NCBI GenBank assembly: GCA_000961695.1
Contig: LADW01000031.1
Location: 1-64,000 of the forward strand
From: Hyphomonadaceae bacterium BRH_c29
GTDB taxonomy: Bacteria; Pseudomonadota; Alphaproteobacteria; Caulobacterales; Hyphomonadaceae
Length of the DNA: 64,000 nucleotides
Direction of reading: 5' to 3'
Positions 1 through 64,000 of the stretch are shown one piece after another. The number at the start of each line of letters is the position of its first letter. Position 1 is the first letter of the stretch. The translations under genes were made by a program, and so were the position numbers. Below the pieces are notes generated by a model. It did no database searches. It saw nothing but the letters and a program-made list of their open reading frames with translations, and was not told the DNA's origin.

Positions 1-771
1 GCGGTAACCGGCGGCGCGGGCGGCGTTCAGCCGGGCGGCGGCCTCCGGCGTCACGCGGCGCCATTCCTCATGCAGACGGTTTTCTTCCAGCTGTTTTTCT
101 TCCAACGGCTTGAAAGTGCCGAGGCCGACATGGAGGCGCACGGTCTCGCGCGCCAGCCCAGCTGCCTCGCACTCTGACAGGAGGCGCGGCGTGAAATGCA
201 GGCCCGCTGTGGGCGCTGCGACGGAGGCGGCATCTTCGCCGGCGAATTTCGTCTGATAGGTTTCCCTGTCTTTCGCGTCAGCCGGGCGGCGGCGCGCGAT
301 ATAGGGCGGCAACGGCATGGCGCCGTGCTGATCCAGCGCGCTGAGCAGCGCATCGCCCTCAAGCGAAAAGCGCAGGCCAATCTCGCCGCCATCATAATGG
401 CCTGTGATCTCTGCCGTGAAGCCGTCGGCGAAGGTGATCGTGTCACCGTCCTTCAGGCGCCGTCCCGGACGGGCGAGCGCGCGCCAGCTGCGGCCATCCA
501 CACGCTCTGTCAGGTTCACGTCGCAGGTGACGTCCTGCCCGATCTCGTCGCGGGCCGGGCGCACGCCCTTGAGGGCTGCCGGCAGGACGCGCGTATCGTT
601 GAAGACGAGCACATCGCCCGCAGTCAGATAGCGCGGCAGGTCGCGCACGTTGGCATCCTCCAGCCGGCCATCGCCGTGCACGACCAGAAGACGCGAGGCA
701 TCCTGCGGCTCAGCCGGGCGCAGCGCGATCAGGCGCTCGGGCAGATCAAACTGGAATTGCGTCAGGTCCAT
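1..771 (-). CDS. queA: S-adenosylmethionine:tRNA ribosyltransferase-isomerase QueA (3' part missing)
   Basis: QueA transfers and isomerises the ribosyl group of SAM onto 7-aminomethyl-7-deazaguanine in tRNA, giving epoxyqueuosine (known for the family). The visible 257 codons read MDLTQFQFDLPERLIALRP, then the family blocks FNDTRVLPA, PPYIARRRP, TAGLHFT and HVGLGTFKPL. The family is usually about 350 residues, so roughly the last quarter lies beyond the left edge. The start is the ATG at 771, where the conserved N terminus begins. The gene follows the cyclophilin gene by 54 nt on the same strand, and the order gyrA-coaD-PPIase-queA is common in alphaproteobacteria. Identity is very secure; completeness cannot be judged. 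Confidence 0.95.
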   Translation of the reverse strand, partial: MDLTQFQFDLPERLIALRPAEPQDASRLLVVHGDGRLEDANVRDLPRYLTAGDVLVFNDTRVLPAALKGVRPARDEIGQDVTCDVNLTERVDGRSWRALARPGRRLKDGDTITFADGFTAEITGHYDGGEIGLRFSLEGDALLSALDQHGAMPLPPYIARRRPADAKDRETYQTKFAGEDAASVAAPTAGLHFTPRLLSECEAAGLARETVRLHVGLGTFKPLEEKQLEENRLHEEWRRVTPEAAARLNAARAAGYR

Positions 772-825
772 GGGGCGCCCGTCTCGCAGAAACGGGCGGG
801 CCGCGCAACTCGGCGGCCGCAGGCC

Positions 826-1737
826 CTATTTGTCGACAACCGCCGGAACAGATGGCAACGAACAGACATCGATGTCGTCCTTGTCGGCGATACCGGCGCG
901 GAAGATCGGTCCGTCGGTGCGTTCAACCCAGACGTCCGGACGCTCAGCCGTAGGCAAATCCGCCGCGACCTTGGCCGATTTCAGGATATCCGGATTATCG
1001 ACATGACCGTCGCGTGCGTCCGGCCCATGCTTGATGGCCATCACGACATCCACACCCGACACGACCCGGCCCCAGGCCGTGTACTTGCGGTCCAGATGCT
1101 CGGCCTGCCCCCGCATCAGGAAGAACTGAGAATTGGCCGAATTCGGATCGTCGGTCCGCGCCGTGGACACGATGCCCTTGCAGTGCGGAACGTAGCTCTC
1201 GACCATGTTGTCGACCGACATCTCGGCAAAGAAGCTTGCCTGCGTGCCGATGGGAAAGCCGCGGATATAGCCGAAGTGCGCCGTGTCCTCCGGACCGATT
1301 GTGGCTTCCAGCGGCATCTCCACCGGATCACGGCGGAAGGTGAATTCGCCTTCGATGTCCGGCAGGCCGGACTCGCGGCCCTTCAGGGCGAAGATGTCGC
1401 CACCCTGCGCCATGAACGTGTCCATCACCCGGTGGAAATCGGTGCCGTCATAATCGCCGGAGCGGATTATGGCGGCGAACTGGGCATAGTGTTTCGGCGC
1501 GATCTCAGGAAAGGCCTCAATCAGGATCCGGCCTTTGGTCGTGTCGAAGATGAAGAGGTTTTCCGGGTTCACCTGACGCCAGTTGGCCGGGTCAGCCTTG
1601 GCATCCGCGACCGTCACTGCCGGTGGGGCGGCAGCTTCGGTCGTGTCTGTGTCTTCTGCGGCCATGGCCGTCAGGGACAGGACCAGGGCAGATGCAGCCA
1701 TAGCCAGGGGCGCAAATTTCAGAGGGGCCAGCTTCAT
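826..1737 (-). CDS. Exported cyclophilin-type peptidyl-prolyl cis-trans isomerase
   Basis: Catalyses proline cis/trans isomerisation, probably in the periplasm. The 303-residue product starts MKLAPLKFAPLAMAASAL, a typical Sec signal peptide ending near AMA-AED. The cyclophilin fold follows at about residues 55-235, with FHRV, AQGGD, SQFF and GRVVSG blocks of the active site. After the domain there is a tail of about 60 residues without a recognised motif. An in-frame upstream ATG at 1803 would add 22 residues before the signal sequence, but the ATG at 1737 is preceded by GGAGA at a normal distance and was chosen. Downstream neighbour is queA, upstream is coaD (112 nt). Its physiological substrate cannot be told from sequence. 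Confidence 0.9.
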   Translation of the reverse strand: MKLAPLKFAPLAMAASALVLSLTAMAAEDTDTTEAAAPPAVTVADAKADPANWRQVNPENLFIFDTTKGRILIEAFPEIAPKHYAQFAAIIRSGDYDGTDFHRVMDTFMAQGGDIFALKGRESGLPDIEGEFTFRRDPVEMPLEATIGPEDTAHFGYIRGFPIGTQASFFAEMSVDNMVESYVPHCKGIVSTARTDDPNSANSQFFLMRGQAEHLDRKYTAWGRVVSGVDVVMAIKHGPDARDGHVDNPDILKSAKVAADLPTAERPDVWVERTDGPIFRAGIADKDDIDVCSLPSVPAVVDK

Positions 1738-1849
1738 GATAGGCAACGTCTCCATCCGGCACCGGGACGGCGCCTTTGTGATGAGAGCAATGTCAGCCAT
1801 CATCCGTGAGGTTTCAACGTTTTGAGACAGTTGATCCGTCGCGGACCGA

Positions 1850-2347
1850 TTACTTCCCGTATTTGGCGAGCAGGGCGCGTTTCACATCCGGGGTGACGAA
1901 AGGCGTAATATCGCCGCCGAGGCTGGCGATTTCCTTCACGAGGCGCGAAGCAACGGCCTGGTGGCGGACGTCGGCCATGAGGAACACGGTCTCGATGTCC
2001 GGATTGAGCTGTTCGTTCATCGCCGTCATCTGGAACTCGTATTCGAAGTCCTGAACCGCGCGCAGGCCGCGCACGATGAAATGCGCTTCGCACGCCTCGG
2101 CGAACTTCATGAGCAGGCCATGCATCGGCATGACCTTGATTTCGGCGAGCCCTGGCCCGTTCATCTTGTCACATTCGGAGCGCACCATTACGACGCGTTC
2201 CTGCAATGAAAACAAGGGCTTTTTGGCCTCGTTGATGGCCACACCGATGATCAGCGTGTCCACCAGCTTCCGGGCCCGGCCAATGATGTCGATATGGCCA
2301 TTGGTGGGAGGATCGAACGTTCCCGGATACAGTCCTACGCGGTGCAT
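1850..2347 (-). CDS. coaD: Phosphopantetheine adenylyltransferase CoaD
   Basis: Transfers AMP from ATP to 4'-phosphopantetheine, the penultimate step of coenzyme A synthesis. The 165-residue length is normal for the family. The nucleotidyltransferase signature is complete: YPGTFDPPTNGH at residues 7-18 carries the (T/H)xGH motif at 15-18, and ASRLVKEIASLGGD near the C terminus corresponds to the second conserved block. Lies 40 nt downstream of gyrA on the same strand, so it may be co-transcribed with it. Confidence 0.97.
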   Translation of the reverse strand: MHRVGLYPGTFDPPTNGHIDIIGRARKLVDTLIIGVAINEAKKPLFSLQERVVMVRSECDKMNGPGLAEIKVMPMHGLLMKFAEACEAHFIVRGLRAVQDFEYEFQMTAMNEQLNPDIETVFLMADVRHQAVASRLVKEIASLGGDITPFVTPDVKRALLAKYGK

Positions 2348-2387
2348 ACTGGCCCTCCCGGCCCTTTAATCATTACAGAAGCAGCGA

Positions 2388-5183
2388 TTATGCCTCGCCG
2401 CTCCCCTCTTCCATAGCGGTTTCAGCGTCTTCCACAAGGCGGGCGACCGAAACAACGCGTTCGCCTTCCGCCGTGCGGAGGACCCAGACACCGCCGGTCG
2501 AACGTCCGGCAATGCGGATCTGATCCACCGGAGTCCGGATCAGCTGGCCGGCATCGGTGACCAGCATGACCTGATCGCCATCGTCGACCGGGAAGGATTG
2601 GGCCACTTTCTTGACCGGGCCTTTTTTCTTGTCACGGCCCCAGATGTTCTGGGCGACGAGGCCTTTGCCCCCGCGACCGGTGACCCGGTAGTCGAATGCG
2701 GACGAGCGCTTGCCCATGCCGTCATCGGCGATGGTGAGGATGAATTCCTCAGCGGCGCCAAGCTCGGCCAGGCGTTCCGGCGAAAGCACGGCTTCGCCGA
2801 CAGCATCATCTTCATCCTCGTCGACAGAGATTTCCTCTTCCTCGCCCGTGGCCGCCCGGCGCATGGCCGCAGCATGCTTCATGTAGCCGCGCGCCTCTTC
2901 CGAGGTGGCGTCGACATGGCGCAGGATGCCCATGGAAATGACTTCATCCTCTTTCGCCAGACGGATGCCGCGCACGCCGGTCGAGTTGCGGCCAGCAAAG
3001 ACGCGCACATCGGTGACCTGGAAGCGGATACACTGGCCGAGCGCCGTCGTCAGCAGGATGTCGTCCCGATCGGAACACATCTTCACGCTGACAATACTGT
3101 CGGAGGCATCGTCTTCCAGCTTCATGGCGATCTTGCCATTGCGGTTGACGCGAATGAATTCCGACAGCTTGTTGCGCCGCACATTCCCCGTCTTCGTGGC
3201 GAACATGACGTCCAGCTCGTTGCGGGACTCTTCATCGTCCGGCAGCGGCATGACGCTTTCGATCCGCTCATCAGCCGCCAGCGGGAAGATATTGACCAGC
3301 GCCTTGCCGCGCGAGGTCGGCCCGCCGACTGGCAGGCGCCACACTTTTTCCTTGTAGACCATGCCAGCCGACGAGAAGAACAGAACTTCCGTATGCGTCG
3401 TGGCGGAGAACAGCTCGACCACGAAATCGTCTTCCTTCATCGACACGCCCGCACGGCCTTTGCCGCCGCGATGCTGTGTGCGATAGGTCGAAAGCGGCGT
3501 CCGCTTGACGTAGCCGCCATGCGTGACGGTCACGACCATGTCTTCAACCTCGATGAGGTCTTCGTCTTCCATGTCGATGCCACCGGCCGTGAATTCGGAG
3601 CGGCGCGGCACAGCGAACTTGTCTTTCACATCCTTCAGCTCGCCCTTGATTATGTCGCTGATGCGATCACTGGAGCGGAGGATGTCGAGATAGTCGGCGA
3701 TCTTTTCCGACAGGCCTTTGGCTTCGTTGCCGATCTCGTCACGACCGAGGCCGGTGAGGCGGGACAGTTGAAGCGCGAGGATCGAACGGGCTTGCTCGTC
3801 GGACAGGTAGATCGTGTCACCGTCGCCCTTGCGGGTGCGGCGGTCTGCAATCAGGTCCAGCAGCGGCCCCATATCCATGATCGGCCAGGCTTTGGCGAGC
3901 AGTTGCTCACGGGCCGTGTTCGGATCTGGCGAGTGCCGGATGATGCGGATGACTTCGTCAATATTGGCGACAGCCATGGCGAGGCCGACGAGAACGTGGG
4001 CCCGGTCGCGCGCCTTGTTGAGGTCATGCTTGGTGCGGCGGACAACGACTTGTTTCCGGAAGGCGATGAAGCAATCGAGCACCTTGCGGAGGTTCATCAA
4101 TTCCGGGCGGCCGCCATTCAGCGCCAGCATGTTGACCGGGAAAGAGTTCTGCATCTGACTGAAGCGATAGAGCTGGTTCAGCACCACGTCGGCGCTGGCA
4201 TCCTTCTTCACTTCGATCACTACACGGATGCCGTTGCGGTCAGATTCGTCACGCAGATCGGCAATGCCCTCGACGCGCTTCTCGCGCACGAGCTCGGCGA
4301 TCTTGGTGATCATCGCAGCCTTGTTCACCTGATAGGGAATCTCGGTAACGATGATGGCCTGGCGGCCATTGCGGGCCTCTTCGATGTCCGTCTTCGAACG
4401 GATGATGACGCTACCGCGACCGGTCAGGAGGGCCTTGCGGGAGCCAGACATGCCCATGATGAGGCCGCCGGTGGGAAAGTCTGGCCCCGGAACGATTTCG
4501 CAAAGCGCTTCATCGTCGACGTCCGGATTATCCATGACTTCGATCGTGGCGTCGATGATCTCGCCCAGATTGTGCGGCGGGATGTTCGTCGCCATGCCGA
4601 CCGCGATGCCGCCGCCGCCATTGACCAGAAGGTTCGGGAACTGGGCCGGCAGGACGACAGGCTCTTTCTGCGAGCCGTCATACGTGTCCTGGAAGTCGAC
4701 CGTGTCCTTGTCGATATCGGCCAGCAGGTAGGTCGCCTGCTTGGTCATGCGGCTTTCGGTATAACGCATGGCAGCCGGCGGATCATTGTCGATCGAACCA
4801 AAGTTGCCCTGGCCGTCGACCAGCGTCAGGCCCATTGAGAAAGGCTGCGCCATCCGCACCAGCGCGTCATAGATCGCGCTGTCGCCGTGCGGGTGGAAGT
4901 TACCCATCACGGCGCCGACGATGTTGGCCGATTTCTTGTAGGGCTTGTCCGGCGTGTTGCCGCCCACGTTCATGGCGTAGAGGATGCGCCGGTGCACCGG
5001 TTTCAGACCGTCGCGCACATCTGGCAGCGCCCGGCTGACGATGACGCTCATCGCATAGTCAAGGTAAGAGCTTCTCAGCTCGGATTCGATGGAAATGGCT
5101 TCAATTCCATCCGGCAGGCCTGCGCCACCACCACCGTTCTCGGGGGTTTCCGGATCGTCCGGAGGGGTCGTCTGGTCACTCAT
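2388..5183 (-). CDS. gyrA: DNA gyrase subunit A
   Basis: Breakage-reunion subunit of DNA gyrase, which introduces negative supercoils. The 931-residue product carries the catalytic Tyr141 in AAMRYTES. The quinolone-resistance region [17 protein letters not shown] has Ser102 and Asp106, equivalent to E. coli Ser83 and Asp87, so the classical resistance changes are absent. The GyrA box in the C-terminal wheel domain is QHRGGKG. The C-terminal domain contains an insertion of several dozen residues including a run of acidic residues ([14 protein letters not shown]), which makes the protein longer than E. coli GyrA; such insertions occur in alphaproteobacterial GyrA. The start ATG at 5183 gives the usual short acidic/Gly-rich leader before the conserved domain. 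Confidence 0.98.
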
Positions 5184-5242
5184 GAGGAACTCGCGTCTGC
5201 TACGGAGGGCACGCGGGAATCGCGCGCCGAAATGCTGTTATT

Positions 5243-5271
5243 TGTCTAGCATTTCGGGGGCATAGAAACAA
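5243..5271 (-). promoter_or_regulatory. Candidate gyrA promoter overlapping a 10-bp inverted repeat
   Basis: On the minus strand, TTGTTT (5271-5266) and TAGACA (5248-5243) are separated by 17 nt and would start transcription about 55 nt before the gyrA ATG. The perfect inverted repeat CCGAAATGCT / AGCATTTCGG at 5227-5236 and 5248-5257 flanks the -10 element, which sits in its 11-nt spacer. This arrangement fits an operator for a regulator or a start-site hairpin. The -35 match is weak and the promoter is an inference from pattern only. Confidence 0.35.
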
Positions 5272-5691
5272 ACCGGAAAGCCCCGGAAATAGCAGCGATT
5301 CCGGGCAAAAAAAACGTTTTTACAACAAGGCTCAGGGTGTCCGGAGCGCGTCACTGCCGGGCAAAGCAAGGCGCGCTTGGGCCGGGCGTTTCGAAATATC
5401 GGTTTTGGGCGTCAAAACACACATTTTGAGGGCAAAACAACGGGTTCCGGGACGCCGGCTGCCCGGGCTGATTTTGCCAGCACCGGCCTAGCTACATTCG
5501 GGGCGCTGGGCGTAGAGGCCGCCACATCGCGCGCGCCGCCCCCCACGCAAGCGCAGCTCCCTGCCGCCTGGGCAGATGGCTCAACTGCCTGAAGGGAGCC
5601 TGATGGGCCAGCGCAACATACGCGGCCCGAAATTCAGGACAAAAACAGCAAAAAGGGTTGTGGAACGCGCTAAGGCGCTCCTGAACCTCGC
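5272..5691. other. Gene-free region between ssb and gyrA
   Basis: No convincing gene in about 420 nt. It holds A/T runs near 5310-5320, an imperfect palindromic stretch of TTTTG/CAAAA elements at about 5403-5440, and a foldable segment at 5556-5599 whose ends GCTCCCT and AGGGAGC pair (7 bp) around inner CTGCC/GGCAG pairings. Directly after ssb on the minus strand, GGAGCGC-CTTA-GCGCGTTCC followed by a short T run at about 5654-5680 may terminate ssb. A small RNA in 5450-5600 is possible but matches no family I can recognise. Confidence 0.4.
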
Positions 5692-6174
5692 CTAGAACGG
5701 AATCTCGTCGTCGAGATCGTGGCTGGCGAAGCTTTCCTGCGGGCCGCTCATCTGACGTGCGCCGCCCTGGGAATAGCCGCCGAATTCACCGCCGGACGAC
5801 CGGCTGGCGCCGCCACCTTCGTTGCGGCCATCCAGCATGGTCAGCGTCGAGTTGAAGCCGCGCAGCACGACTTCGGTCGTGTAGCGGTCCTGGCCGTCCT
5901 TGTCCTGCCACTTGCGGGTCTCAAGCTGGCCCTCGATATACAGTTTCGAGCCTTTTTTGACGTAGTTCTGAACCACGCGCACAAGGCCTTCGCTGAACAC
6001 CGCGATGCGGTGCCACTCGGTCTTTTCCTTGCGCTCGCCGGTGCTCTTGTCTTTCCAGGTTTCGGACGTCGCAAGCGAGAAGCTGGCGACCTGGCCGCCA
6101 TTCTGGAACTGGCGAACCTCAGGATCCTGCCCGACATTCCCGACGAGAATGACCTTGTTTACCGATCCTGCCAT
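5692..6174 (-). CDS. ssb: Single-stranded DNA-binding protein
   Basis: Binds single-stranded DNA during replication, recombination and repair. The 160-residue product begins [19 protein letters not shown], has the OB-fold over about the first 110 residues, a Gly/Ser-rich linker, and ends with the acidic tip LDDEIPF that recruits partner proteins. Upstream in-frame codons up to 6360 exist, but the conserved N terminus and a GGAG-type ribosome site fix the start at 6174. The gene diverges from uvrA, and two LexA boxes lie between them, as expected for SOS control of both genes in alphaproteobacteria. Confidence 0.97.
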
Positions 6175-6287
6175 GACTTCGCTCCGATCATTCTGCTTCC
6201 GAATCAAGCCGAGACCATATCGCCAATCCCGGCGACTGTCGCGGCCCGAGCCTGTGTATCCACAGAGGATCGCTGCGTCAAGGTCTT

Positions 6288-6302
6288 GTTCCCTGTTTGT
6301 TC
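6288..6302 (+). promoter_or_regulatory. LexA box (SOS operator), ssb side
   Basis: The sequence GTTC-CCTGTTT-GTTC matches the direct-repeat LexA operator GTTC-N7-GTTC known from alphaproteobacteria. Its place between ssb and uvrA, two classical SOS genes, strongly supports the call. Confidence 0.8.
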
Positions 6303-6367
6303 GATTTACACCCGTCTTTTCCACCTCCCCCTGCCCGACTGCATAAAACTGGCACGCCACTCGCAGA

Positions 6368-6382
6368 GTTCTTCTTTCGTTC
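6368..6382 (+). promoter_or_regulatory. LexA box (SOS operator), uvrA side
   Basis: GTTC-TTCTTTC-GTTC is a second exact GTTC-N7-GTTC match, 80 nt from the first (start to start) and about 100 nt before the uvrA start codon. Two exact matches in one 306-nt intergenic region are unlikely by chance. Confidence 0.8.
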
Positions 6383-6480
6383 TTGTGGTTATTCTAGACT
6401 CGCGCCACACATACGCACTAGCAAAAGATCCATAACTGTTTTGCAGTCGTAACGAGCAAGAAGCCCGAAAGACCTCCTTC

Positions 6481-9513
<3,033 letters not shown>

Positions 9514-9537
9514 CGCCGCTGGCCAGAGGCGTCCGCG

Positions 9538-10482
9538 CTACTGGAACTCGCCGGCCACGTCCGCTCCGATCCACTCCGGATCGGTCCGCGCGGCGAGGGC
9601 TGCGGGCCCACCGAAGACGTGCATGAGCGAGGACTGGAACAGGAGGAATGCGAGGAGGATCAACGACATCGGGATCAAGAATACCGGCGATGCGATGGCT
9701 GCCAGGACTTCTGCCTCCGAACCGCGTCCATCAAGCAGGTCCGGCACCTGAGATGACACGATGCCGAGGCCTAGCGCTGCGGCAACGACGTAGAACACGA
9801 TCACCGCCACCAGCGCGATCAGCATGAGCACAATCCAGGCGCCGAGGATCGTCCAGCCCTTGCCTTTCGTCACGCGCCAGGAGCTGGAGAAACGGATCTT
9901 CTGGTCCCGCACCGTCAGTGCCGTCGCGGCAGACAGCCGGGCGAATATCCACAAAGACAAGACCATCACGGCTGGCACGATGACGATGCCAAGCAAGACG
10001 GCAAAAATGGCGCCGTCTGAGCCAAGCGCGAGACCAATTACGACCGGGATGAGAATGGCAATGGCAAACGCGAAATACATGGCGAACAGGAGCGCCATCC
10101 AGATCAGCCCAACAACGAAGATACGCCCCTCATCGGCCCCGATGCGCAGGCGAAATCCGTCTCCGCGCATGTAGCGGCGCTGGCTCGCGCCCTCGAACAT
10201 GACCCAGACGAGTACGGTGAGCGGCAGCATCAGCATGCCCTTCAGCGATGTCGCTGCAGACACCCTGCTGATGTCTTCGGCGTAGGCGTCAAAGTCACCG
10301 CCGCTGGCAAACATCTCGATATAGGTCTCGTAGAGTGGCCATTGCAGCCAGACCGAAAAGCCCTGCACCAGGCAGCTGATCAGCGCATATCCCAGCGCGA
10401 ACTTCCAGATAAAGCCGGCTGGCCCACCCGTTTTGGAAAAATGGGATATGGCATTGCCGAAGTCGAATGAGATCGGGTTCAT
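9538..10482 (-). CDS. Polytopic membrane protein, member of a local three-gene family
   Basis: Function unknown. The 314-residue product has about six hydrophobic segments. It resembles the next gene (10494-11471): both carry a QRRY(M/I)R block followed by an acidic E/DE(G/V)R segment after the second or third helix, a (S/A)W-VTKGKGW / SRNRFW type stretch, and a C-terminal LMHV-PAA-AAR-DP motif. The arrangement recalls large alphaproteobacterial families of uncharacterised inner-membrane proteins related to GPDPase membrane domains, but that link is tentative. The ATG at 10482 lies 11 nt after the upstream gene ends, so the two are probably co-transcribed. Confidence 0.8.
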   Translation of the reverse strand: MNPISFDFGNAISHFSKTGGPAGFIWKFALGYALISCLVQGFSVWLQWPLYETYIEMFASGGDFDAYAEDISRVSAATSLKGMLMLPLTVLVWVMFEGASQRRYMRGDGFRLRIGADEGRIFVVGLIWMALLFAMYFAFAIAILIPVVIGLALGSDGAIFAVLLGIVIVPAVMVLSLWIFARLSAATALTVRDQKIRFSSSWRVTKGKGWTILGAWIVLMLIALVAVIVFYVVAAALGLGIVSSQVPDLLDGRGSEAEVLAAIASPVFLIPMSLILLAFLLFQSSLMHVFGGPAALAARTDPEWIGADVAGEFQ

Positions 10483-10493
10483 GGCTCTGTTTC

Positions 10494-11471
10494 CTATTCG
10501 AAGTCTTTGACCCGGAGGGCGTCGTCGATGCTGCCGCGCGGATCGTGCCGGGCGGCAAAGGCGGCGGGGGCATGCACCACATGCATCAAAAGACCCGACA
10601 GGGACAAACGCACGAACATATAGACAAGCATTGAGATCATGACCGCGGGTGTGAACAGCGCGCGCAGGTCGGGCATGTCATCCTGCGTGACAATATTCAT
10701 GTTCATCATGGCTGGCATGAGGATCATTTGCGCAAGGCTCGAAACGAGCCCGATGGCCATACCACCCACAAGGGCGATGATCAGGTAAGCCCCGAGGATG
10801 GGCCAGAACCGGTTTCGGGAAACGATCCAGGCATCGCCGAACGCCACCTTCTCCTCTTTCACCGTCATGGCGAAGACAGGCGAAAAGCGGGTCGCCAAAA
10901 AAACCAACAAAGGGAACGTCACCAGCATGGCCAGCATGACATAACCAACGCGGCCAAACATGGCCCTGACGAACTGGTCTTCCGTGATCGTGCCGTCATA
11001 GAAGTCTGTGACACTGCCGAAGACCGGCCACATGATCAGCAACGGAATGAGGCTGAAGGCCCATTGCGCGGCGTACCAGACGAAGCCGGTTCCCATCATG
11101 CGCACTTCATCCGGACCGAAACCGAGGGAGAAGTCCTCGTCGCGGATATAGCGGCGCTGGGTGGCCGTTGTGAACATTGCCCAGACGACCCAGCTGGCCA
11201 GCGTGCCTAGCACGATCCACGGCGTGAAGGTTGCTAACGCGCGGGCCATGGCTCCGAAGATCACAGAAGGATCATCCGTTCCGGACGCCTCAAGCTGGGT
11301 CATGGTGTCGACAAAGCTGAACATGGCGTCTTTGGCGAAGAAAATGAACAGGCCCGTCAGCGCCGTTCCGACCACGCCAAAGGCCAGCGTGTACTTCCAG
11401 ATGAATGATCGCGCATGCGCTGCGCGAAAGGGGAACATCAAGGCCCCGTCAAACGTAAAGTTCTTGGCCAT
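10494..11471 (-). CDS. Polytopic membrane protein, paralogue of neighbour
   Basis: Function unknown. The 325-residue product starts MAKNFTFDGALMFPFRAAHARSFIWKY and has about six membrane segments. Shared features with the 9538-10482 product are the FIWK(Y/F) element before the first helix, TQRRYIRDEDFSLGFGPDEVR between helices, and the ending LLMHVVHAPAAFAARHDP. The conserved charged loop and C-terminal motif suggest a common role, perhaps in binding a shared partner, but nothing in the sequence names a substrate. It is followed after 11 nt by its paralogue. Confidence 0.8.
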   Translation of the reverse strand: MAKNFTFDGALMFPFRAAHARSFIWKYTLAFGVVGTALTGLFIFFAKDAMFSFVDTMTQLEASGTDDPSVIFGAMARALATFTPWIVLGTLASWVVWAMFTTATQRRYIRDEDFSLGFGPDEVRMMGTGFVWYAAQWAFSLIPLLIMWPVFGSVTDFYDGTITEDQFVRAMFGRVGYVMLAMLVTFPLLVFLATRFSPVFAMTVKEEKVAFGDAWIVSRNRFWPILGAYLIIALVGGMAIGLVSSLAQMILMPAMMNMNIVTQDDMPDLRALFTPAVMISMLVYMFVRLSLSGLLMHVVHAPAAFAARHDPRGSIDDALRVKDFE

Positions 11472-11525
11472 TCTGCGTCCCTCTGTTCGTCCCGCTGGGC
11501 TGCAGACTAAGCCAGTTTGACGCGC

Positions 11526-12344
11526 TTAGGCAACGTCTACGGCGGGATGGGTGGCCTCCAGGGCGGCCACGGAGAGGCCATGCCCGGCCAGGATAAATGG
11601 CGCCTGCAGGGCGAGCCCCGTCATGCCTGTCACAAACAGCGAAACCTCTCCCTGCCCCATGACCTGAACAAGGCCAAAATTGAGCGCGTAGCCAACAAGG
11701 AACGGCAGCACGTGGGTGACAAGGCTCGCCATGCCGAAGCGCAGGACATCACCCTTGGTCCAGCGCCAGGTTCGGAACACCATCACGTGCCCGGTCTTCA
11801 CGGTTGCCGCGCCAGTCAGCAGCAGGCGCAGGGCCAGGAAGGCCAGCCCGCCAAGGCCCGTCGCGTACACCAAAGCCAGCGCCCAGCCATAGGGCGTCGT
11901 CATGATCGCGGAGAGGGCTGGCTGAATCTGCTGGTCTGCGCCTTCGGCTGCCAGATCGACCAGACCGGACAGCTGCAGCATCACCACGCCGAAGACACCG
12001 ACGAAGAAGAAGATGAAAAAGCTGATGAAGAAGAAGGCCAGATAGATCGCGAGATTCATGTGCATCAGCGCCATGAACGCGCCTTTCGCGCCGGGGATCA
12101 TCGCCCGGTAGATCATCAGTGAGGCCTGTACGCCTGCCAGGAACAGGAGGACCAGCGCCGCCAGGGTCAGCATCGTGCCGCCTATGCCAGTGCTCAGCGC
12201 CCATTTGTAAAACCCGCCCGCCAGCGCCAGCAGGGCCAGCCAGGGCGCTGCAGGGAGGGCCGTCTTCGCCGCCAGCCGCCAGGCCTGAGCGACCAGGTTC
12301 GGAACAGAGGGCGATACGGCCGGAAGTGAAGCATTGGAATCCAT
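11526..12344 (-). CDS. Polytopic membrane protein, distant member of the same local family
   Basis: The 272-residue product starts [22 protein letters not shown] and has about six hydrophobic segments, one of them very Phe-rich ([14 protein letters not shown]). [14 protein letters not shown] stretch corresponds to the SWRVTKGKGW block of the first paralogue, while the QRRY and PAA-AAR-DP motifs are not clearly kept. An open frame continues upstream to 13388, but that part is only antisense to trmFO; the ATG at 12344 has AAGGAA upstream and starts just outside trmFO. The gene diverges from trmFO with 78 nt between them. Confidence 0.75.
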
Positions 12345-12422
12345 GCAGAATTCCTTACCGCCCCCGGCCCGCGCCGCAAAGCCCGTCTTGACGGAACCGG
12401 CCGGCCTGCGCATGTCCGGGCC

Positions 12423-13823
12423 ATGACACTCAAACCTATTCATATCATCGGCGGCGGCATGGCCGGCTCGGAAGCCACCTGGCAGGCGGCACAGGCCGGC
12501 GTGCCCGTCATCCTGCACGAAATGCGCGGCGTGAAGGGCACCGAGGCTCACCAGACCGACAAGCTGGCGGAACTCGTCTGCTCCAACTCGTTCCGCTCGG
12601 ACGATCACACATCCAACGCCGTCGGCGTGCTGCATGAAGAGATGCGCCGCGCGAATGGCCTGATCATGTCCACCGCCGCAGAGCATCAGGTGCCCGCTGG
12701 CAGCGCGCTTGCCGTTGACCGTGAAGGCTTTGCCGAGGCTGTCACCGCCAAGCTGGAAGCGCTGCCGAACGTCACCATCGTGCGCGAGGAAATCACCGGT
12801 ATCCCGCCGGAAGACTGGGACAGCGTCATCATCGCCACCGGCCCGCTGACTTCGATCCCGCTGGCCAAGGCGATCCACGCCCACACAGGCGAAGACGATC
12901 TCGCCTTCTTCGACGCCATCGCGCCGATTGTCTATTTCGACTCGATCGACATGACCAAAGCCTGGCGCCAGAGCCGATATGACAAGCCGGGGCCAGGCGG
13001 TGACACGGCGGCCTATGTCAACTGCCCGCTGTCGGAGGAGCAATATAACGCCTTCATCGACGCGCTGATCGCTGGCGAGAAGACTGAATTCCGCGACTGG
13101 GAAAAGGACACGCCCTATTTCGAAGGCTGCCTGCCCATCGAAGTCATGGCCGAGCGCGGGCGCGAGACGCTGCGCTTCGGGCCGATGAAGCCGGTTGGCC
13201 TGACCAATGCGCACCTGCCGGATGTGAAAGCCTATGCCGTGGTCCAGCTGCGCCAGGACAATGCCCTCGGCACGCTGTGGAACATGGTCGGCTTCCAGAC
13301 CAAGCTGAAATATGGCGCGCAGACCGACATCTTCCGCATGATCCCGGGCCTCGAAAAGGCCGAGTTCGCGCGCCTTGGTGGTATCCACCGCAATACGTTC
13401 CTCAACTCACCGAAACTGCTCGACACCCAGCTGCGCATGAAATCCATGCCACGCCTGCGCTTTGCCGGTCAGGTGACGGGCGTAGAGGGTTATGTCGAAA
13501 GCGCCGCCATGGGCCTGCTGGCAGGGCGGTTTGCGGCCGCTGAACGCCTAGGCCGGACGCTGGACGCGCCGCCGCCCACAACCGCGCTCGGCGCGCTGGT
13601 GACGCACATCACGGGCGGGCACCTTGAAGGCAAGCAGACCTTCCAGCCGATGAACGTCAATTTCGGCCTGTTCCCGGACATTGCAGACTTTCCGAAGACA
13701 GACGAAAACGGCAAACGCCTGCGCGGCAAAGCCAAAGGTCGCTCGAAAAAGGGCGCGCAGGCTGTACGCGCGCTGCAGGACATTGATACCTGGCTGGCAG
13801 AGCAGGCGCTCGAAACCGCCTAG
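12423..13823 (+). CDS. trmFO: Methylenetetrahydrofolate--tRNA-(uracil-5-)-methyltransferase TrmFO
   Basis: Folate- and FAD-dependent enzyme forming 5-methyluridine at position 54 of tRNA. The 466-residue product opens with the FAD-binding [13 protein letters not shown], then shows [10 protein letters not shown], the [20 protein letters not shown] block and the C-terminal [11 protein letters not shown], all diagnostic for the TrmFO/Gid family. Start ATG at 12423 gives the canonical N terminus. It ends tail-to-tail with the next gene, the two stop codons sharing CTAG. Confidence 0.96.
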
Positions 13824-14479
13824 ACCTGTCCCGTCCGGATCGCTTTCAGGATGCTGAGGCGTTTGCTGACGGCGTTGGGTTCACCGGTCTCGCTATAATG
13901 CCTGCGCAGGCGATAATGAGCGACGGCCGGACGGATGGACTTCGGGACAAGCTTTACGTGCGGACCAAAGGCTTTCGTCTCTGACCGGCGCAGCGCCGCG
14001 TAGGCGGGGGCGACGTCGCGGATTTCCTCGGCCCAGTCATGATGCGTGGTCAGCACGCTGGCCGCGATCAGGGCCAGCCAGGCTTCCGGGTCTTTGGCGC
14101 GATCGTCGGCGATGAAGGAGGCCTCGTAGCCATCGACCAGCCGCTGCAGCGCGCCGGGCTTCAGGCGGCCCGCTGCGGTTTCCTCGGCGATGGCCAGACA
14201 GACATCATGCTCACGCGGCGGCTTCCCCTCGTCCAGCTCCGTCAACGCTTCGCGCCACCACTGGAACCGGATCAGGCCCAACGTCTCCTCTGACACAGCC
14301 AGACGCACACGGGCGAGTTCGTAGGCCAGCGCATAGAGCGCCGTCAGCGCCCGGCGTTCGGCAGCAGGCGCATAGCGGCTGGAGATCCAGCGGTCTTCAT
14401 CGACTTTGCGCACACGCTTGTCGATTGCGGCCCACTGTGATTTGGAAAGGGGGTTGGTCTCGTTCGGCATGGAACCCAT
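13820..14479 (-). CDS. Squalene/phytoene synthase-like protein
   Basis: The 219-residue product resembles the trans-isoprenyl diphosphate synthase head-to-head family, with [25 protein letters not shown] and [11 protein letters not shown]. The first catalytic Asp-rich motif (DxxxD type) expected after the YA-x-R segment is not visible, so it may be a non-catalytic relative such as those compared with mitochondrial NDUFAF6, rather than a prenyl synthase; this is inference. A shorter start at 14470 (MPNETN) is also possible. Its stop overlaps that of trmFO by 4 nt in opposite orientation. Confidence 0.7.
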
Positions 14480-14534
14480 ATGTCGGCTGACGCGCTTCTC
14501 TAACAGATACTCACCTGCATGAAAGGATTTCCAG

Positions 14535-15143
14535 ATGCCCTTTACACTTCCCGACCTTCCCTATGGCCGTGACGCGCTCGCCCCCCACATTTCCGAGCAG
14601 ACCCTGAACTTCCACTATGGCAAGCACCATCAGGCCTATGTCACCAATCTGAACGGCCTGATCGAAGGCACGGACCTGGCTGACAAGTCGCTCGAAGAAA
14701 TCGTCAAGATCTCTGGCGCCGACAAATCCAAGGCTGGCATCTTCAACAATGCTGCCCAGGTCTGGAACCACACATTCTACTGGCACTCAATGAAACCCGG
14801 CGGCGGCGGCAAGCCCCACGGCAAAGTGGCTGAGATGATCGACCGCGACCTCGGCGGCTACGACGAATTCGCCAAGGCCTTCAAGGCCGCTGGCGGCACG
14901 CAGTTCGGCTCCGGCTGGGCCTGGCTGGTCCTGAAGGACGGCAAGCTGGCCATCACCAAGACGCCGAACGCCGAAACCCCGCTGACAGACGCCGGCACCA
15001 CGCCGCTGATGACCATGGATGTCTGGGAGCACGCCTATTATCTCGACTACCAGAACTCCCGTCCGAACTATATGGACACCTTCCTCAACAGCCTCGTGAA
15101 CTGGGACTTCGTGAACCAAAACCTCGCTGACGCGGGCGCATGA
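14535..15143 (+). CDS. sodB: Superoxide dismutase, Fe/Mn family
   Basis: Converts superoxide to oxygen and hydrogen peroxide. The 202-residue product has the metal ligand His27 in FHYGKHHQAYV, the AAQVWNHTFYW block with the second ligand, and the signature DVWEHAYYLDYQN carrying the last Asp and His. AAQVWNHTFYW with Gln before Val is the pattern of iron-type enzymes, so sodB is preferred, although metal preference cannot be proven by sequence. No signal peptide, hence cytoplasmic. AAAGGA precedes the ATG. Confidence 0.95.
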   Translation: MPFTLPDLPYGRDALAPHISEQTLNFHYGKHHQAYVTNLNGLIEGTDLADKSLEEIVKISGADKSKAGIFNNAAQVWNHTFYWHSMKPGGGGKPHGKVAEMIDRDLGGYDEFAKAFKAAGGTQFGSGWAWLVLKDGKLAITKTPNAETPLTDAGTTPLMTMDVWEHAYYLDYQNSRPNYMDTFLNSLVNWDFVNQNLADAGA

Positions 15144-15185
15144 TTTTGCTAGGGTCCCCGCGATTCATGTCGTGGGGACCCAAGC

Positions 15186-15863
15186 ATGTTTTGTACCCAA
15201 TGTGGCCGGAAATTCGAAGATAGTGACAGATTCTGCGGCGGGTGCGGCTCGCCTCGTACTGGCGCCAATACAGCTCCGGACAGCGCACCAGCGCCCAGTC
15301 CTGTCCCGCATGAAGACATCGACCCTGCCCTCGACTGGCGCAATTCGATGCGAATCCGCGAAATCGCCAATCATCCCGACGTCCGCGCGCGCGTCGTAAG
15401 AGTCACAGGCGCCGTGCCGACGGGCATGACCGCTGACCAGTTTTTCGCCGCCGCCAAGCCCCTGATGGCTGCCGCAGGCGCGGGTGGGGTCCCCTTGAAG
15501 GCCCTGGCCGACGTCACTGTTCCACTCTACGCCCGCATGGGCCTGAAGAGCAGCCAGGAGCTGACACAAGGCTTTCGCAACACGTTCGGCGAAACCCTCG
15601 CAGCGGCCCTTTGCAGTTTCGCCAGCCGCAGCCAGAAACTGGTCGACATGTCCGAAGCCACCAATGGCTGCGTCATCAATGTGAAGATGCCGTCCAGCAT
15701 ACTGAGCTGGGAAGGCAACATGATCGTTTCCCTGGAACGCCACCCGGATGGCACGATGGTGCGCGCGACGCTCACCATTCCCGGACAGGCTTTCGACTGG
15801 GGGCGGTCGAAGCGCGTCCTGCAGGATCTGATGGACGATGTGGCAAAGTACCGGGCACCCTGA
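15186..15863 (+). CDS. Zinc-ribbon protein of unknown function
   Basis: The 225-residue product begins with a zinc-ribbon: Cys3, Cys6, Cys17 and Cys20 in MFCTQCGRKFEDSDRFCGGC. A Pro/Ala-rich linker to about residue 40 follows, then a globular region of mixed sequence without a family I recognise. There is no signal peptide or membrane helix. It follows sodB by 42 nt on the same strand and could be co-transcribed with it, but no functional link is evident. Confidence 0.75.
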   Translation: MFCTQCGRKFEDSDRFCGGCGSPRTGANTAPDSAPAPSPVPHEDIDPALDWRNSMRIREIANHPDVRARVVRVTGAVPTGMTADQFFAAAKPLMAAAGAGGVPLKALADVTVPLYARMGLKSSQELTQGFRNTFGETLAAALCSFASRSQKLVDMSEATNGCVINVKMPSSILSWEGNMIVSLERHPDGTMVRATLTIPGQAFDWGRSKRVLQDLMDDVAKYRAP

Positions 15864-16047
15864 CTTCAGCCCCTGAACGCAGGCCCTTCACCTGAGGGCC
15901 AAAATACACTATGTGCAGCGCACAAGACGCTCCGGGCATGGAAAGCGCCCGGTTCCGTGGACCGCACACAAGGGTGCGCGCAAAGCGGAATGTTGGCGGC
16001 CATTCGGGCCGCATCGGGTAACCACTCCATTCCAGGAACCATGAAAA

Positions 16048-17679
16048 TTGACTGAAACGACCACTGAAACGACTTTTGCCGACCTCGGGCTCGGCCCCAA
16101 TATCCTCAAGGCTGTAACGGAATCGGGCTATACGATCCCGACACCGATCCAGGCCGAGGCCATCCCCCTTGTCATCTCCGGCGGCGACGTCACCGGCATC
16201 GCACAGACCGGCACCGGCAAGACGGCGGCTTTCGTGCTGCCGATGATCCATCGCCTGTCACGTGGCCGGGCACGCGCCCGCATGCCGCGCTGCCTGATTC
16301 TCTGCCCGACGCGCGAACTCGCTGCGCAAGTCGCCGAGAGCTTCGAAAAGTACGGCAAGTACCTCAAACTCACCATGGCGCTGCTGATCGGCGGCGTGAG
16401 CTTCAAGGACCAGGAACAGCTGCTGCAACGCGGCGTCGACGTCCTGATCGCCACACCGGGCCGCCTGCTCGACCAGTTCGAGCGCGGTAAGCTTCTCCTG
16501 ATGGGTGTCGAATACTTCATCATCGATGAAGCCGACCGGATGCTCGACATGGGCTTCATCCCGGACATCGAGAAGATCTGTTCCAAACTGCCGGTAAAGC
16601 GCCAGACGCTTCTGTTCTCGGCAACCTTCCCGACAGACATCCAACGCCTCGCGAAAACGTTCCAGCGCGACCCGGTAAAAATCGAGGTTGCCCGTCCGAC
16701 GGATGCCGCCACCACAATCACGCAGCACGTCGTCCACCTGCCGACCAATGATGCCAAGGCAAAACGCACAGCGCTGCGCCGGGTGATCGAATCCTGCGAC
16801 GTGAAAAACGGCATCGTCTTCTGTAACCGCAAGGTCGAAGTCGATATTGTTGCCGCCTCTCTGACCAAGCATGGCCACGACGCTGCGCCGATCCATGGGG
16901 ACCTGCCGCAGTCTGTCCGCACCGAAACGCTTCAGAAATTCCGCGATGGCGATCTGAAATTGCTCGTGGCGTCCGATGTGGCGGCACGCGGGCTCGACAT
17001 TCCGGATGTCGGCCACGTGTTCAACTACGGCCCGCCGCCGAAAGACGAAGACTATATCCACCGGATTGGCCGCACCGGCCGCGCCGGACGTACCGGCGAG
17101 AGCTACACGCTGGTTTCGCCGGTCGATGAGAAATCGTGGGGCTTTGTCCTCAAGATGCTCAAGAAGGACGTTGAGTCTTACATGCCGGAAGGCCTGCTCG
17201 AAGAGCTGAAAGACCTGCCGCCGGAAGAGAAATCCAGCCGTGGCGGACGCCGTGGCAGCAGCAGCCGCGACGGTGGACGCGGCGAGCGCAGCGGTGGCCG
17301 TGGTGAGCGGTCTTCCTCGCGCAGCCGTCGCACCCGCGAGAGCGATGATGCACCGAAGGCAGAAGAAGCCGTCACCGCAGAGGTGAAGGAAGAGGTCCGC
17401 GAGACGGCAGACGTCCAGACCGAAGCCCCGGCACGCGAAGAGAAAAAGCCAGAACGTGCCAGCAAGCCGAAGCGCGAAAGCGCTGAGCGCAGCGAGCGTC
17501 CCGAACGTAGCGAGCGGACCGAACGCAGTGACCGCAACGAGAAGAGCGAAAAGCCTCGCCGGGAACGCAGCGATCGCGGCGGCGACCGCAAGCGCAAGGA
17601 TGACGACCTGATCCTCGAGCCCGCACCGGAAAAGGTGAAGGGGTTCGGCAACGACATCCCGGCCTTCCTGAAGCGCTAA
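16048..17679 (+). CDS. DEAD-box ATP-dependent RNA helicase (RhlE type), TTG start
   Basis: Unwinds RNA duplexes using ATP. The 543-residue product has a full set of motifs: Q motif GYTIPTPIQAEAIP, I TGTGKT, Ia PTRELAAQ, II DEAD, III SAT, V ASDVAARGLDIP and VI HRIGRTGRAGRTG. Residues from about 385 to 535 form a charged, Arg/Ser/Glu-rich low-complexity tail with RGG and ERSERPERSER repeats, typical for RNA contacts. The only start compatible with the conserved N terminus is TTG at 16048, with AGGAA 9 nt upstream. An ATG at 16041 in another frame reads MKID and stops at 16055, so ribosomes starting there would not make the helicase. Confidence 0.93.
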   Translation: MTETTTETTFADLGLGPNILKAVTESGYTIPTPIQAEAIPLVISGGDVTGIAQTGTGKTAAFVLPMIHRLSRGRARARMPRCLILCPTRELAAQVAESFEKYGKYLKLTMALLIGGVSFKDQEQLLQRGVDVLIATPGRLLDQFERGKLLLMGVEYFIIDEADRMLDMGFIPDIEKICSKLPVKRQTLLFSATFPTDIQRLAKTFQRDPVKIEVARPTDAATTITQHVVHLPTNDAKAKRTALRRVIESCDVKNGIVFCNRKVEVDIVAASLTKHGHDAAPIHGDLPQSVRTETLQKFRDGDLKLLVASDVAARGLDIPDVGHVFNYGPPPKDEDYIHRIGRTGRAGRTGESYTLVSPVDEKSWGFVLKMLKKDVESYMPEGLLEELKDLPPEEKSSRGGRRGSSSRDGGRGERSGGRGERSSSRSRRTRESDDAPKAEEAVTAEVKEEVRETADVQTEAPAREEKKPERASKPKRESAERSERPERSERTERSDRNEKSEKPRRERSDRGGDRKRKDDDLILEPAPEKVKGFGNDIPAFLKR

Positions 17680-17700
17680 GGCGCCAAACGAAGAACAGAA

Positions 17701-17735
17701 AAAAGCCCCTCATCCGATGGATGGGGGGCTTTTCC
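17701..17735. terminator. Bidirectional intrinsic terminator
   Basis: Stem AGCCCCTCATCC (17705-17716) pairs with GGATGGGGGGCT (17720-17731), one G-T wobble, three-nt loop, with A run before and T run after. It lies between the convergent helicase and aldehyde dehydrogenase genes and can serve both. Confidence 0.85.
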
Positions 17736-17754
17736 TATTGGGGGCGCGGGTTCG

Positions 17755-19191
17755 TTAGCGCTTCATGCGGCCCTGAACCTGCTTGCGATACGTTGCGCCA
17801 TAAGGCGGGCGCATCATGGCGAGCATTTCGCTGCCGGTTTGTGTGTAGACGGCTTTCTTGTGGCTGAATTCCAGGAAGCCTTCACGGCCATGGTAAGAGC
17901 CCATGCCCGAAGGCCCGACACCGCCAAACGGCAGGTCTTCCTGCGCCACGTGGAAGACGACGTCATTTACGGTCACGCCGCCTGACGTCGTATTGTTCAG
18001 CACAAGGTCTTTCTCGGCAGCGTCTTCGCCGAAATAGTAGAGCCCCAGCGGACGGTCGTGGGCGTTGATGTAATCCACGGCCTGTTTCGTATCCGAATAG
18101 GATTTGATCGGCAGGATTGGCCCGAAGATCTCGTCCTGCATCACACTCAGATCGTCAGACGGATCGACGATGATGTGTGGCGGGATCTTGTGGTGAGGCT
18201 GTTGGGCGAAGTTCTCGCCCATCGGGTTGATTTCCACCACCTGGGCGCCCTTCGACTTTGCTTCGTCGATATAGCCCATGATACGGTCATAGTGGCGCTG
18301 GTTCACGATGGACGTGTAGTCGTCATTGTCCTTCAGGCCAGTCGGGTACATCGCCTCAACGGCCTTGGTGGCGGCGGCGACGAATTCCGACGTCTTTTCT
18401 TTCGGCACGAAGGCATAGTCCGGCGCGAGGCAGATCTGGCCAGCGTTCAGCGTCTTGCCCGCCATGATACGGTTGGCCGCTTTCTGCAGGTCTGCCGACC
18501 GGCCGAGCACGACCGGGCTCTTGCCGCCAAGTTCCAGCGTCAGCGGAACGAGATTATCCGCCGCTGCGCGCATCACGTGACGGGCAACCGACGTCGCGCC
18601 GGTGAACAGGATGTGGTCGAAGGGAAGTTTGGTGAACTCGGCGCCGACGTCCGGCCCGCCAGTGATCACCGCAACTTCTTCCTCGGAATAGTATTGCGCG
18701 ATCGCCTTGCGCATCACCTCAGACGTCGCCTCGGTGAATTCGGACGGCTTGATCATGCAGCGATTGCCCGCTGCGAAGACACCGGCAAGCGGCGTGAAGG
18801 TCAGGTTCACCGGGAAGTTCCACGGGCTGATCACGCCGATGACGCCTTTCGGCTGGAACTGGATCTCGGCCTTGGAGCCGAGCAGACCGAGTGGGAATTC
18901 CGGCTTGCGCTTGTCCGGGCGCATCCATTTGGCAGTATTTTTCTTGGCGTGCTTCAGGGCGCCGATAGAGCCGGCAATATCCGTCAGGGCCGACTGGTCT
19001 TTCGAACGGTGGCCGAAATCCTGAGACATGGCGTCGTTCAACTCGTCGCCATAGGTGACCAGGAGATCGATGGACTTGTCGAGCCATTCGATCCGCTTGG
19101 CGAGCGTCGGGATCCCGTCGCGGATATGAGCTGCTTTCTGCTTTGCGAGAATGCCGGCCATGCCGGTGGTTGGGGCGCTGTCTAGGGCCAT
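17755..19191 (-). CDS. Aldehyde dehydrogenase, coniferyl-aldehyde-dehydrogenase-like
   Basis: NAD(P)-dependent oxidation of an aldehyde to its acid. The 478-residue product shows the fold markers ISPWNFPVNLTF, FTGATSVARHVM, catalytic Glu in LELGGKSPVV and catalytic Cys in NAGQICLAPDY. The ICLAPDY variant and the C-terminal FGGVGPSGMGSYHGREGF are typical of the coniferyl aldehyde dehydrogenase (CalB) branch; the true substrate may well be a fatty or aromatic aldehyde. The open frame continues to 19353, but ATG 19191 has GGGAGA upstream and gives the usual N terminus. Diverges from an enoyl-CoA hydratase gene, with the pseudo-palindrome CTGTT-TGTG-AACAG at 19215-19228 between them. Confidence 0.88.
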   Translation of the reverse strand: MALDSAPTTGMAGILAKQKAAHIRDGIPTLAKRIEWLDKSIDLLVTYGDELNDAMSQDFGHRSKDQSALTDIAGSIGALKHAKKNTAKWMRPDKRKPEFPLGLLGSKAEIQFQPKGVIGVISPWNFPVNLTFTPLAGVFAAGNRCMIKPSEFTEATSEVMRKAIAQYYSEEEVAVITGGPDVGAEFTKLPFDHILFTGATSVARHVMRAAADNLVPLTLELGGKSPVVLGRSADLQKAANRIMAGKTLNAGQICLAPDYAFVPKEKTSEFVAAATKAVEAMYPTGLKDNDDYTSIVNQRHYDRIMGYIDEAKSKGAQVVEINPMGENFAQQPHHKIPPHIIVDPSDDLSVMQDEIFGPILPIKSYSDTKQAVDYINAHDRPLGLYYFGEDAAEKDLVLNNTTSGGVTVNDVVFHVAQEDLPFGGVGPSGMGSYHGREGFLEFSHKKAVYTQTGSEMLAMMRPPYGATYRKQVQGRMKR

Positions 19192-19214
19192 GGATCGGAT
19201 CTCCCTGCTTGTTG

Positions 19215-19228
19215 CTGTTTGTGAACAG
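19215..19228. promoter_or_regulatory. Small palindrome in divergent promoter region
   Basis: CTGTT-TGTG-AACAG, perfect 5-bp arms, 24 nt before the aldehyde dehydrogenase ATG. It could be an operator controlling one or both divergent genes; a palindrome this short can also be chance. Confidence 0.2.
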
Positions 19229-19351
19229 TGTAGCGCGCGTTCAGGGCTTAACAATGGGAATGATGGCTTGCCGCCGGGTGAGGCGTTCACAAGCGCTGCG
19301 CGGCGGCTAGATTGCCCGCCAGATAAACAAACGCACCACAGGGAGGGCGAC

Positions 19352-20146
19352 ATGAGCTACGAGCTGATTTCCTACGAATTGAAGGACAAGACGGCCGTCA
19401 TCGCCTTCAATGATCCGAAGACGATGAACGCCTGCGGTGTCGATACCGCGCAAGAGCTGCTGCACGCCTTGGAAAAGGCCGCCGGTGAGGCGCGTTGCAC
19501 CGTGATTACGGGCAATGGGCGCGGTTTCTGCTCCGGCGCCAATCTCGGCAAGGTCAGTGGCCCATCGCTCAGCCATCCGGGCTCCAAACCAGATGCCGGC
19601 CGGCCGCTGGACACACATTACAACCCACTGATCATCGCCATCCGCGAGCATCCCCACCCGGTCATCACGGCTGTGAACGGCGCAGCGGCGGGCGTTGGGT
19701 GTTCGATTGGGTTGATGGGTGACCTGGTGATCGCCGCGAAGGGGGCGTATTTCCTACAGGCTTTCCGCCGAATCGGCCTGGTGCCGGATGGCGGCTCGAC
19801 CTGGCTTCTGGCGCGCACCATTGGCCGCGTCCGGGCGATGGAAATGGCTCTGTTCGGCGAGAAGCTGCCGGCGGAGAAGGCGCTGGAATGGGGCATGGTC
19901 AACAAGGTGGTCGAGGATGACCAGCTGATGGCGACGGCTATGGAATGGGCCGAAACCCTGTCCAACGGGCCGACGGTCGCCCTGGCCGGCACCCGCAAAC
20001 TGATCTGGGACGCCTGTGAAGCCGACTTCGGCGATGCCCTCCATTCAGAGCGGCTGGCACAGAGGACAGCAGGCCGGACGGCGGACTTTGCCGAAGGCGT
20101 GAAGGCCTTCCTGGAGAAGCGCCCGGCGGAATTCCATGGAAAGTAA
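19352..20146 (+). CDS. Enoyl-CoA hydratase/isomerase family protein (PaaG-like)
   Basis: Crotonase-fold enzyme acting on an acyl-CoA thioester. The 264-residue product has the oxyanion-hole blocks GRGFCSGANL and NGAAAGVGCSIGLMGD. The IGLVPDGGSTWLLARTIG segment is like that of 2-(1,2-epoxy-1,2-dihydrophenyl)acetyl-CoA isomerase (PaaG) and its relatives, so it may be an isomerase or hydratase; substrate is unknown. No other phenylacetate pathway gene is in the window. ATG 19352 follows GGGAGGG, which settles the start against in-frame upstream codons. Confidence 0.88.
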   Translation: MSYELISYELKDKTAVIAFNDPKTMNACGVDTAQELLHALEKAAGEARCTVITGNGRGFCSGANLGKVSGPSLSHPGSKPDAGRPLDTHYNPLIIAIREHPHPVITAVNGAAAGVGCSIGLMGDLVIAAKGAYFLQAFRRIGLVPDGGSTWLLARTIGRVRAMEMALFGEKLPAEKALEWGMVNKVVEDDQLMATAMEWAETLSNGPTVALAGTRKLIWDACEADFGDALHSERLAQRTAGRTADFAEGVKAFLEKRPAEFHGK

Positions 20147-20230
20147 CCTAAGATTTATTACGGTTACCCACGCGCCTTTAAGAATAGAGTAATTCCTAGA
20201 CGATATTCCCTCCGAAACCGGGAGGTGGGG

Positions 20231-20719
20231 ATGGAATATCGACTTATTCATTTCAACTGTGCGCGCCCACTTGGGGCGTTCAGTCTTGAAAATGAATTCA
20301 TTCGCGTTTTTGTGAGCATCATGCCGCGCGTTTTCGCGGATGCTGCGACATTTGAAGGCCTGAACTTTCATTGTCATGGCGTGCGCCGCCCTGACGGCAT
20401 CTGGATGCCGCTGGACGGGATTTTCCCCTATCCCGAAGGCATGACTGCACCGGACGTTTCGACCATGGCGGGCTGGACATCGCTCGACGCGCTCAAGGAA
20501 TTTTCCTATTCCGGCAAGACCCATCCGCCCAGCATGCGACGTCTGGCAGCGGAAATTGACCGTTCCACTGGCCCCAGCTTTGTGATGTGGTGGGCGCCCC
20601 GCCACGAGAAAATCACGCTGGAGGACGGATGGAACAAACTACAGCACCTGCGCCAGTTCGGCTCAACGCCGGAAGCGTTTTCGCTGGACGCGCCGATCGC
20701 AAGACCGGTCGCAGCGTGA
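20231..20719 (+). CDS. DUF3291 family protein
   Basis: Function unknown; the family is related to small heme- or flavin-free dimeric alpha-beta barrel proteins, and no reaction is established here. The 162-residue product ends with the family pattern: AGWTSLDALKEF, then FVMWWAPRHEKITLEDGWNKL and HLRQFGSTPEAF (each shown within its limits). ATG 20231 follows GGGAGG closely; a GTG two codons earlier is possible. The first half is lower in GC than its surroundings (28 G/C of 60 at 20281-20340). The last codons overlap the start of the next gene by four bases (GTGA), showing translational coupling. Confidence 0.75.
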   Translation: MEYRLIHFNCARPLGAFSLENEFIRVFVSIMPRVFADAATFEGLNFHCHGVRRPDGIWMPLDGIFPYPEGMTAPDVSTMAGWTSLDALKEFSYSGKTHPPSMRRLAAEIDRSTGPSFVMWWAPRHEKITLEDGWNKLQHLRQFGSTPEAFSLDAPIARPVAA

Positions 20720-21219
20720 GCCTGACACGCCGCGGCGCGATCGCGGCCCTGTCCTTTCTGGCCCTTGGCGCCTGCGCCAGTTCGTCAGCCGCGCCGGACA
20801 CAACCCTCTATCTTGTCCGCCATGCGGAGAAGGAAGCCGGTCCTGACCCGGACCTGACGATTGTTGGCCGGGCGCGCGCGGATATTCTCGCGCAGGAACT
20901 GGCTGGTGCGGGCCTCACATCGGTCTGGTCCACAGACACGAAACGCACGGTCGAGACAGCCAAACCGGCCGCCTACCAGGCTGGCCTGCCGGTTCAGATC
21001 TATGATCCTGCCCGGCTGGACGCGTTCGCGAAACAGCTGAAGGCACTGCCAGGAAACATCCTGATTGTTGGACATTCCAACACGACCCCGCAGCTGGTCG
21101 AGGCGCTTGGCGGCAAGCCCGGCGCGCCGATTGTGGAGGCCACGGAATATGACAGGCTCTATGTCGTAACTGTCACCAGAGGCCGGGTGCGGAGCGAAAT
21201 GCGCCGATACGGGGAATAA
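20716..21219 (+). CDS. Histidine phosphatase family lipoprotein (SixA/PhoE-like)
   Basis: Phosphohydrolase of the branched histidine phosphatase superfamily, probably anchored in the envelope. Starting at GTG 20716, the 167-residue product has a lipoprotein signal with a twin-arginine-like start (MSLTRRGAIAAL) and lipobox LGAC, Cys20 being the lipidated residue. The RHG-type motif is LVRHAEK (Arg35, His36); a second catalytic His lies in VGHSN. An upstream start at 20587 is ruled out because it would bury the signal peptide. It overlaps the DUF3291 stop codon. Substrate unknown. Confidence 0.82.
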   Translation: MSLTRRGAIAALSFLALGACASSSAAPDTTLYLVRHAEKEAGPDPDLTIVGRARADILAQELAGAGLTSVWSTDTKRTVETAKPAAYQAGLPVQIYDPARLDAFAKQLKALPGNILIVGHSNTTPQLVEALGGKPGAPIVEATEYDRLYVVTVTRGRVRSEMRRYGE

Positions 21220-21292
21220 GTATGTATACTATTTTGGCGTGAAATTCCGGCCAAAATCCCGGTTGGATAAGCCCGCCAGAAACCGGGCCACA

Positions 21293-21338
21293 ACACCGTA
21301 CAAAACACCATATAAACACCGTGTAAGCACCATATAAA
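21293..21338. repeat. Two copies of a ~23-bp degenerate repeat (CACCATATAAA core)
   Basis: Units ACACCGTACAAA, ACACCATATAAA, CACCGTGTAAG and CACCATATAAA follow each other. CACCATATAAA occurs exactly twice, 22 bp apart, about two helical turns. The stretch is A/T-rich and lies between convergent genes. It could bind a protein, or be a decayed tandem repeat. Confidence 0.5.
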
Positions 21339-21355
21339 ACGTGCCCTGACGGCCC

Positions 21356-21709
21356 CTATTTTGCTTTTTTGGCCTTCGCGGCGCGTGCGACATCGAAAGC
21401 CTTGCGGCCCCAGTCGCTGGCAAGGTCCGGCTCGTCCATGGCATCCGGCGGCAGGCTGACATAGCCCATGTCGGTGACCTTGCCATCGCTCGGTCGGGTC
21501 CAGAGGAAGGGCTCGCAGCCCTCTGCCTCCAGTGCAGCCCGCAGGGCCGCATCGGTCTTCAGGTAGATCACGTCATCCGAGAGCAAGGCGAACATCAGCC
21601 CGTCCCGGAAGACGCCGGCCCCGCCAAACATGCGCCGTACGTTGACGGGGCCCATCGGCGCGAACAGCTCCATGACAAATTCATGGAACGGGTCCGGCGC
21701 CTTCGCCAT
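21356..21709 (-). CDS. TfoX/Sxy N-terminal domain protein
   Basis: The 117-residue product matches the TfoX N-terminal domain: RRMFGGAGVFRDGLMFALLSDDVIYLK. In gammaproteobacteria full-length Sxy/TfoX activates competence with CRP; single-domain versions like this one are common in alphaproteobacteria and have no proven role in competence. The C terminus is Lys/Ala-rich. It is the last gene of a leftward operon: its ATG overlaps the previous stop codon by one base. Confidence 0.8.
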   Translation of the reverse strand: MAKAPDPFHEFVMELFAPMGPVNVRRMFGGAGVFRDGLMFALLSDDVIYLKTDAALRAALEAEGCEPFLWTRPSDGKVTDMGYVSLPPDAMDEPDLASDWGRKAFDVARAAKAKKAK

Positions 21710-21969
21710 CAGCCGCCTGCCGGGCGGCCGAGGCGATAGACGCCCTTGAAGGCTTCCGGGTCTTCCACCGGCTTGCCCTTGCGATGGATCAGCACCGTGC
21801 CGGCCTTGTGCAGGCGGATGGCTTCGGCGCGGACATCCCGAAGGACGCGCTGGAAGTTCTTTTCGCTGACCGCGCGGGCGGCCTCTTCCGGCGCAATCGT
21901 CTTGCCCGGACCGACCGCAGCGGTCAGCTCAAGGATCGCCTCACGGGCGGGATTGACGGGTTCGCTCAC
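21709..21969 (-). CDS. DUF3253 family protein
   Basis: The 86-residue product matches the DUF3253 pattern: ILELTAAVGPGKTIAPEEAAR, then VLRDVRAEAIRLHKAG (winged-helix-like) and a basic end. Such proteins are small, cytoplasmic and of unknown function; a nucleic-acid-binding role is often guessed from the helix arrangement. The start is GTG at 21969, overlapping the upstream stop codon as GTGA, so translation is coupled to the beta-lactamase-family gene. Confidence 0.78.
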   Translation of the reverse strand: MSEPVNPAREAILELTAAVGPGKTIAPEEAARAVSEKNFQRVLRDVRAEAIRLHKAGTVLIHRKGKPVEDPEAFKGVYRLGRPAGG

Positions 21970-23201
21970 CAGTCAATCGCCGCGTAAGCGAGTTGCTGGA
22001 ATTGCTGGCGCATCGGGTAGGTAGAAGACGGCATGAGCTGGGTCATCTGGATGCCGATGATCTCTTCTTCCGGGTCGACCCAGAAGAAAGTAGAGGCAAG
22101 ACCGCCCCAACTGAACGTGCCTTCGCTGCCCGGCTGCTGGCTGGCGACAGGATCGACCAGCACGGCGCCGCCGAGACCAAAACCCGAACCTTCGGCGAAG
22201 ACTTCGGTAAAGGCCGACCGGCCCATGCCGCGCGTCGTCTGGCCATCCGGCAGATGGTTCTGACGCATGAATTCCCAGGTCTTGGGGCTGATCAGGCGGG
22301 CATCGTCCAGCGTGCCGCCGCGCAGCATGGCAAGGGCAAAGCGGTGATAGTCGCGCATCGTGGAAACGAGGCCGCCGCCGCCATTCAGGAGACGCGGACG
22401 CTGCGAATAAAGCTTTGAGGCACTGCCTGCCCCGTCAGCCAGTTTCACTTCGCCGGTGACCGCATTCTTTTCATAGCAGGCCATGAGGCGGGGGAGCTTG
22501 TCTTCCGGCACCCAGAAATCGGTGTCGACCATGCCGAGCGGACCCGTGATCCGTTCCCGGAAGAACTGGTCAAGCTCCATGCCCGAGACGATTTCGACAA
22601 TCGCGCCGAGGACATCAATCGAGTGGCCATACCACCATTCATCCCCCGGCGAGCATTGCAGCGGCAGCGTTGCGAGGCGCTTTGCCATTTCCTGCAGCGT
22701 CTCGTCCGGACGGCCGATCTTTTCCTTGCGGTAAATCGAGTCGACCACGCTCTGCATCATGAAGCCATAGGTGAGGCCGGACGTGTGGGTGAACAGGTCC
22801 AGCACTTTCATCGGGCGGTCGGGCTTGCGCGTCTTGTAATCGTCCACCGGGCCGCCATCATACACCATGACATCGGCATATTCGGGAATGTAGCGGGCGA
22901 CATCGTGGTCGAGCCGCAGCTTGCCTTCCTCGAACAGCATCATCGCGGCGAGCGAGGTGATCGGCTTGGTCATGGAATAGATGCGGAAGATCGTGTCCGG
23001 GCCGATGGGGGCGCCAGCGCCCAGCTCCATCGTGCCGGAATAGTCTTCCAGCGCGATCTCGCCATTGCGGGACACCAGCGTCGCCATGCAGGGCAGCTTG
23101 CCCGTGTCGAGATAATTGGTCTTGAAATAGGCCGGGATCGCCGCAAGGCGCTCCGCATTGAGGCCGACTTCATGCGGGTCTGTGGGGTCGTGTTCGAACA
23201 T
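21966..23201 (-). CDS. Serine hydrolase of the beta-lactamase class C / esterase family
   Basis: The 411-residue product has the active-site SMTK (Ser76, Lys79), a Tyr-containing WWYGHSIDVLG in place of the usual YxN motif, and a C-terminal GGLASTFFW in place of KTG. The pattern fits family VIII esterases and related hydrolases rather than true AmpC enzymes. No signal peptide is seen, so it likely acts in the cytoplasm. Its start overlaps the previous stop by one base and its stop overlaps the next start by four, within an operon headed by an acyl-CoA dehydrogenase. Substrate is unknown; resistance should not be assumed. Confidence 0.85.
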   Translation of the reverse strand: MFEHDPTDPHEVGLNAERLAAIPAYFKTNYLDTGKLPCMATLVSRNGEIALEDYSGTMELGAGAPIGPDTIFRIYSMTKPITSLAAMMLFEEGKLRLDHDVARYIPEYADVMVYDGGPVDDYKTRKPDRPMKVLDLFTHTSGLTYGFMMQSVVDSIYRKEKIGRPDETLQEMAKRLATLPLQCSPGDEWWYGHSIDVLGAIVEIVSGMELDQFFRERITGPLGMVDTDFWVPEDKLPRLMACYEKNAVTGEVKLADGAGSASKLYSQRPRLLNGGGGLVSTMRDYHRFALAMLRGGTLDDARLISPKTWEFMRQNHLPDGQTTRGMGRSAFTEVFAEGSGFGLGGAVLVDPVASQQPGSEGTFSWGGLASTFFWVDPEEEIIGIQMTQLMPSSTYPMRQQFQQLAYAAIDW

Positions 23202-23734
23202 CAGTTTTCCTTTGCCATCGCCGTTTCGTAGCAGTCTTTCATAATGTCGAACATTGCGAGATCCTGAGCGAGTTCATGCTCACCATCAAACGCCGCAATT
23301 GCGCCGAACAAATAAGTCAGGTCGACTGCATACTCTCCCTTTGTCCAATCGCCTCGTGGACTGTTCAGAAAAGCTATGGCCAGTCGGCGCGCCTTTGCCA
23401 AGGCATCGAAGTAGGCTTGTGCAAGATCATCCGGCAGTTCAGGTCGCCGTGAAGTCTTGGCGCCTTCAATCCATCCGCACAACAGGACAAGCCATATCTG
23501 TTCTCCAGACGTACGCCCCTCTGCGATACGCATCAAATGGGGCACGGCGGCATAAGATGCCGTGCCCGGATCGCCTTGATGATAAATCGCCGAAGCGATC
23601 TCTTCGAGGACGGAGTCCGGTCCCCACTCGATTACGCCCTCAGCCTCAAGGCGACCCAGTTTTTCCGGAATATCTCCTGCTGCACCATAGACATGCGCAA
23701 GTTCCTGCCATCTCGGGGAGTCCAGCGGGAGCAT
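23201..23734 (-). CDS. Hypothetical protein, possibly HEAT-like, lower GC
   Basis: Function unknown. The 177-residue product begins MLPLDSPRWQELAHVYGAAG and contains IYHQGDPGTASYAAVPHLMRIAE, a pattern seen in a broad set of uncharacterised, predicted alpha-helical proteins that often occur with mobile or immunity loci; I cannot name the family. It is predicted mostly helical and soluble. Base composition is lower in GC than its neighbours (31 of 60 at 23281-23340). It sits 6 nt after the acyl-CoA dehydrogenase and overlaps the next gene by one base, so it is inserted in an otherwise metabolic operon. Confidence 0.7.
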   Translation of the reverse strand: MLPLDSPRWQELAHVYGAAGDIPEKLGRLEAEGVIEWGPDSVLEEIASAIYHQGDPGTASYAAVPHLMRIAEGRTSGEQIWLVLLCGWIEGAKTSRRPELPDDLAQAYFDALAKARRLAIAFLNSPRGDWTKGEYAVDLTYLFGAIAAFDGEHELAQDLAMFDIMKDCYETAMAKEN

Positions 23735-23740
23735 AGATCC

Positions 23741-24901
23741 CTAAAGCTTCCCTGCCTTGGCGGCCCGTGCGAGTTCGCGGGCGATGATGATTTGCTGGAT
23801 CTGGCTGGTGCCTTCATACAGGCGGAAGATGCGGACGTCGCGGTAGAAACGCTCAATCCCGTAGTCGGAGACATAGCCCGCGCCGCCAAATACCTGCACC
23901 GCGCGATCGGCCACGCGGCCGCACGCCTCTGTGGCGAAAAGTTTCGTGGAGGAGGCGAGCAGGGTGACGTCTTCACCCGCATCGCGGCGGCGGGCGGCGT
24001 CCAGGATCATGCATTCGGCCGCATAAGTCTCGGCCTGGCTGTCGGCGATCATGGCCTGGATCATCTGGTGCTCGAAGATTGGCTTGCCGAACTGTTTGCG
24101 CTCCAGCGCATAGTGCACCATCTCGCGGATCAGGCGTTTGGAGACGCCGGTGGCCACGGCGGAGATGTGCAGGCGGCCTTTGTCCAGCACGCTCATCGCG
24201 ACCTTGAAGCCCTCGCCTTCCTTGCCGATCATGTTTGCGGCAGGCACGCGGGCGTTCTCGAAGATCACGTCACAGATATGGGCGCCCTGCTGGCCCATCT
24301 TCTTCTCCGGCACGCCGACCGAAACGCCGGGCGTACCGCGCTCAACCACGAAGGCCGAGACACCCTTGGCGCCGGGCGTGTCAGGGTCTGTGCGGGCCAT
24401 GACGGTGAAGATGTCGGCCTTGTTGGCATTGGTGATGTAGCGCTTGGTGCCGTTGAAGACGTAGTCATCGCCGTCGCGGATGGCCTTGGTCGTCAGGCTG
24501 GCCGCGTCAGAACCGGCTTCCGGCTCTGTCAGGGCGAAACTGGCGATCAGGTCGCCCGAGGCGACGCCCGGCAGCCAGCGCTCCTTCTGCGCCTCGGTGC
24601 CGAACAGGACCAGCGCCTGCGAGCCGATGCCGATATTGGTGCCAGCCACAGAGCGAAAGGCCGGGGAGGTCTTGCCAAGCTCGAACGCGACGAGGCATTC
24701 GGTCTCCATGTCGAGGGCGAGGCCGCCATATTGCTCCGGCACCGCAATGCCGAACAGGCCGAGCGCCTTCATCTCGTCGACGATAGACTGGGGCACTTCG
24801 TCATTCTCGGAGACTTCAGCCTCCGCCGGCACGCATTTCTCGGTCACGAAGCGGCGCACCTGCTCGATCAGCGCATCCCGGATCTCGGCATCAAACGGCA
24901 T
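23741..24901 (-). CDS. Acyl-CoA dehydrogenase
   Basis: FAD enzyme catalysing alpha,beta-dehydrogenation of an acyl-CoA. The 386-residue product has the usual three domains: helical N-terminal part, ALTEPEAGSDA (FAD/substrate block), the MGQQGAHICDV region, RKQFGKPI and a C-terminal YEGTSQIQ with the catalytic-base Glu position typical of short-chain/isovaleryl-type enzymes. It heads a tightly packed leftward operon and diverges from a thioesterase-SDR pair, so the locus is likely fatty-acid or branched-acid catabolism. Chain length preference cannot be read. Confidence 0.94.
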   Translation of the reverse strand: MPFDAEIRDALIEQVRRFVTEKCVPAEAEVSENDEVPQSIVDEMKALGLFGIAVPEQYGGLALDMETECLVAFELGKTSPAFRSVAGTNIGIGSQALVLFGTEAQKERWLPGVASGDLIASFALTEPEAGSDAASLTTKAIRDGDDYVFNGTKRYITNANKADIFTVMARTDPDTPGAKGVSAFVVERGTPGVSVGVPEKKMGQQGAHICDVIFENARVPAANMIGKEGEGFKVAMSVLDKGRLHISAVATGVSKRLIREMVHYALERKQFGKPIFEHQMIQAMIADSQAETYAAECMILDAARRRDAGEDVTLLASSTKLFATEACGRVADRAVQVFGGAGYVSDYGIERFYRDVRIFRLYEGTSQIQQIIIARELARAAKAGKL

Positions 24902-24956
24902 CCTCTGCCTCCCTTTTCATCTGTTTCAGCGGACAATCTATTCCGCCACGGCACGC

Positions 24957-24984
24957 TTGTCGAAGGGTAACGGTGCGGTATCGT
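24957..24984 (+). promoter_or_regulatory. Candidate promoter for the thioesterase-SDR pair
   Basis: TTGTCG and TATCGT are separated by 16 nt, which would start transcription about 18 nt before the thioesterase ATG, just ahead of the AGGGAG ribosome site. Pattern match only. Confidence 0.3.
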
Positions 24985-25008
24985 GCCCACCAAATACAGG
25001 GAGCGCGT

Positions 25009-25440
25009 ATGACCACAACCATCATGGAATCCGGAGAGTTTGCAGGTTGGACCACATGGGCCGACGAACCGTTTGAGCATCAGACCGCCGGGCCGTTCTA
25101 TTTCCGGGTCGACGAGAAGGGGCCGGTCGCCGCCTTCCGGGTGGCGCGCAAGCATATGAACGCTGGCGGCGTCGCGCATGGTGGCTGCCTGATGACCTTC
25201 GCGGACTTCTCCCTCTTCGCCCTCGGACATGAGGCGATGGAAGGCTCCTATGGGGTGACGGTCGCGTTCACAGCGGAATTCATCAGCGGCGCGCTGGAAG
25301 GCGAGCGGCTGGAAGCGCGCGGCGACGTGCTGCGCAAAGGCGGCTCGCTCAGCTTCGTGCGCGGCCTCGTCACGGCTGAGGACGGCCGCATCGTCATGAA
25401 CTTCTCAGGCACAATAAAGAAAAAAAGGAACCAGACATGA
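25009..25440 (+). CDS. PaaI-type hotdog-fold thioesterase
   Basis: Likely hydrolyses an acyl-CoA thioester. The 143-residue length and the motif MNAGGVAHGGCLMTFAD (HGG block with catalytic Asp) fit the PaaI/acyl-CoA thioesterase hotdog superfamily. ATG 25009 follows CAGGGAG; an upstream GTG at 24973 lacks a ribosome site and lies in the promoter region. It overlaps the next gene as ATGA and diverges from the acyl-CoA dehydrogenase, supporting a role in acyl-CoA metabolism. Confidence 0.88.
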   Translation: MTTTIMESGEFAGWTTWADEPFEHQTAGPFYFRVDEKGPVAAFRVARKHMNAGGVAHGGCLMTFADFSLFALGHEAMEGSYGVTVAFTAEFISGALEGERLEARGDVLRKGGSLSFVRGLVTAEDGRIVMNFSGTIKKKRNQT

Positions 25441-26225
25441 GCCAGCCCCCGTATGAAGCGCTGTCGCGCTCGATCAAAGGCAAGACCGCCCTCATCACCG
25501 GCGCCGCCAGCGGCATGGGCCGGGCCACCGCCCACCTGTTCGCCCGCGAAGGCGCGAACGTCGCCGTCACCGACCTGAAGCAGGAAAACGTCGATGCCGT
25601 GGTGGCAGAGATCAAGGCTGCCGGCATCGACCACGTGCACGGCTGGGCGATGGACGTCTCCGACGCCGAGGCCATCAAGCGCGTGATCGACGAAGCGGCG
25701 GCGCATTTCGGCGGACTGGAAATCCTGGTCAACAATGCCGGCTTCGCCATCCCGGCCAATATTGCCGAGGAAAGCTATGAGGACAGCTGGGGGCCGAGCA
25801 TCAATGTCATGCTGACCTCCCACCAGCGCGCCATCCGCGCCGCGCTGCCCTATATGCGCAAGGCTGGCTATGGCCGGATCGTGAACGTGGCGTCTACGGA
25901 AGGTCTTGGCGCCACGCCGGGCAATTCGCCTTATGTCGCTGCCAAGCATGGCGTGATCGGCCTGACGCGCGGCCTGGCTGTGGACCTTGGCCGCGAAGGC
26001 ATCACGGTGAACTGTATCTGCCCTGGCCCGGTGAAGACCGGCATCACGGCGGGCATTCCCGACGAGCACAAGGAAATCTACGCCAAGCGCCGCGTGCCGC
26101 TGCGCCGCTATGGGATTCCGGAAGAGGTGGCGAACATCACCCTCTCCTGCGTCCTGCCCGCCGCAAGCTTCATGACCGGCGTGCACATTCCGGTCGATGG
26201 CGGCCTGACGATTAAAAACGCCTAA
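25437..26225 (+). CDS. Short-chain dehydrogenase/reductase
   Basis: NAD(P)-dependent oxidoreductase of the classical SDR family. The 262-residue product has TGAASGMG (residues 21-28) for the dinucleotide, NNAG, a catalytic Ser in NVASTEG and YVAAK (Tyr, Lys), and ends with GVHIPVDGG. Asp in VTDLK after the second strand suggests NAD(H) preference. It resembles 3-hydroxyacyl/3-oxoacyl reductases; substrate undetermined. Translationally coupled to the thioesterase by ATGA, and its stop overlaps the convergent neighbour's stop by four bases. Confidence 0.92.
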   Translation: MSQPPYEALSRSIKGKTALITGAASGMGRATAHLFAREGANVAVTDLKQENVDAVVAEIKAAGIDHVHGWAMDVSDAEAIKRVIDEAAAHFGGLEILVNNAGFAIPANIAEESYEDSWGPSINVMLTSHQRAIRAALPYMRKAGYGRIVNVASTEGLGATPGNSPYVAAKHGVIGLTRGLAVDLGREGITVNCICPGPVKTGITAGIPDEHKEIYAKRRVPLRRYGIPEEVANITLSCVLPAASFMTGVHIPVDGGLTIKNA

Positions 26226-27436
26226 GGCGCACAGCGCTCAGCGAGAATGGCGGCGGTGCGGGCGACCAGCGCATCTGCCGCCGCCTCATCCATGGGGCCG
26301 TAAAGCGCATGACTTCCAAGCGAATGGCCAAGGCCGGGCAGGATGTGGATTTCCACCTGCCCGCCCAGCGCTTCTGCGGCAGCGGGCTGCTGGTATTCAT
26401 AGCGGACCTGAGAATCCTTTGTGCCGTAATAAAGCAGGAACGGCACATCCCAGGCCGCAAGCTTTTCGGCCACTGGAGTATCGTCCGTATACCAGTTCTG
26501 CCACCAGCTATATTCGGCCATGGGTGTGTCGGCATTCGGGAAAGGTGCCTTTGGGTCTATCGCAAGCGCCTGCGTCTTACCGGTTTCGTAGAGGCTGGTC
26601 TGGGTCGCGACAAGCTGATCCAGCGCTTCGGGCGTCCATTGGCCTTCCGGATGGAGAAAGGGATCCACTGTTCCGACAAAGGATGATGGTGTTTCCTGCC
26701 AGTTGGCGCGTATTTCCGCTTCGGTGACCGTCCCGTCGCCATCGGCATCCATCATCCTCAGGGAAAGGGCATCCCTCCCGGTGGATTGCCATCTGACCGT
26801 TGCCATCGGTGCCTGCAGCGGCGCGCCAATCCCGGCTACAAGGTCTGGCGCAGGCGCGCCTGCCGCCGCAAGCCCCGCAATATGCTGCATCCCTTCGGAG
26901 TGGCCGAGCAGGGCGATACAGGCCGCCGGTCCGCCGAAATCCTCACGCGCCAGTTCATAGACGGCGCCAAGGTCATCCTGCTGAGTCTCTACCGTGGATG
27001 TTCCGGATATGGGTTTGTCCAGCATCTGCCCGTCCGCAGGCTTATAGCGTACACCGCGCCGGTCATACCGGACAACCGCAATCCCCGCCTTTGTGAACCG
27101 GCGGGCCAGATCCGCGAACACGGCGTCGCGTTCCGTACCGGAATTGCTGAATTTGACGTCCCGATCAAAAAGCCCCGTACCCGCCGACAGAACGACCACA
27201 GGCTCGCGCCCGTCCGCACCAATGGGCGCGTCCACCTGCCCGGTTATCTGCGTGCCGTCCGCCGAGGCCACCGAAAAGGCCCGGCTGTCTGCGCCCACGT
27301 CTGACAGAGTGGCCGGGGTTTCCGGCGCCGGGCTGGCCGCAGGCGCCTCAGCCCCTCGCGAGCACCCCGCCAACAGCAGAGCCACGGCAATGCCAAGCAA
27401 GCCGAACATCTTTATCCTGGCAACATCGAACGACAT
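26222..27436 (-). CDS. Alpha/beta-hydrolase lipoprotein with an internal EF-hand
   Basis: Predicted envelope hydrolase. The 404-residue product has a lipoprotein signal with lipobox LAGC (Cys25), a nucleophile motif GHSEG, a later Asp in GTKDSQ and His in LPGLGHS, forming a plausible catalytic triad. Residues 230-241 (DADGDGTVTEAE, codons at 26714-26749) match the 12-residue EF-hand calcium loop exactly, placed in the insertion between strands, in the cap region. An open frame to 27565 exists but lacks the signal, so ATG 27436 with GGAGAAAC upstream is preferred. Substrate unknown, possibly an ester or peptide. Confidence 0.85.
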   Translation of the reverse strand: MSFDVARIKMFGLLGIAVALLLAGCSRGAEAPAASPAPETPATLSDVGADSRAFSVASADGTQITGQVDAPIGADGREPVVVLSAGTGLFDRDVKFSNSGTERDAVFADLARRFTKAGIAVVRYDRRGVRYKPADGQMLDKPISGTSTVETQQDDLGAVYELAREDFGGPAACIALLGHSEGMQHIAGLAAAGAPAPDLVAGIGAPLQAPMATVRWQSTGRDALSLRMMDADGDGTVTEAEIRANWQETPSSFVGTVDPFLHPEGQWTPEALDQLVATQTSLYETGKTQALAIDPKAPFPNADTPMAEYSWWQNWYTDDTPVAEKLAAWDVPFLLYYGTKDSQVRYEYQQPAAAEALGGQVEIHILPGLGHSLGSHALYGPMDEAAADALVARTAAILAERCAP

Positions 27437-27574
27437 TCCCGTTTCTCCACTTTTCGGGGCAACCTTATTCCCCCAAAGCGAGCTTGTCGAAAGATAAGTG
27501 AACCAGCTGGTGGCGTTGCCACCCGGGCAAGCATGTCGGGTTCCGTCAAAGGCATGACCCGTCACGCCGCCGCA

Positions 27575-30247
27575 TCACGGCATCGCAGCAAAGGCGGCTT
27601 CGAGATCCGCCTCTGTCTCCGTTTTCTGCGCGATGCAGAGATTGATCTGCTCCCGCGTTTGCGTCAGCGCGCGTTCGTGACCTTCGGCGAGGGCGCCATA
27701 GTCAGCGAACAGCGTGTTCAGCGCGTCCAGCCCATCCGCATCGCAGAAATATTGCGCCAGGCGCGGCGTGTTGCGCTGCCACTGTGTCGGGATCGCCTTC
27801 AGGAAGGCTGGGAAGTTCGCTTGCAAGGCGGCCCACATGTCGGCCTGCGTCTCCGGTGCAGCCATTTGCAATGTCGCCATCGTGTAGGTCTCGCGCGGGC
27901 CAAGTTCAGCACTTGCGATCAGCGCGCGCGTACGGGCGGCCTGTTCCGGATCGGTCACGCTCCCGAGCGCCTGCGCCACGGACTGAGCGAAAGCCGGGTC
28001 GTCGATCTCGCTATAGGCCTTCAGCACACGGTCATAGGCCGCAGCGCCGCCTTCATCGAGCAGGACGGAAAGGCCGGAGGCATAAAGGTCGCTGGAGAGG
28101 TTCGTCTCCGCTTTCGGATTGTTCAGCCATTCGTCCATTTCGCCGCCGATCTGGGCGCGGACATCGTCGCGCTTCAGAACATTGGCTTCGAACTCGACCA
28201 GGGTTGCTTCAAGCTCACCGTCTGCCTCGCCAGCCTTCATGCGTGCGCGCAAAAGGTCTGCGGCGGACAGGGCATCGGCCTGCAGGCCTTCGGCGCCATC
28301 CGGCAGGCGCTTCATCAGGCTGGCATACTGATCCAGCACGGCAGCGGACACGGCGGCATCCTTGTGCCGCGCACCAGCCACAAGCACCTGGCGCAGAGCG
28401 GCCGCATCGAGCTGCCCTGCCGCAAAGGCAGCCTGGGCGCTATCCAGCGCCGTCAGCGCCTCGGTCGCGCTGAGATCTGGCAGCGCCGCGACCAGATTGC
28501 TCCAGCCCTCGCCCGCCAGATTGAAACGGTAATAGCCAGTACCATTGGCGTTCGGATGATACATGTCCGGGCAGCTTGCGCCGTCCAGCGGCAACACTTT
28601 GCGGCGCGACTGCATCAGGGCGCACGACCGCCCCCTCTTGTCACCTTCGCGCCAGGACACGCAGACCGGGATCACCCAGTGCCGATCCGGATCGGCACTT
28701 GAGCCGAGCGGAATGTAACGGCTCTGCTCCAGCACGACCTTGGCGCCGATGTCGGAACATTCCAGCTTTGTCTGCAACAGCGGCAAACCATTCTGCTTCA
28801 CGAAACTCTTCAGGGCACGGCCAATATCTGGATTGCCGGTAGTCTGACCAATGGTGCGGAAAAAGTCGTCACTATCAGCCGCCTTGTCGGCATAGCGGGC
28901 GACATATTCGCCGAGCGCCGGGCGGAACTGTTTCGGCCCGAACCAGGCATCCACCATGCCCAGAACGGCCATGCCTTTCTGGTAGGTGATCGCGTCATAA
29001 GCGTTACGGATGTCGGCATTCTCGGTGATCGGCTCGGCCACGGCGCGGGCGCTGGCCAGGCTGTCCAGCTGCATCGCGGTGATCGCGTCGACGACGGCCT
29101 GTATCCGGTGCCCGCCATCGGGTTCAAGATAGCTGAGCACCGCAGGCTCAGCCCAGCTGGCCATGCCTTCCTTCAGCCAGAGATCATTCCACCAGGGCGG
29201 CGTCACGAGATCGCCGAACCACATGTGCGACAGCTCGTGCGCGTGCACACCCTTCATCGAGCGCAAGAAGGCCGCGCCCGAATTCTCATTCGCGAGGATG
29301 CGGCTTTCCCGGTAGGTGATCGCGGCGGCCAGTTCGGTCGCACCGGACGGCCATTGCGGGGCGGCGATGATGTCCAGCTTCTCATAGGGATAGGGCTGTT
29401 TCAGCGCCTGCTCGAAGAACTGCACCATGGCCGGTGTGATCGAGAGGATCGCCTCCAGCTCCGGCCCTTTGCCCTTGCGGGCATAGCCGGTCAGCGGGAT
29501 CGGCCAGTCGCGATACTGGTTCACCGGGATCGTTCCAGCTGAGACCTTGTCGAAATTGCCGACCGCGACGGACAGGAGATAGGTCGACAGCGGGCGCGTG
29601 CGCAGGAAGGTCACCTTGTCGAAACCCGGACGCGACGGTACCCGCGACGCAATCGGCGTGTTCCCGATAGCCAGCATGTCTTCCGGTACGGTGAGCGTAA
29701 TGTCGAACGGCGCCTTGAAGCCCGGCTCGTCAAAGCCCGGCAGGAAGCGCCGCGCCTGGATGCTCTCGGACTTGGCCAGCGCATAGGCCTCGCCCTGTTC
29801 TTCCACGCGGAACAGGCCGGCGAGGTTTGCGTCAAAGGCGGCGGTGTAGTCCACAGTCAGCGTGACGCCGCCCGAACGAACTCGGTTCGGAAAAGCGACC
29901 CAGACCACGCCGGTTGGATCTATCTGGGTCCAGGTGGCGGGCCGCGTCTCGCCGCCTGCGGTGACCGTGACCGAGGACACGTCAAGATCGGCGCCGTGCA
30001 TCCAGATGCCCGTGGCCGAGGTTTCCAGGTTCACGTCGATCTGGACATGGCCGCTGAAGCGCGGCGCGCGTGGATCAACCGCCATCTCGACGCGGTAAGC
30101 AACCGGCTGGGCGATGCCTGACAGCTTGCCGGTCGGCGCCGCGGTTTCCAGCTGGCTGGCTGGCAGGGTCTGAACCTTGGCCCCGAAGGCGGACGGCTCC
30201 GCGCAGGCTGCCAGAATCAGTAACAGAACCGTCGCCAGATACCGCAT
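27575..30247 (-). CDS. M1 family metallopeptidase (aminopeptidase N-like lipoprotein)
   Basis: Zinc peptidase. The 890-residue product is a predicted lipoprotein (LAAC, Cys15). The zinc site is complete: HELSH at 337-341 and Glu360 in LWLKEG, with the second catalytic region downstream. The exopeptidase motif normally read GAMEN is GATEL at residues 302-306, keeping the Glu that binds the peptide N terminus but altering the Met and Asn. The large C-terminal half resembles the ERAP1-type helical domain. Downstream lies the alpha/beta hydrolase, upstream a GST. Probably periplasmic peptide digestion. Confidence 0.92.
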   Translation of the reverse strand: MRYLATVLLLILAACAEPSAFGAKVQTLPASQLETAAPTGKLSGIAQPVAYRVEMAVDPRAPRFSGHVQIDVNLETSATGIWMHGADLDVSSVTVTAGGETRPATWTQIDPTGVVWVAFPNRVRSGGVTLTVDYTAAFDANLAGLFRVEEQGEAYALAKSESIQARRFLPGFDEPGFKAPFDITLTVPEDMLAIGNTPIASRVPSRPGFDKVTFLRTRPLSTYLLSVAVGNFDKVSAGTIPVNQYRDWPIPLTGYARKGKGPELEAILSITPAMVQFFEQALKQPYPYEKLDIIAAPQWPSGATELAAAITYRESRILANENSGAAFLRSMKGVHAHELSHMWFGDLVTPPWWNDLWLKEGMASWAEPAVLSYLEPDGGHRIQAVVDAITAMQLDSLASARAVAEPITENADIRNAYDAITYQKGMAVLGMVDAWFGPKQFRPALGEYVARYADKAADSDDFFRTIGQTTGNPDIGRALKSFVKQNGLPLLQTKLECSDIGAKVVLEQSRYIPLGSSADPDRHWVIPVCVSWREGDKRGRSCALMQSRRKVLPLDGASCPDMYHPNANGTGYYRFNLAGEGWSNLVAALPDLSATEALTALDSAQAAFAAGQLDAAALRQVLVAGARHKDAAVSAAVLDQYASLMKRLPDGAEGLQADALSAADLLRARMKAGEADGELEATLVEFEANVLKRDDVRAQIGGEMDEWLNNPKAETNLSSDLYASGLSVLLDEGGAAAYDRVLKAYSEIDDPAFAQSVAQALGSVTDPEQAARTRALIASAELGPRETYTMATLQMAAPETQADMWAALQANFPAFLKAIPTQWQRNTPRLAQYFCDADGLDALNTLFADYGALAEGHERALTQTREQINLCIAQKTETEADLEAAFAAMP

Positions 30248-30324
30248 GAATCGCTTCCTCGTCTTGCTACGCTCCTTGATAGCGCATCGGGGCAGCCATG
30301 AAACCCACCCTGTCGAGGATCGCG

Positions 30325-30939
30325 CTAGCCGGCGAAGCCGCGCGCTTTCATGGCGTCATACCAACGGCCAAGGTTGGCGTGCTCCTTGTGCGGCGCCCAT
30401 TTCATCACGCGGGCGAAGCCGCACGCGATGAAGAGCGTAATGTCGGCGATGGAGAAGCGGTCTGCGGCGAGGAAGTCGTGGGTTGCGAGATGCGCGTCGA
30501 AGCGCTCGGCCATTTTCTTGGCGGCCTTCTCGCCCTTGGCGGCGGCCTCGGCGCTTTGCGGCACTTCCAGCGGCGCCATGGCGGGATGGGAATTCCGGAA
30601 CCAGGTGGCGAACTGCATGAAGAACATGAGTTCCACCCGGCGGTCCCACATTTCGATGAGGGCTTTCTCTTTCGCGTCCGTGCCCATCAGGTTCGGCTCA
30701 GGGAAGATGTTTTCGAAATAGGTGCAGATGGCGCGGCTCTCGGTGATCTTCGTGCCGTCATCGAGGATCAGCGCCGGCACCTGCGCGAAGGGGGAGACTT
30801 CGCGGTATTCCGGCGTCTTGTGCTCCTGCTTCATGATCGAGACTTCTTCGAGTTCGACGGCATCCAGCTTGCCCTTGGCGCGCAGGAAGTAGACGACGCG
30901 GTCCGGGTTCGGGGCCTGCGGGCTGTGATAGAGCTTCAT
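30325..30939 (-). CDS. Glutathione S-transferase
   Basis: Conjugates glutathione or acts on related thiols. The 204-residue product has the thioredoxin-like N-terminal domain, with SPQAPNPDRV at the active-site turn and VPALILDDGTKITESRAI as the glutathione-binding block, followed by the helical C-terminal domain containing FSIADITLF. AAGGAGG precedes the ATG at 30939. It lies between the M1 peptidase and a TonB-dependent receptor on the same strand. Substrate unknown. Confidence 0.9.
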   Translation of the reverse strand: MKLYHSPQAPNPDRVVYFLRAKGKLDAVELEEVSIMKQEHKTPEYREVSPFAQVPALILDDGTKITESRAICTYFENIFPEPNLMGTDAKEKALIEMWDRRVELMFFMQFATWFRNSHPAMAPLEVPQSAEAAAKGEKAAKKMAERFDAHLATHDFLAADRFSIADITLFIACGFARVMKWAPHKEHANLGRWYDAMKARGFAG

Positions 30940-30962
30940 GGGATTCCTCCTTGAATTTTTTG

Positions 30963-33047
30963 CTAGAATTTTCTGCTGATGCCGACGGTCGCGTTGACCG
31001 GCTCGCCGGGGAAATAGCGGGGATTGCCGAAGGACACATCGGCCCGGTCAGCATAGCGCTCATCTGTCAGGTTACGGATGTTGATCCAGACTTCATGTGT
31101 GTCCGACCATGCCCAGGCCGCGCGGGCGCCGAGCAGCGTGTGGCCGGGATAGGCATTCACATTGCCGGGGTCGGTAAAGTATTCGCCGACATGTTCGAGG
31201 TTCAGCGACAGGGCCAGCCGGTCGGTCGCCTGCCAGTTCAGCCGCGCATTACCGAGCCATTCCGGCGCCGTGTCGATTTCATTGCCGTCGAGGATTGTGT
31301 CGGAGGCGGAGCTGACGACCCGGTCGAACGTGTAGGTCTGGTCCGACCATGACACATTTCCGGACAAAGACAGCGTGTCGGTCAGGTCATAGGCGGCAGA
31401 GACTTCGACGCCCTTGTGCTCGGTCGAGCCATTGGTGACGTTAAGGCCAGCGGAATCCCGGAAGAAGAAGTTTTCCTTGTCCATCCAGTAGGCCGCAATG
31501 TCATAGACGAGGCGGCCATCGAAGGCCGCGCCACGCGTGCCGATCTCGATACTGTCGAGCGTTTCGGTGTCGATCTGGCCGACCAATTGCAGGTTTTGCA
31601 GGCGGTAGATATCCGAGACCTGCGGGGCACGGGCGCCGCGGGCATAGTTGGCGTAGAGATCAACGTCCGGCGTGACGTTCCACACGGCGCCCAGCTTGGG
31701 CGTGACGAAGTCATAGGAGTCCGACCGGTCGGCGGGGACGTTGAAGCGGCCATTGATGCCGGTCGGGGCTTGGGTCGTGTAGTCGTAATCATGATGCTCG
31801 CCGCGCAGGCCGGCGAGGATGCGGAATGTGCCCGACACGGACCATTCCAGTTCGCTCCACAGCGCCGCGACGGTCGTATCGACGTCATAGTCGTAGTGAA
31901 CGCCTTGTGGGAAGCGACTGTCACCGGGGAAGAAGCCGAACGCGTCCGGTTGGATCTCGCGGAGATAGCCGGTGGCGACATCCAGGTCTGTGCCGACGCG
32001 CCAGGTGACCGTGTCAGATACCGGCTGCTCGTAGCGCGCCATCAGGCCGCCGCCGGTATGGCCGTTCTTCTCCACGCCGCCATTCGGCAGGAAGTGCTGA
32101 GAGAAGATCATCGCCTGCGAGTGCGCATAGGGCATCAGGCGCAGCGTGCCGGAAAAGAGGGGGCGTTCCAGAAGCGCGCCGACGCGGACGGACCAGGCAT
32201 CGCGATAGGCTTCGGGGCTGGGGTTCATCTTTGCGACGTCTTCATCCTTGTAGGCGTCTGCGCCCACAATATAGCCGCCGGATTCCTGGTTGAGGTTCTG
32301 GCCTGACAGCCAGACGGTCGCGTCCCACAGGCCCGGATTGAACTTGCCGACAACGGAGAGCTTCTGCTGGTCGACGCCGGTATTGTCGCGCCAGCCATTA
32401 TCCTTTTGGAGGGAGAGATTGAACAGCCAATGCTCTCCTTCATCCAGTTTCATGTCGGTGCGCCAGCGGCCAAGCGTGCCATAGGAGGCGCGCACTTCGC
32501 TGCCGCTGCCCGGCTCCGGCAGGATGACATTGATCAATCCGTGCACGGCATTGGAGCCATATTTCGCACTGCCCGGCCCGCGCACGACTTCGATGGCGTC
32601 GGCGATCTCGTGATGCGGCTCGATCAGGGAATTGACGTTGCCGAAGGCAGGCGAGCGGGTGGGGACACCATTCTCGAGGATCAGGAAACTGCCCTGCCCG
32701 GCCCCACCGGTCAGCACCGGCGAGCGGATGGCGATCAGGTGCTCCTGCCCGGAATTCATCTGCACATTCACGCCGGGCAGCTGGTTCAGGATTTCGGCGG
32801 GGTGGTCGGCAGCGGTGGAGGCAATTTCGGAGGCGTCGACATAGGCCTGGCTGCCGGGGTCGGTGGCCTGACGGTCACCATAGACCCGAACGGCCTCCAT
32901 CCTGCTCTCATCCCCCAGATCCTCACCGGATGCGGATAGCCCACTAAAAGTCAGGGACACCCCCGCCACGACAAAGAGCGCGGAGAGCCGCGCGGCGGAC
33001 AAGCGCGGCGCGTGATCTGGAGTGAAACAGTCTTTACGGCTCGGCAT
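30963..33047 (-). CDS. TonB-dependent outer membrane receptor
   Basis: Outer-membrane transporter energised by TonB-ExbBD. The 694-residue product has a signal peptide ending near SASGED, a TonB-box-like segment around residue 50 (MEAVRVYG), a plug domain (ILNQLPGVNVQMNSG, IEVVRGPGSAKYGSNAVHGLINVI) and a beta-barrel ending in Phe (GISRKF), as needed for outer-membrane insertion. It resembles siderophore/cobalamin-type receptors, but no riboswitch or Fur box is evident upstream, so the ligand is undetermined. AGGGAG precedes the start. Downstream is the GST gene. Confidence 0.93.
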   Translation of the reverse strand: MPSRKDCFTPDHAPRLSAARLSALFVVAGVSLTFSGLSASGEDLGDESRMEAVRVYGDRQATDPGSQAYVDASEIASTAADHPAEILNQLPGVNVQMNSGQEHLIAIRSPVLTGGAGQGSFLILENGVPTRSPAFGNVNSLIEPHHEIADAIEVVRGPGSAKYGSNAVHGLINVILPEPGSGSEVRASYGTLGRWRTDMKLDEGEHWLFNLSLQKDNGWRDNTGVDQQKLSVVGKFNPGLWDATVWLSGQNLNQESGGYIVGADAYKDEDVAKMNPSPEAYRDAWSVRVGALLERPLFSGTLRLMPYAHSQAMIFSQHFLPNGGVEKNGHTGGGLMARYEQPVSDTVTWRVGTDLDVATGYLREIQPDAFGFFPGDSRFPQGVHYDYDVDTTVAALWSELEWSVSGTFRILAGLRGEHHDYDYTTQAPTGINGRFNVPADRSDSYDFVTPKLGAVWNVTPDVDLYANYARGARAPQVSDIYRLQNLQLVGQIDTETLDSIEIGTRGAAFDGRLVYDIAAYWMDKENFFFRDSAGLNVTNGSTEHKGVEVSAAYDLTDTLSLSGNVSWSDQTYTFDRVVSSASDTILDGNEIDTAPEWLGNARLNWQATDRLALSLNLEHVGEYFTDPGNVNAYPGHTLLGARAAWAWSDTHEVWINIRNLTDERYADRADVSFGNPRYFPGEPVNATVGISRKF

Positions 33048-33150
33048 GGACGCTCCCTGAACGGCGGAAAGTTAGTGTGTCGTGCCTGCCGCTACGGGAC
33101 GCAAGGGGCAGTCGGTCACGGCTCCGTGTCAGGTTTTCGTCAGGTTCAAC

Positions 33151-34449
33151 CTAGCCGTTCGCGCCAGCAAACAGCTGGTACGGCAATGCGCCGACGACGG
33201 CGGCCGAGAGGCAGGTCGCGAACGTGCCGGCGACCAGCGTGCGCCAGGAGAGCGACAGGAAATCGTCCCGCCGGCTCGGCTCGATGATCGAGAGGCCGCC
33301 GATCAGGATGCCCATCGAGCCGAAGTTCGCAAAGCCGCACACCGCGTGGGCGGTAATCATACGGGTGCGCGGGTCCATCGCGTCGGCGGGCACTTCCGCC
33401 AGCTGAAGGAAGGCGACGAATTCGGTCAGCACCGTCTTCACGCCCATGAGGGAGCCCGACTTCGCAGCCTCCTCCATCGGCACACCGACCATGTACATCA
33501 GCGGCGCAAAGATCCAGCCAAGCACGCGCTCGATGGAGAGCGGCGCACCGCCGACTTCCGGGAACATGCCGAGGCCGGCATTGACCAGCCAGAGCAAGGC
33601 AAGCGCCGCGATCAGCATGGTCGCGATGTTGAACACGATTTGCAGGCCGTCTGTGGCGCCGCGCGAGAAGGCGTCCATGGTGGAGGCGTAGTTGAAATCC
33701 GGCTCTTTCATCCGCTCGGTGGCGGGCGTGGTTTCCGGGATCATGGTGAGCGCGACGGCAACGGCGGCAGGCGCGGCCATGATGGAGGCGGTCAGCAGCT
33801 GGGCCAGCGGGTTCGCCATCTTGCCTTCAAGGAACGAGCCGTACACGACCAGCACAGAGCCCGCGATGGTCGCGAAGCCTGCCGTCATCATGATCAGCAG
33901 TTCCGAGCGCGTCATGCCCTTGATGTACGGCCGGATCAGAACCGGGGCCTCTGTCATGCCCATGAAGACGTTGGCAGAGACGGCGAGAGACGTGGCTCCG
34001 CCCAGGCCCATGCCGCGGCGAAACACAAAGGCGAAGCCGTTCGTGATCCATTTCAGGATGCCCCAGTGCCACAGCATGGCCGACAGCGCGGCAACCACGA
34101 TCACAATGGGCAGGATCTGGAAGAAGAAGAGCGGCGGCGGCGTGCCTTCCATCAGCTGGCTGGCCGCCTGATTGTCACCGACATAGCCGAACACGAAGCC
34201 GGTGCCTGCGCGGGTCGCGGCCTGCAGGCCGTCGACCACGTCATTGGCCTTGAACAGGATGGAACGGACGAATGGAATGCCGAACAGGATCAGTGCGAAC
34301 GCGAACTGCATCACCGTAGCACCGATGACGACTTTCCACGGGAACATCTTGCGCTTTTCAGACCAGGCCCAGCAAAGAGCATAGATGAGGACGATGCCAA
34401 TCAGCGCGCGGGCATTGTCCCAGCCCCACTCGAAACCCATGATAGTCAT
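33151..34449 (-). CDS. nupC: Concentrative nucleoside transporter (CNT/NupC family)
   Basis: Ion-coupled nucleoside uptake across the inner membrane. The 432-residue product has about ten membrane segments and the family blocks TGFVFGYVG, SANVFMGMTEAPVLIRPY, TAGFATIAGSVL and ICGFANFGSMG-like AHAVCGFANFGSMGI. ATG 34449 gives the normal N terminus; the open frame upstream reaches 34581 without motifs. It diverges from the S10 peptidase gene and precedes the TonB receptor by 103 nt. The symbol is used for the family; specificity for particular nucleosides is not shown. Confidence 0.92.
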   Translation of the reverse strand: MTIMGFEWGWDNARALIGIVLIYALCWAWSEKRKMFPWKVVIGATVMQFAFALILFGIPFVRSILFKANDVVDGLQAATRAGTGFVFGYVGDNQAASQLMEGTPPPLFFFQILPIVIVVAALSAMLWHWGILKWITNGFAFVFRRGMGLGGATSLAVSANVFMGMTEAPVLIRPYIKGMTRSELLIMMTAGFATIAGSVLVVYGSFLEGKMANPLAQLLTASIMAAPAAVAVALTMIPETTPATERMKEPDFNYASTMDAFSRGATDGLQIVFNIATMLIAALALLWLVNAGLGMFPEVGGAPLSIERVLGWIFAPLMYMVGVPMEEAAKSGSLMGVKTVLTEFVAFLQLAEVPADAMDPRTRMITAHAVCGFANFGSMGILIGGLSIIEPSRRDDFLSLSWRTLVAGTFATCLSAAVVGALPYQLFAGANG

Positions 34450-34710
34450 AAGCGCCCGGTCTCCCTTCCCCGAAGATACAGCCCTATGGATTAAACGCGA
34501 CATCGCGGCAGGGGAAGCATTCATCTGCGCGTAAGGTGCAACAAGCCCTGCGGGCACAGGAGGCACGGTTGGCACCTGCAAAGAATCCGCCCCTGATTCT
34601 GTGGTTTGACGGCGCGCCGGGGGACAGATACGTTTTCGCCTTGATTATCAAGCCTCTGGCCTCCCCTGTCGCGGGAATGCCGTGCAGGATCCCCAGGAGA
34701 TCAGACCAAT

Positions 34711-36252
34711 ATGAAGATGCGCGCCCTTTGTCTGGCCGTGGTTATGGCCTTTGCCTCTGCCCCGGCCCTCGCCGAAACCGCCCCGACTGATGCCCCGAAA
34801 GAGGCAGACGCCAAGGCGGTGCCCGCGCCGGTTGTGTTCGAAACCCGCCATTCCGGCACGTTCGGCAAGGAGAAGATCGCCTACACGGTCGAGGCGGGCG
34901 AGACCCAGATCACCAATGACAAGGGCGATCCGGCCGCCAGCCTGTTCGCGATCTCCTACATCAAGGAGAATGCCGGGACGCAGCGGCCTGTCACGTTTGT
35001 CTTCAATGGCGGGCCTGGGTCTGCCTCTGTCTGGCTGCACATGGGCCTGCTCGGGCCGAAGCGCGTTGTCGTGGCCAGCGATGCAGACGCCGATGATGGC
35101 GCCGCGCCCTACACGCTGGTCGACAATCCGGATTCCATTCTCAACCAGACAGACCTGGTCTTCATCGACCCGATCGGCACCGGCTATAGCCGCGCCATCG
35201 GCGAAGGCGACGGCAAGGATTACTGGGGCGAGAACGGCGACAAGGCCTCGATTTCGGAATTCATCCGGATCTGGATCTCGAAGCACAAGCGCTGGAATGC
35301 GCCGAAATATCTGATCGGGGAAAGCTTCGGCACCACGCGCGCGGCCTATCTGGCAGACGAGCTGACCACCGGCGATGTCGACATCGCGCTGAACGGCATC
35401 GTGCTGATCTCGCAAGCGCTGGACTATGAAGGCTCCACCTCGGTCGACGACAATGTCTATTCCTATGTCACCTACCTGCCCTCGATGGCGGCGACGGCGC
35501 AGTATCATGGCAAGGCGGGCGTCGGCGTTCCGCAGGCCCAGTTCATGGACGAGGCCCGCGCGTTCGCGCGTGACGAATACGGCCCGGCCCTCTGGAAGGG
35601 CGACCGCCTGACCCCGGACGAGCGGACCTATATCCGCGACAAGCTCGCTTACTTCACCGGCCTCGACCCGCGATATATCGAGACCTCAAACCTGCGCATC
35701 CTGGTGCCGCGCTTCCAGAAGGAATTGCTGCGCGATCAGGGCGTGGCGCTGGGCCGGCTGGACGGGCGCTATCTCGGCGATGAGGCCGACGACATAGCCG
35801 AAGCACCGGAGGACGATGCAGCAAGCTATTTCGTCAGCTCCGCCTATACCGCCCTGCTCAACCAGTATCTGGCCACCGATCTCGGCGTCGAGATGGACCG
35901 GCCTTATATGGTCTCCAGTAGTGAGGCCGGTGAGCAATGGAATTTCAGCAACACGCCGGAAGGCGAATACGACGAGCCGCACTATGTGAATGCTGGCCGC
36001 CAGCTGAGCCACGCCATGCGGCACAATACGGCGCTGAAAGTCATGGTCGCGAGCGGCTATTACGACCTGATCTGCCCCTTCTTCGACGCGGAGATCACGT
36101 TCGGCCGCTATGGCATCCCGCAGGACCGCGTCGCCATGACCTACTACCAGGGCGGCCACATGATGTACCTGAATGACGGCGCCATGGACGCGCTGGTCGC
36201 CGACATTCGCACCTTCTATGCCGGGAAGCTGGAAGATACGCGGCCGGATTAG
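34711..36252 (+). CDS. Exported S10-family serine carboxypeptidase-like peptidase
   Basis: Predicted secreted serine peptidase. The 513-residue product has a signal peptide ending in ALA-E (residue 21). The S10 oxyanion motif NGGPGSAS lies at about 99-106, the catalytic Ser205 in GESFG, an Asp in ASGYYDLICPF and His in QGGHMMY. Bacterial S10 enzymes are rare outside a few lineages but occur in alphaproteobacteria. CAGGAG precedes the ATG at 34711. The gene diverges from nupC, and an imperfect stem (AGGTGC/GCACCT, 34534-34577) lies between. Confidence 0.9.
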   Translation: MKMRALCLAVVMAFASAPALAETAPTDAPKEADAKAVPAPVVFETRHSGTFGKEKIAYTVEAGETQITNDKGDPAASLFAISYIKENAGTQRPVTFVFNGGPGSASVWLHMGLLGPKRVVVASDADADDGAAPYTLVDNPDSILNQTDLVFIDPIGTGYSRAIGEGDGKDYWGENGDKASISEFIRIWISKHKRWNAPKYLIGESFGTTRAAYLADELTTGDVDIALNGIVLISQALDYEGSTSVDDNVYSYVTYLPSMAATAQYHGKAGVGVPQAQFMDEARAFARDEYGPALWKGDRLTPDERTYIRDKLAYFTGLDPRYIETSNLRILVPRFQKELLRDQGVALGRLDGRYLGDEADDIAEAPEDDAASYFVSSAYTALLNQYLATDLGVEMDRPYMVSSSEAGEQWNFSNTPEGEYDEPHYVNAGRQLSHAMRHNTALKVMVASGYYDLICPFFDAEITFGRYGIPQDRVAMTYYQGGHMMYLNDGAMDALVADIRTFYAGKLEDTRPD

Positions 36253-36258
36253 GGGGAG

Positions 36259-36299
36259 GTCGCTTCACATTCTTGACGCTATCGGACATTTGAAGCGAC
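36259..36299 (+). repeat. 9-bp perfect inverted repeat after the S10 peptidase gene
   Basis: GTCGCTTCA (36259-36267) and TGAAGCGAC (36291-36299) are exact complements around a 23-nt loop, beginning 7 nt after the stop codon. Without a T-run it is not a classical terminator; it could be a 3' end-stabilising hairpin. Confidence 0.4.
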
Positions 36300-36371
36300 G
36301 GGCAGGGTTCGGCCCTTTCAGGACAGTCGAAGGCGGCTTGTTGTGTGTCGACTTCCAAGCGCAATCCTGCC

Positions 36372-36394
36372 AATCGAAAATTTGCTTTTCGATT
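36372..36394. promoter_or_regulatory. Perfect 9-bp inverted repeat in front of the lower-GC gene
   Basis: AATCGAAAA-TTTGC-TTTTCGATT is an exact inverted repeat, ending 10 nt before the likely ATG at 36405. It may be an operator, or a weak hairpin over the translation start. Confidence 0.35.
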
Positions 36395-36404
36395 TCAATG
36401 CTGG

Positions 36405-37433
36405 ATGCAATTGTCTCTCGTGTCAGAAAAAGTGTCCCTGCCAGAACCGTTGCGGATAGCGGCTCAAGAGCTTGCTCGATCCATCCGTGATGGCGTGGAA
36501 AATTCGACGGCACTCGACCGTTTTCACGAGGAAACACGGCGACTTCCGCAAAACAACATCGGGCAGTTTGAGCGGGCCATACAAAGGGCGACGTATGACT
36601 TGGGTCCTGAACCAAAGCGGCGACCATGGCAGCTCAAACCGGCGCCGCTCACGACCATTTATCCGTGGTTCGATTTGTTTCATGCTAGCGGATTTCGTCG
36701 AGAACGAGCGCTTCGAACGCTACACTCCGCACCACCGAGCGCCTTTCTCTTTTCAATTTTATTGAGACGCCTCAACGACTGGGTTCCGCAGGTTCGAAAT
36801 GCTGCGAGTGAGGCGGTCGTTAGAGTTCTCCAAATTATGTCACCGGTCGATGTGGCAGACGCTCTCTGGATTGTTCTGCCTGTCGAGAAAAGCTGGAGGC
36901 GGATGGGTTCATCTCAAAAGCAAATTCTGGACAATGCCATAAATCTACCTGGCGTGATCGACTCCCTTGCGACGAAGCTTATTTCGGCGAACCATGGGCC
37001 TGCCGGCATGGTTCTGCGTCAGGCCAGTCGGCGATCAAGCCTGGACGAGTATCTTCCAGAAATGGCGAACCGTGCTGTCCAGCCCGCTATTCGCAGCCTG
37101 GCGTATCGGATGCTGTTAAACGGTAAAGCAGTTTGGGCCGACGGGTGGGATTGGAGATGGGTGGACAAGTCCATGGGATTGAGAACCAAAGAGCCGAGAC
37201 TGGTTGAGCGACCCATTTCTAAATCGGTCAATGTTGTCGCTACGCTTCAGGCCGCTGCTCAAGATAAGGCGGCCGCAGTCCGACGTGTGGCGGGTGACTA
37301 CTTAATCGCACATCGTTTTGAGATTGATGAAACTTGTCTTGAGCTTGCTCGGCTCCTAGCAGCAGACAAAGTGCCATCTGTCTCAAGCAGAGGAGCGTTT
37401 GCATTGAAAAATGCTCGGACAACCAAAAACTGA
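36405..37433 (+). CDS. Hypothetical protein, HEAT-repeat-like, lower GC (possible acquisition)
   Basis: Function unknown. The 342-residue product is predicted largely alpha-helical; WVPQVRNAASEAVVRVL and QDKAAAVRRVAGDYLI look like HEAT/ARM repeat helices, and there are no signal peptide or membrane segments. The start is uncertain: ATG 36405 is preferred, GTG 36345 or GTG 36420 are possible, and no strong ribosome site is visible. GC content is clearly lower than the flanks (29 of 60 at 37321-37380 against 37 of 60 at 36001-36060), with different codon use. Both flanks are unrelated metabolic genes, which fits a later insertion. Not recognised as a defence gene. Confidence 0.65.
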   Translation: MQLSLVSEKVSLPEPLRIAAQELARSIRDGVENSTALDRFHEETRRLPQNNIGQFERAIQRATYDLGPEPKRRPWQLKPAPLTTIYPWFDLFHASGFRRERALRTLHSAPPSAFLFSILLRRLNDWVPQVRNAASEAVVRVLQIMSPVDVADALWIVLPVEKSWRRMGSSQKQILDNAINLPGVIDSLATKLISANHGPAGMVLRQASRRSSLDEYLPEMANRAVQPAIRSLAYRMLLNGKAVWADGWDWRWVDKSMGLRTKEPRLVERPISKSVNVVATLQAAAQDKAAAVRRVAGDYLIAHRFEIDETCLELARLLAADKVPSVSSRGAFALKNARTTKN

Positions 37434-37553
37434 CTATCGATACTTGAGCTGATGCGACGCTTCTCCGCCATTCACCAATGGCTGTTCTGAGCACTAAAGC
37501 TGCCTATAGCTCTCCAAGCTCGACAGACTTTTCTTGGCGATTAGTCGCCATGC

Positions 37554-37586
37554 AAAAAGCCCCCAGCCGGTATTAGGACTGGGGGC
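37554..37586. terminator. Intrinsic terminator between convergent genes
   Basis: GCCCCCAG (37559-37566) pairs with CTGGGGGC (37579-37586). On the minus strand it is followed by TTTTT, so it most clearly ends the VOC protein gene. Confidence 0.8.
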
Positions 37587-37612
37587 CTCCTCTTAGTTCC
37601 TGCCGCGCCGGA

Positions 37613-37981
37613 TCAGCCCAGCTTGCAGACGCAGATCTTGTTGCCGTCCGGGTCGCGGAAGTAGGCGCCGTAGAAGGTGGGCATGCGGTTGCCTGGGGCA
37701 CCTTCGTCTTTCGCGCCCAGTTCGATGGCCTTGTTGTAGACCTTGTCGACCGTTGCAGTGTCCGCACATGCCAGCGCTGGCATGACGCCATTGCCGCAGG
37801 AGGCAGCTTCCTTGTCAAAGGGATCGCCGATGGCAATCATCGGCTGGCCGGGGCCGACGCCGTAGAACTGGAGGCGGTCATTCGCGAAAAAGCGCTTGGC
37901 GCCCATTTCGCCGAGAACCGCGTCATAGAAGGCCAGCGCCTTCTCTTTATTGTTGGTGCCGAGCGTGACGTAAGCGAGCAT
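37613..37981 (-). CDS. VOC-family (glyoxalase/bleomycin resistance-like) protein
   Basis: The 122-residue product has the vicinal-oxygen-chelate fold pattern: YVTLGTNNKEKALAFYDAVL at the start and YFRDPDGNKICVCKLG at the end, the latter typical of glyoxalase I-like metal-binding strands. Function unknown; it may be a small dioxygenase-like or lactoylglutathione-lyase-like protein. The start at 37981 is supported by GGAGGAGGA; two upstream in-frame Met codons are less likely. It faces the lower-GC gene across a terminator. Confidence 0.83.
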   Translation of the reverse strand: MLAYVTLGTNNKEKALAFYDAVLGEMGAKRFFANDRLQFYGVGPGQPMIAIGDPFDKEAASCGNGVMPALACADTATVDKVYNKAIELGAKDEGAPGNRMPTFYGAYFRDPDGNKICVCKLG

Positions 37982-38118
37982 GCTGTGTTCCTCCTCCATG
38001 CCTTTTGCGCGAACGCAAACATGGCGCGACAAGACGCGCAAGATATGACGCAGGGGACGCGCTTGACGTTTACGTGAGCGTCTGGTCTGACACCTGCAAA
38101 CTTTACAGGAGAAAGCCT

Positions 38119-39036
38119 ATGTCTGACATCCGGTTTGACGGTCGCGTCGCCATTGTGACGGGTGCAGGCGGCGGTCTTGGCCGCTGCCACGCCCTCGAAC
38201 TCGCCCGCCGCGGCGCGAAAGTCGTGATCAACGATCTCGGCGCGTCGATGGATGGCTCCGGCGGCAATTCCGCAGCCGCAGAAGCTGTGGTCAAGGAAAT
38301 CGAAGCACTGGGCGGCGAAGCCATCGCCAACGGCTCGTCTGTTTCCGACGAAGCCGGCGTGCAGAAAATGATCGATGACACGATGGCCAAATGGGGCCGC
38401 ATCGACATCCTGATCGCCAATGCCGGTATCCTGCGCGACAAGTCGTTCTCGAAAATGACCATCCAGGACATCGACCTGGTGCTCGCCGTTCACCTGCGCG
38501 GCACGTTCCTGCCGGTTCACGCCGCCTGGGACATCATGAAGGCGCAGAATTTCGGCCGCATCGTGGTCACCACCTCCTCCACCGGCCTCTATGGCAACTT
38601 CGGCCAGGCCAACTATGGCGCCGGCAAGCTGGGCGTGGTCGGCATGATGAACACGCTGAAGATCGAAGGCGCGAAGAACGACATCAAGATCAACGCCGTC
38701 TGCCCGGTCGCCGCAACCCGCATGACCGAAGGCCTGATGCCGCCGGAAGCGCTGGAACAGCTGAAGCCGGAATATGTCACACCCGGCGTGATGAACCTGG
38801 TCAAAGACGACGCACCGACCGGCATGATCCTGTCGGCTGGCGCCGGTGCGTTCTCGATGTCCCGCATCGTGGAAACCCGCGGTGCATTCGTCGGCCAGGG
38901 TGAAGCGCTCACCGCTGAAGCCGTCGCCGCCAAGTGGGACGAGATCACCGACACGAGCAAGACACTGCCGGCCTTCACCTCCGGTGGCCAGCACGGCGCG
39001 AACATGTTCTCGCTGGTTGCCGAAGCCAAGAGCTAA
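38119..39036 (+). CDS. SDR-family 3-hydroxyacyl-CoA dehydrogenase-like protein
   Basis: The 305-residue product has TGAGGGLG for NAD binding, Asp in VINDLG, NAG in IANAGIL, Ser in TTSSTGLYG and YGAGK (Tyr, Lys). The NDLG and SMDGSGGN features are typical of the dehydrogenase of peroxisomal multifunctional enzyme 2 and its bacterial relatives, so oxidation of a 3-hydroxyacyl-CoA is likely. The C-terminal extension after residue 215 is longer than in a minimal SDR. ATG 38119 follows AGGAGAAAG. A terminator-like hairpin region and the Kazal gene lie downstream. Confidence 0.88.
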   Translation: MSDIRFDGRVAIVTGAGGGLGRCHALELARRGAKVVINDLGASMDGSGGNSAAAEAVVKEIEALGGEAIANGSSVSDEAGVQKMIDDTMAKWGRIDILIANAGILRDKSFSKMTIQDIDLVLAVHLRGTFLPVHAAWDIMKAQNFGRIVVTTSSTGLYGNFGQANYGAGKLGVVGMMNTLKIEGAKNDIKINAVCPVAATRMTEGLMPPEALEQLKPEYVTPGVMNLVKDDAPTGMILSAGAGAFSMSRIVETRGAFVGQGEALTAEAVAAKWDEITDTSKTLPAFTSGGQHGANMFSLVAEAKS

Positions 39037-39090
39037 GGCTTGCCAAAAACGCGAGCGGGGCGCAATTTGCTCTCCTGTAAGGAGATCCAG

Positions 39091-39495
39091 ATGCGCCTCG
39101 CCGTTCTTGCTTTTTCCCTGACATTTCTGACCGGTTGCGCCTGGTTCCTCGAACCCGGCGTGGTGCCCGACAGGGTCGTGCCGCCAGACGAAGTGCAAGC
39201 ACCGGTCGATGCCGGCCCCGCCCCCGTCGAGAAACCCATCGCGCTCGAAGGCAGCATGTGTGGTGGCATCGCCGCCATCCAGTGCGCCGAAGGCCTGACC
39301 TGCATCTATGAAGACGGCGCCTGCCACGCCATCGCGGATGCCGCAGGCACCTGCAAACTGGTCGGCCCGATGTGCACCAAGGAATATCGCCCGGTCTGCG
39401 GCTGTGACGGCAAGACCTATGGCAATCGCTGCGAAGCCTACGCGGCTGGCGTCAGCGTCGCCCTGATGGGTGAGTGCGAAGTCAAAGGGAGCTGA
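39091..39495 (+). CDS. Kazal-type serine protease inhibitor-like lipoprotein
   Basis: Predicted envelope lipoprotein, 134 residues, with signal ending in the lipobox LTGC (Cys13). A Pro/Val-rich linker follows, then two Cys-rich parts: MCGGIAAIQCAEGLTC, and CTKEYRPVCGCDGKTYGNRC, which is the Kazal inhibitor signature. The last Cys-containing segment closes at GEC near the end. Such proteins may protect the cell envelope from proteases, but activity is only inferred. AAGGAG precedes the ATG at 39091 and a strong terminator follows at 39528-39563. Confidence 0.85.
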   Translation: MRLAVLAFSLTFLTGCAWFLEPGVVPDRVVPPDEVQAPVDAGPAPVEKPIALEGSMCGGIAAIQCAEGLTCIYEDGACHAIADAAGTCKLVGPMCTKEYRPVCGCDGKTYGNRCEAYAAGVSVALMGECEVKGS

Positions 39496-39527
39496 AGCCC
39501 CCCGCCTTTGCGACACGCTGAATGAAG

Positions 39528-39563
39528 AAAGGCCCGTACCCCCTTGGGATACGGGCCTTTTTT
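39528..39563. terminator. Strong intrinsic terminator
   Basis: AAAGGCCCGTA (39528-39538) pairs with TACGGGCCTTT (39550-39560), extended inside by CCC/GGG, and is followed by T residues. It ends the Kazal gene and probably also acts on the convergent HD-domain gene. Confidence 0.85.
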
Positions 39564-39585
39564 GGCTTTCCGGTCCGCTCGCGGA

Positions 39586-40188
39586 CTATTCGGCTTCCTG
39601 CATCGCTCTCAGGTACATGGAGTTCTTCGGCTTCGAGAAGAGACGCTCCACCATCGGCTCGAAGAATTCCAGCGGCTCGCTTTCATAGTCCGGATCGAAG
39701 GCCGACTGGTCGTACTTGTGGCAGAACTCGGCGCAGCGCTGATAGTGCGGGCTGTCCTTGAACTGGTCGCGCATGTTCTTGTCGAGGCCGAGATATTCGA
39801 AGAAATAATAGCCCTGGAACGCGCCGTGATTGGCGACCATCCAGAGGTTTTCCTCCGAGACGAACGGCTTCAGGATCGCAGCAGCCACGTCCGGGTGGTT
39901 CATGCTGCCCAGCGTGTCGCCAATGTCGTGCAGCAGCGCACAGACGACATATTCCTCGTCCCGCCCGTCGCGGTGCGCGCGTGTGGCGGTCTGCAGGGAA
40001 TGCTCCAGGCGATCGATGGGATAGCCACCAAAATCACCGTCCAGAAGGCGCAAATGGTCCAGCACCCGCTTTGCGAGGCCTTTGTTGAACACGCGCGCAT
40101 TCTTCGCGATGATATCCCAGTCTTCCTGGGTGCCATCCAGCATTTGCGTGAATTTCGCGCTTGGTCCCGCGCCGTGTCCGTCCGCCAT
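39586..40188 (-). CDS. HD-domain protein, possibly PhnZ-like oxygenase or phosphohydrolase
   Basis: The 200-residue product carries an HD metal site: His in LEHSLQT, the central HD in ALLHDIGD, a His in GSMNHPD and later His in VANHGAF, plus a C-terminal Asp. The spacing and RLEHSLQTATRAHRDG-DEE pattern resemble mixed-valent di-iron oxygenases of the PhnZ/MIOX type as well as phosphohydrolases; the two cannot be separated without alignment. No membrane segments. GGAGGAAA precedes the ATG at 40188. Upstream lies the amino acid permease gene. Confidence 0.8.
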   Translation of the reverse strand: MADGHGAGPSAKFTQMLDGTQEDWDIIAKNARVFNKGLAKRVLDHLRLLDGDFGGYPIDRLEHSLQTATRAHRDGRDEEYVVCALLHDIGDTLGSMNHPDVAAAILKPFVSEENLWMVANHGAFQGYYFFEYLGLDKNMRDQFKDSPHYQRCAEFCHKYDQSAFDPDYESEPLEFFEPMVERLFSKPKNSMYLRAMQEAE

Positions 40189-40262
40189 TTTGTTTCCTCC
40201 GGCTTTTTCTTGTCTGGCGGCAGGATAGCCCCGCCGCCGGAATATTCCAATGCTTTACCCGA

Positions 40263-41843
40263 TCAGATCGGCGGCAGAGCAGTCGGCGGAACATCCGCGT
40301 CTTCCTCGTGCACCTCGATCAGGCCCCGGCCGACATGGCTGTGCCCGCGGCTATAGAAGAAGTAGATGAGCAGGCCGATGGCGCCCCAGACCGGCAGAAC
40401 CATCTTCGCCACGAAGGGAAGGTTCAGGTAAAGGCCGAGACAGCCGATCGCCGCAACGGGCGCAATCACCCAGACCAGTGGCGTACGGAACGGACGGAAC
40501 CGGCCGGGGTCTGTCCGGCGCAGCATCATCACCGCAATCGCCACCATGAAGAAGGCGAACAGGGTGCCGGAGTTGGAAATATCCGCCAGCTGGCCCACCG
40601 GGAAGAAGGCCCCGGCCACCGCGACACAGATGCCGGTAAAGATGGTCATCTTCCAGGGCGTCTTGTATTTCGGGTGAACGTCCGCCAGCCCTTCCGGCAG
40701 CAGGCCGTCGCGCGCCATGACGAAGAAGATGCGCGTCTGGCCATAGATCATCATCAGGATCACGGATGGCAGCGCGATGGAGGCGGCCAGCCCGACCAGG
40801 TCACCCACCAGCCCGAAATCGATGCGGCGCAGCGTTTCGGCGAGCGCTTCTTTGGAACAGACAATGGGGGCTTCGCCGGCCGCAGTCAGTGCAGCGCAGC
40901 GATTGGCGAAGTCGAGGCCATCAGGCGAGAGGACATTGCCAGCCAGGTCGCGCACCGGCTGGGCACCGACCGTGCCGATCACCCCTGCCGCGACGAGCAG
41001 GTAGAAAATCGTACAGATCGCGAGCGAGCCGATCAGGCCGATGGGCACGTTCCTCTGCGGGTTCTTGGTCTCCTCCGCCGCCGTGGAGACGGCGTCGAAA
41101 CCGACATAGGCGAAGAAGATCGAGGCTGCTGCGCCGATGACGCCCAGCCCGTCATGCCCCATCAGACCGGTCGGCATGAAGGGGGTGAAGTTCTCGCCCT
41201 TGATGATGGGCAGGCTGATCACGATAAACGCGGTCAGCGCGATAATCTTCACCGCCACGAGGACGGCATTCACCTTGGCGCTCTCGCTGGTGCCGATGAC
41301 CAGAAGCCAGGTCACGGCGGCGGCGACGATGATGGCGGGCAGGTTGATGATGCCGTGGGCGAAATCTACTGTCGGCATGAAGCCGTCGAGCCCCCATGCC
41401 GGCCCGCTACTTAAGAAGACAGGTAAGGAGAAGCCTGTCGTACTCTTGATGAGCCCCATGACATAGCCGGACCAACCGACACACACCGCCGAGGCGGCCA
41501 CAGCGTACTCAAGCACAAGCGCCCAACCGACCATCCAGGCCAGCAGCTCGCCCATGACCGCATAAGTATAAGTGTAGGCAGAGCCTGACACTGGCACCAT
41601 GGAGGCCAACTCTGAATAGCAAAGCGCCGCCACGGCGCAGACGAAGCCGGCCACCATGAAGGAGACCATCATGCCGGGTCCGGCCTTCTGGGCAGCGGCG
41701 GCGGTCAACACGAAAATCCCGGTGCCAATAATGGCACCAATGCCCAGCATGGTCAGCTGGAAGGCACCGAGGGATCTGTGCAGGGATTTCTTCTCAGCCG
41801 TCGCCAGGATGGCGTCGAGGGATTTCACACGGTCGAATATCAT
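40263..41843 (-). CDS. Amino acid permease, APC superfamily
   Basis: Inner-membrane transporter of the cationic-amino-acid-transporter type (YfnA/CAT). The 526-residue product shows the family motif MLGIGAIIGTGIFVLT near the N terminus, about twelve membrane segments, VPVSGSAYTYTYAV, and FFAYVGFDAVSTAAEE. The start at MIFDRVKSL (41843) gives the canonical cytoplasmic N-terminal segment; the open frame upstream to 42131 only spans antisense sequence of the next gene. Substrate not determined by sequence. Confidence 0.9.
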   Translation of the reverse strand: MIFDRVKSLDAILATAEKKSLHRSLGAFQLTMLGIGAIIGTGIFVLTAAAAQKAGPGMMVSFMVAGFVCAVAALCYSELASMVPVSGSAYTYTYAVMGELLAWMVGWALVLEYAVAASAVCVGWSGYVMGLIKSTTGFSLPVFLSSGPAWGLDGFMPTVDFAHGIINLPAIIVAAAVTWLLVIGTSESAKVNAVLVAVKIIALTAFIVISLPIIKGENFTPFMPTGLMGHDGLGVIGAAASIFFAYVGFDAVSTAAEETKNPQRNVPIGLIGSLAICTIFYLLVAAGVIGTVGAQPVRDLAGNVLSPDGLDFANRCAALTAAGEAPIVCSKEALAETLRRIDFGLVGDLVGLAASIALPSVILMMIYGQTRIFFVMARDGLLPEGLADVHPKYKTPWKMTIFTGICVAVAGAFFPVGQLADISNSGTLFAFFMVAIAVMMLRRTDPGRFRPFRTPLVWVIAPVAAIGCLGLYLNLPFVAKMVLPVWGAIGLLIYFFYSRGHSHVGRGLIEVHEEDADVPPTALPPI

Positions 41844-41970
41844 GGGGGGATGCTCCGAATAGCGTGCCGAAGCGTATCCGCAATTTCGGACTGTACAAGA
41901 GACTTCCATAAAGGAAACGCCTCCCCGTTTCCGGGAAGGCGTTCTTTCAGGCAAGCGCGGGTGGGACCGG

Positions 41971-43032
41971 TCAGTCCCAGAGCGAGCCCAATACCAGGCG
42001 GTCCCGCCAGCTTTCGCGAACCGGCGCACGGGCCGGGCCGCAGCTGGCGCAGACATGGTCGTGCAGCCGCCGGGACAATACCCAGCTGGACTCGCCTGTA
42101 CGACCACCTGCCCGCTCGACAGCATCGACAATGAACCTCAGCGTATCGTCGCAGAGGTCGGTATTGTCCTTGCCCTTGGCTTCGGCGAGGCGCCAACCGG
42201 TCGGATCCAGGCGTAAGGCCAAAACCGCCCGTTCGATGCCATCGCGCAGGACGTAGACCGCCATGCGCCCGCCCGCGATGTCGCTGGTGAAATCGCGAAG
42301 GCAGTTGCGAAACTCCAGCGCGACATTTTCCAGCATCTTGCGGTCGTTGACCGGCACGAAGGCCGGCGAGAGCATCGGTGCCAGAATCGCCCCCCCGAAG
42401 TGGACCGGCTGCAGGTCTTCCGCCGCCATGTCGAACAGGCGGGCGGACGAACCGGCACGCTCCCATCGCTGAGCGATGGCCGGGGCCGACCTGCCACCCT
42501 GCATCAGGGTTGCCAGCCGGAAGGCCTCGGCCAGATCCTCCACAGCCCCGGGGCTGTCCGGAATATTGCCGAGGATCTTCGGAACCCGCAGCACAGCCGG
42601 AAGCCGACGGATCAGGTGCAGCTGGGCCGGACGGATTTCATCCGTATACCGCAGCACCTGAGCCGAGCCCTCATCCGAGAACAAGGACAGCAGCAGGTCA
42701 TAGTCCGCCGCGTCCCACAGCGCTTCATCGAGCCGGCCAAGCGCCTTCAGCAAACCATGCGGCGCCTCCCCCTGCATGAGGCAGCGGGCGACCTCGCCAT
42801 CCCGGGCACGTTCGACCGCGTGGACGATCTCACCCACGTCGCCCCCGCGACCGAGCAGGATCGCAGCGGCATGACGGCGCGCCGACGGCAGAGCCAGGAA
42901 CGCCATGTGCGGCGCAGGCCAGGCCAGCGCGATGGATTCACCATGCGCCCCTGCCAGAAATCGCAGCAATGGCGTCACAGCCCCCGCGCGACCGTGCGGC
43001 CGCACGAGGCTCCGGGTCATGGGATTGCCCAT
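41971..43032 (-). CDS. Hypothetical protein, PcfJ-like motif
   Basis: Function unknown. The 353-residue product is soluble with no signal peptide. Near residue 240-275 it has ALEFRNCLRDF then GGRMAVYVL, resembling the conserved region of PcfJ-type proteins found in conjugative and phage elements; this is a weak pattern match. A Cys-containing C terminus (CASCGPARAP) is present. The start ATG at 43032 has an excellent AAGGAGG ribosome site 6 nt upstream. A perfect 26-bp palindrome and a -10-like TATGAT lie just upstream, so it appears to be separately and strongly regulated. Confidence 0.75.
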   Translation of the reverse strand: MGNPMTRSLVRPHGRAGAVTPLLRFLAGAHGESIALAWPAPHMAFLALPSARRHAAAILLGRGGDVGEIVHAVERARDGEVARCLMQGEAPHGLLKALGRLDEALWDAADYDLLLSLFSDEGSAQVLRYTDEIRPAQLHLIRRLPAVLRVPKILGNIPDSPGAVEDLAEAFRLATLMQGGRSAPAIAQRWERAGSSARLFDMAAEDLQPVHFGGAILAPMLSPAFVPVNDRKMLENVALEFRNCLRDFTSDIAGGRMAVYVLRDGIERAVLALRLDPTGWRLAEAKGKDNTDLCDDTLRFIVDAVERAGGRTGESSWVLSRRLHDHVCASCGPARAPVRESWRDRLVLGSLWD

Positions 43033-43053
43033 GATCCACCTCCTTCCAGATCG

Positions 43054-43079
43054 CCGACAGCTGAACCTTCAGCTGTCGG
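43054..43079. promoter_or_regulatory. Perfect 12-bp inverted repeat before the PcfJ-like gene
   Basis: CCGACAGCTGAA-CC-TTCAGCTGTCGG is exactly self-complementary except for the 2-nt centre. It lies 21 nt before the start codon at 43032, just after the candidate -10 (TATGAT, 43090-43095). It could be a dimeric repressor operator or a 5' hairpin that stabilises the transcript ahead of the strong ribosome site. Confidence 0.5.
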
Positions 43080-43171
43080 ACCGATTGAAATCATAAATTT
43101 GTGAGGTCAGACGCCCACCGGCAAACGCGCGGGGAACGCTGACTGCGCTCCCCATCGACTGAGGAGCAGGC

Positions 43172-43186
43172 ATAGTGTTGCACTAT
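43172..43186. promoter_or_regulatory. Palindrome ATAGTG-N3-CACTAT
   Basis: ATAGTG (43172-43177), TTG, CACTAT (43181-43186). A 15-bp near-perfect palindrome about 140 nt before the PcfJ-like gene. Possibly an operator; may be chance. Confidence 0.25.
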
Positions 43187-43393
43187 CTTGCTTCTTCTGT
43201 GTGTTCCGGTTAATGGTCCAGACGCCCCTCTTTGTACGGAGTGGCGCCCGGGAAGAATGGCGCGTATAAGTCGAGGCGGGTCGGCCTGTCAAGGGGAAAG
43301 CGGGGCGGTGTTTTCCGGACCGTTCTTTCACTGATTGACGCGGACGCCCGTTCGAGGCTCGGATCGATCCGCCGCGCATTGCGCGGACGCCTC

Positions 43394-44605
43394 TCACCCC
43401 TTCACGCACACGACCTGCTTCAGGGTGTGGACGATCTCCACAAGGTCGGTCTGCGCGGCCATGACCCTGTCGATGTCCTTGTAGGCCATCGGCGTTTCGT
43501 CGATCACGCCGGAGTCTTTCCGGCATTCCACGCCTTCGGTTGCCGCCACGTGGTCCTCCAGCGAGAAGGTCCGCTTGGCTTCCGACCGGCTCATGGCCCG
43601 CCCTGCTCCGTGCGAGCACGAACAGAACGAGTCTGCATTGCCCTTCCCGCGCACGATGAAGGATTTCGCCCCCATCGACCCGGGAATAATCCCAAGTTCG
43701 CCCGCCCCGGCACGCACAGCGCCTTTACGGGTGACCCAGACATCTGCGCCGAAATGGTGTTCCCGCTCCACATAATTGTGGTGGCAGTTCACCGCTTCCT
43801 TCTCCAACGAGAAGCTGGGGAAGAACTCACGCAGAGCAAACAGGACACGGTCCATCATCACTTCGCGGTTGAGGCGCGCATAGTTCTGCGCCCAGCCGAC
43901 GGCGGCCGTGTAGTCGTCGAACATGTCCTCCCCTTCCACGAAGAAGGCGAGGTCCTTGTCCGGCACATGGTAGCCGAGCACCCGCTTCTCCAGTGCCTCG
44001 CGGGCCTCCTGGATGAAGTAGGTGCCGAGAATGTTCCCCGTCCCGCGTGAGCCGGAATGCAGCATCACCCACACACGGTCCGCTTCGTCGAGGCAAAGCT
44101 CGATGAAGTGGTTTCCGCCGCCCAGTGTTCCCAGCTGTTTGGCAAATGCCGTACGCTGAATACGCTTGTGCTTGCGCAGGATCGCATCAAGCTGATCCGC
44201 AAGACCAGATGCCCGCAACGCCGTTGCAGACCGCGCAGGCGCTTCCTTGTGGTTGCCACCTTTGCCGTTGCCAACAGGCACCTTGCGTTCGATCTCGCTA
44301 CGGATAGCCGACAGGCTGTCCGGCAGGTCGTTCGCCGTGAGGCTCGTACGGATGGCCATCATCCCGCAGCCGATGTCGACACCGACAGCAGCCGGAATGA
44401 TCGCACCCTTCGTGGGGATGACAGATCCGACCGTCGCGCCGCGCCCATAATGGACGTCCGGCATCACGGCCAGGTGCGAGTGAATGAAGGGCAAACCCGC
44501 AACATTCTCAAGCTGACGCCGCGCACCGTCTTCAACCGGCACGCCTTTCACCCAGGCCTTGATGCGCCCACCGGCGCTGGTTTCGATCACTTCAAATTCG
44601 CTCAT
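43394..44605 (-). CDS. rtcB: RNA-splicing ligase RtcB
   Basis: GTP- and manganese-dependent ligase joining RNA ends with 3'-phosphate or 2',3'-cyclic phosphate to 5'-OH ends, used in RNA repair and tRNA-type splicing. The 403-residue product has GVDIGCGMMAIR, HSGSRGTGN, CHHNYVEREHHFG, GSMGAKSFIVRGKG and SHGAGRAMSR, the last holding the His that is guanylylated. These are metal and GMP-binding motifs. ATG 44605 is the start; the open frame upstream to 44788 would translate the leader. No rtcA or archease is seen beside it. The leader folds into alternative hairpins. Confidence 0.95.
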   Translation of the reverse strand: MSEFEVIETSAGGRIKAWVKGVPVEDGARRQLENVAGLPFIHSHLAVMPDVHYGRGATVGSVIPTKGAIIPAAVGVDIGCGMMAIRTSLTANDLPDSLSAIRSEIERKVPVGNGKGGNHKEAPARSATALRASGLADQLDAILRKHKRIQRTAFAKQLGTLGGGNHFIELCLDEADRVWVMLHSGSRGTGNILGTYFIQEAREALEKRVLGYHVPDKDLAFFVEGEDMFDDYTAAVGWAQNYARLNREVMMDRVLFALREFFPSFSLEKEAVNCHHNYVEREHHFGADVWVTRKGAVRAGAGELGIIPGSMGAKSFIVRGKGNADSFCSCSHGAGRAMSRSEAKRTFSLEDHVAATEGVECRKDSGVIDETPMAYKDIDRVMAAQTDLVEIVHTLKQVVCVKG

Positions 44606-44913
44606 CGTTTCAAGCTTCTTTCTAAAAAGCTCCTCCTGACAAGCCCTCCGCGCGGTCCTTCGGGTTTTGGAAAGACAAAGAAAAACCCTCCGGGCGAGAT
44701 CGCGCGGAGGGCGGCATAAGACCCTTTCGGGCCCCCGGGACTGACTGTCAGCCCCTATCCAGCTTCCTCCATGCGGAATCGTTCGCAACCCTCAAACCGG
44801 GCCGCGTCATTCCATGGCTGATTGGTGACTAGATACGACATCATGTCGCTCCGTTGCTGAATGGATGCGCCGTATGATGGAAGCGCGACGGTCCGTCAAG
44901 CAGTTTTCGAAAG
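44606..44913 (-). promoter_or_regulatory. rtcB leader with mutually exclusive hairpins (possible attenuator)
   Basis: Read on the minus strand, CCCTCCG (44711-44705) pairs with CGGAGGG (44692-44686), followed by TTTTT (44685-44681): a terminator. The same first arm, as GCCCTCCGCGCG (44712-44701), pairs perfectly with CGCGCGGAGGGC (44654-44643) downstream, which would prevent the terminator. After that, GGAGGAG lies about 25 nt before the ATG with an AGCTT/AAGCT hairpin between. This is the layout of transcription attenuation. Segment 44713-44913 upstream has no recognised gene; it may hold the promoter and a sensing domain. No riboswitch class was identified. Confidence 0.45.
44681..44712 (-). 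terminator. Candidate conditional terminator in the rtcB leader
   Basis: Seven-bp GC-rich stem (44705-44711 with 44686-44692), 12-nt loop, T run on the minus strand at 44681-44685. It lies before rtcB rather than after a gene, so it would be an attenuator if active. Confidence 0.45.
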
Positions 44914-44940
44914 AAAAACCCCGGACGCACTCGTCCGGGG
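44914..44940 (-). terminator. Intrinsic terminator after the metallophosphoesterase gene
   Basis: CCCCGGACG (44919-44927) pairs with CGTCCGGGG (44932-44940), loop CACT; on the minus strand TTTTT follows (44918-44914). It separates the phosphoesterase transcript from rtcB. Confidence 0.85.
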
Positions 44941-44985
44941 TCTGTCTATTTCACAAGAAATCCATTTCCCGCCAAAGGCTTGTCT

Positions 44986-46329
44986 CTATTTTTGCACAGC
45001 CTGAATTTTTTCGAACCGTGCACGGAAATCTTCCAGCGGGATCGAATAATCGTCGGTGTCGTGGAAGGCCTCATCGGAGAGCTGTGGTTGCTCGTGCGCC
45101 TTGTACCAGTCGGCATATTCCACCGTGTCGCGGCTCGCCTTGCGGTAATAGGTCGAATAGGTGTTCACCGTCATGACTGGGACATCGGCGCCCATGTCGA
45201 AGCTCATCAGGCGCATCCAGCCATCGCCGATGCCCACGGGCCAGGCAGACTTCACGCCGGCATCAAGGGCCGTCTGGCCGCGATCCTGATAGTCGGCCAG
45301 CACCTGCCACACTTTGTGGCCAGCTGCATTTTCGTCCACGCGCCAGGCCTGGCCATGCTCATGCCCGCACAGGACCAGGAATATCTGGTCCTGCTGGCTG
45401 ATCAGCTTCTCCCAGATCATTTCCGGATTGTTGTGGACCGGGTCGACCGCGTGGCCGTCGACAATCGGGTTCGGAAGGCGTTCGCCATCCTTCGTCATGT
45501 AGTCATGCGTCGAGACGATGGTCGGCAGTCCCTTGTGCTGCGCGATGACCGAGGCGGCCCATTCCAGCGACTCGTCCGGCGGATCGAATTGCAGACCGAT
45601 ATGCAGGAAGCGATAGCCGCCTGCCTCAAAGACCTGCGCGCTATCGGCCCCGCCGTCGTGGCTCGCCACATACCAGGGCTTGCCCTTGAAGAAAGCCGTA
45701 TCGGCGCCGAAGACCGAGCGGAAATTGTCCAGACCAGCCGGGTGCACCACGCCGAGCGAGCCTTTGAGATCTGCCGGGTTCACTTCCTGCGGCACCTTGG
45801 CGCTCGGCGGGAATTTCGAGTCCGTGAACATGGAATCATAGTCGTGATTGCCCGGCACGACCGAGAACGGCGTCTTGCCTGCGATTAGCGAGAAGCCTTC
45901 ATGCGCCTTGGGCATTTCGACCGTCTTGACCTTTTCAGTCGGCGCGAAAAATTTGTCCATCACCGGGTTCGGGACGGACTTGAAACCGCGGGCTTTGTGC
46001 GCCTCGTCCATCTCCAGCGTCTGGTGCTGCCAGACATCGCCAAGCGAACTTACGAAGGCGATGTCCCCGCCCGCGCTTTCGAGATTGTCGGCGACGTATT
46101 GTATCTGTTCGAGGAACATCTCGCTCGCCTCGATGGGAAAGCCTTCGGCCTTCTGGTGCGTATAGTCGAGATAGTTCTGGGTATCCGGCAGGACAGCGAT
46201 GGTGAACTCCGTGTCTGCGACTTCAACCGGCGAAACGGGCGCCGCATGGGTGCAGGCAGCCATCAGGCCGAGCGCGGCGGCCAGGGCCGGGAGGCTGGCA
46301 AACCGGATGATGGAAGAGCGGAATGTCAT
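44986..46329 (-). CDS. Calcineurin-like metallophosphoesterase lipoprotein
   Basis: Predicted envelope-anchored metallophosphoesterase. The 447-residue product has a lipoprotein signal (lipobox MAAC, Cys26 counting from the start at 46329) and metal-binding motifs LPDTQNY, GDVWQH, PGNHDYD, THDYM and GHEHG, typical of calcineurin-like phosphoesterases with a binuclear metal site. The DTQNY beginning is found in secreted family members, some of which act on nucleotides or phosphodiesters; substrate is unknown. AGGAGA precedes the ATG at 46329. Confidence 0.9.
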   Translation of the reverse strand: MTFRSSIIRFASLPALAAALGLMAACTHAAPVSPVEVADTEFTIAVLPDTQNYLDYTHQKAEGFPIEASEMFLEQIQYVADNLESAGGDIAFVSSLGDVWQHQTLEMDEAHKARGFKSVPNPVMDKFFAPTEKVKTVEMPKAHEGFSLIAGKTPFSVVPGNHDYDSMFTDSKFPPSAKVPQEVNPADLKGSLGVVHPAGLDNFRSVFGADTAFFKGKPWYVASHDGGADSAQVFEAGGYRFLHIGLQFDPPDESLEWAASVIAQHKGLPTIVSTHDYMTKDGERLPNPIVDGHAVDPVHNNPEMIWEKLISQQDQIFLVLCGHEHGQAWRVDENAAGHKVWQVLADYQDRGQTALDAGVKSAWPVGIGDGWMRLMSFDMGADVPVMTVNTYSTYYRKASRDTVEYADWYKAHEQPQLSDEAFHDTDDYSIPLEDFRARFEKIQAVQK

Positions 46330-46438
46330 GAACTGTCTCCTGCGGATATGCCTCAAGGGCCTGACAGCCGCCTAACGCGATTGGGTGACAGTTTCTTGCG
46401 CCCGGCGCGCCTTACAGCGAATTTCCTGCGCACAAAGC

Positions 46439-46466
46439 AAAAGCCCCGGAGCTGGGCTCCGGGGCT
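46439..46466 (-). terminator. Terminator after rplQ
   Basis: AGCCCCGGAGC (46442-46452) and GCTCCGGGGCT (46456-46466) form an 11-bp perfect stem with TGG loop; on the minus strand a short T run follows. It ends the ribosomal cluster. Confidence 0.8.
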
Positions 46467-46493
46467 CTTTGAACTCCGTCAGGAGCGGGCGAT

Positions 46494-46913
46494 TTATTCG
46501 CCGGCTTCCAGTTCGGCTTCGTGGCGGGCGCGGTCGGCAGCGCCTTTAGCCGATTCGTCACGGTCGACGAGTTCCAGAACAGCAACCGGTGCGTTGTCGC
46601 CATGGCGGAAGCCGGCTTTCAGCACGCGGGTGTAGCCGCCGTTACGGTCTTTGTAGCGCTCACCCATGATGTCGAACAGCTTGCGGACGGCGGTCTCGTT
46701 GCGGACTTTGGACAGAGCCTGGCGACGGGCAGCGAGGTCGCCCTTCTTGGCCAGGGTCACCAGCTTGTCCATCAGAGGCGCCATTTCCTTGGCTTTCGGC
46801 AGCGTCGTGACGATCTGCTCGTGCTCGATCAGGCTTGCGGCCATGTTGGCGAACATCGCCTTCCGGTGGGAAGTCGACTTGTTCAGAGTGCGGTGTGCAA
46901 GTTTATGGCGCAT
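46494..46913 (-). CDS. rplQ: Ribosomal protein L17
   Basis: Component of the large subunit near the polypeptide exit. The 139-residue product has the canonical start [20 protein letters not shown] and the [15 protein letters not shown] block, followed by an acidic and Ala-rich C-terminal tail beyond the conserved core, common in alphaproteobacteria. Last gene of the alpha operon, 47 nt after rpoA, with a terminator behind it. Confidence 0.98.
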
Positions 46914-46960
46914 CTTGATTGTCCTTCAGGAGGTGGTCAGGCCCCCGTCTGTTTCGGGTC

Positions 46961-47998
46961 CTAGAGGTGGTCGTCGTATTTCTTGGCGAGGCCTTCGATG
47001 TCTTCCGGCGGCCAATCCGGCACTTCCATGCCGAGGTGGAGGCCAAGACCAGCGAGGACTTCCTTGATTTCGTTCAGCGACTTGCGGCCGAAGTTCGGGG
47101 TGCGAAGCATTTCCGCTTCCGACTTCTGGATCAGGTCACCGATGTAAACGATGTTGTCGTTCTTCAGGCAGTTTGCCGAACGCACGGACAGTTCCAGCTC
47201 GTCCACCTTCTTGAGGAGGACCGGGTTGAAGCCGAGATCAGTTTCTTCCGTGGCGGTGCCAGCTTCCAGCGTGGGCTCTTCGAAGTTGATGAAGAGCTGC
47301 AGCTGGTCCTGCAGGATGCGTGCGGCATAGGCCACCGAATCTTCCGGCGTGACAGAGCCATCGGTCTCGATGTCGAGCGTCAGCTTGTCAAAGTCGAGCT
47401 TCGTGCCTTCGCGGGTGTCTTCCACCTGGTAGCCAACGCGGCGGACCGGCGAATAGATCGCATCAATCGGAATATACCCGATAGGCGCATCTTCCGGACG
47501 GTGCGCATCAGCCGGGACATAGCCCTTGCCGGTGGCGACGGTGAATTCCATACGGACTTCGGCACCATCGTCGAGCGTACAGATGACAAGATCCGGATTG
47601 AGGATCTTCGAATCGCCTGTGGTTTCGATCTGGCCGGCTTTCACTTCGCCCGGGCCTTTGGCCTTCAGAACCATGCGCTTCTGCGCATCGCCTTCCATGA
47701 AGATGGCGACCTGCTTCAGGTTCAGAACGATCGTGGTGACGTCTTCACGCACGCCCGGAATGGCGGAGAATTCGTGCACGACATTGTCGATCTGGACGCC
47801 AATGATGGCAGCGCCCTGAAGCGAGGACAGAAGCACGCGGCGCAGGGCGTTGCCCAGCGTCGTGCCATAGCCACGCTCAAGCGGCTCAATGACGAGCTTC
47901 GCCTTGCGTTTCGGGTCGTATCCGGCCTGGACCACCGGACGGTTCGGGCGGATCAGTTCTTTCCAGTTACGGTCGTTGACGGCGGTATTCTCAGACAT
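46961..47998 (-). CDS. rpoA: RNA polymerase alpha subunit
   Basis: Assembles the core polymerase and, through its C-terminal domain, contacts UP elements and activators. The 345-residue product has the N-terminal dimerisation domain ([21 protein letters not shown]) and the C-terminal DNA-binding domain with [16 protein letters not shown]. The linker length is typical. GAGGA precedes the ATG. It lies between rpsK and rplQ as in other proteobacteria; rpsD is not in the cluster. Confidence 0.98.
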
Positions 47999-48061
47999 GA
48001 GCGGTCCTCAGAAGGCGGAAGGCGGCGCGAAGAGCGCGCCGCCGGGAGTATTTGTAGTCTA

Positions 48062-48451
48062 TTAGACGCGGCGGCGCTTCGGCGGGCGGCATCCATTGTG
48101 CGGGATCGGCGTGGTGTCGGTGATCGCCGTGACCGTGAGGCCAGCAGCCTGAAGCGCACGCAGCGCGCTTTCACGGCCCGAACCCGGACCACGCACCAGA
48201 ACCTCAACCGTCTGCAGACCATGATCCATGGCCTTCTTGGCGGCATCTTCAGCAGCCATCTGGGCAGCATAAGGGGTCGACTTGCGCGAACCCTTGAAGC
48301 CCATCGTGCCCGACGACGACCAGGAGATGGTGTTCCCCTGCGCGTCGGTGATGGTCACCATCGTGTTGTTGAAGCTGGAATTCACGTGAACCACACCGGA
48401 GGTGATGTTCTTGCGTTCCTTGCGGCGAACGCGGGTCGTCTCACGAGCCAT
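48062..48451 (-). CDS. rpsK: Ribosomal protein S11
   Basis: Small-subunit protein at the platform, contacting mRNA near the exit channel. The 129-residue product has [10 protein letters not shown], the [14 protein letters not shown] block and ends [10 protein letters not shown], as expected. Preceded by rpsM (12 nt) and followed by rpoA (63 nt). Confidence 0.98.
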
Positions 48452-48463
48452 GACGTACTACCC

Positions 48464-48832
48464 TTATTTCTTCTTGCCGGCGATCGGCTTGGCGGGGCCC
48501 TTGCGGGTCCGTGCGTTGGTGTGCGTACGCTGGCCGCGAACCGGCAGCTTCCGGCGATGGCGAAGACCGCGATAGCAGCCAAGATCCATCAGGCGCTTGA
48601 TGTTCATCGACGTATCACGACGCAGGTCGCCTTCGACCATGTAGTCAGCGTCGATGGTTTCGCGAATCTTGATGACTTCAGCGTCGCTCAGCTCGTTCAC
48701 GCGGCGTGATTCATCGACACCAACCTTATCGCAAATTTCCTTTGCGAAGGCCGGACCGATGCCGTGAATGTACCGCAGCGCAATAACGACGCGCTTATTG
48801 GTCGGGATGTTAACGCCTGCAATACGGGCCAA
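48464..48832 (-). CDS. rpsM: Ribosomal protein S13
   Basis: Small-subunit head protein contacting L5 and the P-site tRNA. The 122-residue product starts [19 protein letters not shown] and has [14 protein letters not shown] near the end. It is the first gene of the alpha operon, and a promoter-like site lies 110 nt upstream in the 147-nt gap after adk. Confidence 0.98.
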
Positions 48833-48935
48833 AGCCGGTTCTCCTCAAGCGGACTGTTCAAACATTATAAGCGCGCCGAGCCGGAAACGGTCCGCCTCGC
48901 GCGCCGGCGATTAAGCCTTAAGCTAAGAGTGGAGG

Positions 48936-48963
48936 CTTATAGCCGTGGAAATTAACGCGTCAA
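48936..48963 (-). promoter_or_regulatory. Candidate promoter for rpsM-rpsK-rpoA-rplQ
   Basis: On the minus strand, TTGACG (48963-48958), a 16-nt spacer and TATAAG (48941-48936) form a good housekeeping sigma-factor match in the adk-rpsM gap. It would make the alpha operon partly independent of the upstream cluster. Confidence 0.5.
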
Positions 48964-48979
48964 CAGCGGAATCCCAGCT

Positions 48980-49549
48980 TTATGCCGTCTCTTTCAGGGC
49001 GGTGTCGATTTGTGTCGCAACCGCTTCGATCGAGGCCATTCCGTCGACTTCGGCAAGTATGCCACGCTCTGCATAAATAGGCACGAGCGGGGCGGTGTCT
49101 TCATAGTACTTTTCCAGGCGTTTGGAGAAGGTTTCAGGATTGTCGTCCTTGCGCCCCTGCTCCTCAAAACGCTTGGTCACGCGGGCCAGAAGCTGAGCAT
49201 CGTCCACCACGAGGCGCACGACACGGTTAACTTCCGTACCACGGGATTTCAGCAGCTCGTCCAGTGCAGCGGACTGACCGACCGTCCGCGGGAAGCCATC
49301 AAAGATGAACCCCGGTGCGCCCTGGTTGGCGGTCAGCTGCTCGTCGATCAGAGCGATCACGATCTCGTCGGAGACAAGTCCGCCTTCGTCCATGATGATG
49401 GCCACGCGCTGGCCGAGGTCCGACCCGGATGCGCGCGCAGCGCGCAGCATGTCGCCGGTGGAGAGCTGGATGAAGCCCCGCTCCTCGACCAGACGCTTCG
49501 CCTGCGTCCCCTTCCCGGCCGCAGGCGGCCCGAACAGAATTAGGTTCAT
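48980..49549 (-). CDS. adk: Adenylate kinase
   Basis: Interconverts ATP, AMP and ADP. The 189-residue product begins MNLILFGPPAAGKGT with the P-loop, has the NMP-binding TGDMLR and DGFPRTV blocks, and the short LID form (RKDDN) without the zinc-binding insertion, as in many alphaproteobacteria. It overlaps secY by four bases (ATGA), an arrangement widely conserved. Confidence 0.98.
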   Translation of the reverse strand: MNLILFGPPAAGKGTQAKRLVEERGFIQLSTGDMLRAARASGSDLGQRVAIIMDEGGLVSDEIVIALIDEQLTANQGAPGFIFDGFPRTVGQSAALDELLKSRGTEVNRVVRLVVDDAQLLARVTKRFEEQGRKDDNPETFSKRLEKYYEDTAPLVPIYAERGILAEVDGMASIEAVATQIDTALKETA

Positions 49550-50904
49550 TTTTTACGGCCCCCGAGTTTCGACTTCTTGATCATGCCTTCGTATTGATGC
49601 GCAATCAAATGCGACTGTATCTGCGTCACGGTGTCCATGGTGACTGAAACCACGATCAGCAGCGACGTTCCCCCGATGTAGAATGGGATCTCCGGGAAAT
49701 AGCGCCGCAGCAGCTCAGGCAGAACACAGACAAAGGTCAGGTAGAGCGCACCGATCACCGTAAGGCGAGTCAGCACATAGTCGAAATAGGCCGCCGTATT
49801 CGATCCGGGGCGGATGCCCGGGATGAATCCGCCATATTTGCGGAGATTGTCGGCCGTTTCCTCGGGATTGAACATGATCGAAGTGTAGAAGAACGTGAAG
49901 AAGATCACGAGCGTGCAGTAGGAGATGATGTGCGTCCAGGTGCCGGCAGAGAAGTTCGCTGCCAACCAGGCCAGAACGCCGTTTACCTGACCATCTGCCG
50001 CAGCTCCGGCCGCATTGCCGCCCATGAAGCCGACAACCGTCAGCGGCAGCATCAGGAGCGCCGAAGCGAAGATCGGTGGGATGACGCCTGCCGTGTTGAT
50101 CTTGAGCGGCAGGAAGCTCTTCTGGCCCTGCGCAAAGCCATGGGCCTGCTGTCGCTTCGGATACTGGATCAGCAACCGGCGCTGCGAGCGCTCCATGAAC
50201 ACAATGAACACGACGAGTGCGATCACCATCGCGGCAATAGCAACAACGAAAACCACGTTCACCGAAGTCGCACGCGCCTGGCTGACAAGGTTTACGATGG
50301 CCTTCGGCAGCTCGGCCACGATGCCGGCAAAGATGATCAGCGACACACCATTACCGATGCCACGGGCCGTGATCTGCTCGCCCATCCACATCAGAAGCAT
50401 GGTGCCCCCGGTCAGCGTGACCACACCGGTCAGGATGAAGAAAGGCCCTGAGATCCCATCGATCCGGACATGCGAGAGGCCGGATGCGATGGCAAAGGAC
50501 TGCACCAGCGCGAAGGCCAGCGTCAGGTAGCGGGTGTACTGGTTGATCTGCTTGCGGCCCGCCTCGCCTTCCTTCTTGAGCTTCTCAAGGGTCGGAGATG
50601 CCTGGGTCATCATCTGGATGATGATCGAAGCGGTGATGTACGGCATCACGTTCAGGGCAAAGATGCCCATCCGCTCCACGGCGCCGCCGGCAAACATGTT
50701 CATGTTGCCCAGCAGGCCGCCAGACTGGCTTGCAAAGATCGAAGCGTAGGCGACCGGGTCGAGACCCGGGATCGGGACAAACGTGCCCAGGCGGAAGAGC
50801 AAGAGCATGCCCAGAGTGAAGAGGATGCGGTTCTGCAGGTCCTTCGCCTTGGCGAACGTCCCGAAATTCACATTGCGAGCCATCTGTTCTGCGGCATTGG
50901 CCAT
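49546..50904 (-). CDS. secY: Protein translocase subunit SecY
   Basis: Central channel of the Sec translocon. The 452-residue product has about ten membrane helices and family blocks FALGIMPYITASI-like ALNVMPYITASIIIQ, and FNPEETADNLRKYGGFIPGIRPG in the cytoplasmic loop. GGGAGGT precedes the ATG at 50904. It follows rplO by 88 nt, and its stop overlaps adk. Confidence 0.98.
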   Translation of the reverse strand: MANAAEQMARNVNFGTFAKAKDLQNRILFTLGMLLLFRLGTFVPIPGLDPVAYASIFASQSGGLLGNMNMFAGGAVERMGIFALNVMPYITASIIIQMMTQASPTLEKLKKEGEAGRKQINQYTRYLTLAFALVQSFAIASGLSHVRIDGISGPFFILTGVVTLTGGTMLLMWMGEQITARGIGNGVSLIIFAGIVAELPKAIVNLVSQARATSVNVVFVVAIAAMVIALVVFIVFMERSQRRLLIQYPKRQQAHGFAQGQKSFLPLKINTAGVIPPIFASALLMLPLTVVGFMGGNAAGAAADGQVNGVLAWLAANFSAGTWTHIISYCTLVIFFTFFYTSIMFNPEETADNLRKYGGFIPGIRPGSNTAAYFDYVLTRLTVIGALYLTFVCVLPELLRRYFPEIPFYIGGTSLLIVVSVTMDTVTQIQSHLIAHQYEGMIKKSKLGGRKK

Positions 50905-50992
50905 CGACGCTCGACCTCCCTGAAAATGCGTGCGCCGCCAAAATCGGCGGCGTCACGGTGTTTGTGAAGGGGTTCCGGTTAAAAACTGCTGC

Positions 50993-51472
50993 TTATTCTG
51001 CAGACGTGTCTTTTGTGGCACCCGTAACAGTGACCGAACCACCAGCCTTTTCAACGGCTTCGATGGCGGCTTTGGAAGCGCCGGTCACAGTGATGTTCAG
51101 CTTTTTCGGGGCATCGCCCTTGGCCAGCAGGCGCACGCCGTCACGGACGTTGCTCACCAGACCAGCAGCGACCAGCGTCTCTTCCGTCACATTGGACGGG
51201 TCCAGCTTGCCAGCTTCGACAGCCTTGGCCAGACGGCCGAGGTTGACCCAGGAAGTGGTCTTCTGGCCATACGGGGTGAAGCCACGCTTCGGCAGACGCA
51301 TGTAGATCGGCATCTGGCCGCCTTCGAAGCCGTTCACGGCCACGCCCGAACGTGCCTTCTGGCCTTTTACGCCGCGGCCAGCCGTTTTGCCCTTACCCGA
51401 GCCAACGCCGCGACCAACGCGCATGCGGTTCTTGGTCGAGCCCTCTGCGGGGGACAGTTCGTTGAGTTTCAT
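50993..51472 (-). CDS. rplO: Ribosomal protein L15
   Basis: Large-subunit protein important in late assembly. The 159-residue product starts [20 protein letters not shown] and has [15 protein letters not shown]. The frame is open upstream to 51523, but the conserved start at 51472 is clear. Confidence 0.98.
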
Positions 51473-51529
51473 CGTTCTATCTTCCGATAAGTCTAGCGGT
51501 TCAGGGCGGCAGGCGAGCGGCACGAGGCC

Positions 51530-51715
51530 TTATTCGCCAACAACCTCAACCAAATGGGCTACTTTGCGGATCATGCCGCGCACAGCCGGAGTGTCTTCGA
51601 GTTCCTTGGTCCGGCCGATCTTGTTGAGGCCAAGGCCCATCAGCGTCTGGCGCTGCTCGGGCTTGCGGCCGATCGGGCTGCCGGTCTGACGGACGGTGAG
51701 TTTGGAATTTGCCAT
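51530..51715 (-). CDS. rpmD: Ribosomal protein L30
   Basis: The 61-residue product [20 protein letters not shown] has the typical [18 protein letters not shown] core. It sits between rpsE (20 nt) and rplO (57 nt). Confidence 0.98.
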
Positions 51716-51735
51716 GTTGCTATCCTTCCCTCGCC

Positions 51736-52311
51736 TTACGCTTCAACGACGCCGGCTTCCGACGCACCATCGGTACGACGGCCAACCACGTCCTGAACTT
51801 TCAGGCCGCGCTTGGAAGCGACGGTGCGCGGGCTGGCCTGCTCTTTCAGAGCGTCGAACGTGGCGCGAACCATGTTGTACGGGTTCGAGGAGCCGAGCGA
51901 CTTGCCAACGACGTCATGGACGCCGAGGACTTCCATCACAGCACGCATCGGACCACCCGCGATCACGCCGGTACCCGGAGGGGCAGCGCGCAGGACCACC
52001 TTGCCAGCGCCCCAACGGCCTTTGCCGTCATGGTGCAGCGTGCGGCCTTCGCGCAGCGGGATACGAACCATGTTGCGCTTGGCTTCTTCGGTTGCCTTGC
52101 GGATCGCTTCCGGAACTTCGCGGGCTTTGCCCTTGCCGAAGCCAGCGCGGCCCTTCTGATCACCAACCACGACGAGCGCGGCGAAGCCGAAGTTCTTACC
52201 GCCCTTCACCGTCTTGGCGACGCGGTTGATACCGACCAGCTTGTCGACGATTTCGGACTGCTCCTCCTCGCGATCGCGATTCCGGCGGCCTCTTCCTCTT
52301 TCTTCAGCCAT
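51736..52311 (-). CDS. rpsE: Ribosomal protein S5
   Basis: Small-subunit protein of the decoding fidelity region. The 191-residue product has an Arg/Glu-rich N-terminal extension, then [13 protein letters not shown]-like [19 protein letters not shown] and [19 protein letters not shown]-terminal extensions of this kind are usual in alphaproteobacteria. Confidence 0.98.
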
Positions 52312-52322
52312 AGGGCCTCTCC

Positions 52323-52685
52323 TTAGAATTTGAGACCGCCCTCACGGGCGGCGTCTGCCAGAGCTTTCACCCGGCCGTGGAACATGTAGCCGCCGCGGTC
52401 GAAGACAACGTCTTCCACTCCGGCCTTCTTGGCGCGCTCTGCCAAAACCTTGCCGACCAGCGCTGCTGCGGACGAGTCCGCACCGGTCTTGGCACCGCCG
52501 AGAACGTCTTTTTCCAGGGTCGAAGCCGAGGCGAGCGTGATGCCTTTCTCGTCGTCGATGATCTGGGCCGAGATGTTCTTGTGGCTGCGGGCAACCGACA
52601 AGCGTGGACGCCCTTCGGCGACCTTCCGGAGCTTGGTGCGGACGCGCTGGGCGCGGCGCTGCATCTTTTCGCGTGGACTTTTCAT
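52323..52685 (-). CDS. rplR: Ribosomal protein L18
   Basis: Binds 5S rRNA. The 120-residue product starts [20 protein letters not shown] and ends [19 protein letters not shown]. The true start is 52685; the longer open frame upstream only covers rplF in another frame. Confidence 0.98.
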
Positions 52686-52689
52686 GGCG

Positions 52690-53301
52690 TTACTTCTTCT
52701 TGCCTTCCTTACGGCGGACGTATTCGCCCGCGTAACGGATGCCCTTGCCTTTATAAGGCTCCGGCGAACGATACTTGCGGATCTCGGCGGCAACCTGGCC
52801 AACGGCTTGCTTGTCCGCGCCCGAGACGATGATTTCCGTCGGCTTGGACGAAGCCAGCGTGATGCCTTCCGGCGCCACATAGACCACATCGTGCGAGAAG
52901 CCGAGAGCCAGCTTTACATCCTTGCCCTGCATCTGGGCACGATAACCGACGCCGACGAGTTCGAGCGTTTTCTCGTACCCCTTCGACACGCCGTCGATCA
53001 TGTTCGCGGCGCGCGAGCGAGCCGTGCCCCATTGGGTGCGGGCAGACGCATCCATGGCCGCAGCCAGAGTCGGCGCGCGCTTGCCGCGTGCCGTCTCAGC
53101 TTCGATGCGAGCATGCGCAGCTTTAAGAACGTCGGCGCGCGGAGTGAGCGTGAGCTCATTGCCTTCGAGCTTCGGCGTGATGACTTCGGCAACCGTGAAG
53201 GACAGTTCGCCCTTCGGACCTTTTGCCTTGATCGTCTGTCCGTCGACGGACACGGTTGTGCCGGCGGGGAGTTCGATCGGGAGTTTTCCAATACGTGACA
53301 T
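52690..53301 (-). CDS. rplF: Ribosomal protein L6 with an internal insertion
   Basis: Binds near the factor-binding site of the large subunit. The 203-residue product starts [20 protein letters not shown] and ends with [21 protein letters not shown], both canonical. The usual length is about 177; residues 57-83 ([20 protein letters not shown] and following, about 25 residues, Ala/Glu/Arg-rich) are inserted between the first and second domain, just before RTQWGTARS. It is in frame with no stop, so it is a real insertion and not a frameshift. Confidence 0.97.
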
Positions 53302-53312
53302 GGTATGCTCTC

Positions 53313-53708
53313 CTAGAAGACCCGACAGAGCACTTCGCCACCGACATTCTCTGTGCGGGCAACGTTATCGGACATCACACCTTTCGAAGTCGAAAGGATG
53401 GAGATGCCGAGGCCGTTACGCACCAGCGGAATATCAGAGACCGAAGAGTACACGCGGCGGCCGGGCTTGGAGACACGTTTGATCTCCGAGATGACCGGCT
53501 GGCCCTCGTAATACTTAAGCTCGATTTCAAGGTTCTTGTGACCGTCTTTCTCGATTTCCGCAAAACCGCGGATGTAGCCCTCCGACTGGAGAACCTCCAG
53601 CACGCGGCCACGGAGCTTGGAAGCCGGGGTTACGACTTTCGACATGCCGCGCATCTGAGCGTTACGGATGCGTGTGAGCATATCGCCGAGGGGATCAGAA
53701 ATGTTCAT
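53313..53708 (-). CDS. rpsH: Ribosomal protein S8
   Basis: Binds 16S rRNA; in E. coli it represses the spc operon by binding its mRNA. The 131-residue product begins [20 protein letters not shown] and ends with [20 protein letters not shown]. Follows rpsN by 15 nt. Confidence 0.98.
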
Positions 53709-53723
53709 GTGTACCCTCCTCTC

Positions 53724-54029
53724 TTACCAGCTGGACTTCACGAGGCCGGGGATCTGACCGCTTGAGCCAAGCTCACGCAGCGCGATCCGCGACATTTTAA
53801 GTTTGCGATAGTAGCCCCGCGGACGGCCGGACACTTCGCAGCGATTGCGCACACGGTTCGGTGCGGAGTTACGTGGCAGCTCTGCCAGCTTGAGACGCGC
53901 CTTGAAGCGCTCTTCCAGCGACAGGTTTTCATCCATCGCCGCCGCTTTCAGCTGTTCGCGCTTTGCAGCATAGCGATCCACCAGCTTCTGGCGTTTCGCG
54001 TTTTTCTCAATTGCGCTCTTCTTTGCCAT
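53724..54029 (-). CDS. rpsN: Ribosomal protein S14
   Basis: The 101-residue product is the long, zinc-free form (no CxxC pairs), with [20 protein letters not shown] and the end [11 protein letters not shown]. It follows rplE by 18 nt. Confidence 0.98.
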
Positions 54030-54047
54030 ATCAGCAGTCTCCTGGCG

Positions 54048-54602
54048 CTAGTTCCGGAACGGGAAGCCACACTCAGCGAGGAGTGCTTTGGCTTCTTCGT
54101 TCGTGGCGGCGGTGGTGCAGACGATAATGTCCATACCGCGGATATCATCGACTTCGTCGTAATTGATCTCCGGGAACACGATGTGTTCCTTGAGACCCAT
54201 GGCATAGTTGCCACGGCCGTCGAAGCTCTTGCCGTTCAGACCACGGAAGTCTTTCACGCGCGGCAGGGCGATGTTGGTCAGACGGTCGAGGAACTCGAAC
54301 ATGCGGTCGCGGCGCAGGGTGACCTTACAACCGATCAGCATGCCTTCGCGAAGCTTGAAGCCAGCGATCGACTTGCGAGCTTTCGTAGCCACCGGCTTCT
54401 GGCCAGCGATCTTTTCAAGCTCAGCAAGCGCCGACTTGATCTTCTTGGAGTCAGAGACAGCTTCGCCGACACCCATGTTGATCACGACCTTGTCCAGTTT
54501 CGGAACCATCATAGGGTTCGAATAGTTGAACTGGTCCTGCAGCTTCTGCCGGATCTCTTCACGATACTTCGTCTTCAGACGGGGTTCGTATGCCTTAGAC
54601 AT
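54048..54602 (-). CDS. rplE: Ribosomal protein L5
   Basis: Binds 5S rRNA and contacts P-site tRNA. The 184-residue product starts [20 protein letters not shown] and has [14 protein letters not shown] and [18 protein letters not shown]. The first codons overlap the end of rplX by eight bases. Confidence 0.98.
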
Positions 54603-54912
54603 CGATGGATTCCCCAGAGCGTTTGGCATAGCGCGTCTTGCGACCATGCTCATCGGTTTTGAAACCCACGCGGACAGCCTTGCCATCGCGCGGATCGGCG
54701 AGTGCCACGTTCGAGACGTGAAGCGGGGCTTCGAAGCTCTTCATGCCGCCGGCGTCAGTTTGCGACGGCTTCTGATGGCGCTTCGCCACGTTCACACCGC
54801 GCACAACGACGCGGTTCTCGTCCGGGATCACTTTCAGGACTTCGCCCTTGGTGCCCTTGTCGCGGCCGGCGATCACGATGACGGTGTCGCCCTTTTTGAT
54901 CTTCGCAGCCAT
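54595..54912 (-). CDS. rplX: Ribosomal protein L24
   Basis: Assembly initiator of the large subunit. The 105-residue product has [20 protein letters not shown] (KOW motif) and ends [13 protein letters not shown]. The frame is open further upstream but the conserved start is 54912, one base after rplN. Confidence 0.98.
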
Positions 54913-54913
54913 G

Positions 54914-55282
54914 TTACAGGACCTCCGGGGCCATGTTGGCGATCTTGACCTGGTTCTTGCCGCGCAATTCGCGCGGAACCGGGCCAAAGACACGCGTGCC
55001 GATCGGCTCGCCATTGTTGTTGATCAGAACGGCAGCGTTCGTGTCGAAACGAATGGTGGAGCCGTCTGCGCGGTTGATGTCCTTTGCCACGCGAACGACG
55101 ACAGCCTTGCGGACATCCCCCTTCTTCACGCGGCCGGTCGGGATCGCTTCCTTGATGGAAACGACGATCACGTCGCCGACGGAGGCATAACGACGGCCTG
55201 CACCACCCAGCACTTTAATGCACTGGACGCGGCGCGCGCCGGAATTGTCAGCCACCCGCAGGTTGCTCTGCATCTGGATCAT
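54914..55282 (-). CDS. rplN: Ribosomal protein L14
   Basis: The 122-residue product starts [20 protein letters not shown] and has [10 protein letters not shown]-like [13 protein letters not shown], as expected. It overlaps rpsQ by four bases. Confidence 0.98.
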
Positions 55283-55524
55283 GCGTCACTCCCTTCACCT
55301 GGGACGAGTTCCCAACGCTTCAGTTTGGACTTCGGCGGGCACTCTTGGATCGTTACAATCTGACCCTCGACAGCGACGTTCGCTTCATCGTGGGCATGAT
55401 ATTTCTTCGAACGACGAACGATCTTCTTCAGCATCGGGTGCGTGAAGGTCCGTTCGACGCGGACAATTGCGGTCTTGTTCTGCTTGGCGGAGACCACGAC
55501 GCCTTCCATGATACGCTTGGGCAT
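55279..55524 (-). CDS. rpsQ: Ribosomal protein S17
   Basis: The 81-residue product [20 protein letters not shown] has the SKKYHAHDE block and a normal length. It overlaps rplN by ATGA. Confidence 0.98.
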
Positions 55525-55535
55525 GATCCCTCTCC

Positions 55536-55754
55536 TTACGCCTGACCAGCCTGAGCCTTCTCGCGCATCAAAGTCTTCACGCGAGCAATGTCGCGGCGGA
55601 CTTCAGTGACACGGGAAGTTTTTTCCAGTTGGCCGGTGGCCGCCTGGAAGCGCAGGTTGAATTGTTCTTTTTTCAGCTTCACCAGATCATCTTTGAGCTG
55701 GTCAGCCGATTTTGCCTTCAGATCATCGAGGCGTGCTTTGGTCTTGCGAGCCAT
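55536..55754 (-). CDS. rpmC: Ribosomal protein L29
   Basis: The 72-residue product contains [20 protein letters not shown] and [15 protein letters not shown], the two helices of L29. Follows rplP by two bases. Confidence 0.98.
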
Positions 55755-55756
55755 GA

Positions 55757-56173
55757 TCAGATCCCCTCGATACGTTTGACGACTTTAGTTTTGATCGGAA
55801 GCTTGGCTGCGCCGAGGCGCAGGGCTTCACGAGCGATATCTTCCGGCACGCCGTCGATCTCGAACAGGATGCGGCCCGGGGCAACGCGGGAGACCCAACG
55901 GTCTACCGAGCCCTTACCTTTACCCATACGTACTTCGATCGGCTTGGCCGACACAGGCACGTCCGGGAAAACGCGGATCCACACTTTACCCTGACGTTTC
56001 ATCTCGCGGGTGATGGCGCGGCGTGTTGCCTCGATCTGGCGCGCGGTGACGCGCTCCGGCTCGAGCGCCTTCAGGCCGAACTCGCCGAATGCCAGCGAGA
56101 AACCGCCCTTGGCGTTACCGCGGATCTGGCCTTTGAAGGCCTTGCGGAACTTGGTTCGTTTCGGTTGACGCAT
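55757..56173 (-). CDS. rplP: Ribosomal protein L16
   Basis: Contacts the A-site tRNA elbow. The 138-residue product begins [20 protein letters not shown] and ends with a stretch of [13 protein letters not shown]. It is three bases after rpsC. Confidence 0.98.
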
Positions 56174-56176
56174 CTC

Positions 56177-56913
<737 letters not shown>

Positions 56914-56914
<1 letters not shown>

Positions 56915-57303
56915 CAGGCAGCCTCCGCTTCCATGCTCATGTCACGCAGCACAATGGTGAGCTGCGCGAAGGGTTTCTGGACCGGTGCGGCGCGGCCACG
57001 GGCGCGGGCCCGGATGCGTTTCATCACCAGGTTCTTGCCAACGTGGGCCTCAGCGACGACCAGACTGTCGATGTCGAGGTTGTGGTTGTTCTCAGCGTTC
57101 GCGATGGCGCTTTGCAGCAGCTTGCGAACGTCCTTGGCCGGACGCTTCGGCGAGAACTGCAGCTCAGCCAGAGCCCGCTCGACCTTGAGGCCGCGGATCT
57201 GCTGTGCCAGCAGGTTCAGCTTCTGCGGGCTGGAACGGTACATGCGCAGAACAGCGCGGGACTCGTTCGGTGCCTGCTTCGGAGGATTTTTGGCCTTACC
57301 CAT
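56914..57303 (-). CDS. rplV: Ribosomal protein L22
   Basis: Lines the exit tunnel. The 129-residue product has [20 protein letters not shown] near the start and [20 protein letters not shown] short N-terminal extension is present. Overlaps rpsC by one base. Confidence 0.98.
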
Positions 57304-57306
57304 GGC

Positions 57307-57585
57307 TTACTTCCTCTTCGCTTTCTTGTCCGCGCCGTGGCCGTAGAACGTACGGGTCGGAGCGAATTCGCCGAATTTCTGACCGACCATTTCTTCCGAA
57401 ACGGTCACGGGGATGAACTTGTTGCCATTGTGGACCTGGAAGTTCAGGCCAACGAATTGCGGCATAATCGTCGAGCGGCGCGACCAGGTCTTGATCACAA
57501 CGCGCTTCTCAGCGGAACGGGCATCCTCTGCCTTCTTAAGCAGGTAGCCGTCGACGAATGGGCCTTTCCAGACAGAACGGGGCAT
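57307..57585 (-). CDS. rpsS: Ribosomal protein S19
   Basis: The 92-residue product starts [20 protein letters not shown] and ends [20 protein letters not shown], canonical for S19. It lies 15 nt after rplB. Confidence 0.98.
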
Positions 57586-57600
57586 GTCTCGTGGCTCCTG

Positions 57601-58431
57601 TTAGCGTTTCGCGTTACGGCGACGGATGATGAGACGATCCGTTGCCTTGTTTTTACGGGTTTTCGGACCGCGGGTTTTCTTACCCCACGGCGTAACCGGG
57701 TGACGGCCACCGGAGGACTTGCCCTCACCACCACCGTGCGGGTGGTCGACGGGGTTCATCACAACACCGCGGACAGACGGGCGTTTGCCCATGTGACGCT
57801 TGCGGCCGGCTTTCGAGAGAACCTGGTTCATATTGTCCGGGTTCGACACGGCACCGACAGTTGCCAGGCAGCTATCCATGACCATGCGCAGTTCACCGGA
57901 AGCCAGCTTGATCTGAGCATAGCCACCATCGCGGCCAACGAGCTGAGCATAGGTGCCGGCGGAGCGGACCATCTGCGCGCCCTTTTGGGGCTTCATCTCG
58001 ATATTGTGGATGATCGTACCGACCGGGATGCTCTTCAGCGGCAGCGTGTTGCCCGGCTTGATGTCAGCCGTTGCCGAAGTGATCACCGTATCGCCGACTT
58101 CCAGGCGCTGCGGGGCGATGATGTAGGACAGCAAGCCGTCATCATACTTCACCAGCGCAATGAAAGCCGTACGGTTCGGGTCATATTCCAGGCGCTCGAC
58201 GACAGCCGGAATGTCCCAGCGGTTACGCTTGAAGTCGACCTTGCGGTACAGCTTCTTCGCGCCACCACCGATACGGCGTGCCGTGATGCGGCCTCGGTTG
58301 TTGCGTCCGCCCTTTTTGCTCAGGCCCTCGGTGAGCGCCTTGACCGGCTTGCCCTTGTGGAGCTCCGAACGATCGACCAGAACGAGCTGGCGACGGCCGG
58401 GAGAGGTCGGATTGAATGTCTTAAGTGCCAT
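57601..58431 (-). CDS. rplB: Ribosomal protein L2
   Basis: Required for subunit association and peptidyl-transfer. The 276-residue product has [20 protein letters not shown] and the conserved [20 protein letters not shown]. It follows rplW by 18 nt. Confidence 0.98.
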
Positions 58432-58449
58432 AATGTTCGCCCTTCCCTC

Positions 58450-58749
58450 TTACAGGCCCGTCGTGATGTCGACAGACTGGCCTTCGGCAAGCGTCACGAT
58501 GGCTTTCTTCATGTCGGAACGACGTCCGGCATAGCCACGGAAGCGCTTGGTTTTGCCCTTCTGAAGGATCGTGTTGACCTTGGTCACTTCGACCTTGAAC
58601 AGGGTCTCGACCGCGTCCTTGATCATTTTCTTGTCCGCATCGATAGCGACTTCGAAAACGATCTTGTTGTGCTCGGCGACCAACGTCGACTTCTCGGTGA
58701 TGAGAGGACGGCGCAGAACGTCGTAATGATGGGGTTTCACCTCAGCCAT
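58450..58749 (-). CDS. rplW: Ribosomal protein L23
   Basis: Docking site for SRP and trigger factor at the exit. The 99-residue product has [20 protein letters not shown] and the [17 protein letters not shown] block. Five bases after rplD. Confidence 0.98.
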
Positions 58750-58754
58750 GACGA

Positions 58755-59393
58755 TCAGGCCTCCTTCGATCCGTCGAAGCGAGCCTGAATGCCTTCGGCT
58801 GCTTCCTTGGTGATGACCAGCGTCTTGCGGCGCAGAATGTCGTAAACGTTCAGACCGGCAACCGGCAGGACGTCGATGTTCGGGATGTTGCGCGCGGCTT
58901 TGGCGAAGTTGTCATCAACTGCCGTGCCGGAAATGATCAGGGCGTTCTCGATGCCGAGACCCGCGAACTGACCCGCAAGTTCCTTCGTTTTCGCAGACGC
59001 CAGAACGGCCTCGTCGATAACCAGGATCGCCTGACCTTTTGCTTTGGCAGAAAGCGCGTGGGCCAGAGCCATCTTGCGGATTTTCTTCGGCAGGTCGTGG
59101 GCGTGGCTGCGAACGCGCGGGCCGTGGGCGATACCGCCACCGACGAAGATCGGTGCGTTACGCGAGCCGTGACGTGCGCCGCCGGAACCCTTCTGGCGGA
59201 TGTATTTCTTGGTGGTGCGGTTCACTTCGCTGCGCGACTTGGTCTTGTGTGTACCAGCCTGACGGCGAGCGAGCTGCCAGCGCACGGTGCGCTGCAGGAT
59301 GTCCTCACGGATGTCGTCGATGCCAAAGATCGCATCGTCGACCGTGATGTTGCCAGCAGCTTTGCCGGCCAGGGTTTTGACAGCGAGTTCCAT
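58755..59393 (-). CDS. rplD: Ribosomal protein L4
   Basis: Reaches into the exit tunnel; in E. coli it represses the S10 operon, which is not known for alphaproteobacteria. The 212-residue product has the tunnel loop [20 protein letters not shown] and [17 protein letters not shown]. It overlaps rplC by one base. Confidence 0.98.
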
Positions 59394-60154
59394 TATTCGG
59401 CGCTCTCTTGCTTGGTGATGCCCTCAGGGGCCTTGAACGAGCCGGCGGCAGGTGCGTCAGCGTGCAGGGCCTTCTTCACGGCATCGCGGATTTCCACGAA
59501 TGCGCCATCGTGACCGGGCACAGCGCCCCGCACGAGGATCAGGCCACGATCGACATCGGTACGGATGACTTCGAGGTTCTGCGTGGTCACGCGCTCGACG
59601 CCGTAGTGACCGGCCATCTTCTTGCCCTTCCAGACACGGCCTGGATCCTGGTTCGCGCCGGTCGAACCGTGCGAACGGTGGGACAGCGAAACACCGTGGG
59701 TGGCGCGAAGACCACCGAAGTTCCAGCGCTTCATGGCACCGGAGAAACCTTTACCGATCGTCAGGGCAGCGACATCGACTTTCTGGCCGACGGCGAAGTG
59801 ATCCGCCAGGACGACCGAACCGACTTCCGGCAGGTCGCCGGAAACGCGGAATTCAACGAGCTTGGCTTTCGGCGCAACGCCTGCTTTCGCAAACTGGCCG
59901 CGCAGAGCTTTGGAAGTGCGTTTAGCTTTTTTGTCGCCGGCGCCCATCACAACAGCCTGGTAGCCGTCGGTGCGGGTGACCTGGCCACCTTTTTTGGTGG
60001 TGACAGTGCGCTCGTCTTCCGTGCGCAGGCCGACGACCTGACAGCCGTCGAGCGAGAGGACCGTCACTGGAACGTGACGACCTTCGTTATCGAATACACG
60101 TGTCATGCCGACTTTACGGACAAGCACGCCGGTACGGGCTGCTGGCAGAGCCAT
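59393..60154 (-). CDS. rplC: Ribosomal protein L3
   Basis: Early assembly protein near the peptidyl transferase centre. The 253-residue product contains [20 protein letters not shown] and [20 protein letters not shown] with the Gln-methylation-site region following ([20 protein letters not shown]). The C-terminal tail of about 30 residues exceeds the E. coli length. It overlaps rpsJ by one base. Confidence 0.98.
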
Positions 60155-60474
60155 TAACGGCCTCCCTCAAGCTTGATTTCAATACCAACGCCGGAAGACA
60201 GGTCGAGCTTCATCAGAGCATCAACGGTCTGCGGGGTTGGATCCACGATGTCGAGAATGCGCTTGTGCGTGCGGATCTCGAACTGCTCGCGGGACTTTTT
60301 GTCGATGTGGGGCGACCGGTTCACGGTGAAGCGCTCGATACGTGTCGGCAGCGGGATCGGGCCTTTGACTTCAGCGCCGGTGCGCTTCGCCGTGTTCACG
60401 ATCTCTTTCGCCGACATGTCGAGGGCGCGGTGATCAAAGGCTTTCAGCCTGATCCGGATATTTTGTCGTTCCAT
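60154..60474 (-). CDS. rpsJ: Ribosomal protein S10
   Basis: Small-subunit protein, also the NusE transcription factor. The 106-residue product has [20 protein letters not shown] and [20 protein letters not shown]. It is the first gene of the S10 cluster and starts after a leader of about 130 nt. Confidence 0.98.
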
Positions 60475-60881
60475 CGTCTCGGTCCGTCCGCACAAAACAC
60501 TTTCGCCCCTGGGCAAAATCAGCTTGCCCGGGCGTCCGTGGGATTGAATTGTCTGTTTCGAGGGAGCGTTCGCTGTCTAAAAAGCGCTGCCTTCCCGGCG
60601 AAGTGCGGGGTCTATGGGATAGTCATCGCCACGTCAACTCCTGCTCGCGCGATTTCTGCTGTTGATCTGCAGTGTTCGCGGGCGTTTGCGGGGCCCCGTC
60701 ACATCCCCCCGCCCGGCAGGCCCTGACATGCCTCATCCGGGCCCCGTGAACCAGCTTGCCGGCATGGTTAACCAATCCCGAGCAGAATCGCATGAATCCA
60801 CGGCACAAGTCGCCCAATCTTCACGGAAATTTTCCCTAATCCTGAGACACTTGCCTCCGGAATTGGAAGAGAGGGCAGACG
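60475..60881. other. Divergent control region between rpsJ and the glycosyltransferase gene
   Basis: About 407 nt without a gene. It contains the rpsJ promoter candidate (60609-60637), a leader hairpin GGGCAA/TTGCCC (60517-60535 region on the minus strand) and a repeated GGGCCCCGT at 60691-60699 and 60739-60747. Nothing else is recognisable. Confidence 0.55.
60609..60637 (-). promoter_or_regulatory. Candidate promoter of the S10 cluster
   Basis: On the minus strand, TTGACG (60637-60632), a 17-nt spacer and TAGACC (60614-60609) give a transcript start near 60602, about 128 nt before the rpsJ ATG. A promoter here is expected since tuf is separated from rpsJ by a gene on the opposite strand. 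Confidence 0.5.
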
Positions 60882-62156
60882 ATGAACACGCTGAAACAGC
60901 ACGAGATGGGTTGGCCGGAGCGCACCGAAACAGCCACCGATGGCGCCGGCGCCCTGGAATTGCTCAAGCGCCTCCAGACCGAAATGCAGGCTCCCAAGGC
61001 TGACGCGCTGGAACTCACCATCCTGATGCCGTGCCTGAATGAAGCCGAAACGCTGGCGATCTGCATCCGCAAGGCGCGCGCTTACCTCGAACAAGCGGGA
61101 ATCAAAGGCGAAGTCCTGATCGCCGACAATGGCAGCACCGACGGCTCGCGCGAGATCGCTGAAGCCGAGGGCGCTCGGGTCGCGCCTGTTGCCGAGCGCG
61201 GCTATGGCGCAGCCCTGATCGGCGGCATCCGCGCGGCGCACGGCAAGTATATCATCATGGGCGATGCCGATGATTCCTACGACTTCTCCAACCTCGATGC
61301 CTTCGTGCAGGAATTGCGCGCAGGCGGGCAGCTCGTCATGGGCAACCGGTTCAAAGGCGGAATCGCGCCGGGCGCCATGCCGCTCCTTCACCGGGTCCTT
61401 GGCAACCCGGTTCTGTCCTTCATTGGCCGGCTGTTCTTCAAGATCCCCGTCGGCGATTTCCATTGCGGCCTGCGTGGCTTCAATCGCGATGCCATTCGCG
61501 ATCTCGACCTGTCGAGTTCCGGCATGGAGTTCGCCAGCGAAATGGTCGTGAAGGCGTCCCTCAATGATCTCAACATGCGCGAAGTGCCGACGACGCTGTC
61601 GCCGGACGGCCGCACGCGAGCGCCGCACCTTCGCACCTGGCGCGATGGTTGGCGCCACCTCCGCTTCCTGCTGCTTCACAGCCCGAAATGGCTGTTCGCC
61701 GTGCCTGGCTCCACCCTGCTGGGCGCCGGTCTTGTCGGCGTCGCCTGCCTGATCGGCGGGCCGCTGGAAATCGCGGGGATCCGGCTCGACGTCCTCACAC
61801 TCGTCGCCTCCTGCTTCTCCGTGATTGTTGGCGTGCAATTGCTGACCTTCTCACTGCTGACCCGGGTCTATGCCGGAGAGTTTGGCGTGCTGCCGAAATC
61901 GAAACACCTCGACCGGATCCTGCCTTTCCTGACGCTGGAGCGTCAGCTGCAGCTGGCGGCCGTTCTGTGCGTAGGTGGTCTCATCGGTACGGGCGCCGCC
62001 TTTTCGGGCTGGGCCTCGTCCGGCTTCGGCGACATTGTCGGCAATACGACGCTGCGCTGGTTCGCCCTGTCGCTGACCTCGGTCGCGATCAGCGTCCAGC
62101 TGGCGGCAGCCGCCTTCCTCGCCTCGTTCATCCGCCTGCCGCGGACGGGCCGGTAA
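60882..62156 (+). CDS. GT2-family glycosyltransferase with C-terminal membrane segments
   Basis: Dolichol-phosphate-mannose-synthase-like enzyme. The 424-residue product has a GT-A domain with ILMPCLNEAETL, ADNGSTDGS (residues 81-89) and the metal-binding DADDS at 128-132, followed by the acceptor-region block GDFHCGLRGF. Residues from about 270 to 420 hold four hydrophobic segments, typical of polyisoprenyl-phosphate glycosyltransferases that handle lipid-linked sugars in the membrane. Donor and acceptor sugars unknown. The gene lies between rpsJ and tuf, convergent to tuf across a terminator. Confidence 0.88.
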   Translation: MNTLKQHEMGWPERTETATDGAGALELLKRLQTEMQAPKADALELTILMPCLNEAETLAICIRKARAYLEQAGIKGEVLIADNGSTDGSREIAEAEGARVAPVAERGYGAALIGGIRAAHGKYIIMGDADDSYDFSNLDAFVQELRAGGQLVMGNRFKGGIAPGAMPLLHRVLGNPVLSFIGRLFFKIPVGDFHCGLRGFNRDAIRDLDLSSSGMEFASEMVVKASLNDLNMREVPTTLSPDGRTRAPHLRTWRDGWRHLRFLLLHSPKWLFAVPGSTLLGAGLVGVACLIGGPLEIAGIRLDVLTLVASCFSVIVGVQLLTFSLLTRVYAGEFGVLPKSKHLDRILPFLTLERQLQLAAVLCVGGLIGTGAAFSGWASSGFGDIVGNTTLRWFALSLTSVAISVQLAAAAFLASFIRLPRTGR

Positions 62157-62190
62157 GCCCTCCCCCGCACCAGCGAACCACACCCCAAAC

Positions 62191-62219
62191 AAAAAGGCCG
62201 CCCCTTGGGGCGGCCTTTT
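62191..62219. terminator. Bidirectional terminator between the glycosyltransferase and tuf
   Basis: GGCCGCCCC (62196-62204), loop TT, GGGGCGGCC (62207-62215), flanked by A and T runs. It can end both convergent transcripts. Confidence 0.9.
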
Positions 62220-62249
62220 CCAATTCAAGTGCCGTGAGGCGATCGTGGA

Positions 62250-63440
62250 CTAGTCCTTGATCGCGGCGACGACGCCGGCGCCGACCGTGCGGCCACCTTC
62301 GCGGATCGCGAAGCGCAGGCCCTGGTCCATGGCGATCGGGGTGATCAGTTCCACGTCCATTTTCACGTTATCGCCTGGCAGCACCATTTCCTTGTCAGCC
62401 GGAAGCGACACGATACCGGTCACGTCCGTCGTACGGAAGTAGAACTGAGGACGGTAGTTCGTGAAGAACGGCGTGTGACGGCCGCCTTCTTCCTTGGTCA
62501 GGATGTAGGCTTCAGCCTCGAACTTGGCGTGCGGCTTGATCGAGCCCGGCTTGGCCAGAACCTGACCACGCTCAACACCTTCACGGTCCACACCGCGCAG
62601 AAGCGCACCAATGTTGTCGCCAGCCTGGCCCTGATCGAGCAGCTTGCGGAACATTTCAACGCCCGTGCAGGTCGTCTTGACGGTCGGACGCAGGCCAACG
62701 ATCTCGATTTCCTCGCCAACTTTCACAACGCCCTGCTCAACGCGGCCGGTCACAACCGTACCACGGCCGGAGATCGAGAACACGTCTTCGACCGGCATCA
62801 GGAACGGCTTGTCCAGCGGACGCTCAGGCGTCGGGATGTAGGCATCAACAGCGGCCATCAGCTCGAGCACCTTGTCACGGCCGATTTCCGGGTTGCGGCC
62901 TTCAACAGCAGCAAGTGCCGAGCCAGCGATGATCGGAATGTCGTCGCCCGGGAAGTCGTAGGACGACAGAAGTTCGCGCACTTCCATCTCGACCAGTTCG
63001 AGCAGTTCAGCATCGTCAACCTGGTCAACCTTGTTCAGGAACACGACCAGAGCCGGCACGCCGACCTGACGGGCCAGAAGGATATGCTCGCGGGTCTGCG
63101 GCATCGGGCCGTCAGCCGCGTTCACAACCAGGATCGCGCCGTCCATCTGCGCCGCACCGGTGATCATGTTCTTCACATAGTCAGCGTGGCCGGGGCAGTC
63201 GACGTGGGCGTAGTGACGGGCTTCCGTCTCGTATTCCACGTGTGCCGTGTTGATCGTGATGCCACGGGCTTTCTCTTCCGGTGCAGAGTCGATCTCTGCA
63301 TAGGATTTCGCCGTGCCGCCGCTGGCCTCGGCCAGCACCATCGTGATTGCTGCCGTCAGCGTCGTCTTGCCGTGGTCAACGTGACCGATCGTGCCGATGT
63401 TCACGTGCGGCTTGTTGCGTTCAAACTTTGCCTTGCCCAT
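62250..63440 (-). CDS. tuf: Elongation factor Tu
   Basis: GTPase that delivers aminoacyl-tRNA to the ribosome. The 396-residue product has GHVDHGKT (G1), the [13 protein letters not shown] region with the G2 Thr, DCPGH (G3) and NKVD (G4), and ends with GVVAAIKD. It is 52 nt after fusA on the same strand and ends at a terminator; only one tuf copy is seen in this window. Confidence 0.99.
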
Positions 63441-63492
63441 CGGGCCTCTCCTTCATTCCAAACTGTTGGCCGGTACTCCGGCCGGATTTTCT

Positions 63493-64000
63493 TTAAGAAC
63501 CAGCGACTTCCGAGATGATCTTCTGAGCTTCCGCACGCGGAACCTCGTCATAGTGATCGAAGATCATCGTGAACTGGGCGCGGCCCTGGGACATGCCACG
63601 AAGATCGGACACGTAACCGAACATGTTCACCAGCGGCACGAACGCCTTGATGGCGACAGCATTGCCGCGAGGCTCGGAACCCTGGATCTGGCCACGACGA
63701 GAGTTCAGGTCGCCGATCACGTCACCCATATAGTCTTCCGGAGTCACGACTTCCACACTCATCAGCGGTTCCATCAGGCGCGGGTCGCCCTGGCCCTTGA
63801 GTTCGCGGAAAGCTGCACGGGCTGCGATTTCGAATGCCAGCACGGACGAGTCGACGTCGTGGTAGGCGCCGTCAACCAGCGTGGCTTTGAAGTCGGTGAC
63901 CGGGTATCCGGCCAGAAGGCCGTTTTCCTTGGCCATTTCAAGGCCCTTCTCGACGCCTGGCACGTATTCCTTCGGAACGGCACCACCAACGATCGAGCTT
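63493..64000 (-). CDS. fusA: Elongation factor G (5' part missing)
   Basis: Translocase GTPase, of which only the C-terminal 168 codons are inside the window. They read [19 protein letters not shown] and continue through [18 protein letters not shown] and [20 protein letters not shown] (domain V), typical of EF-G. The start and GTPase domain lie beyond the right edge. Confidence 0.97.

Follow-up and report, generated by a model that had tools for sequence, protein, structure and literature searches.

The window (the whole stretch of 64,000 nucleotides that was analyzed) carries on its minus strand rtcB, which encodes an RNA ligase of 403 amino acids (43394 to 44605, with the start codon at 44605; Pfam PF01139, E value of 4e-130). 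The gene upstream of the rtcB leader appears by eye to be metallophosphoesterase-like, and its strong terminator (44943 to 44916) sets it apart from the rtcB transcript. After rtcB comes a 353-amino-acid ORF (41971 to 43032) without a Pfam or NCBIfam match; the ORFs 3' of rtcB were inspected by eye in 21 loci. A putative promoter lies at 44899 to 44871 (TTGACG at 44899 to 44894, a 17-nt spacer, and CATACG at 44876 to 44871). A generic scan gave no sigma-70 match to this region, and the promoter call rests on conservation, the motifs TTGAC and TCATA being invariant in all 23 Hyphomonas leaders. The sequence-only reading had set its proposal of attenuation against a transcript start downstream of 44640; the conserved promoter instead puts the expected start near 44864, which is likely upstream of all of the leader elements discussed.

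Read 5' to 3', the leader begins with the 5' strand of a helix, P1 (44861 to 44855), just 5' of the Shine-Dalgarno sequence of an upstream ORF (uORF) of 28 codons plus TAG (44841 to 44755; MSYLVTNQPWNDAARFEGCERFRMEEAG) in a conserved frame. The window genome has an extra in-frame ATG one codon 5' of the uORF start, at 44844. Within the uORF are a covarying hairpin, P3 (44802 to 44788); strand 2 (AUGGAGG, 44772 to 44766), which occupies the final codons and forms the 5' half of the antiterminator, its UGGAGG being complementary to the CCUCCG of strand 3; and the 3' strand of P1 (44764 to 44758), a long-range helix linking the 5' end of the leader to the end of the uORF. Hairpin A (44754 to 44738) lies immediately 3' of the uORF stop and is followed by hairpin B (44735 to 44719) and the terminator, which consists of a 5' arm (strand 3, GCCCUCCGCGCG, 44712 to 44701) and a 3' arm with its U-tract (strand 4, CGGAGGG and UUUUU, 44692 to 44681). 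A distal arm (strand 5) lies 3' of the terminator, and the rtcB Shine-Dalgarno sequence (44637 to 44630) is followed by a further hairpin (44631 to 44613). The letters and positions given in the sequence-only reading are exact (GCCCTCCGCGCG at 44712 to 44701, CGGAGGG at 44692 to 44686, TTTTT at 44685 to 44681, and CGCGCGGAGGGC, the distal arm, at 44654 to 44643), and both of its pairings, that of the terminator arms (44711 to 44705 with 44692 to 44686) and the perfect 12-bp pairing of 44712 to 44701 with 44654 to 44643, were confirmed. It had missed the promoter, the uORF, the long-range covarying helix, and the hairpin between the rtcB Shine-Dalgarno sequence and start codon. In the predicted fold, this last hairpin brings the two closer together. 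Counted by eye, it is part of the fold predicted for the final 40 nt in 19 of the 23 Hyphomonas leaders, and its pairs change across the genus, e.g., AGCUUC/GAAGCU and AGUCUG/CAGACU.

A DNA search found the leader in 23 of 61 genomes, namely, those with an intact or contig-cut rtcB of the Hyphomonas type, and gave no match in the other 38 at an E value of ≤0.001. A covariance model spanning the uORF end to the terminator (R1) recovered the same 23 rtcB leaders, some weak matches, and a decayed copy in genome G026 (contig C6, 19098 to 19286; L170), where a degraded attenuator adjoins an rtcB remnant that matches the last 24 residues of RtcB; attenuator and gene seem to be decaying jointly. Reuse of the leader at other genes was considered and set aside for the two best further R1 matches, the two that were read, which look like coding sequence and a generic terminator.

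The leader folds to −112.6 kcal/mol, compared with −94.8 ± 4.8 kcal/mol for shuffled sequences (z = −3.7), and the predicted minimum-energy fold contains the 12-bp distal helix in place of the terminator. The structure made up of P1, P3, and hairpins A and B pairs in 94.1% of alignment cells, compared with 82.2% when shuffled and at most 54.9% when slid. Among 22 Hyphomonas sequences, P1 is paired in 94.8% of cells, with changes on both sides in 3 of 7 pairs. P3 (85.5% of cells paired) shows such changes in 5 of 5 pairs and hairpin B in 5 of 6, while hairpin A (99.4% of cells paired) shows one-sided changes only. The terminator is nearly invariant in both arms across the 22 aligned sequences, and its slight variation in the genus makes covariation there little informative about it. 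The covariation that the sequence-only reading had asked of related leaders is found in P1, P3, and B. A simple terminator scan of the window did not report the rtcB-leader hairpin, only the terminator at 44943 to 44916 and its opposite-strand counterpart. No Rfam family was matched in the window at the gathering threshold. In E-value mode all matches fell well short of it, and the highest, mir-275 (24.3 bits; gathering score, 56), was taken as chance.

The uORF looks translated, judging from its pattern of conservation. It has 28 codons in all 23 Hyphomonas leaders, starts with ATG (once TTG), and stops with TAG (once TAA); its frame has no internal stop in any of the 23, whereas the other two frames contain stops in 21 and 10 of them. 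Among single-change codons, compared between close pairs only and in 20 of the 23 Hyphomonas sequences, the synonymous share is 0.42 in the uORF against 0.23 expected (0.23 and 0.29 in the other frames). The peptide has no NCBIfam match. Between genera, the uORF peptides are unlike and the position of the GGAGG-like strand is constant; in Ponticaulis, a similar stretch near the uORF end is read in another frame. The upstream 200 nt, which the sequence-only reading had offered as a sensor, corresponds to this apparently translated uORF set inside covarying helices.

The order of uORF, terminator (mostly of the CCUCC type), and rtcB is common to Ponticaulis, Henriciella, Hirschia, Maricaulis, and Oceanicaulis and is also present in Brevundimonas, Caulobacter, Pelagibius, and several further lineages. 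A panel of 39 leaders (one from Hyphomonas) was compared; it was selected for having a terminator, and the relatives within it are not independent. A uORF found by rule (a Shine-Dalgarno-like motif and a stop 23 to 48 nt before the hairpin) is present in 34 of the 39, compared with 6% of shuffled upstream sequences; four uORF starts in the panel were assigned manually. In 35 of the 39 leaders, the uORF segment that pairs best with the terminator 5' arm has its 3' end within the final 25 nt of the uORF, counting the stop codon. The mean energy of the strand 2:3 pairing is −16.0 kcal/mol, versus −12.2 kcal/mol for shuffled uORFs, and 15 of the 39 leaders individually reach a P of ≤0.05. The Hyphomonas pairing consists of only about six strong pairs, and its energy in the window's own leader (L027) is not unusual relative to that of shuffled uORFs (P = 0.235). 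Complementarity is kept despite sequence change, e.g., as GGCAGGG/CCCUGCC in L112 and UUCGGGAG/CUCCCGAA in L084.

The strict terminator pattern occurs in none of 34 loci not titled alphaproteobacterial (4 of these are titled only “bacterium” or “Proteobacteria”). One panel member, L087 (“Pseudomonadota”), has a looser terminator pattern, and hairpins 5' of rtcB in Lysobacterales show no uORF layout by eye. Several arrangements at single loci were also seen. L069 has a CCUCC terminator about 290 nt 5' of rtcB with what appears by eye to be another short gene between; L194, probably the same record, has no terminator within the 230 nt searched. By eye, L137 carries a second CCCCTCCC copy between terminator and rtcB. 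L090 (Inquilinus) has a YrlA-type Y RNA, a tRNA mimic (RF02553), 5' of rtcB (1327 to 1447), and L122 has six tRNA genes directly 5' of rtcB (1339 to 1936). L104, L145, L148, L150, and L154 look tRNA-like by eye and have no Rfam match at gathering.

The predicted consequence of ribosome position was examined by folding RNA cut just 5' of the terminator 3' arm and counting the antiterminator as formed when at least four of its pairs were expected. It forms in 38 of the 39 leaders with a ribosome at the uORF start, in 22 with no ribosome, and in 1 with the ribosome at the stop; when the uORFs are codon shuffled, the early-ribosome state yields it in only 2 to 10 of 39. The corresponding numbers for all 23 Hyphomonas leaders are 22, 9, and 0. 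As the ribosome walks along the uORF, an ON zone, in which the antiterminator forms, gives way to an OFF zone of typically 7 to 12 codons. Exceptions are L064 (ON at one position only), L065 (ON at the first five codons only), L113 (never ON), and L077, L096, and L147 (ON again at the last codon). For full-length RNA at equilibrium in the early state, the terminator has a mean probability of 0.84 and falls below 0.6 in 5 of 39 leaders; since it wins in most leaders even when the ribosome is early, the switch would have to be kinetic.

A second set, which partly overlaps the first and includes some identical records (e.g., L176 and L064), comprised 100 upstream regions of 99 genomes, taken from 136 rtcB-bearing genomes of the order and including no Hyphomonas. 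A strong hairpin with a U-rich tail is present in 80 of these 100 loci, and 76 of the 80 have a uORF (the start in L247 was set by hand); terminator and uORF are thus found together by rule in 76 loci and are not found together in 24. With the ribosome early, absent, or at the stop, the antiterminator forms in 75, 33, and 0 of the 76. The pattern is the same for the 36 leaders whose similarity to the first set is below 60% (36, 15, and 0) and for 16 whose similarity both among themselves and to the first set is below 40% (16, 7, and 0), for which codon-shuffled controls give 24%, 20%, and 2%. As for a protector pairing that would bring back the terminator when the uORF is not translated, the no-ribosome state leaves fewer than four expected antiterminator pairs in 14 of the 23 Hyphomonas leaders, 17 of the panel of 39, and 43 of the second set of 76.

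RtcR, the activator of rtcBA operons, is present in 1 of 73 genomes with the attenuator and in 23 of 41 others; these counts carry no P value, and the genomes are related. The first 34 rtcB genomes contribute 0 of 16 with and 9 of 18 without the attenuator, and the 80 further genomes contribute 1 of 57 and 14 of 23. Genome G398, with two rtcB genes, one of them having a CCUCC terminator 267 nt upstream, was counted as lacking the attenuator. The lone attenuator genome with RtcR, G500 (L211 and L271), has one rtcB behind the attenuator and a second on the contig that carries RtcR. An rtcBA operon of the RtcR-regulated type was also looked for at the window locus, and no RtcR match was found in the window genome (G000, 94.6% complete). 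In L156 and L157, whose genomes have RtcR, a motif seen by eye 5' of rtcB is one that we take to be a sigma-54-like promoter.

What the uORF may sense is suggested by its codons. A run of one regulatory codon, as found in amino acid operon attenuators, was not seen in the uORFs, and codons for Tyr, His, Asn, and Asp, which we take to be the targets of colicin E5, are not enriched (13.6% in uORFs versus 14.5% in rtcB). In 28 dissimilar uORFs, codons 2 to 20 specify 12.93 distinct amino acids on average, against 11.48 (standard deviation, 0.23) expected for residues drawn from the pooled composition (z = 6.4); no other result of the analysis is as unusual. The excess is present in codons 2 to 11 (z = 3.8) and 11 to 20 (z = 2.2) and is not seen in the last 10 codons (z = 0.8), the +1 and +2 frames (z = −0.8 and −1.1), the antisense frame (z = 0.1), or rtcB windows (11.41 versus 11.45). 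The 48 ORFs taken as window genes show a deficit instead (z = −3.8 at N termini). Sixteen new dissimilar uORFs repeat the excess (13.38 versus 11.66 distinct amino acids; z = 5.6). The controls are less clean in the second set: the +1 frame and the last 10 codons give z values of 3.3 and 2.6 in the 36 leaders, where frame 0 gives 8.0, and 2.1 and 1.6 in the 16 representatives, where frame 0 gives 5.6. The nonrepeating codons may reflect selection for a uORF that samples a wide range of tRNAs ahead of the choice between termination and read-through.

Taken together, the rtcB leader is probably a ribosome-mediated, trp-like transcription attenuator that would sense failed elongation. Its parts, their conservation and positions, and their mutually exclusive pairing were established by sequence comparison and folding. 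At the level of sequence, it has the leader ORF with a ribosome-binding site and the intrinsic terminator between leader ORF and gene that are features of attenuators, and in predicted folds the antiterminator strand, inside the leader ORF, is left open by a ribosome that stalls early and masked by one that completes the ORF. Transcription would begin at ∼44864, and a ribosome would translate the 28-codon uORF. On reaching the last codons, the ribosome would cover strand 2, allowing strands 3 and 4 to pair, with termination at ∼44681 and rtcB off. A ribosome stalled in roughly the first two-thirds of the uORF would leave strand 2 free to pair with strand 3 while strand 4 has yet to be transcribed; no terminator would then form, and rtcB would be transcribed. 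With no ribosome, strand 2 of the Hyphomonas leaders would tend to be sequestered by P1 and local pairing, and most of these leaders would favor the terminator. We infer that termination and stalling of this kind occur in cells and that failed elongation is the natural trigger; it might arise from damage to the ribosome or from a tRNA that is cleaved or uncharged, and RtcB could help to repair some of these.

The sequence-only reading had envisaged a different arrangement, in which the distal arm (44654 to 44643) is the antiterminator that captures the terminator 5' arm and the upstream 200 nt senses a ligand or RNA. The distal pairing is perfect, belongs to the minimum-energy fold, and in the window leader reaches −30.4 kcal/mol, whereas shuffling the downstream sequence gives −13.7 kcal/mol (P = 0.003). 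Nine of the 39 leaders have it at a P of ≤0.05, and in these, among them Henriciella and Caulobacter types (GCCAGGAGGGG/CCCCUCCUGGC in the latter), it changes in step with strand 3. The other 30 leaders lack it at that threshold, the search for an Rfam family gave none at gathering, and the arm is transcribed after the U-tract (44685 to 44681) and therefore cannot compete when termination is decided. This arrangement is consequently very unlikely; the part of the original proposal that has good support is transcription attenuation of rtcB through competing hairpins, not the mechanism. Being made after the U-tract, the distal arm is better placed in the read-through RNA, where it may keep the anti-Shine-Dalgarno-like strand 3 off the rtcB ribosome-binding site. 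About as unlikely is the idea that the stretch acts as a separate small gene, encoding a functional peptide and ending in a terminator of its own, with rtcB simply transcribed by read-through. The promoter, Shine-Dalgarno sequence, 28-codon frame (kept in 23 of 23), and terminator would suit such a gene, but its peptides differ between genera while the pairing of uORF end and terminator persists, and Hyphomonas genomes without rtcB also lack the leader.

The remaining alternatives accept the attenuator and differ in its signal. That signal could be lost initiation, e.g., by ribosomes deprived of the anti-Shine-Dalgarno sequence after MazF-type cleavage; Escherichia coli RtcB is reported to rejoin a 3' fragment of 16S rRNA (Temmel 2017, cited in PMC7790460), and 22 of the 39 leaders form the antiterminator when no ribosome is present. 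However, that state does so in only 9 of 23 Hyphomonas and 33 of 76 second-set leaders, against 22 of 23 and 75 of 76 with an early ribosome, which makes lost initiation unlikely as the signal. A stronger contender, to which we give a substantial though minority chance, is a general response to ribosome-targeting antibiotics or amino acid shortage rather than specifically to RNA damage. The uORFs toiL and PA5471.1 are reported to sense translation stress, and a mixed-codon uORF cannot distinguish uncharged from broken tRNA; the product, however, is an RNA ligase, which would presumably be of use against broken RNA and not against drugs or starvation. A further reading, to which we give somewhat less than an even chance, takes the uORF as a tRNA test strip, in which selection would have packed the ON zone with maximal amino acid variety so that the loss of almost any tRNA would halt the ribosome and turn on the RNA ligase that could mend it, the ribosome replacing RtcR as sensor. 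The sequence-only suggestion of a response to tRNA fragments is better recast as a response to ribosomes that do not finish the uORF, with damaged tRNA as one of several causes.

Like attenuators of the trp, his, and ilv type, the rtcB leader is predicted to have a translated leader ORF, a terminator, and an alternative pairing freed by an early stalled ribosome, with the terminator restored once the leader ORF is finished. It differs from them in lacking a codon run, in controlling an RNA repair ligase, and in codons 2 to 20 that avoid repeats. Its nearest relatives in behavior are PA5471.1 and toiL. In Pseudomonas aeruginosa, the PA5471.1 leader peptide is reported to control armZ transcription and to react when the tRNA CCA-adding enzyme is lost, a condition in which ribosome stalling increases; the toiL uORF of E. 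coli topAI is reported to answer several translation stresses by stalling at different positions. PA5471.1 serves another gene, and its output is drug efflux rather than RNA repair; toiL acts via the ribosome-binding site and Rho, whereas the rtcB leader has a predicted intrinsic terminator. RtcR/sigma-54 control of rtcBA likewise acts on rtcB, and RtcR is itself activated by tRNA fragments in Salmonella (PMC7790460), but this control relies on a protein activator, and RtcR is nearly absent where the attenuator is present. Among the matches listed in a search of literature mostly outside subscription journals, no title concerned rtcB attenuation, and a term search of the main text of a Caulobacter architecture paper (PMC4117421) found no mention of rtcB.

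The model can be tested directly through the predicted RNA end at the terminator, the uORF, and the two strands that pair. RtcB is widespread, but as far as we know, how bacteria induce it has been elucidated chiefly for RtcR operons; the attenuator described here is a concrete proposal for the control of rtcB in many alphaproteobacteria that lack RtcR. If it is correct, the nonrepeating uORF would represent a new attenuator design, reporting on many tRNAs rather than on one amino acid, and the failure of translation would itself summon RNA repair.
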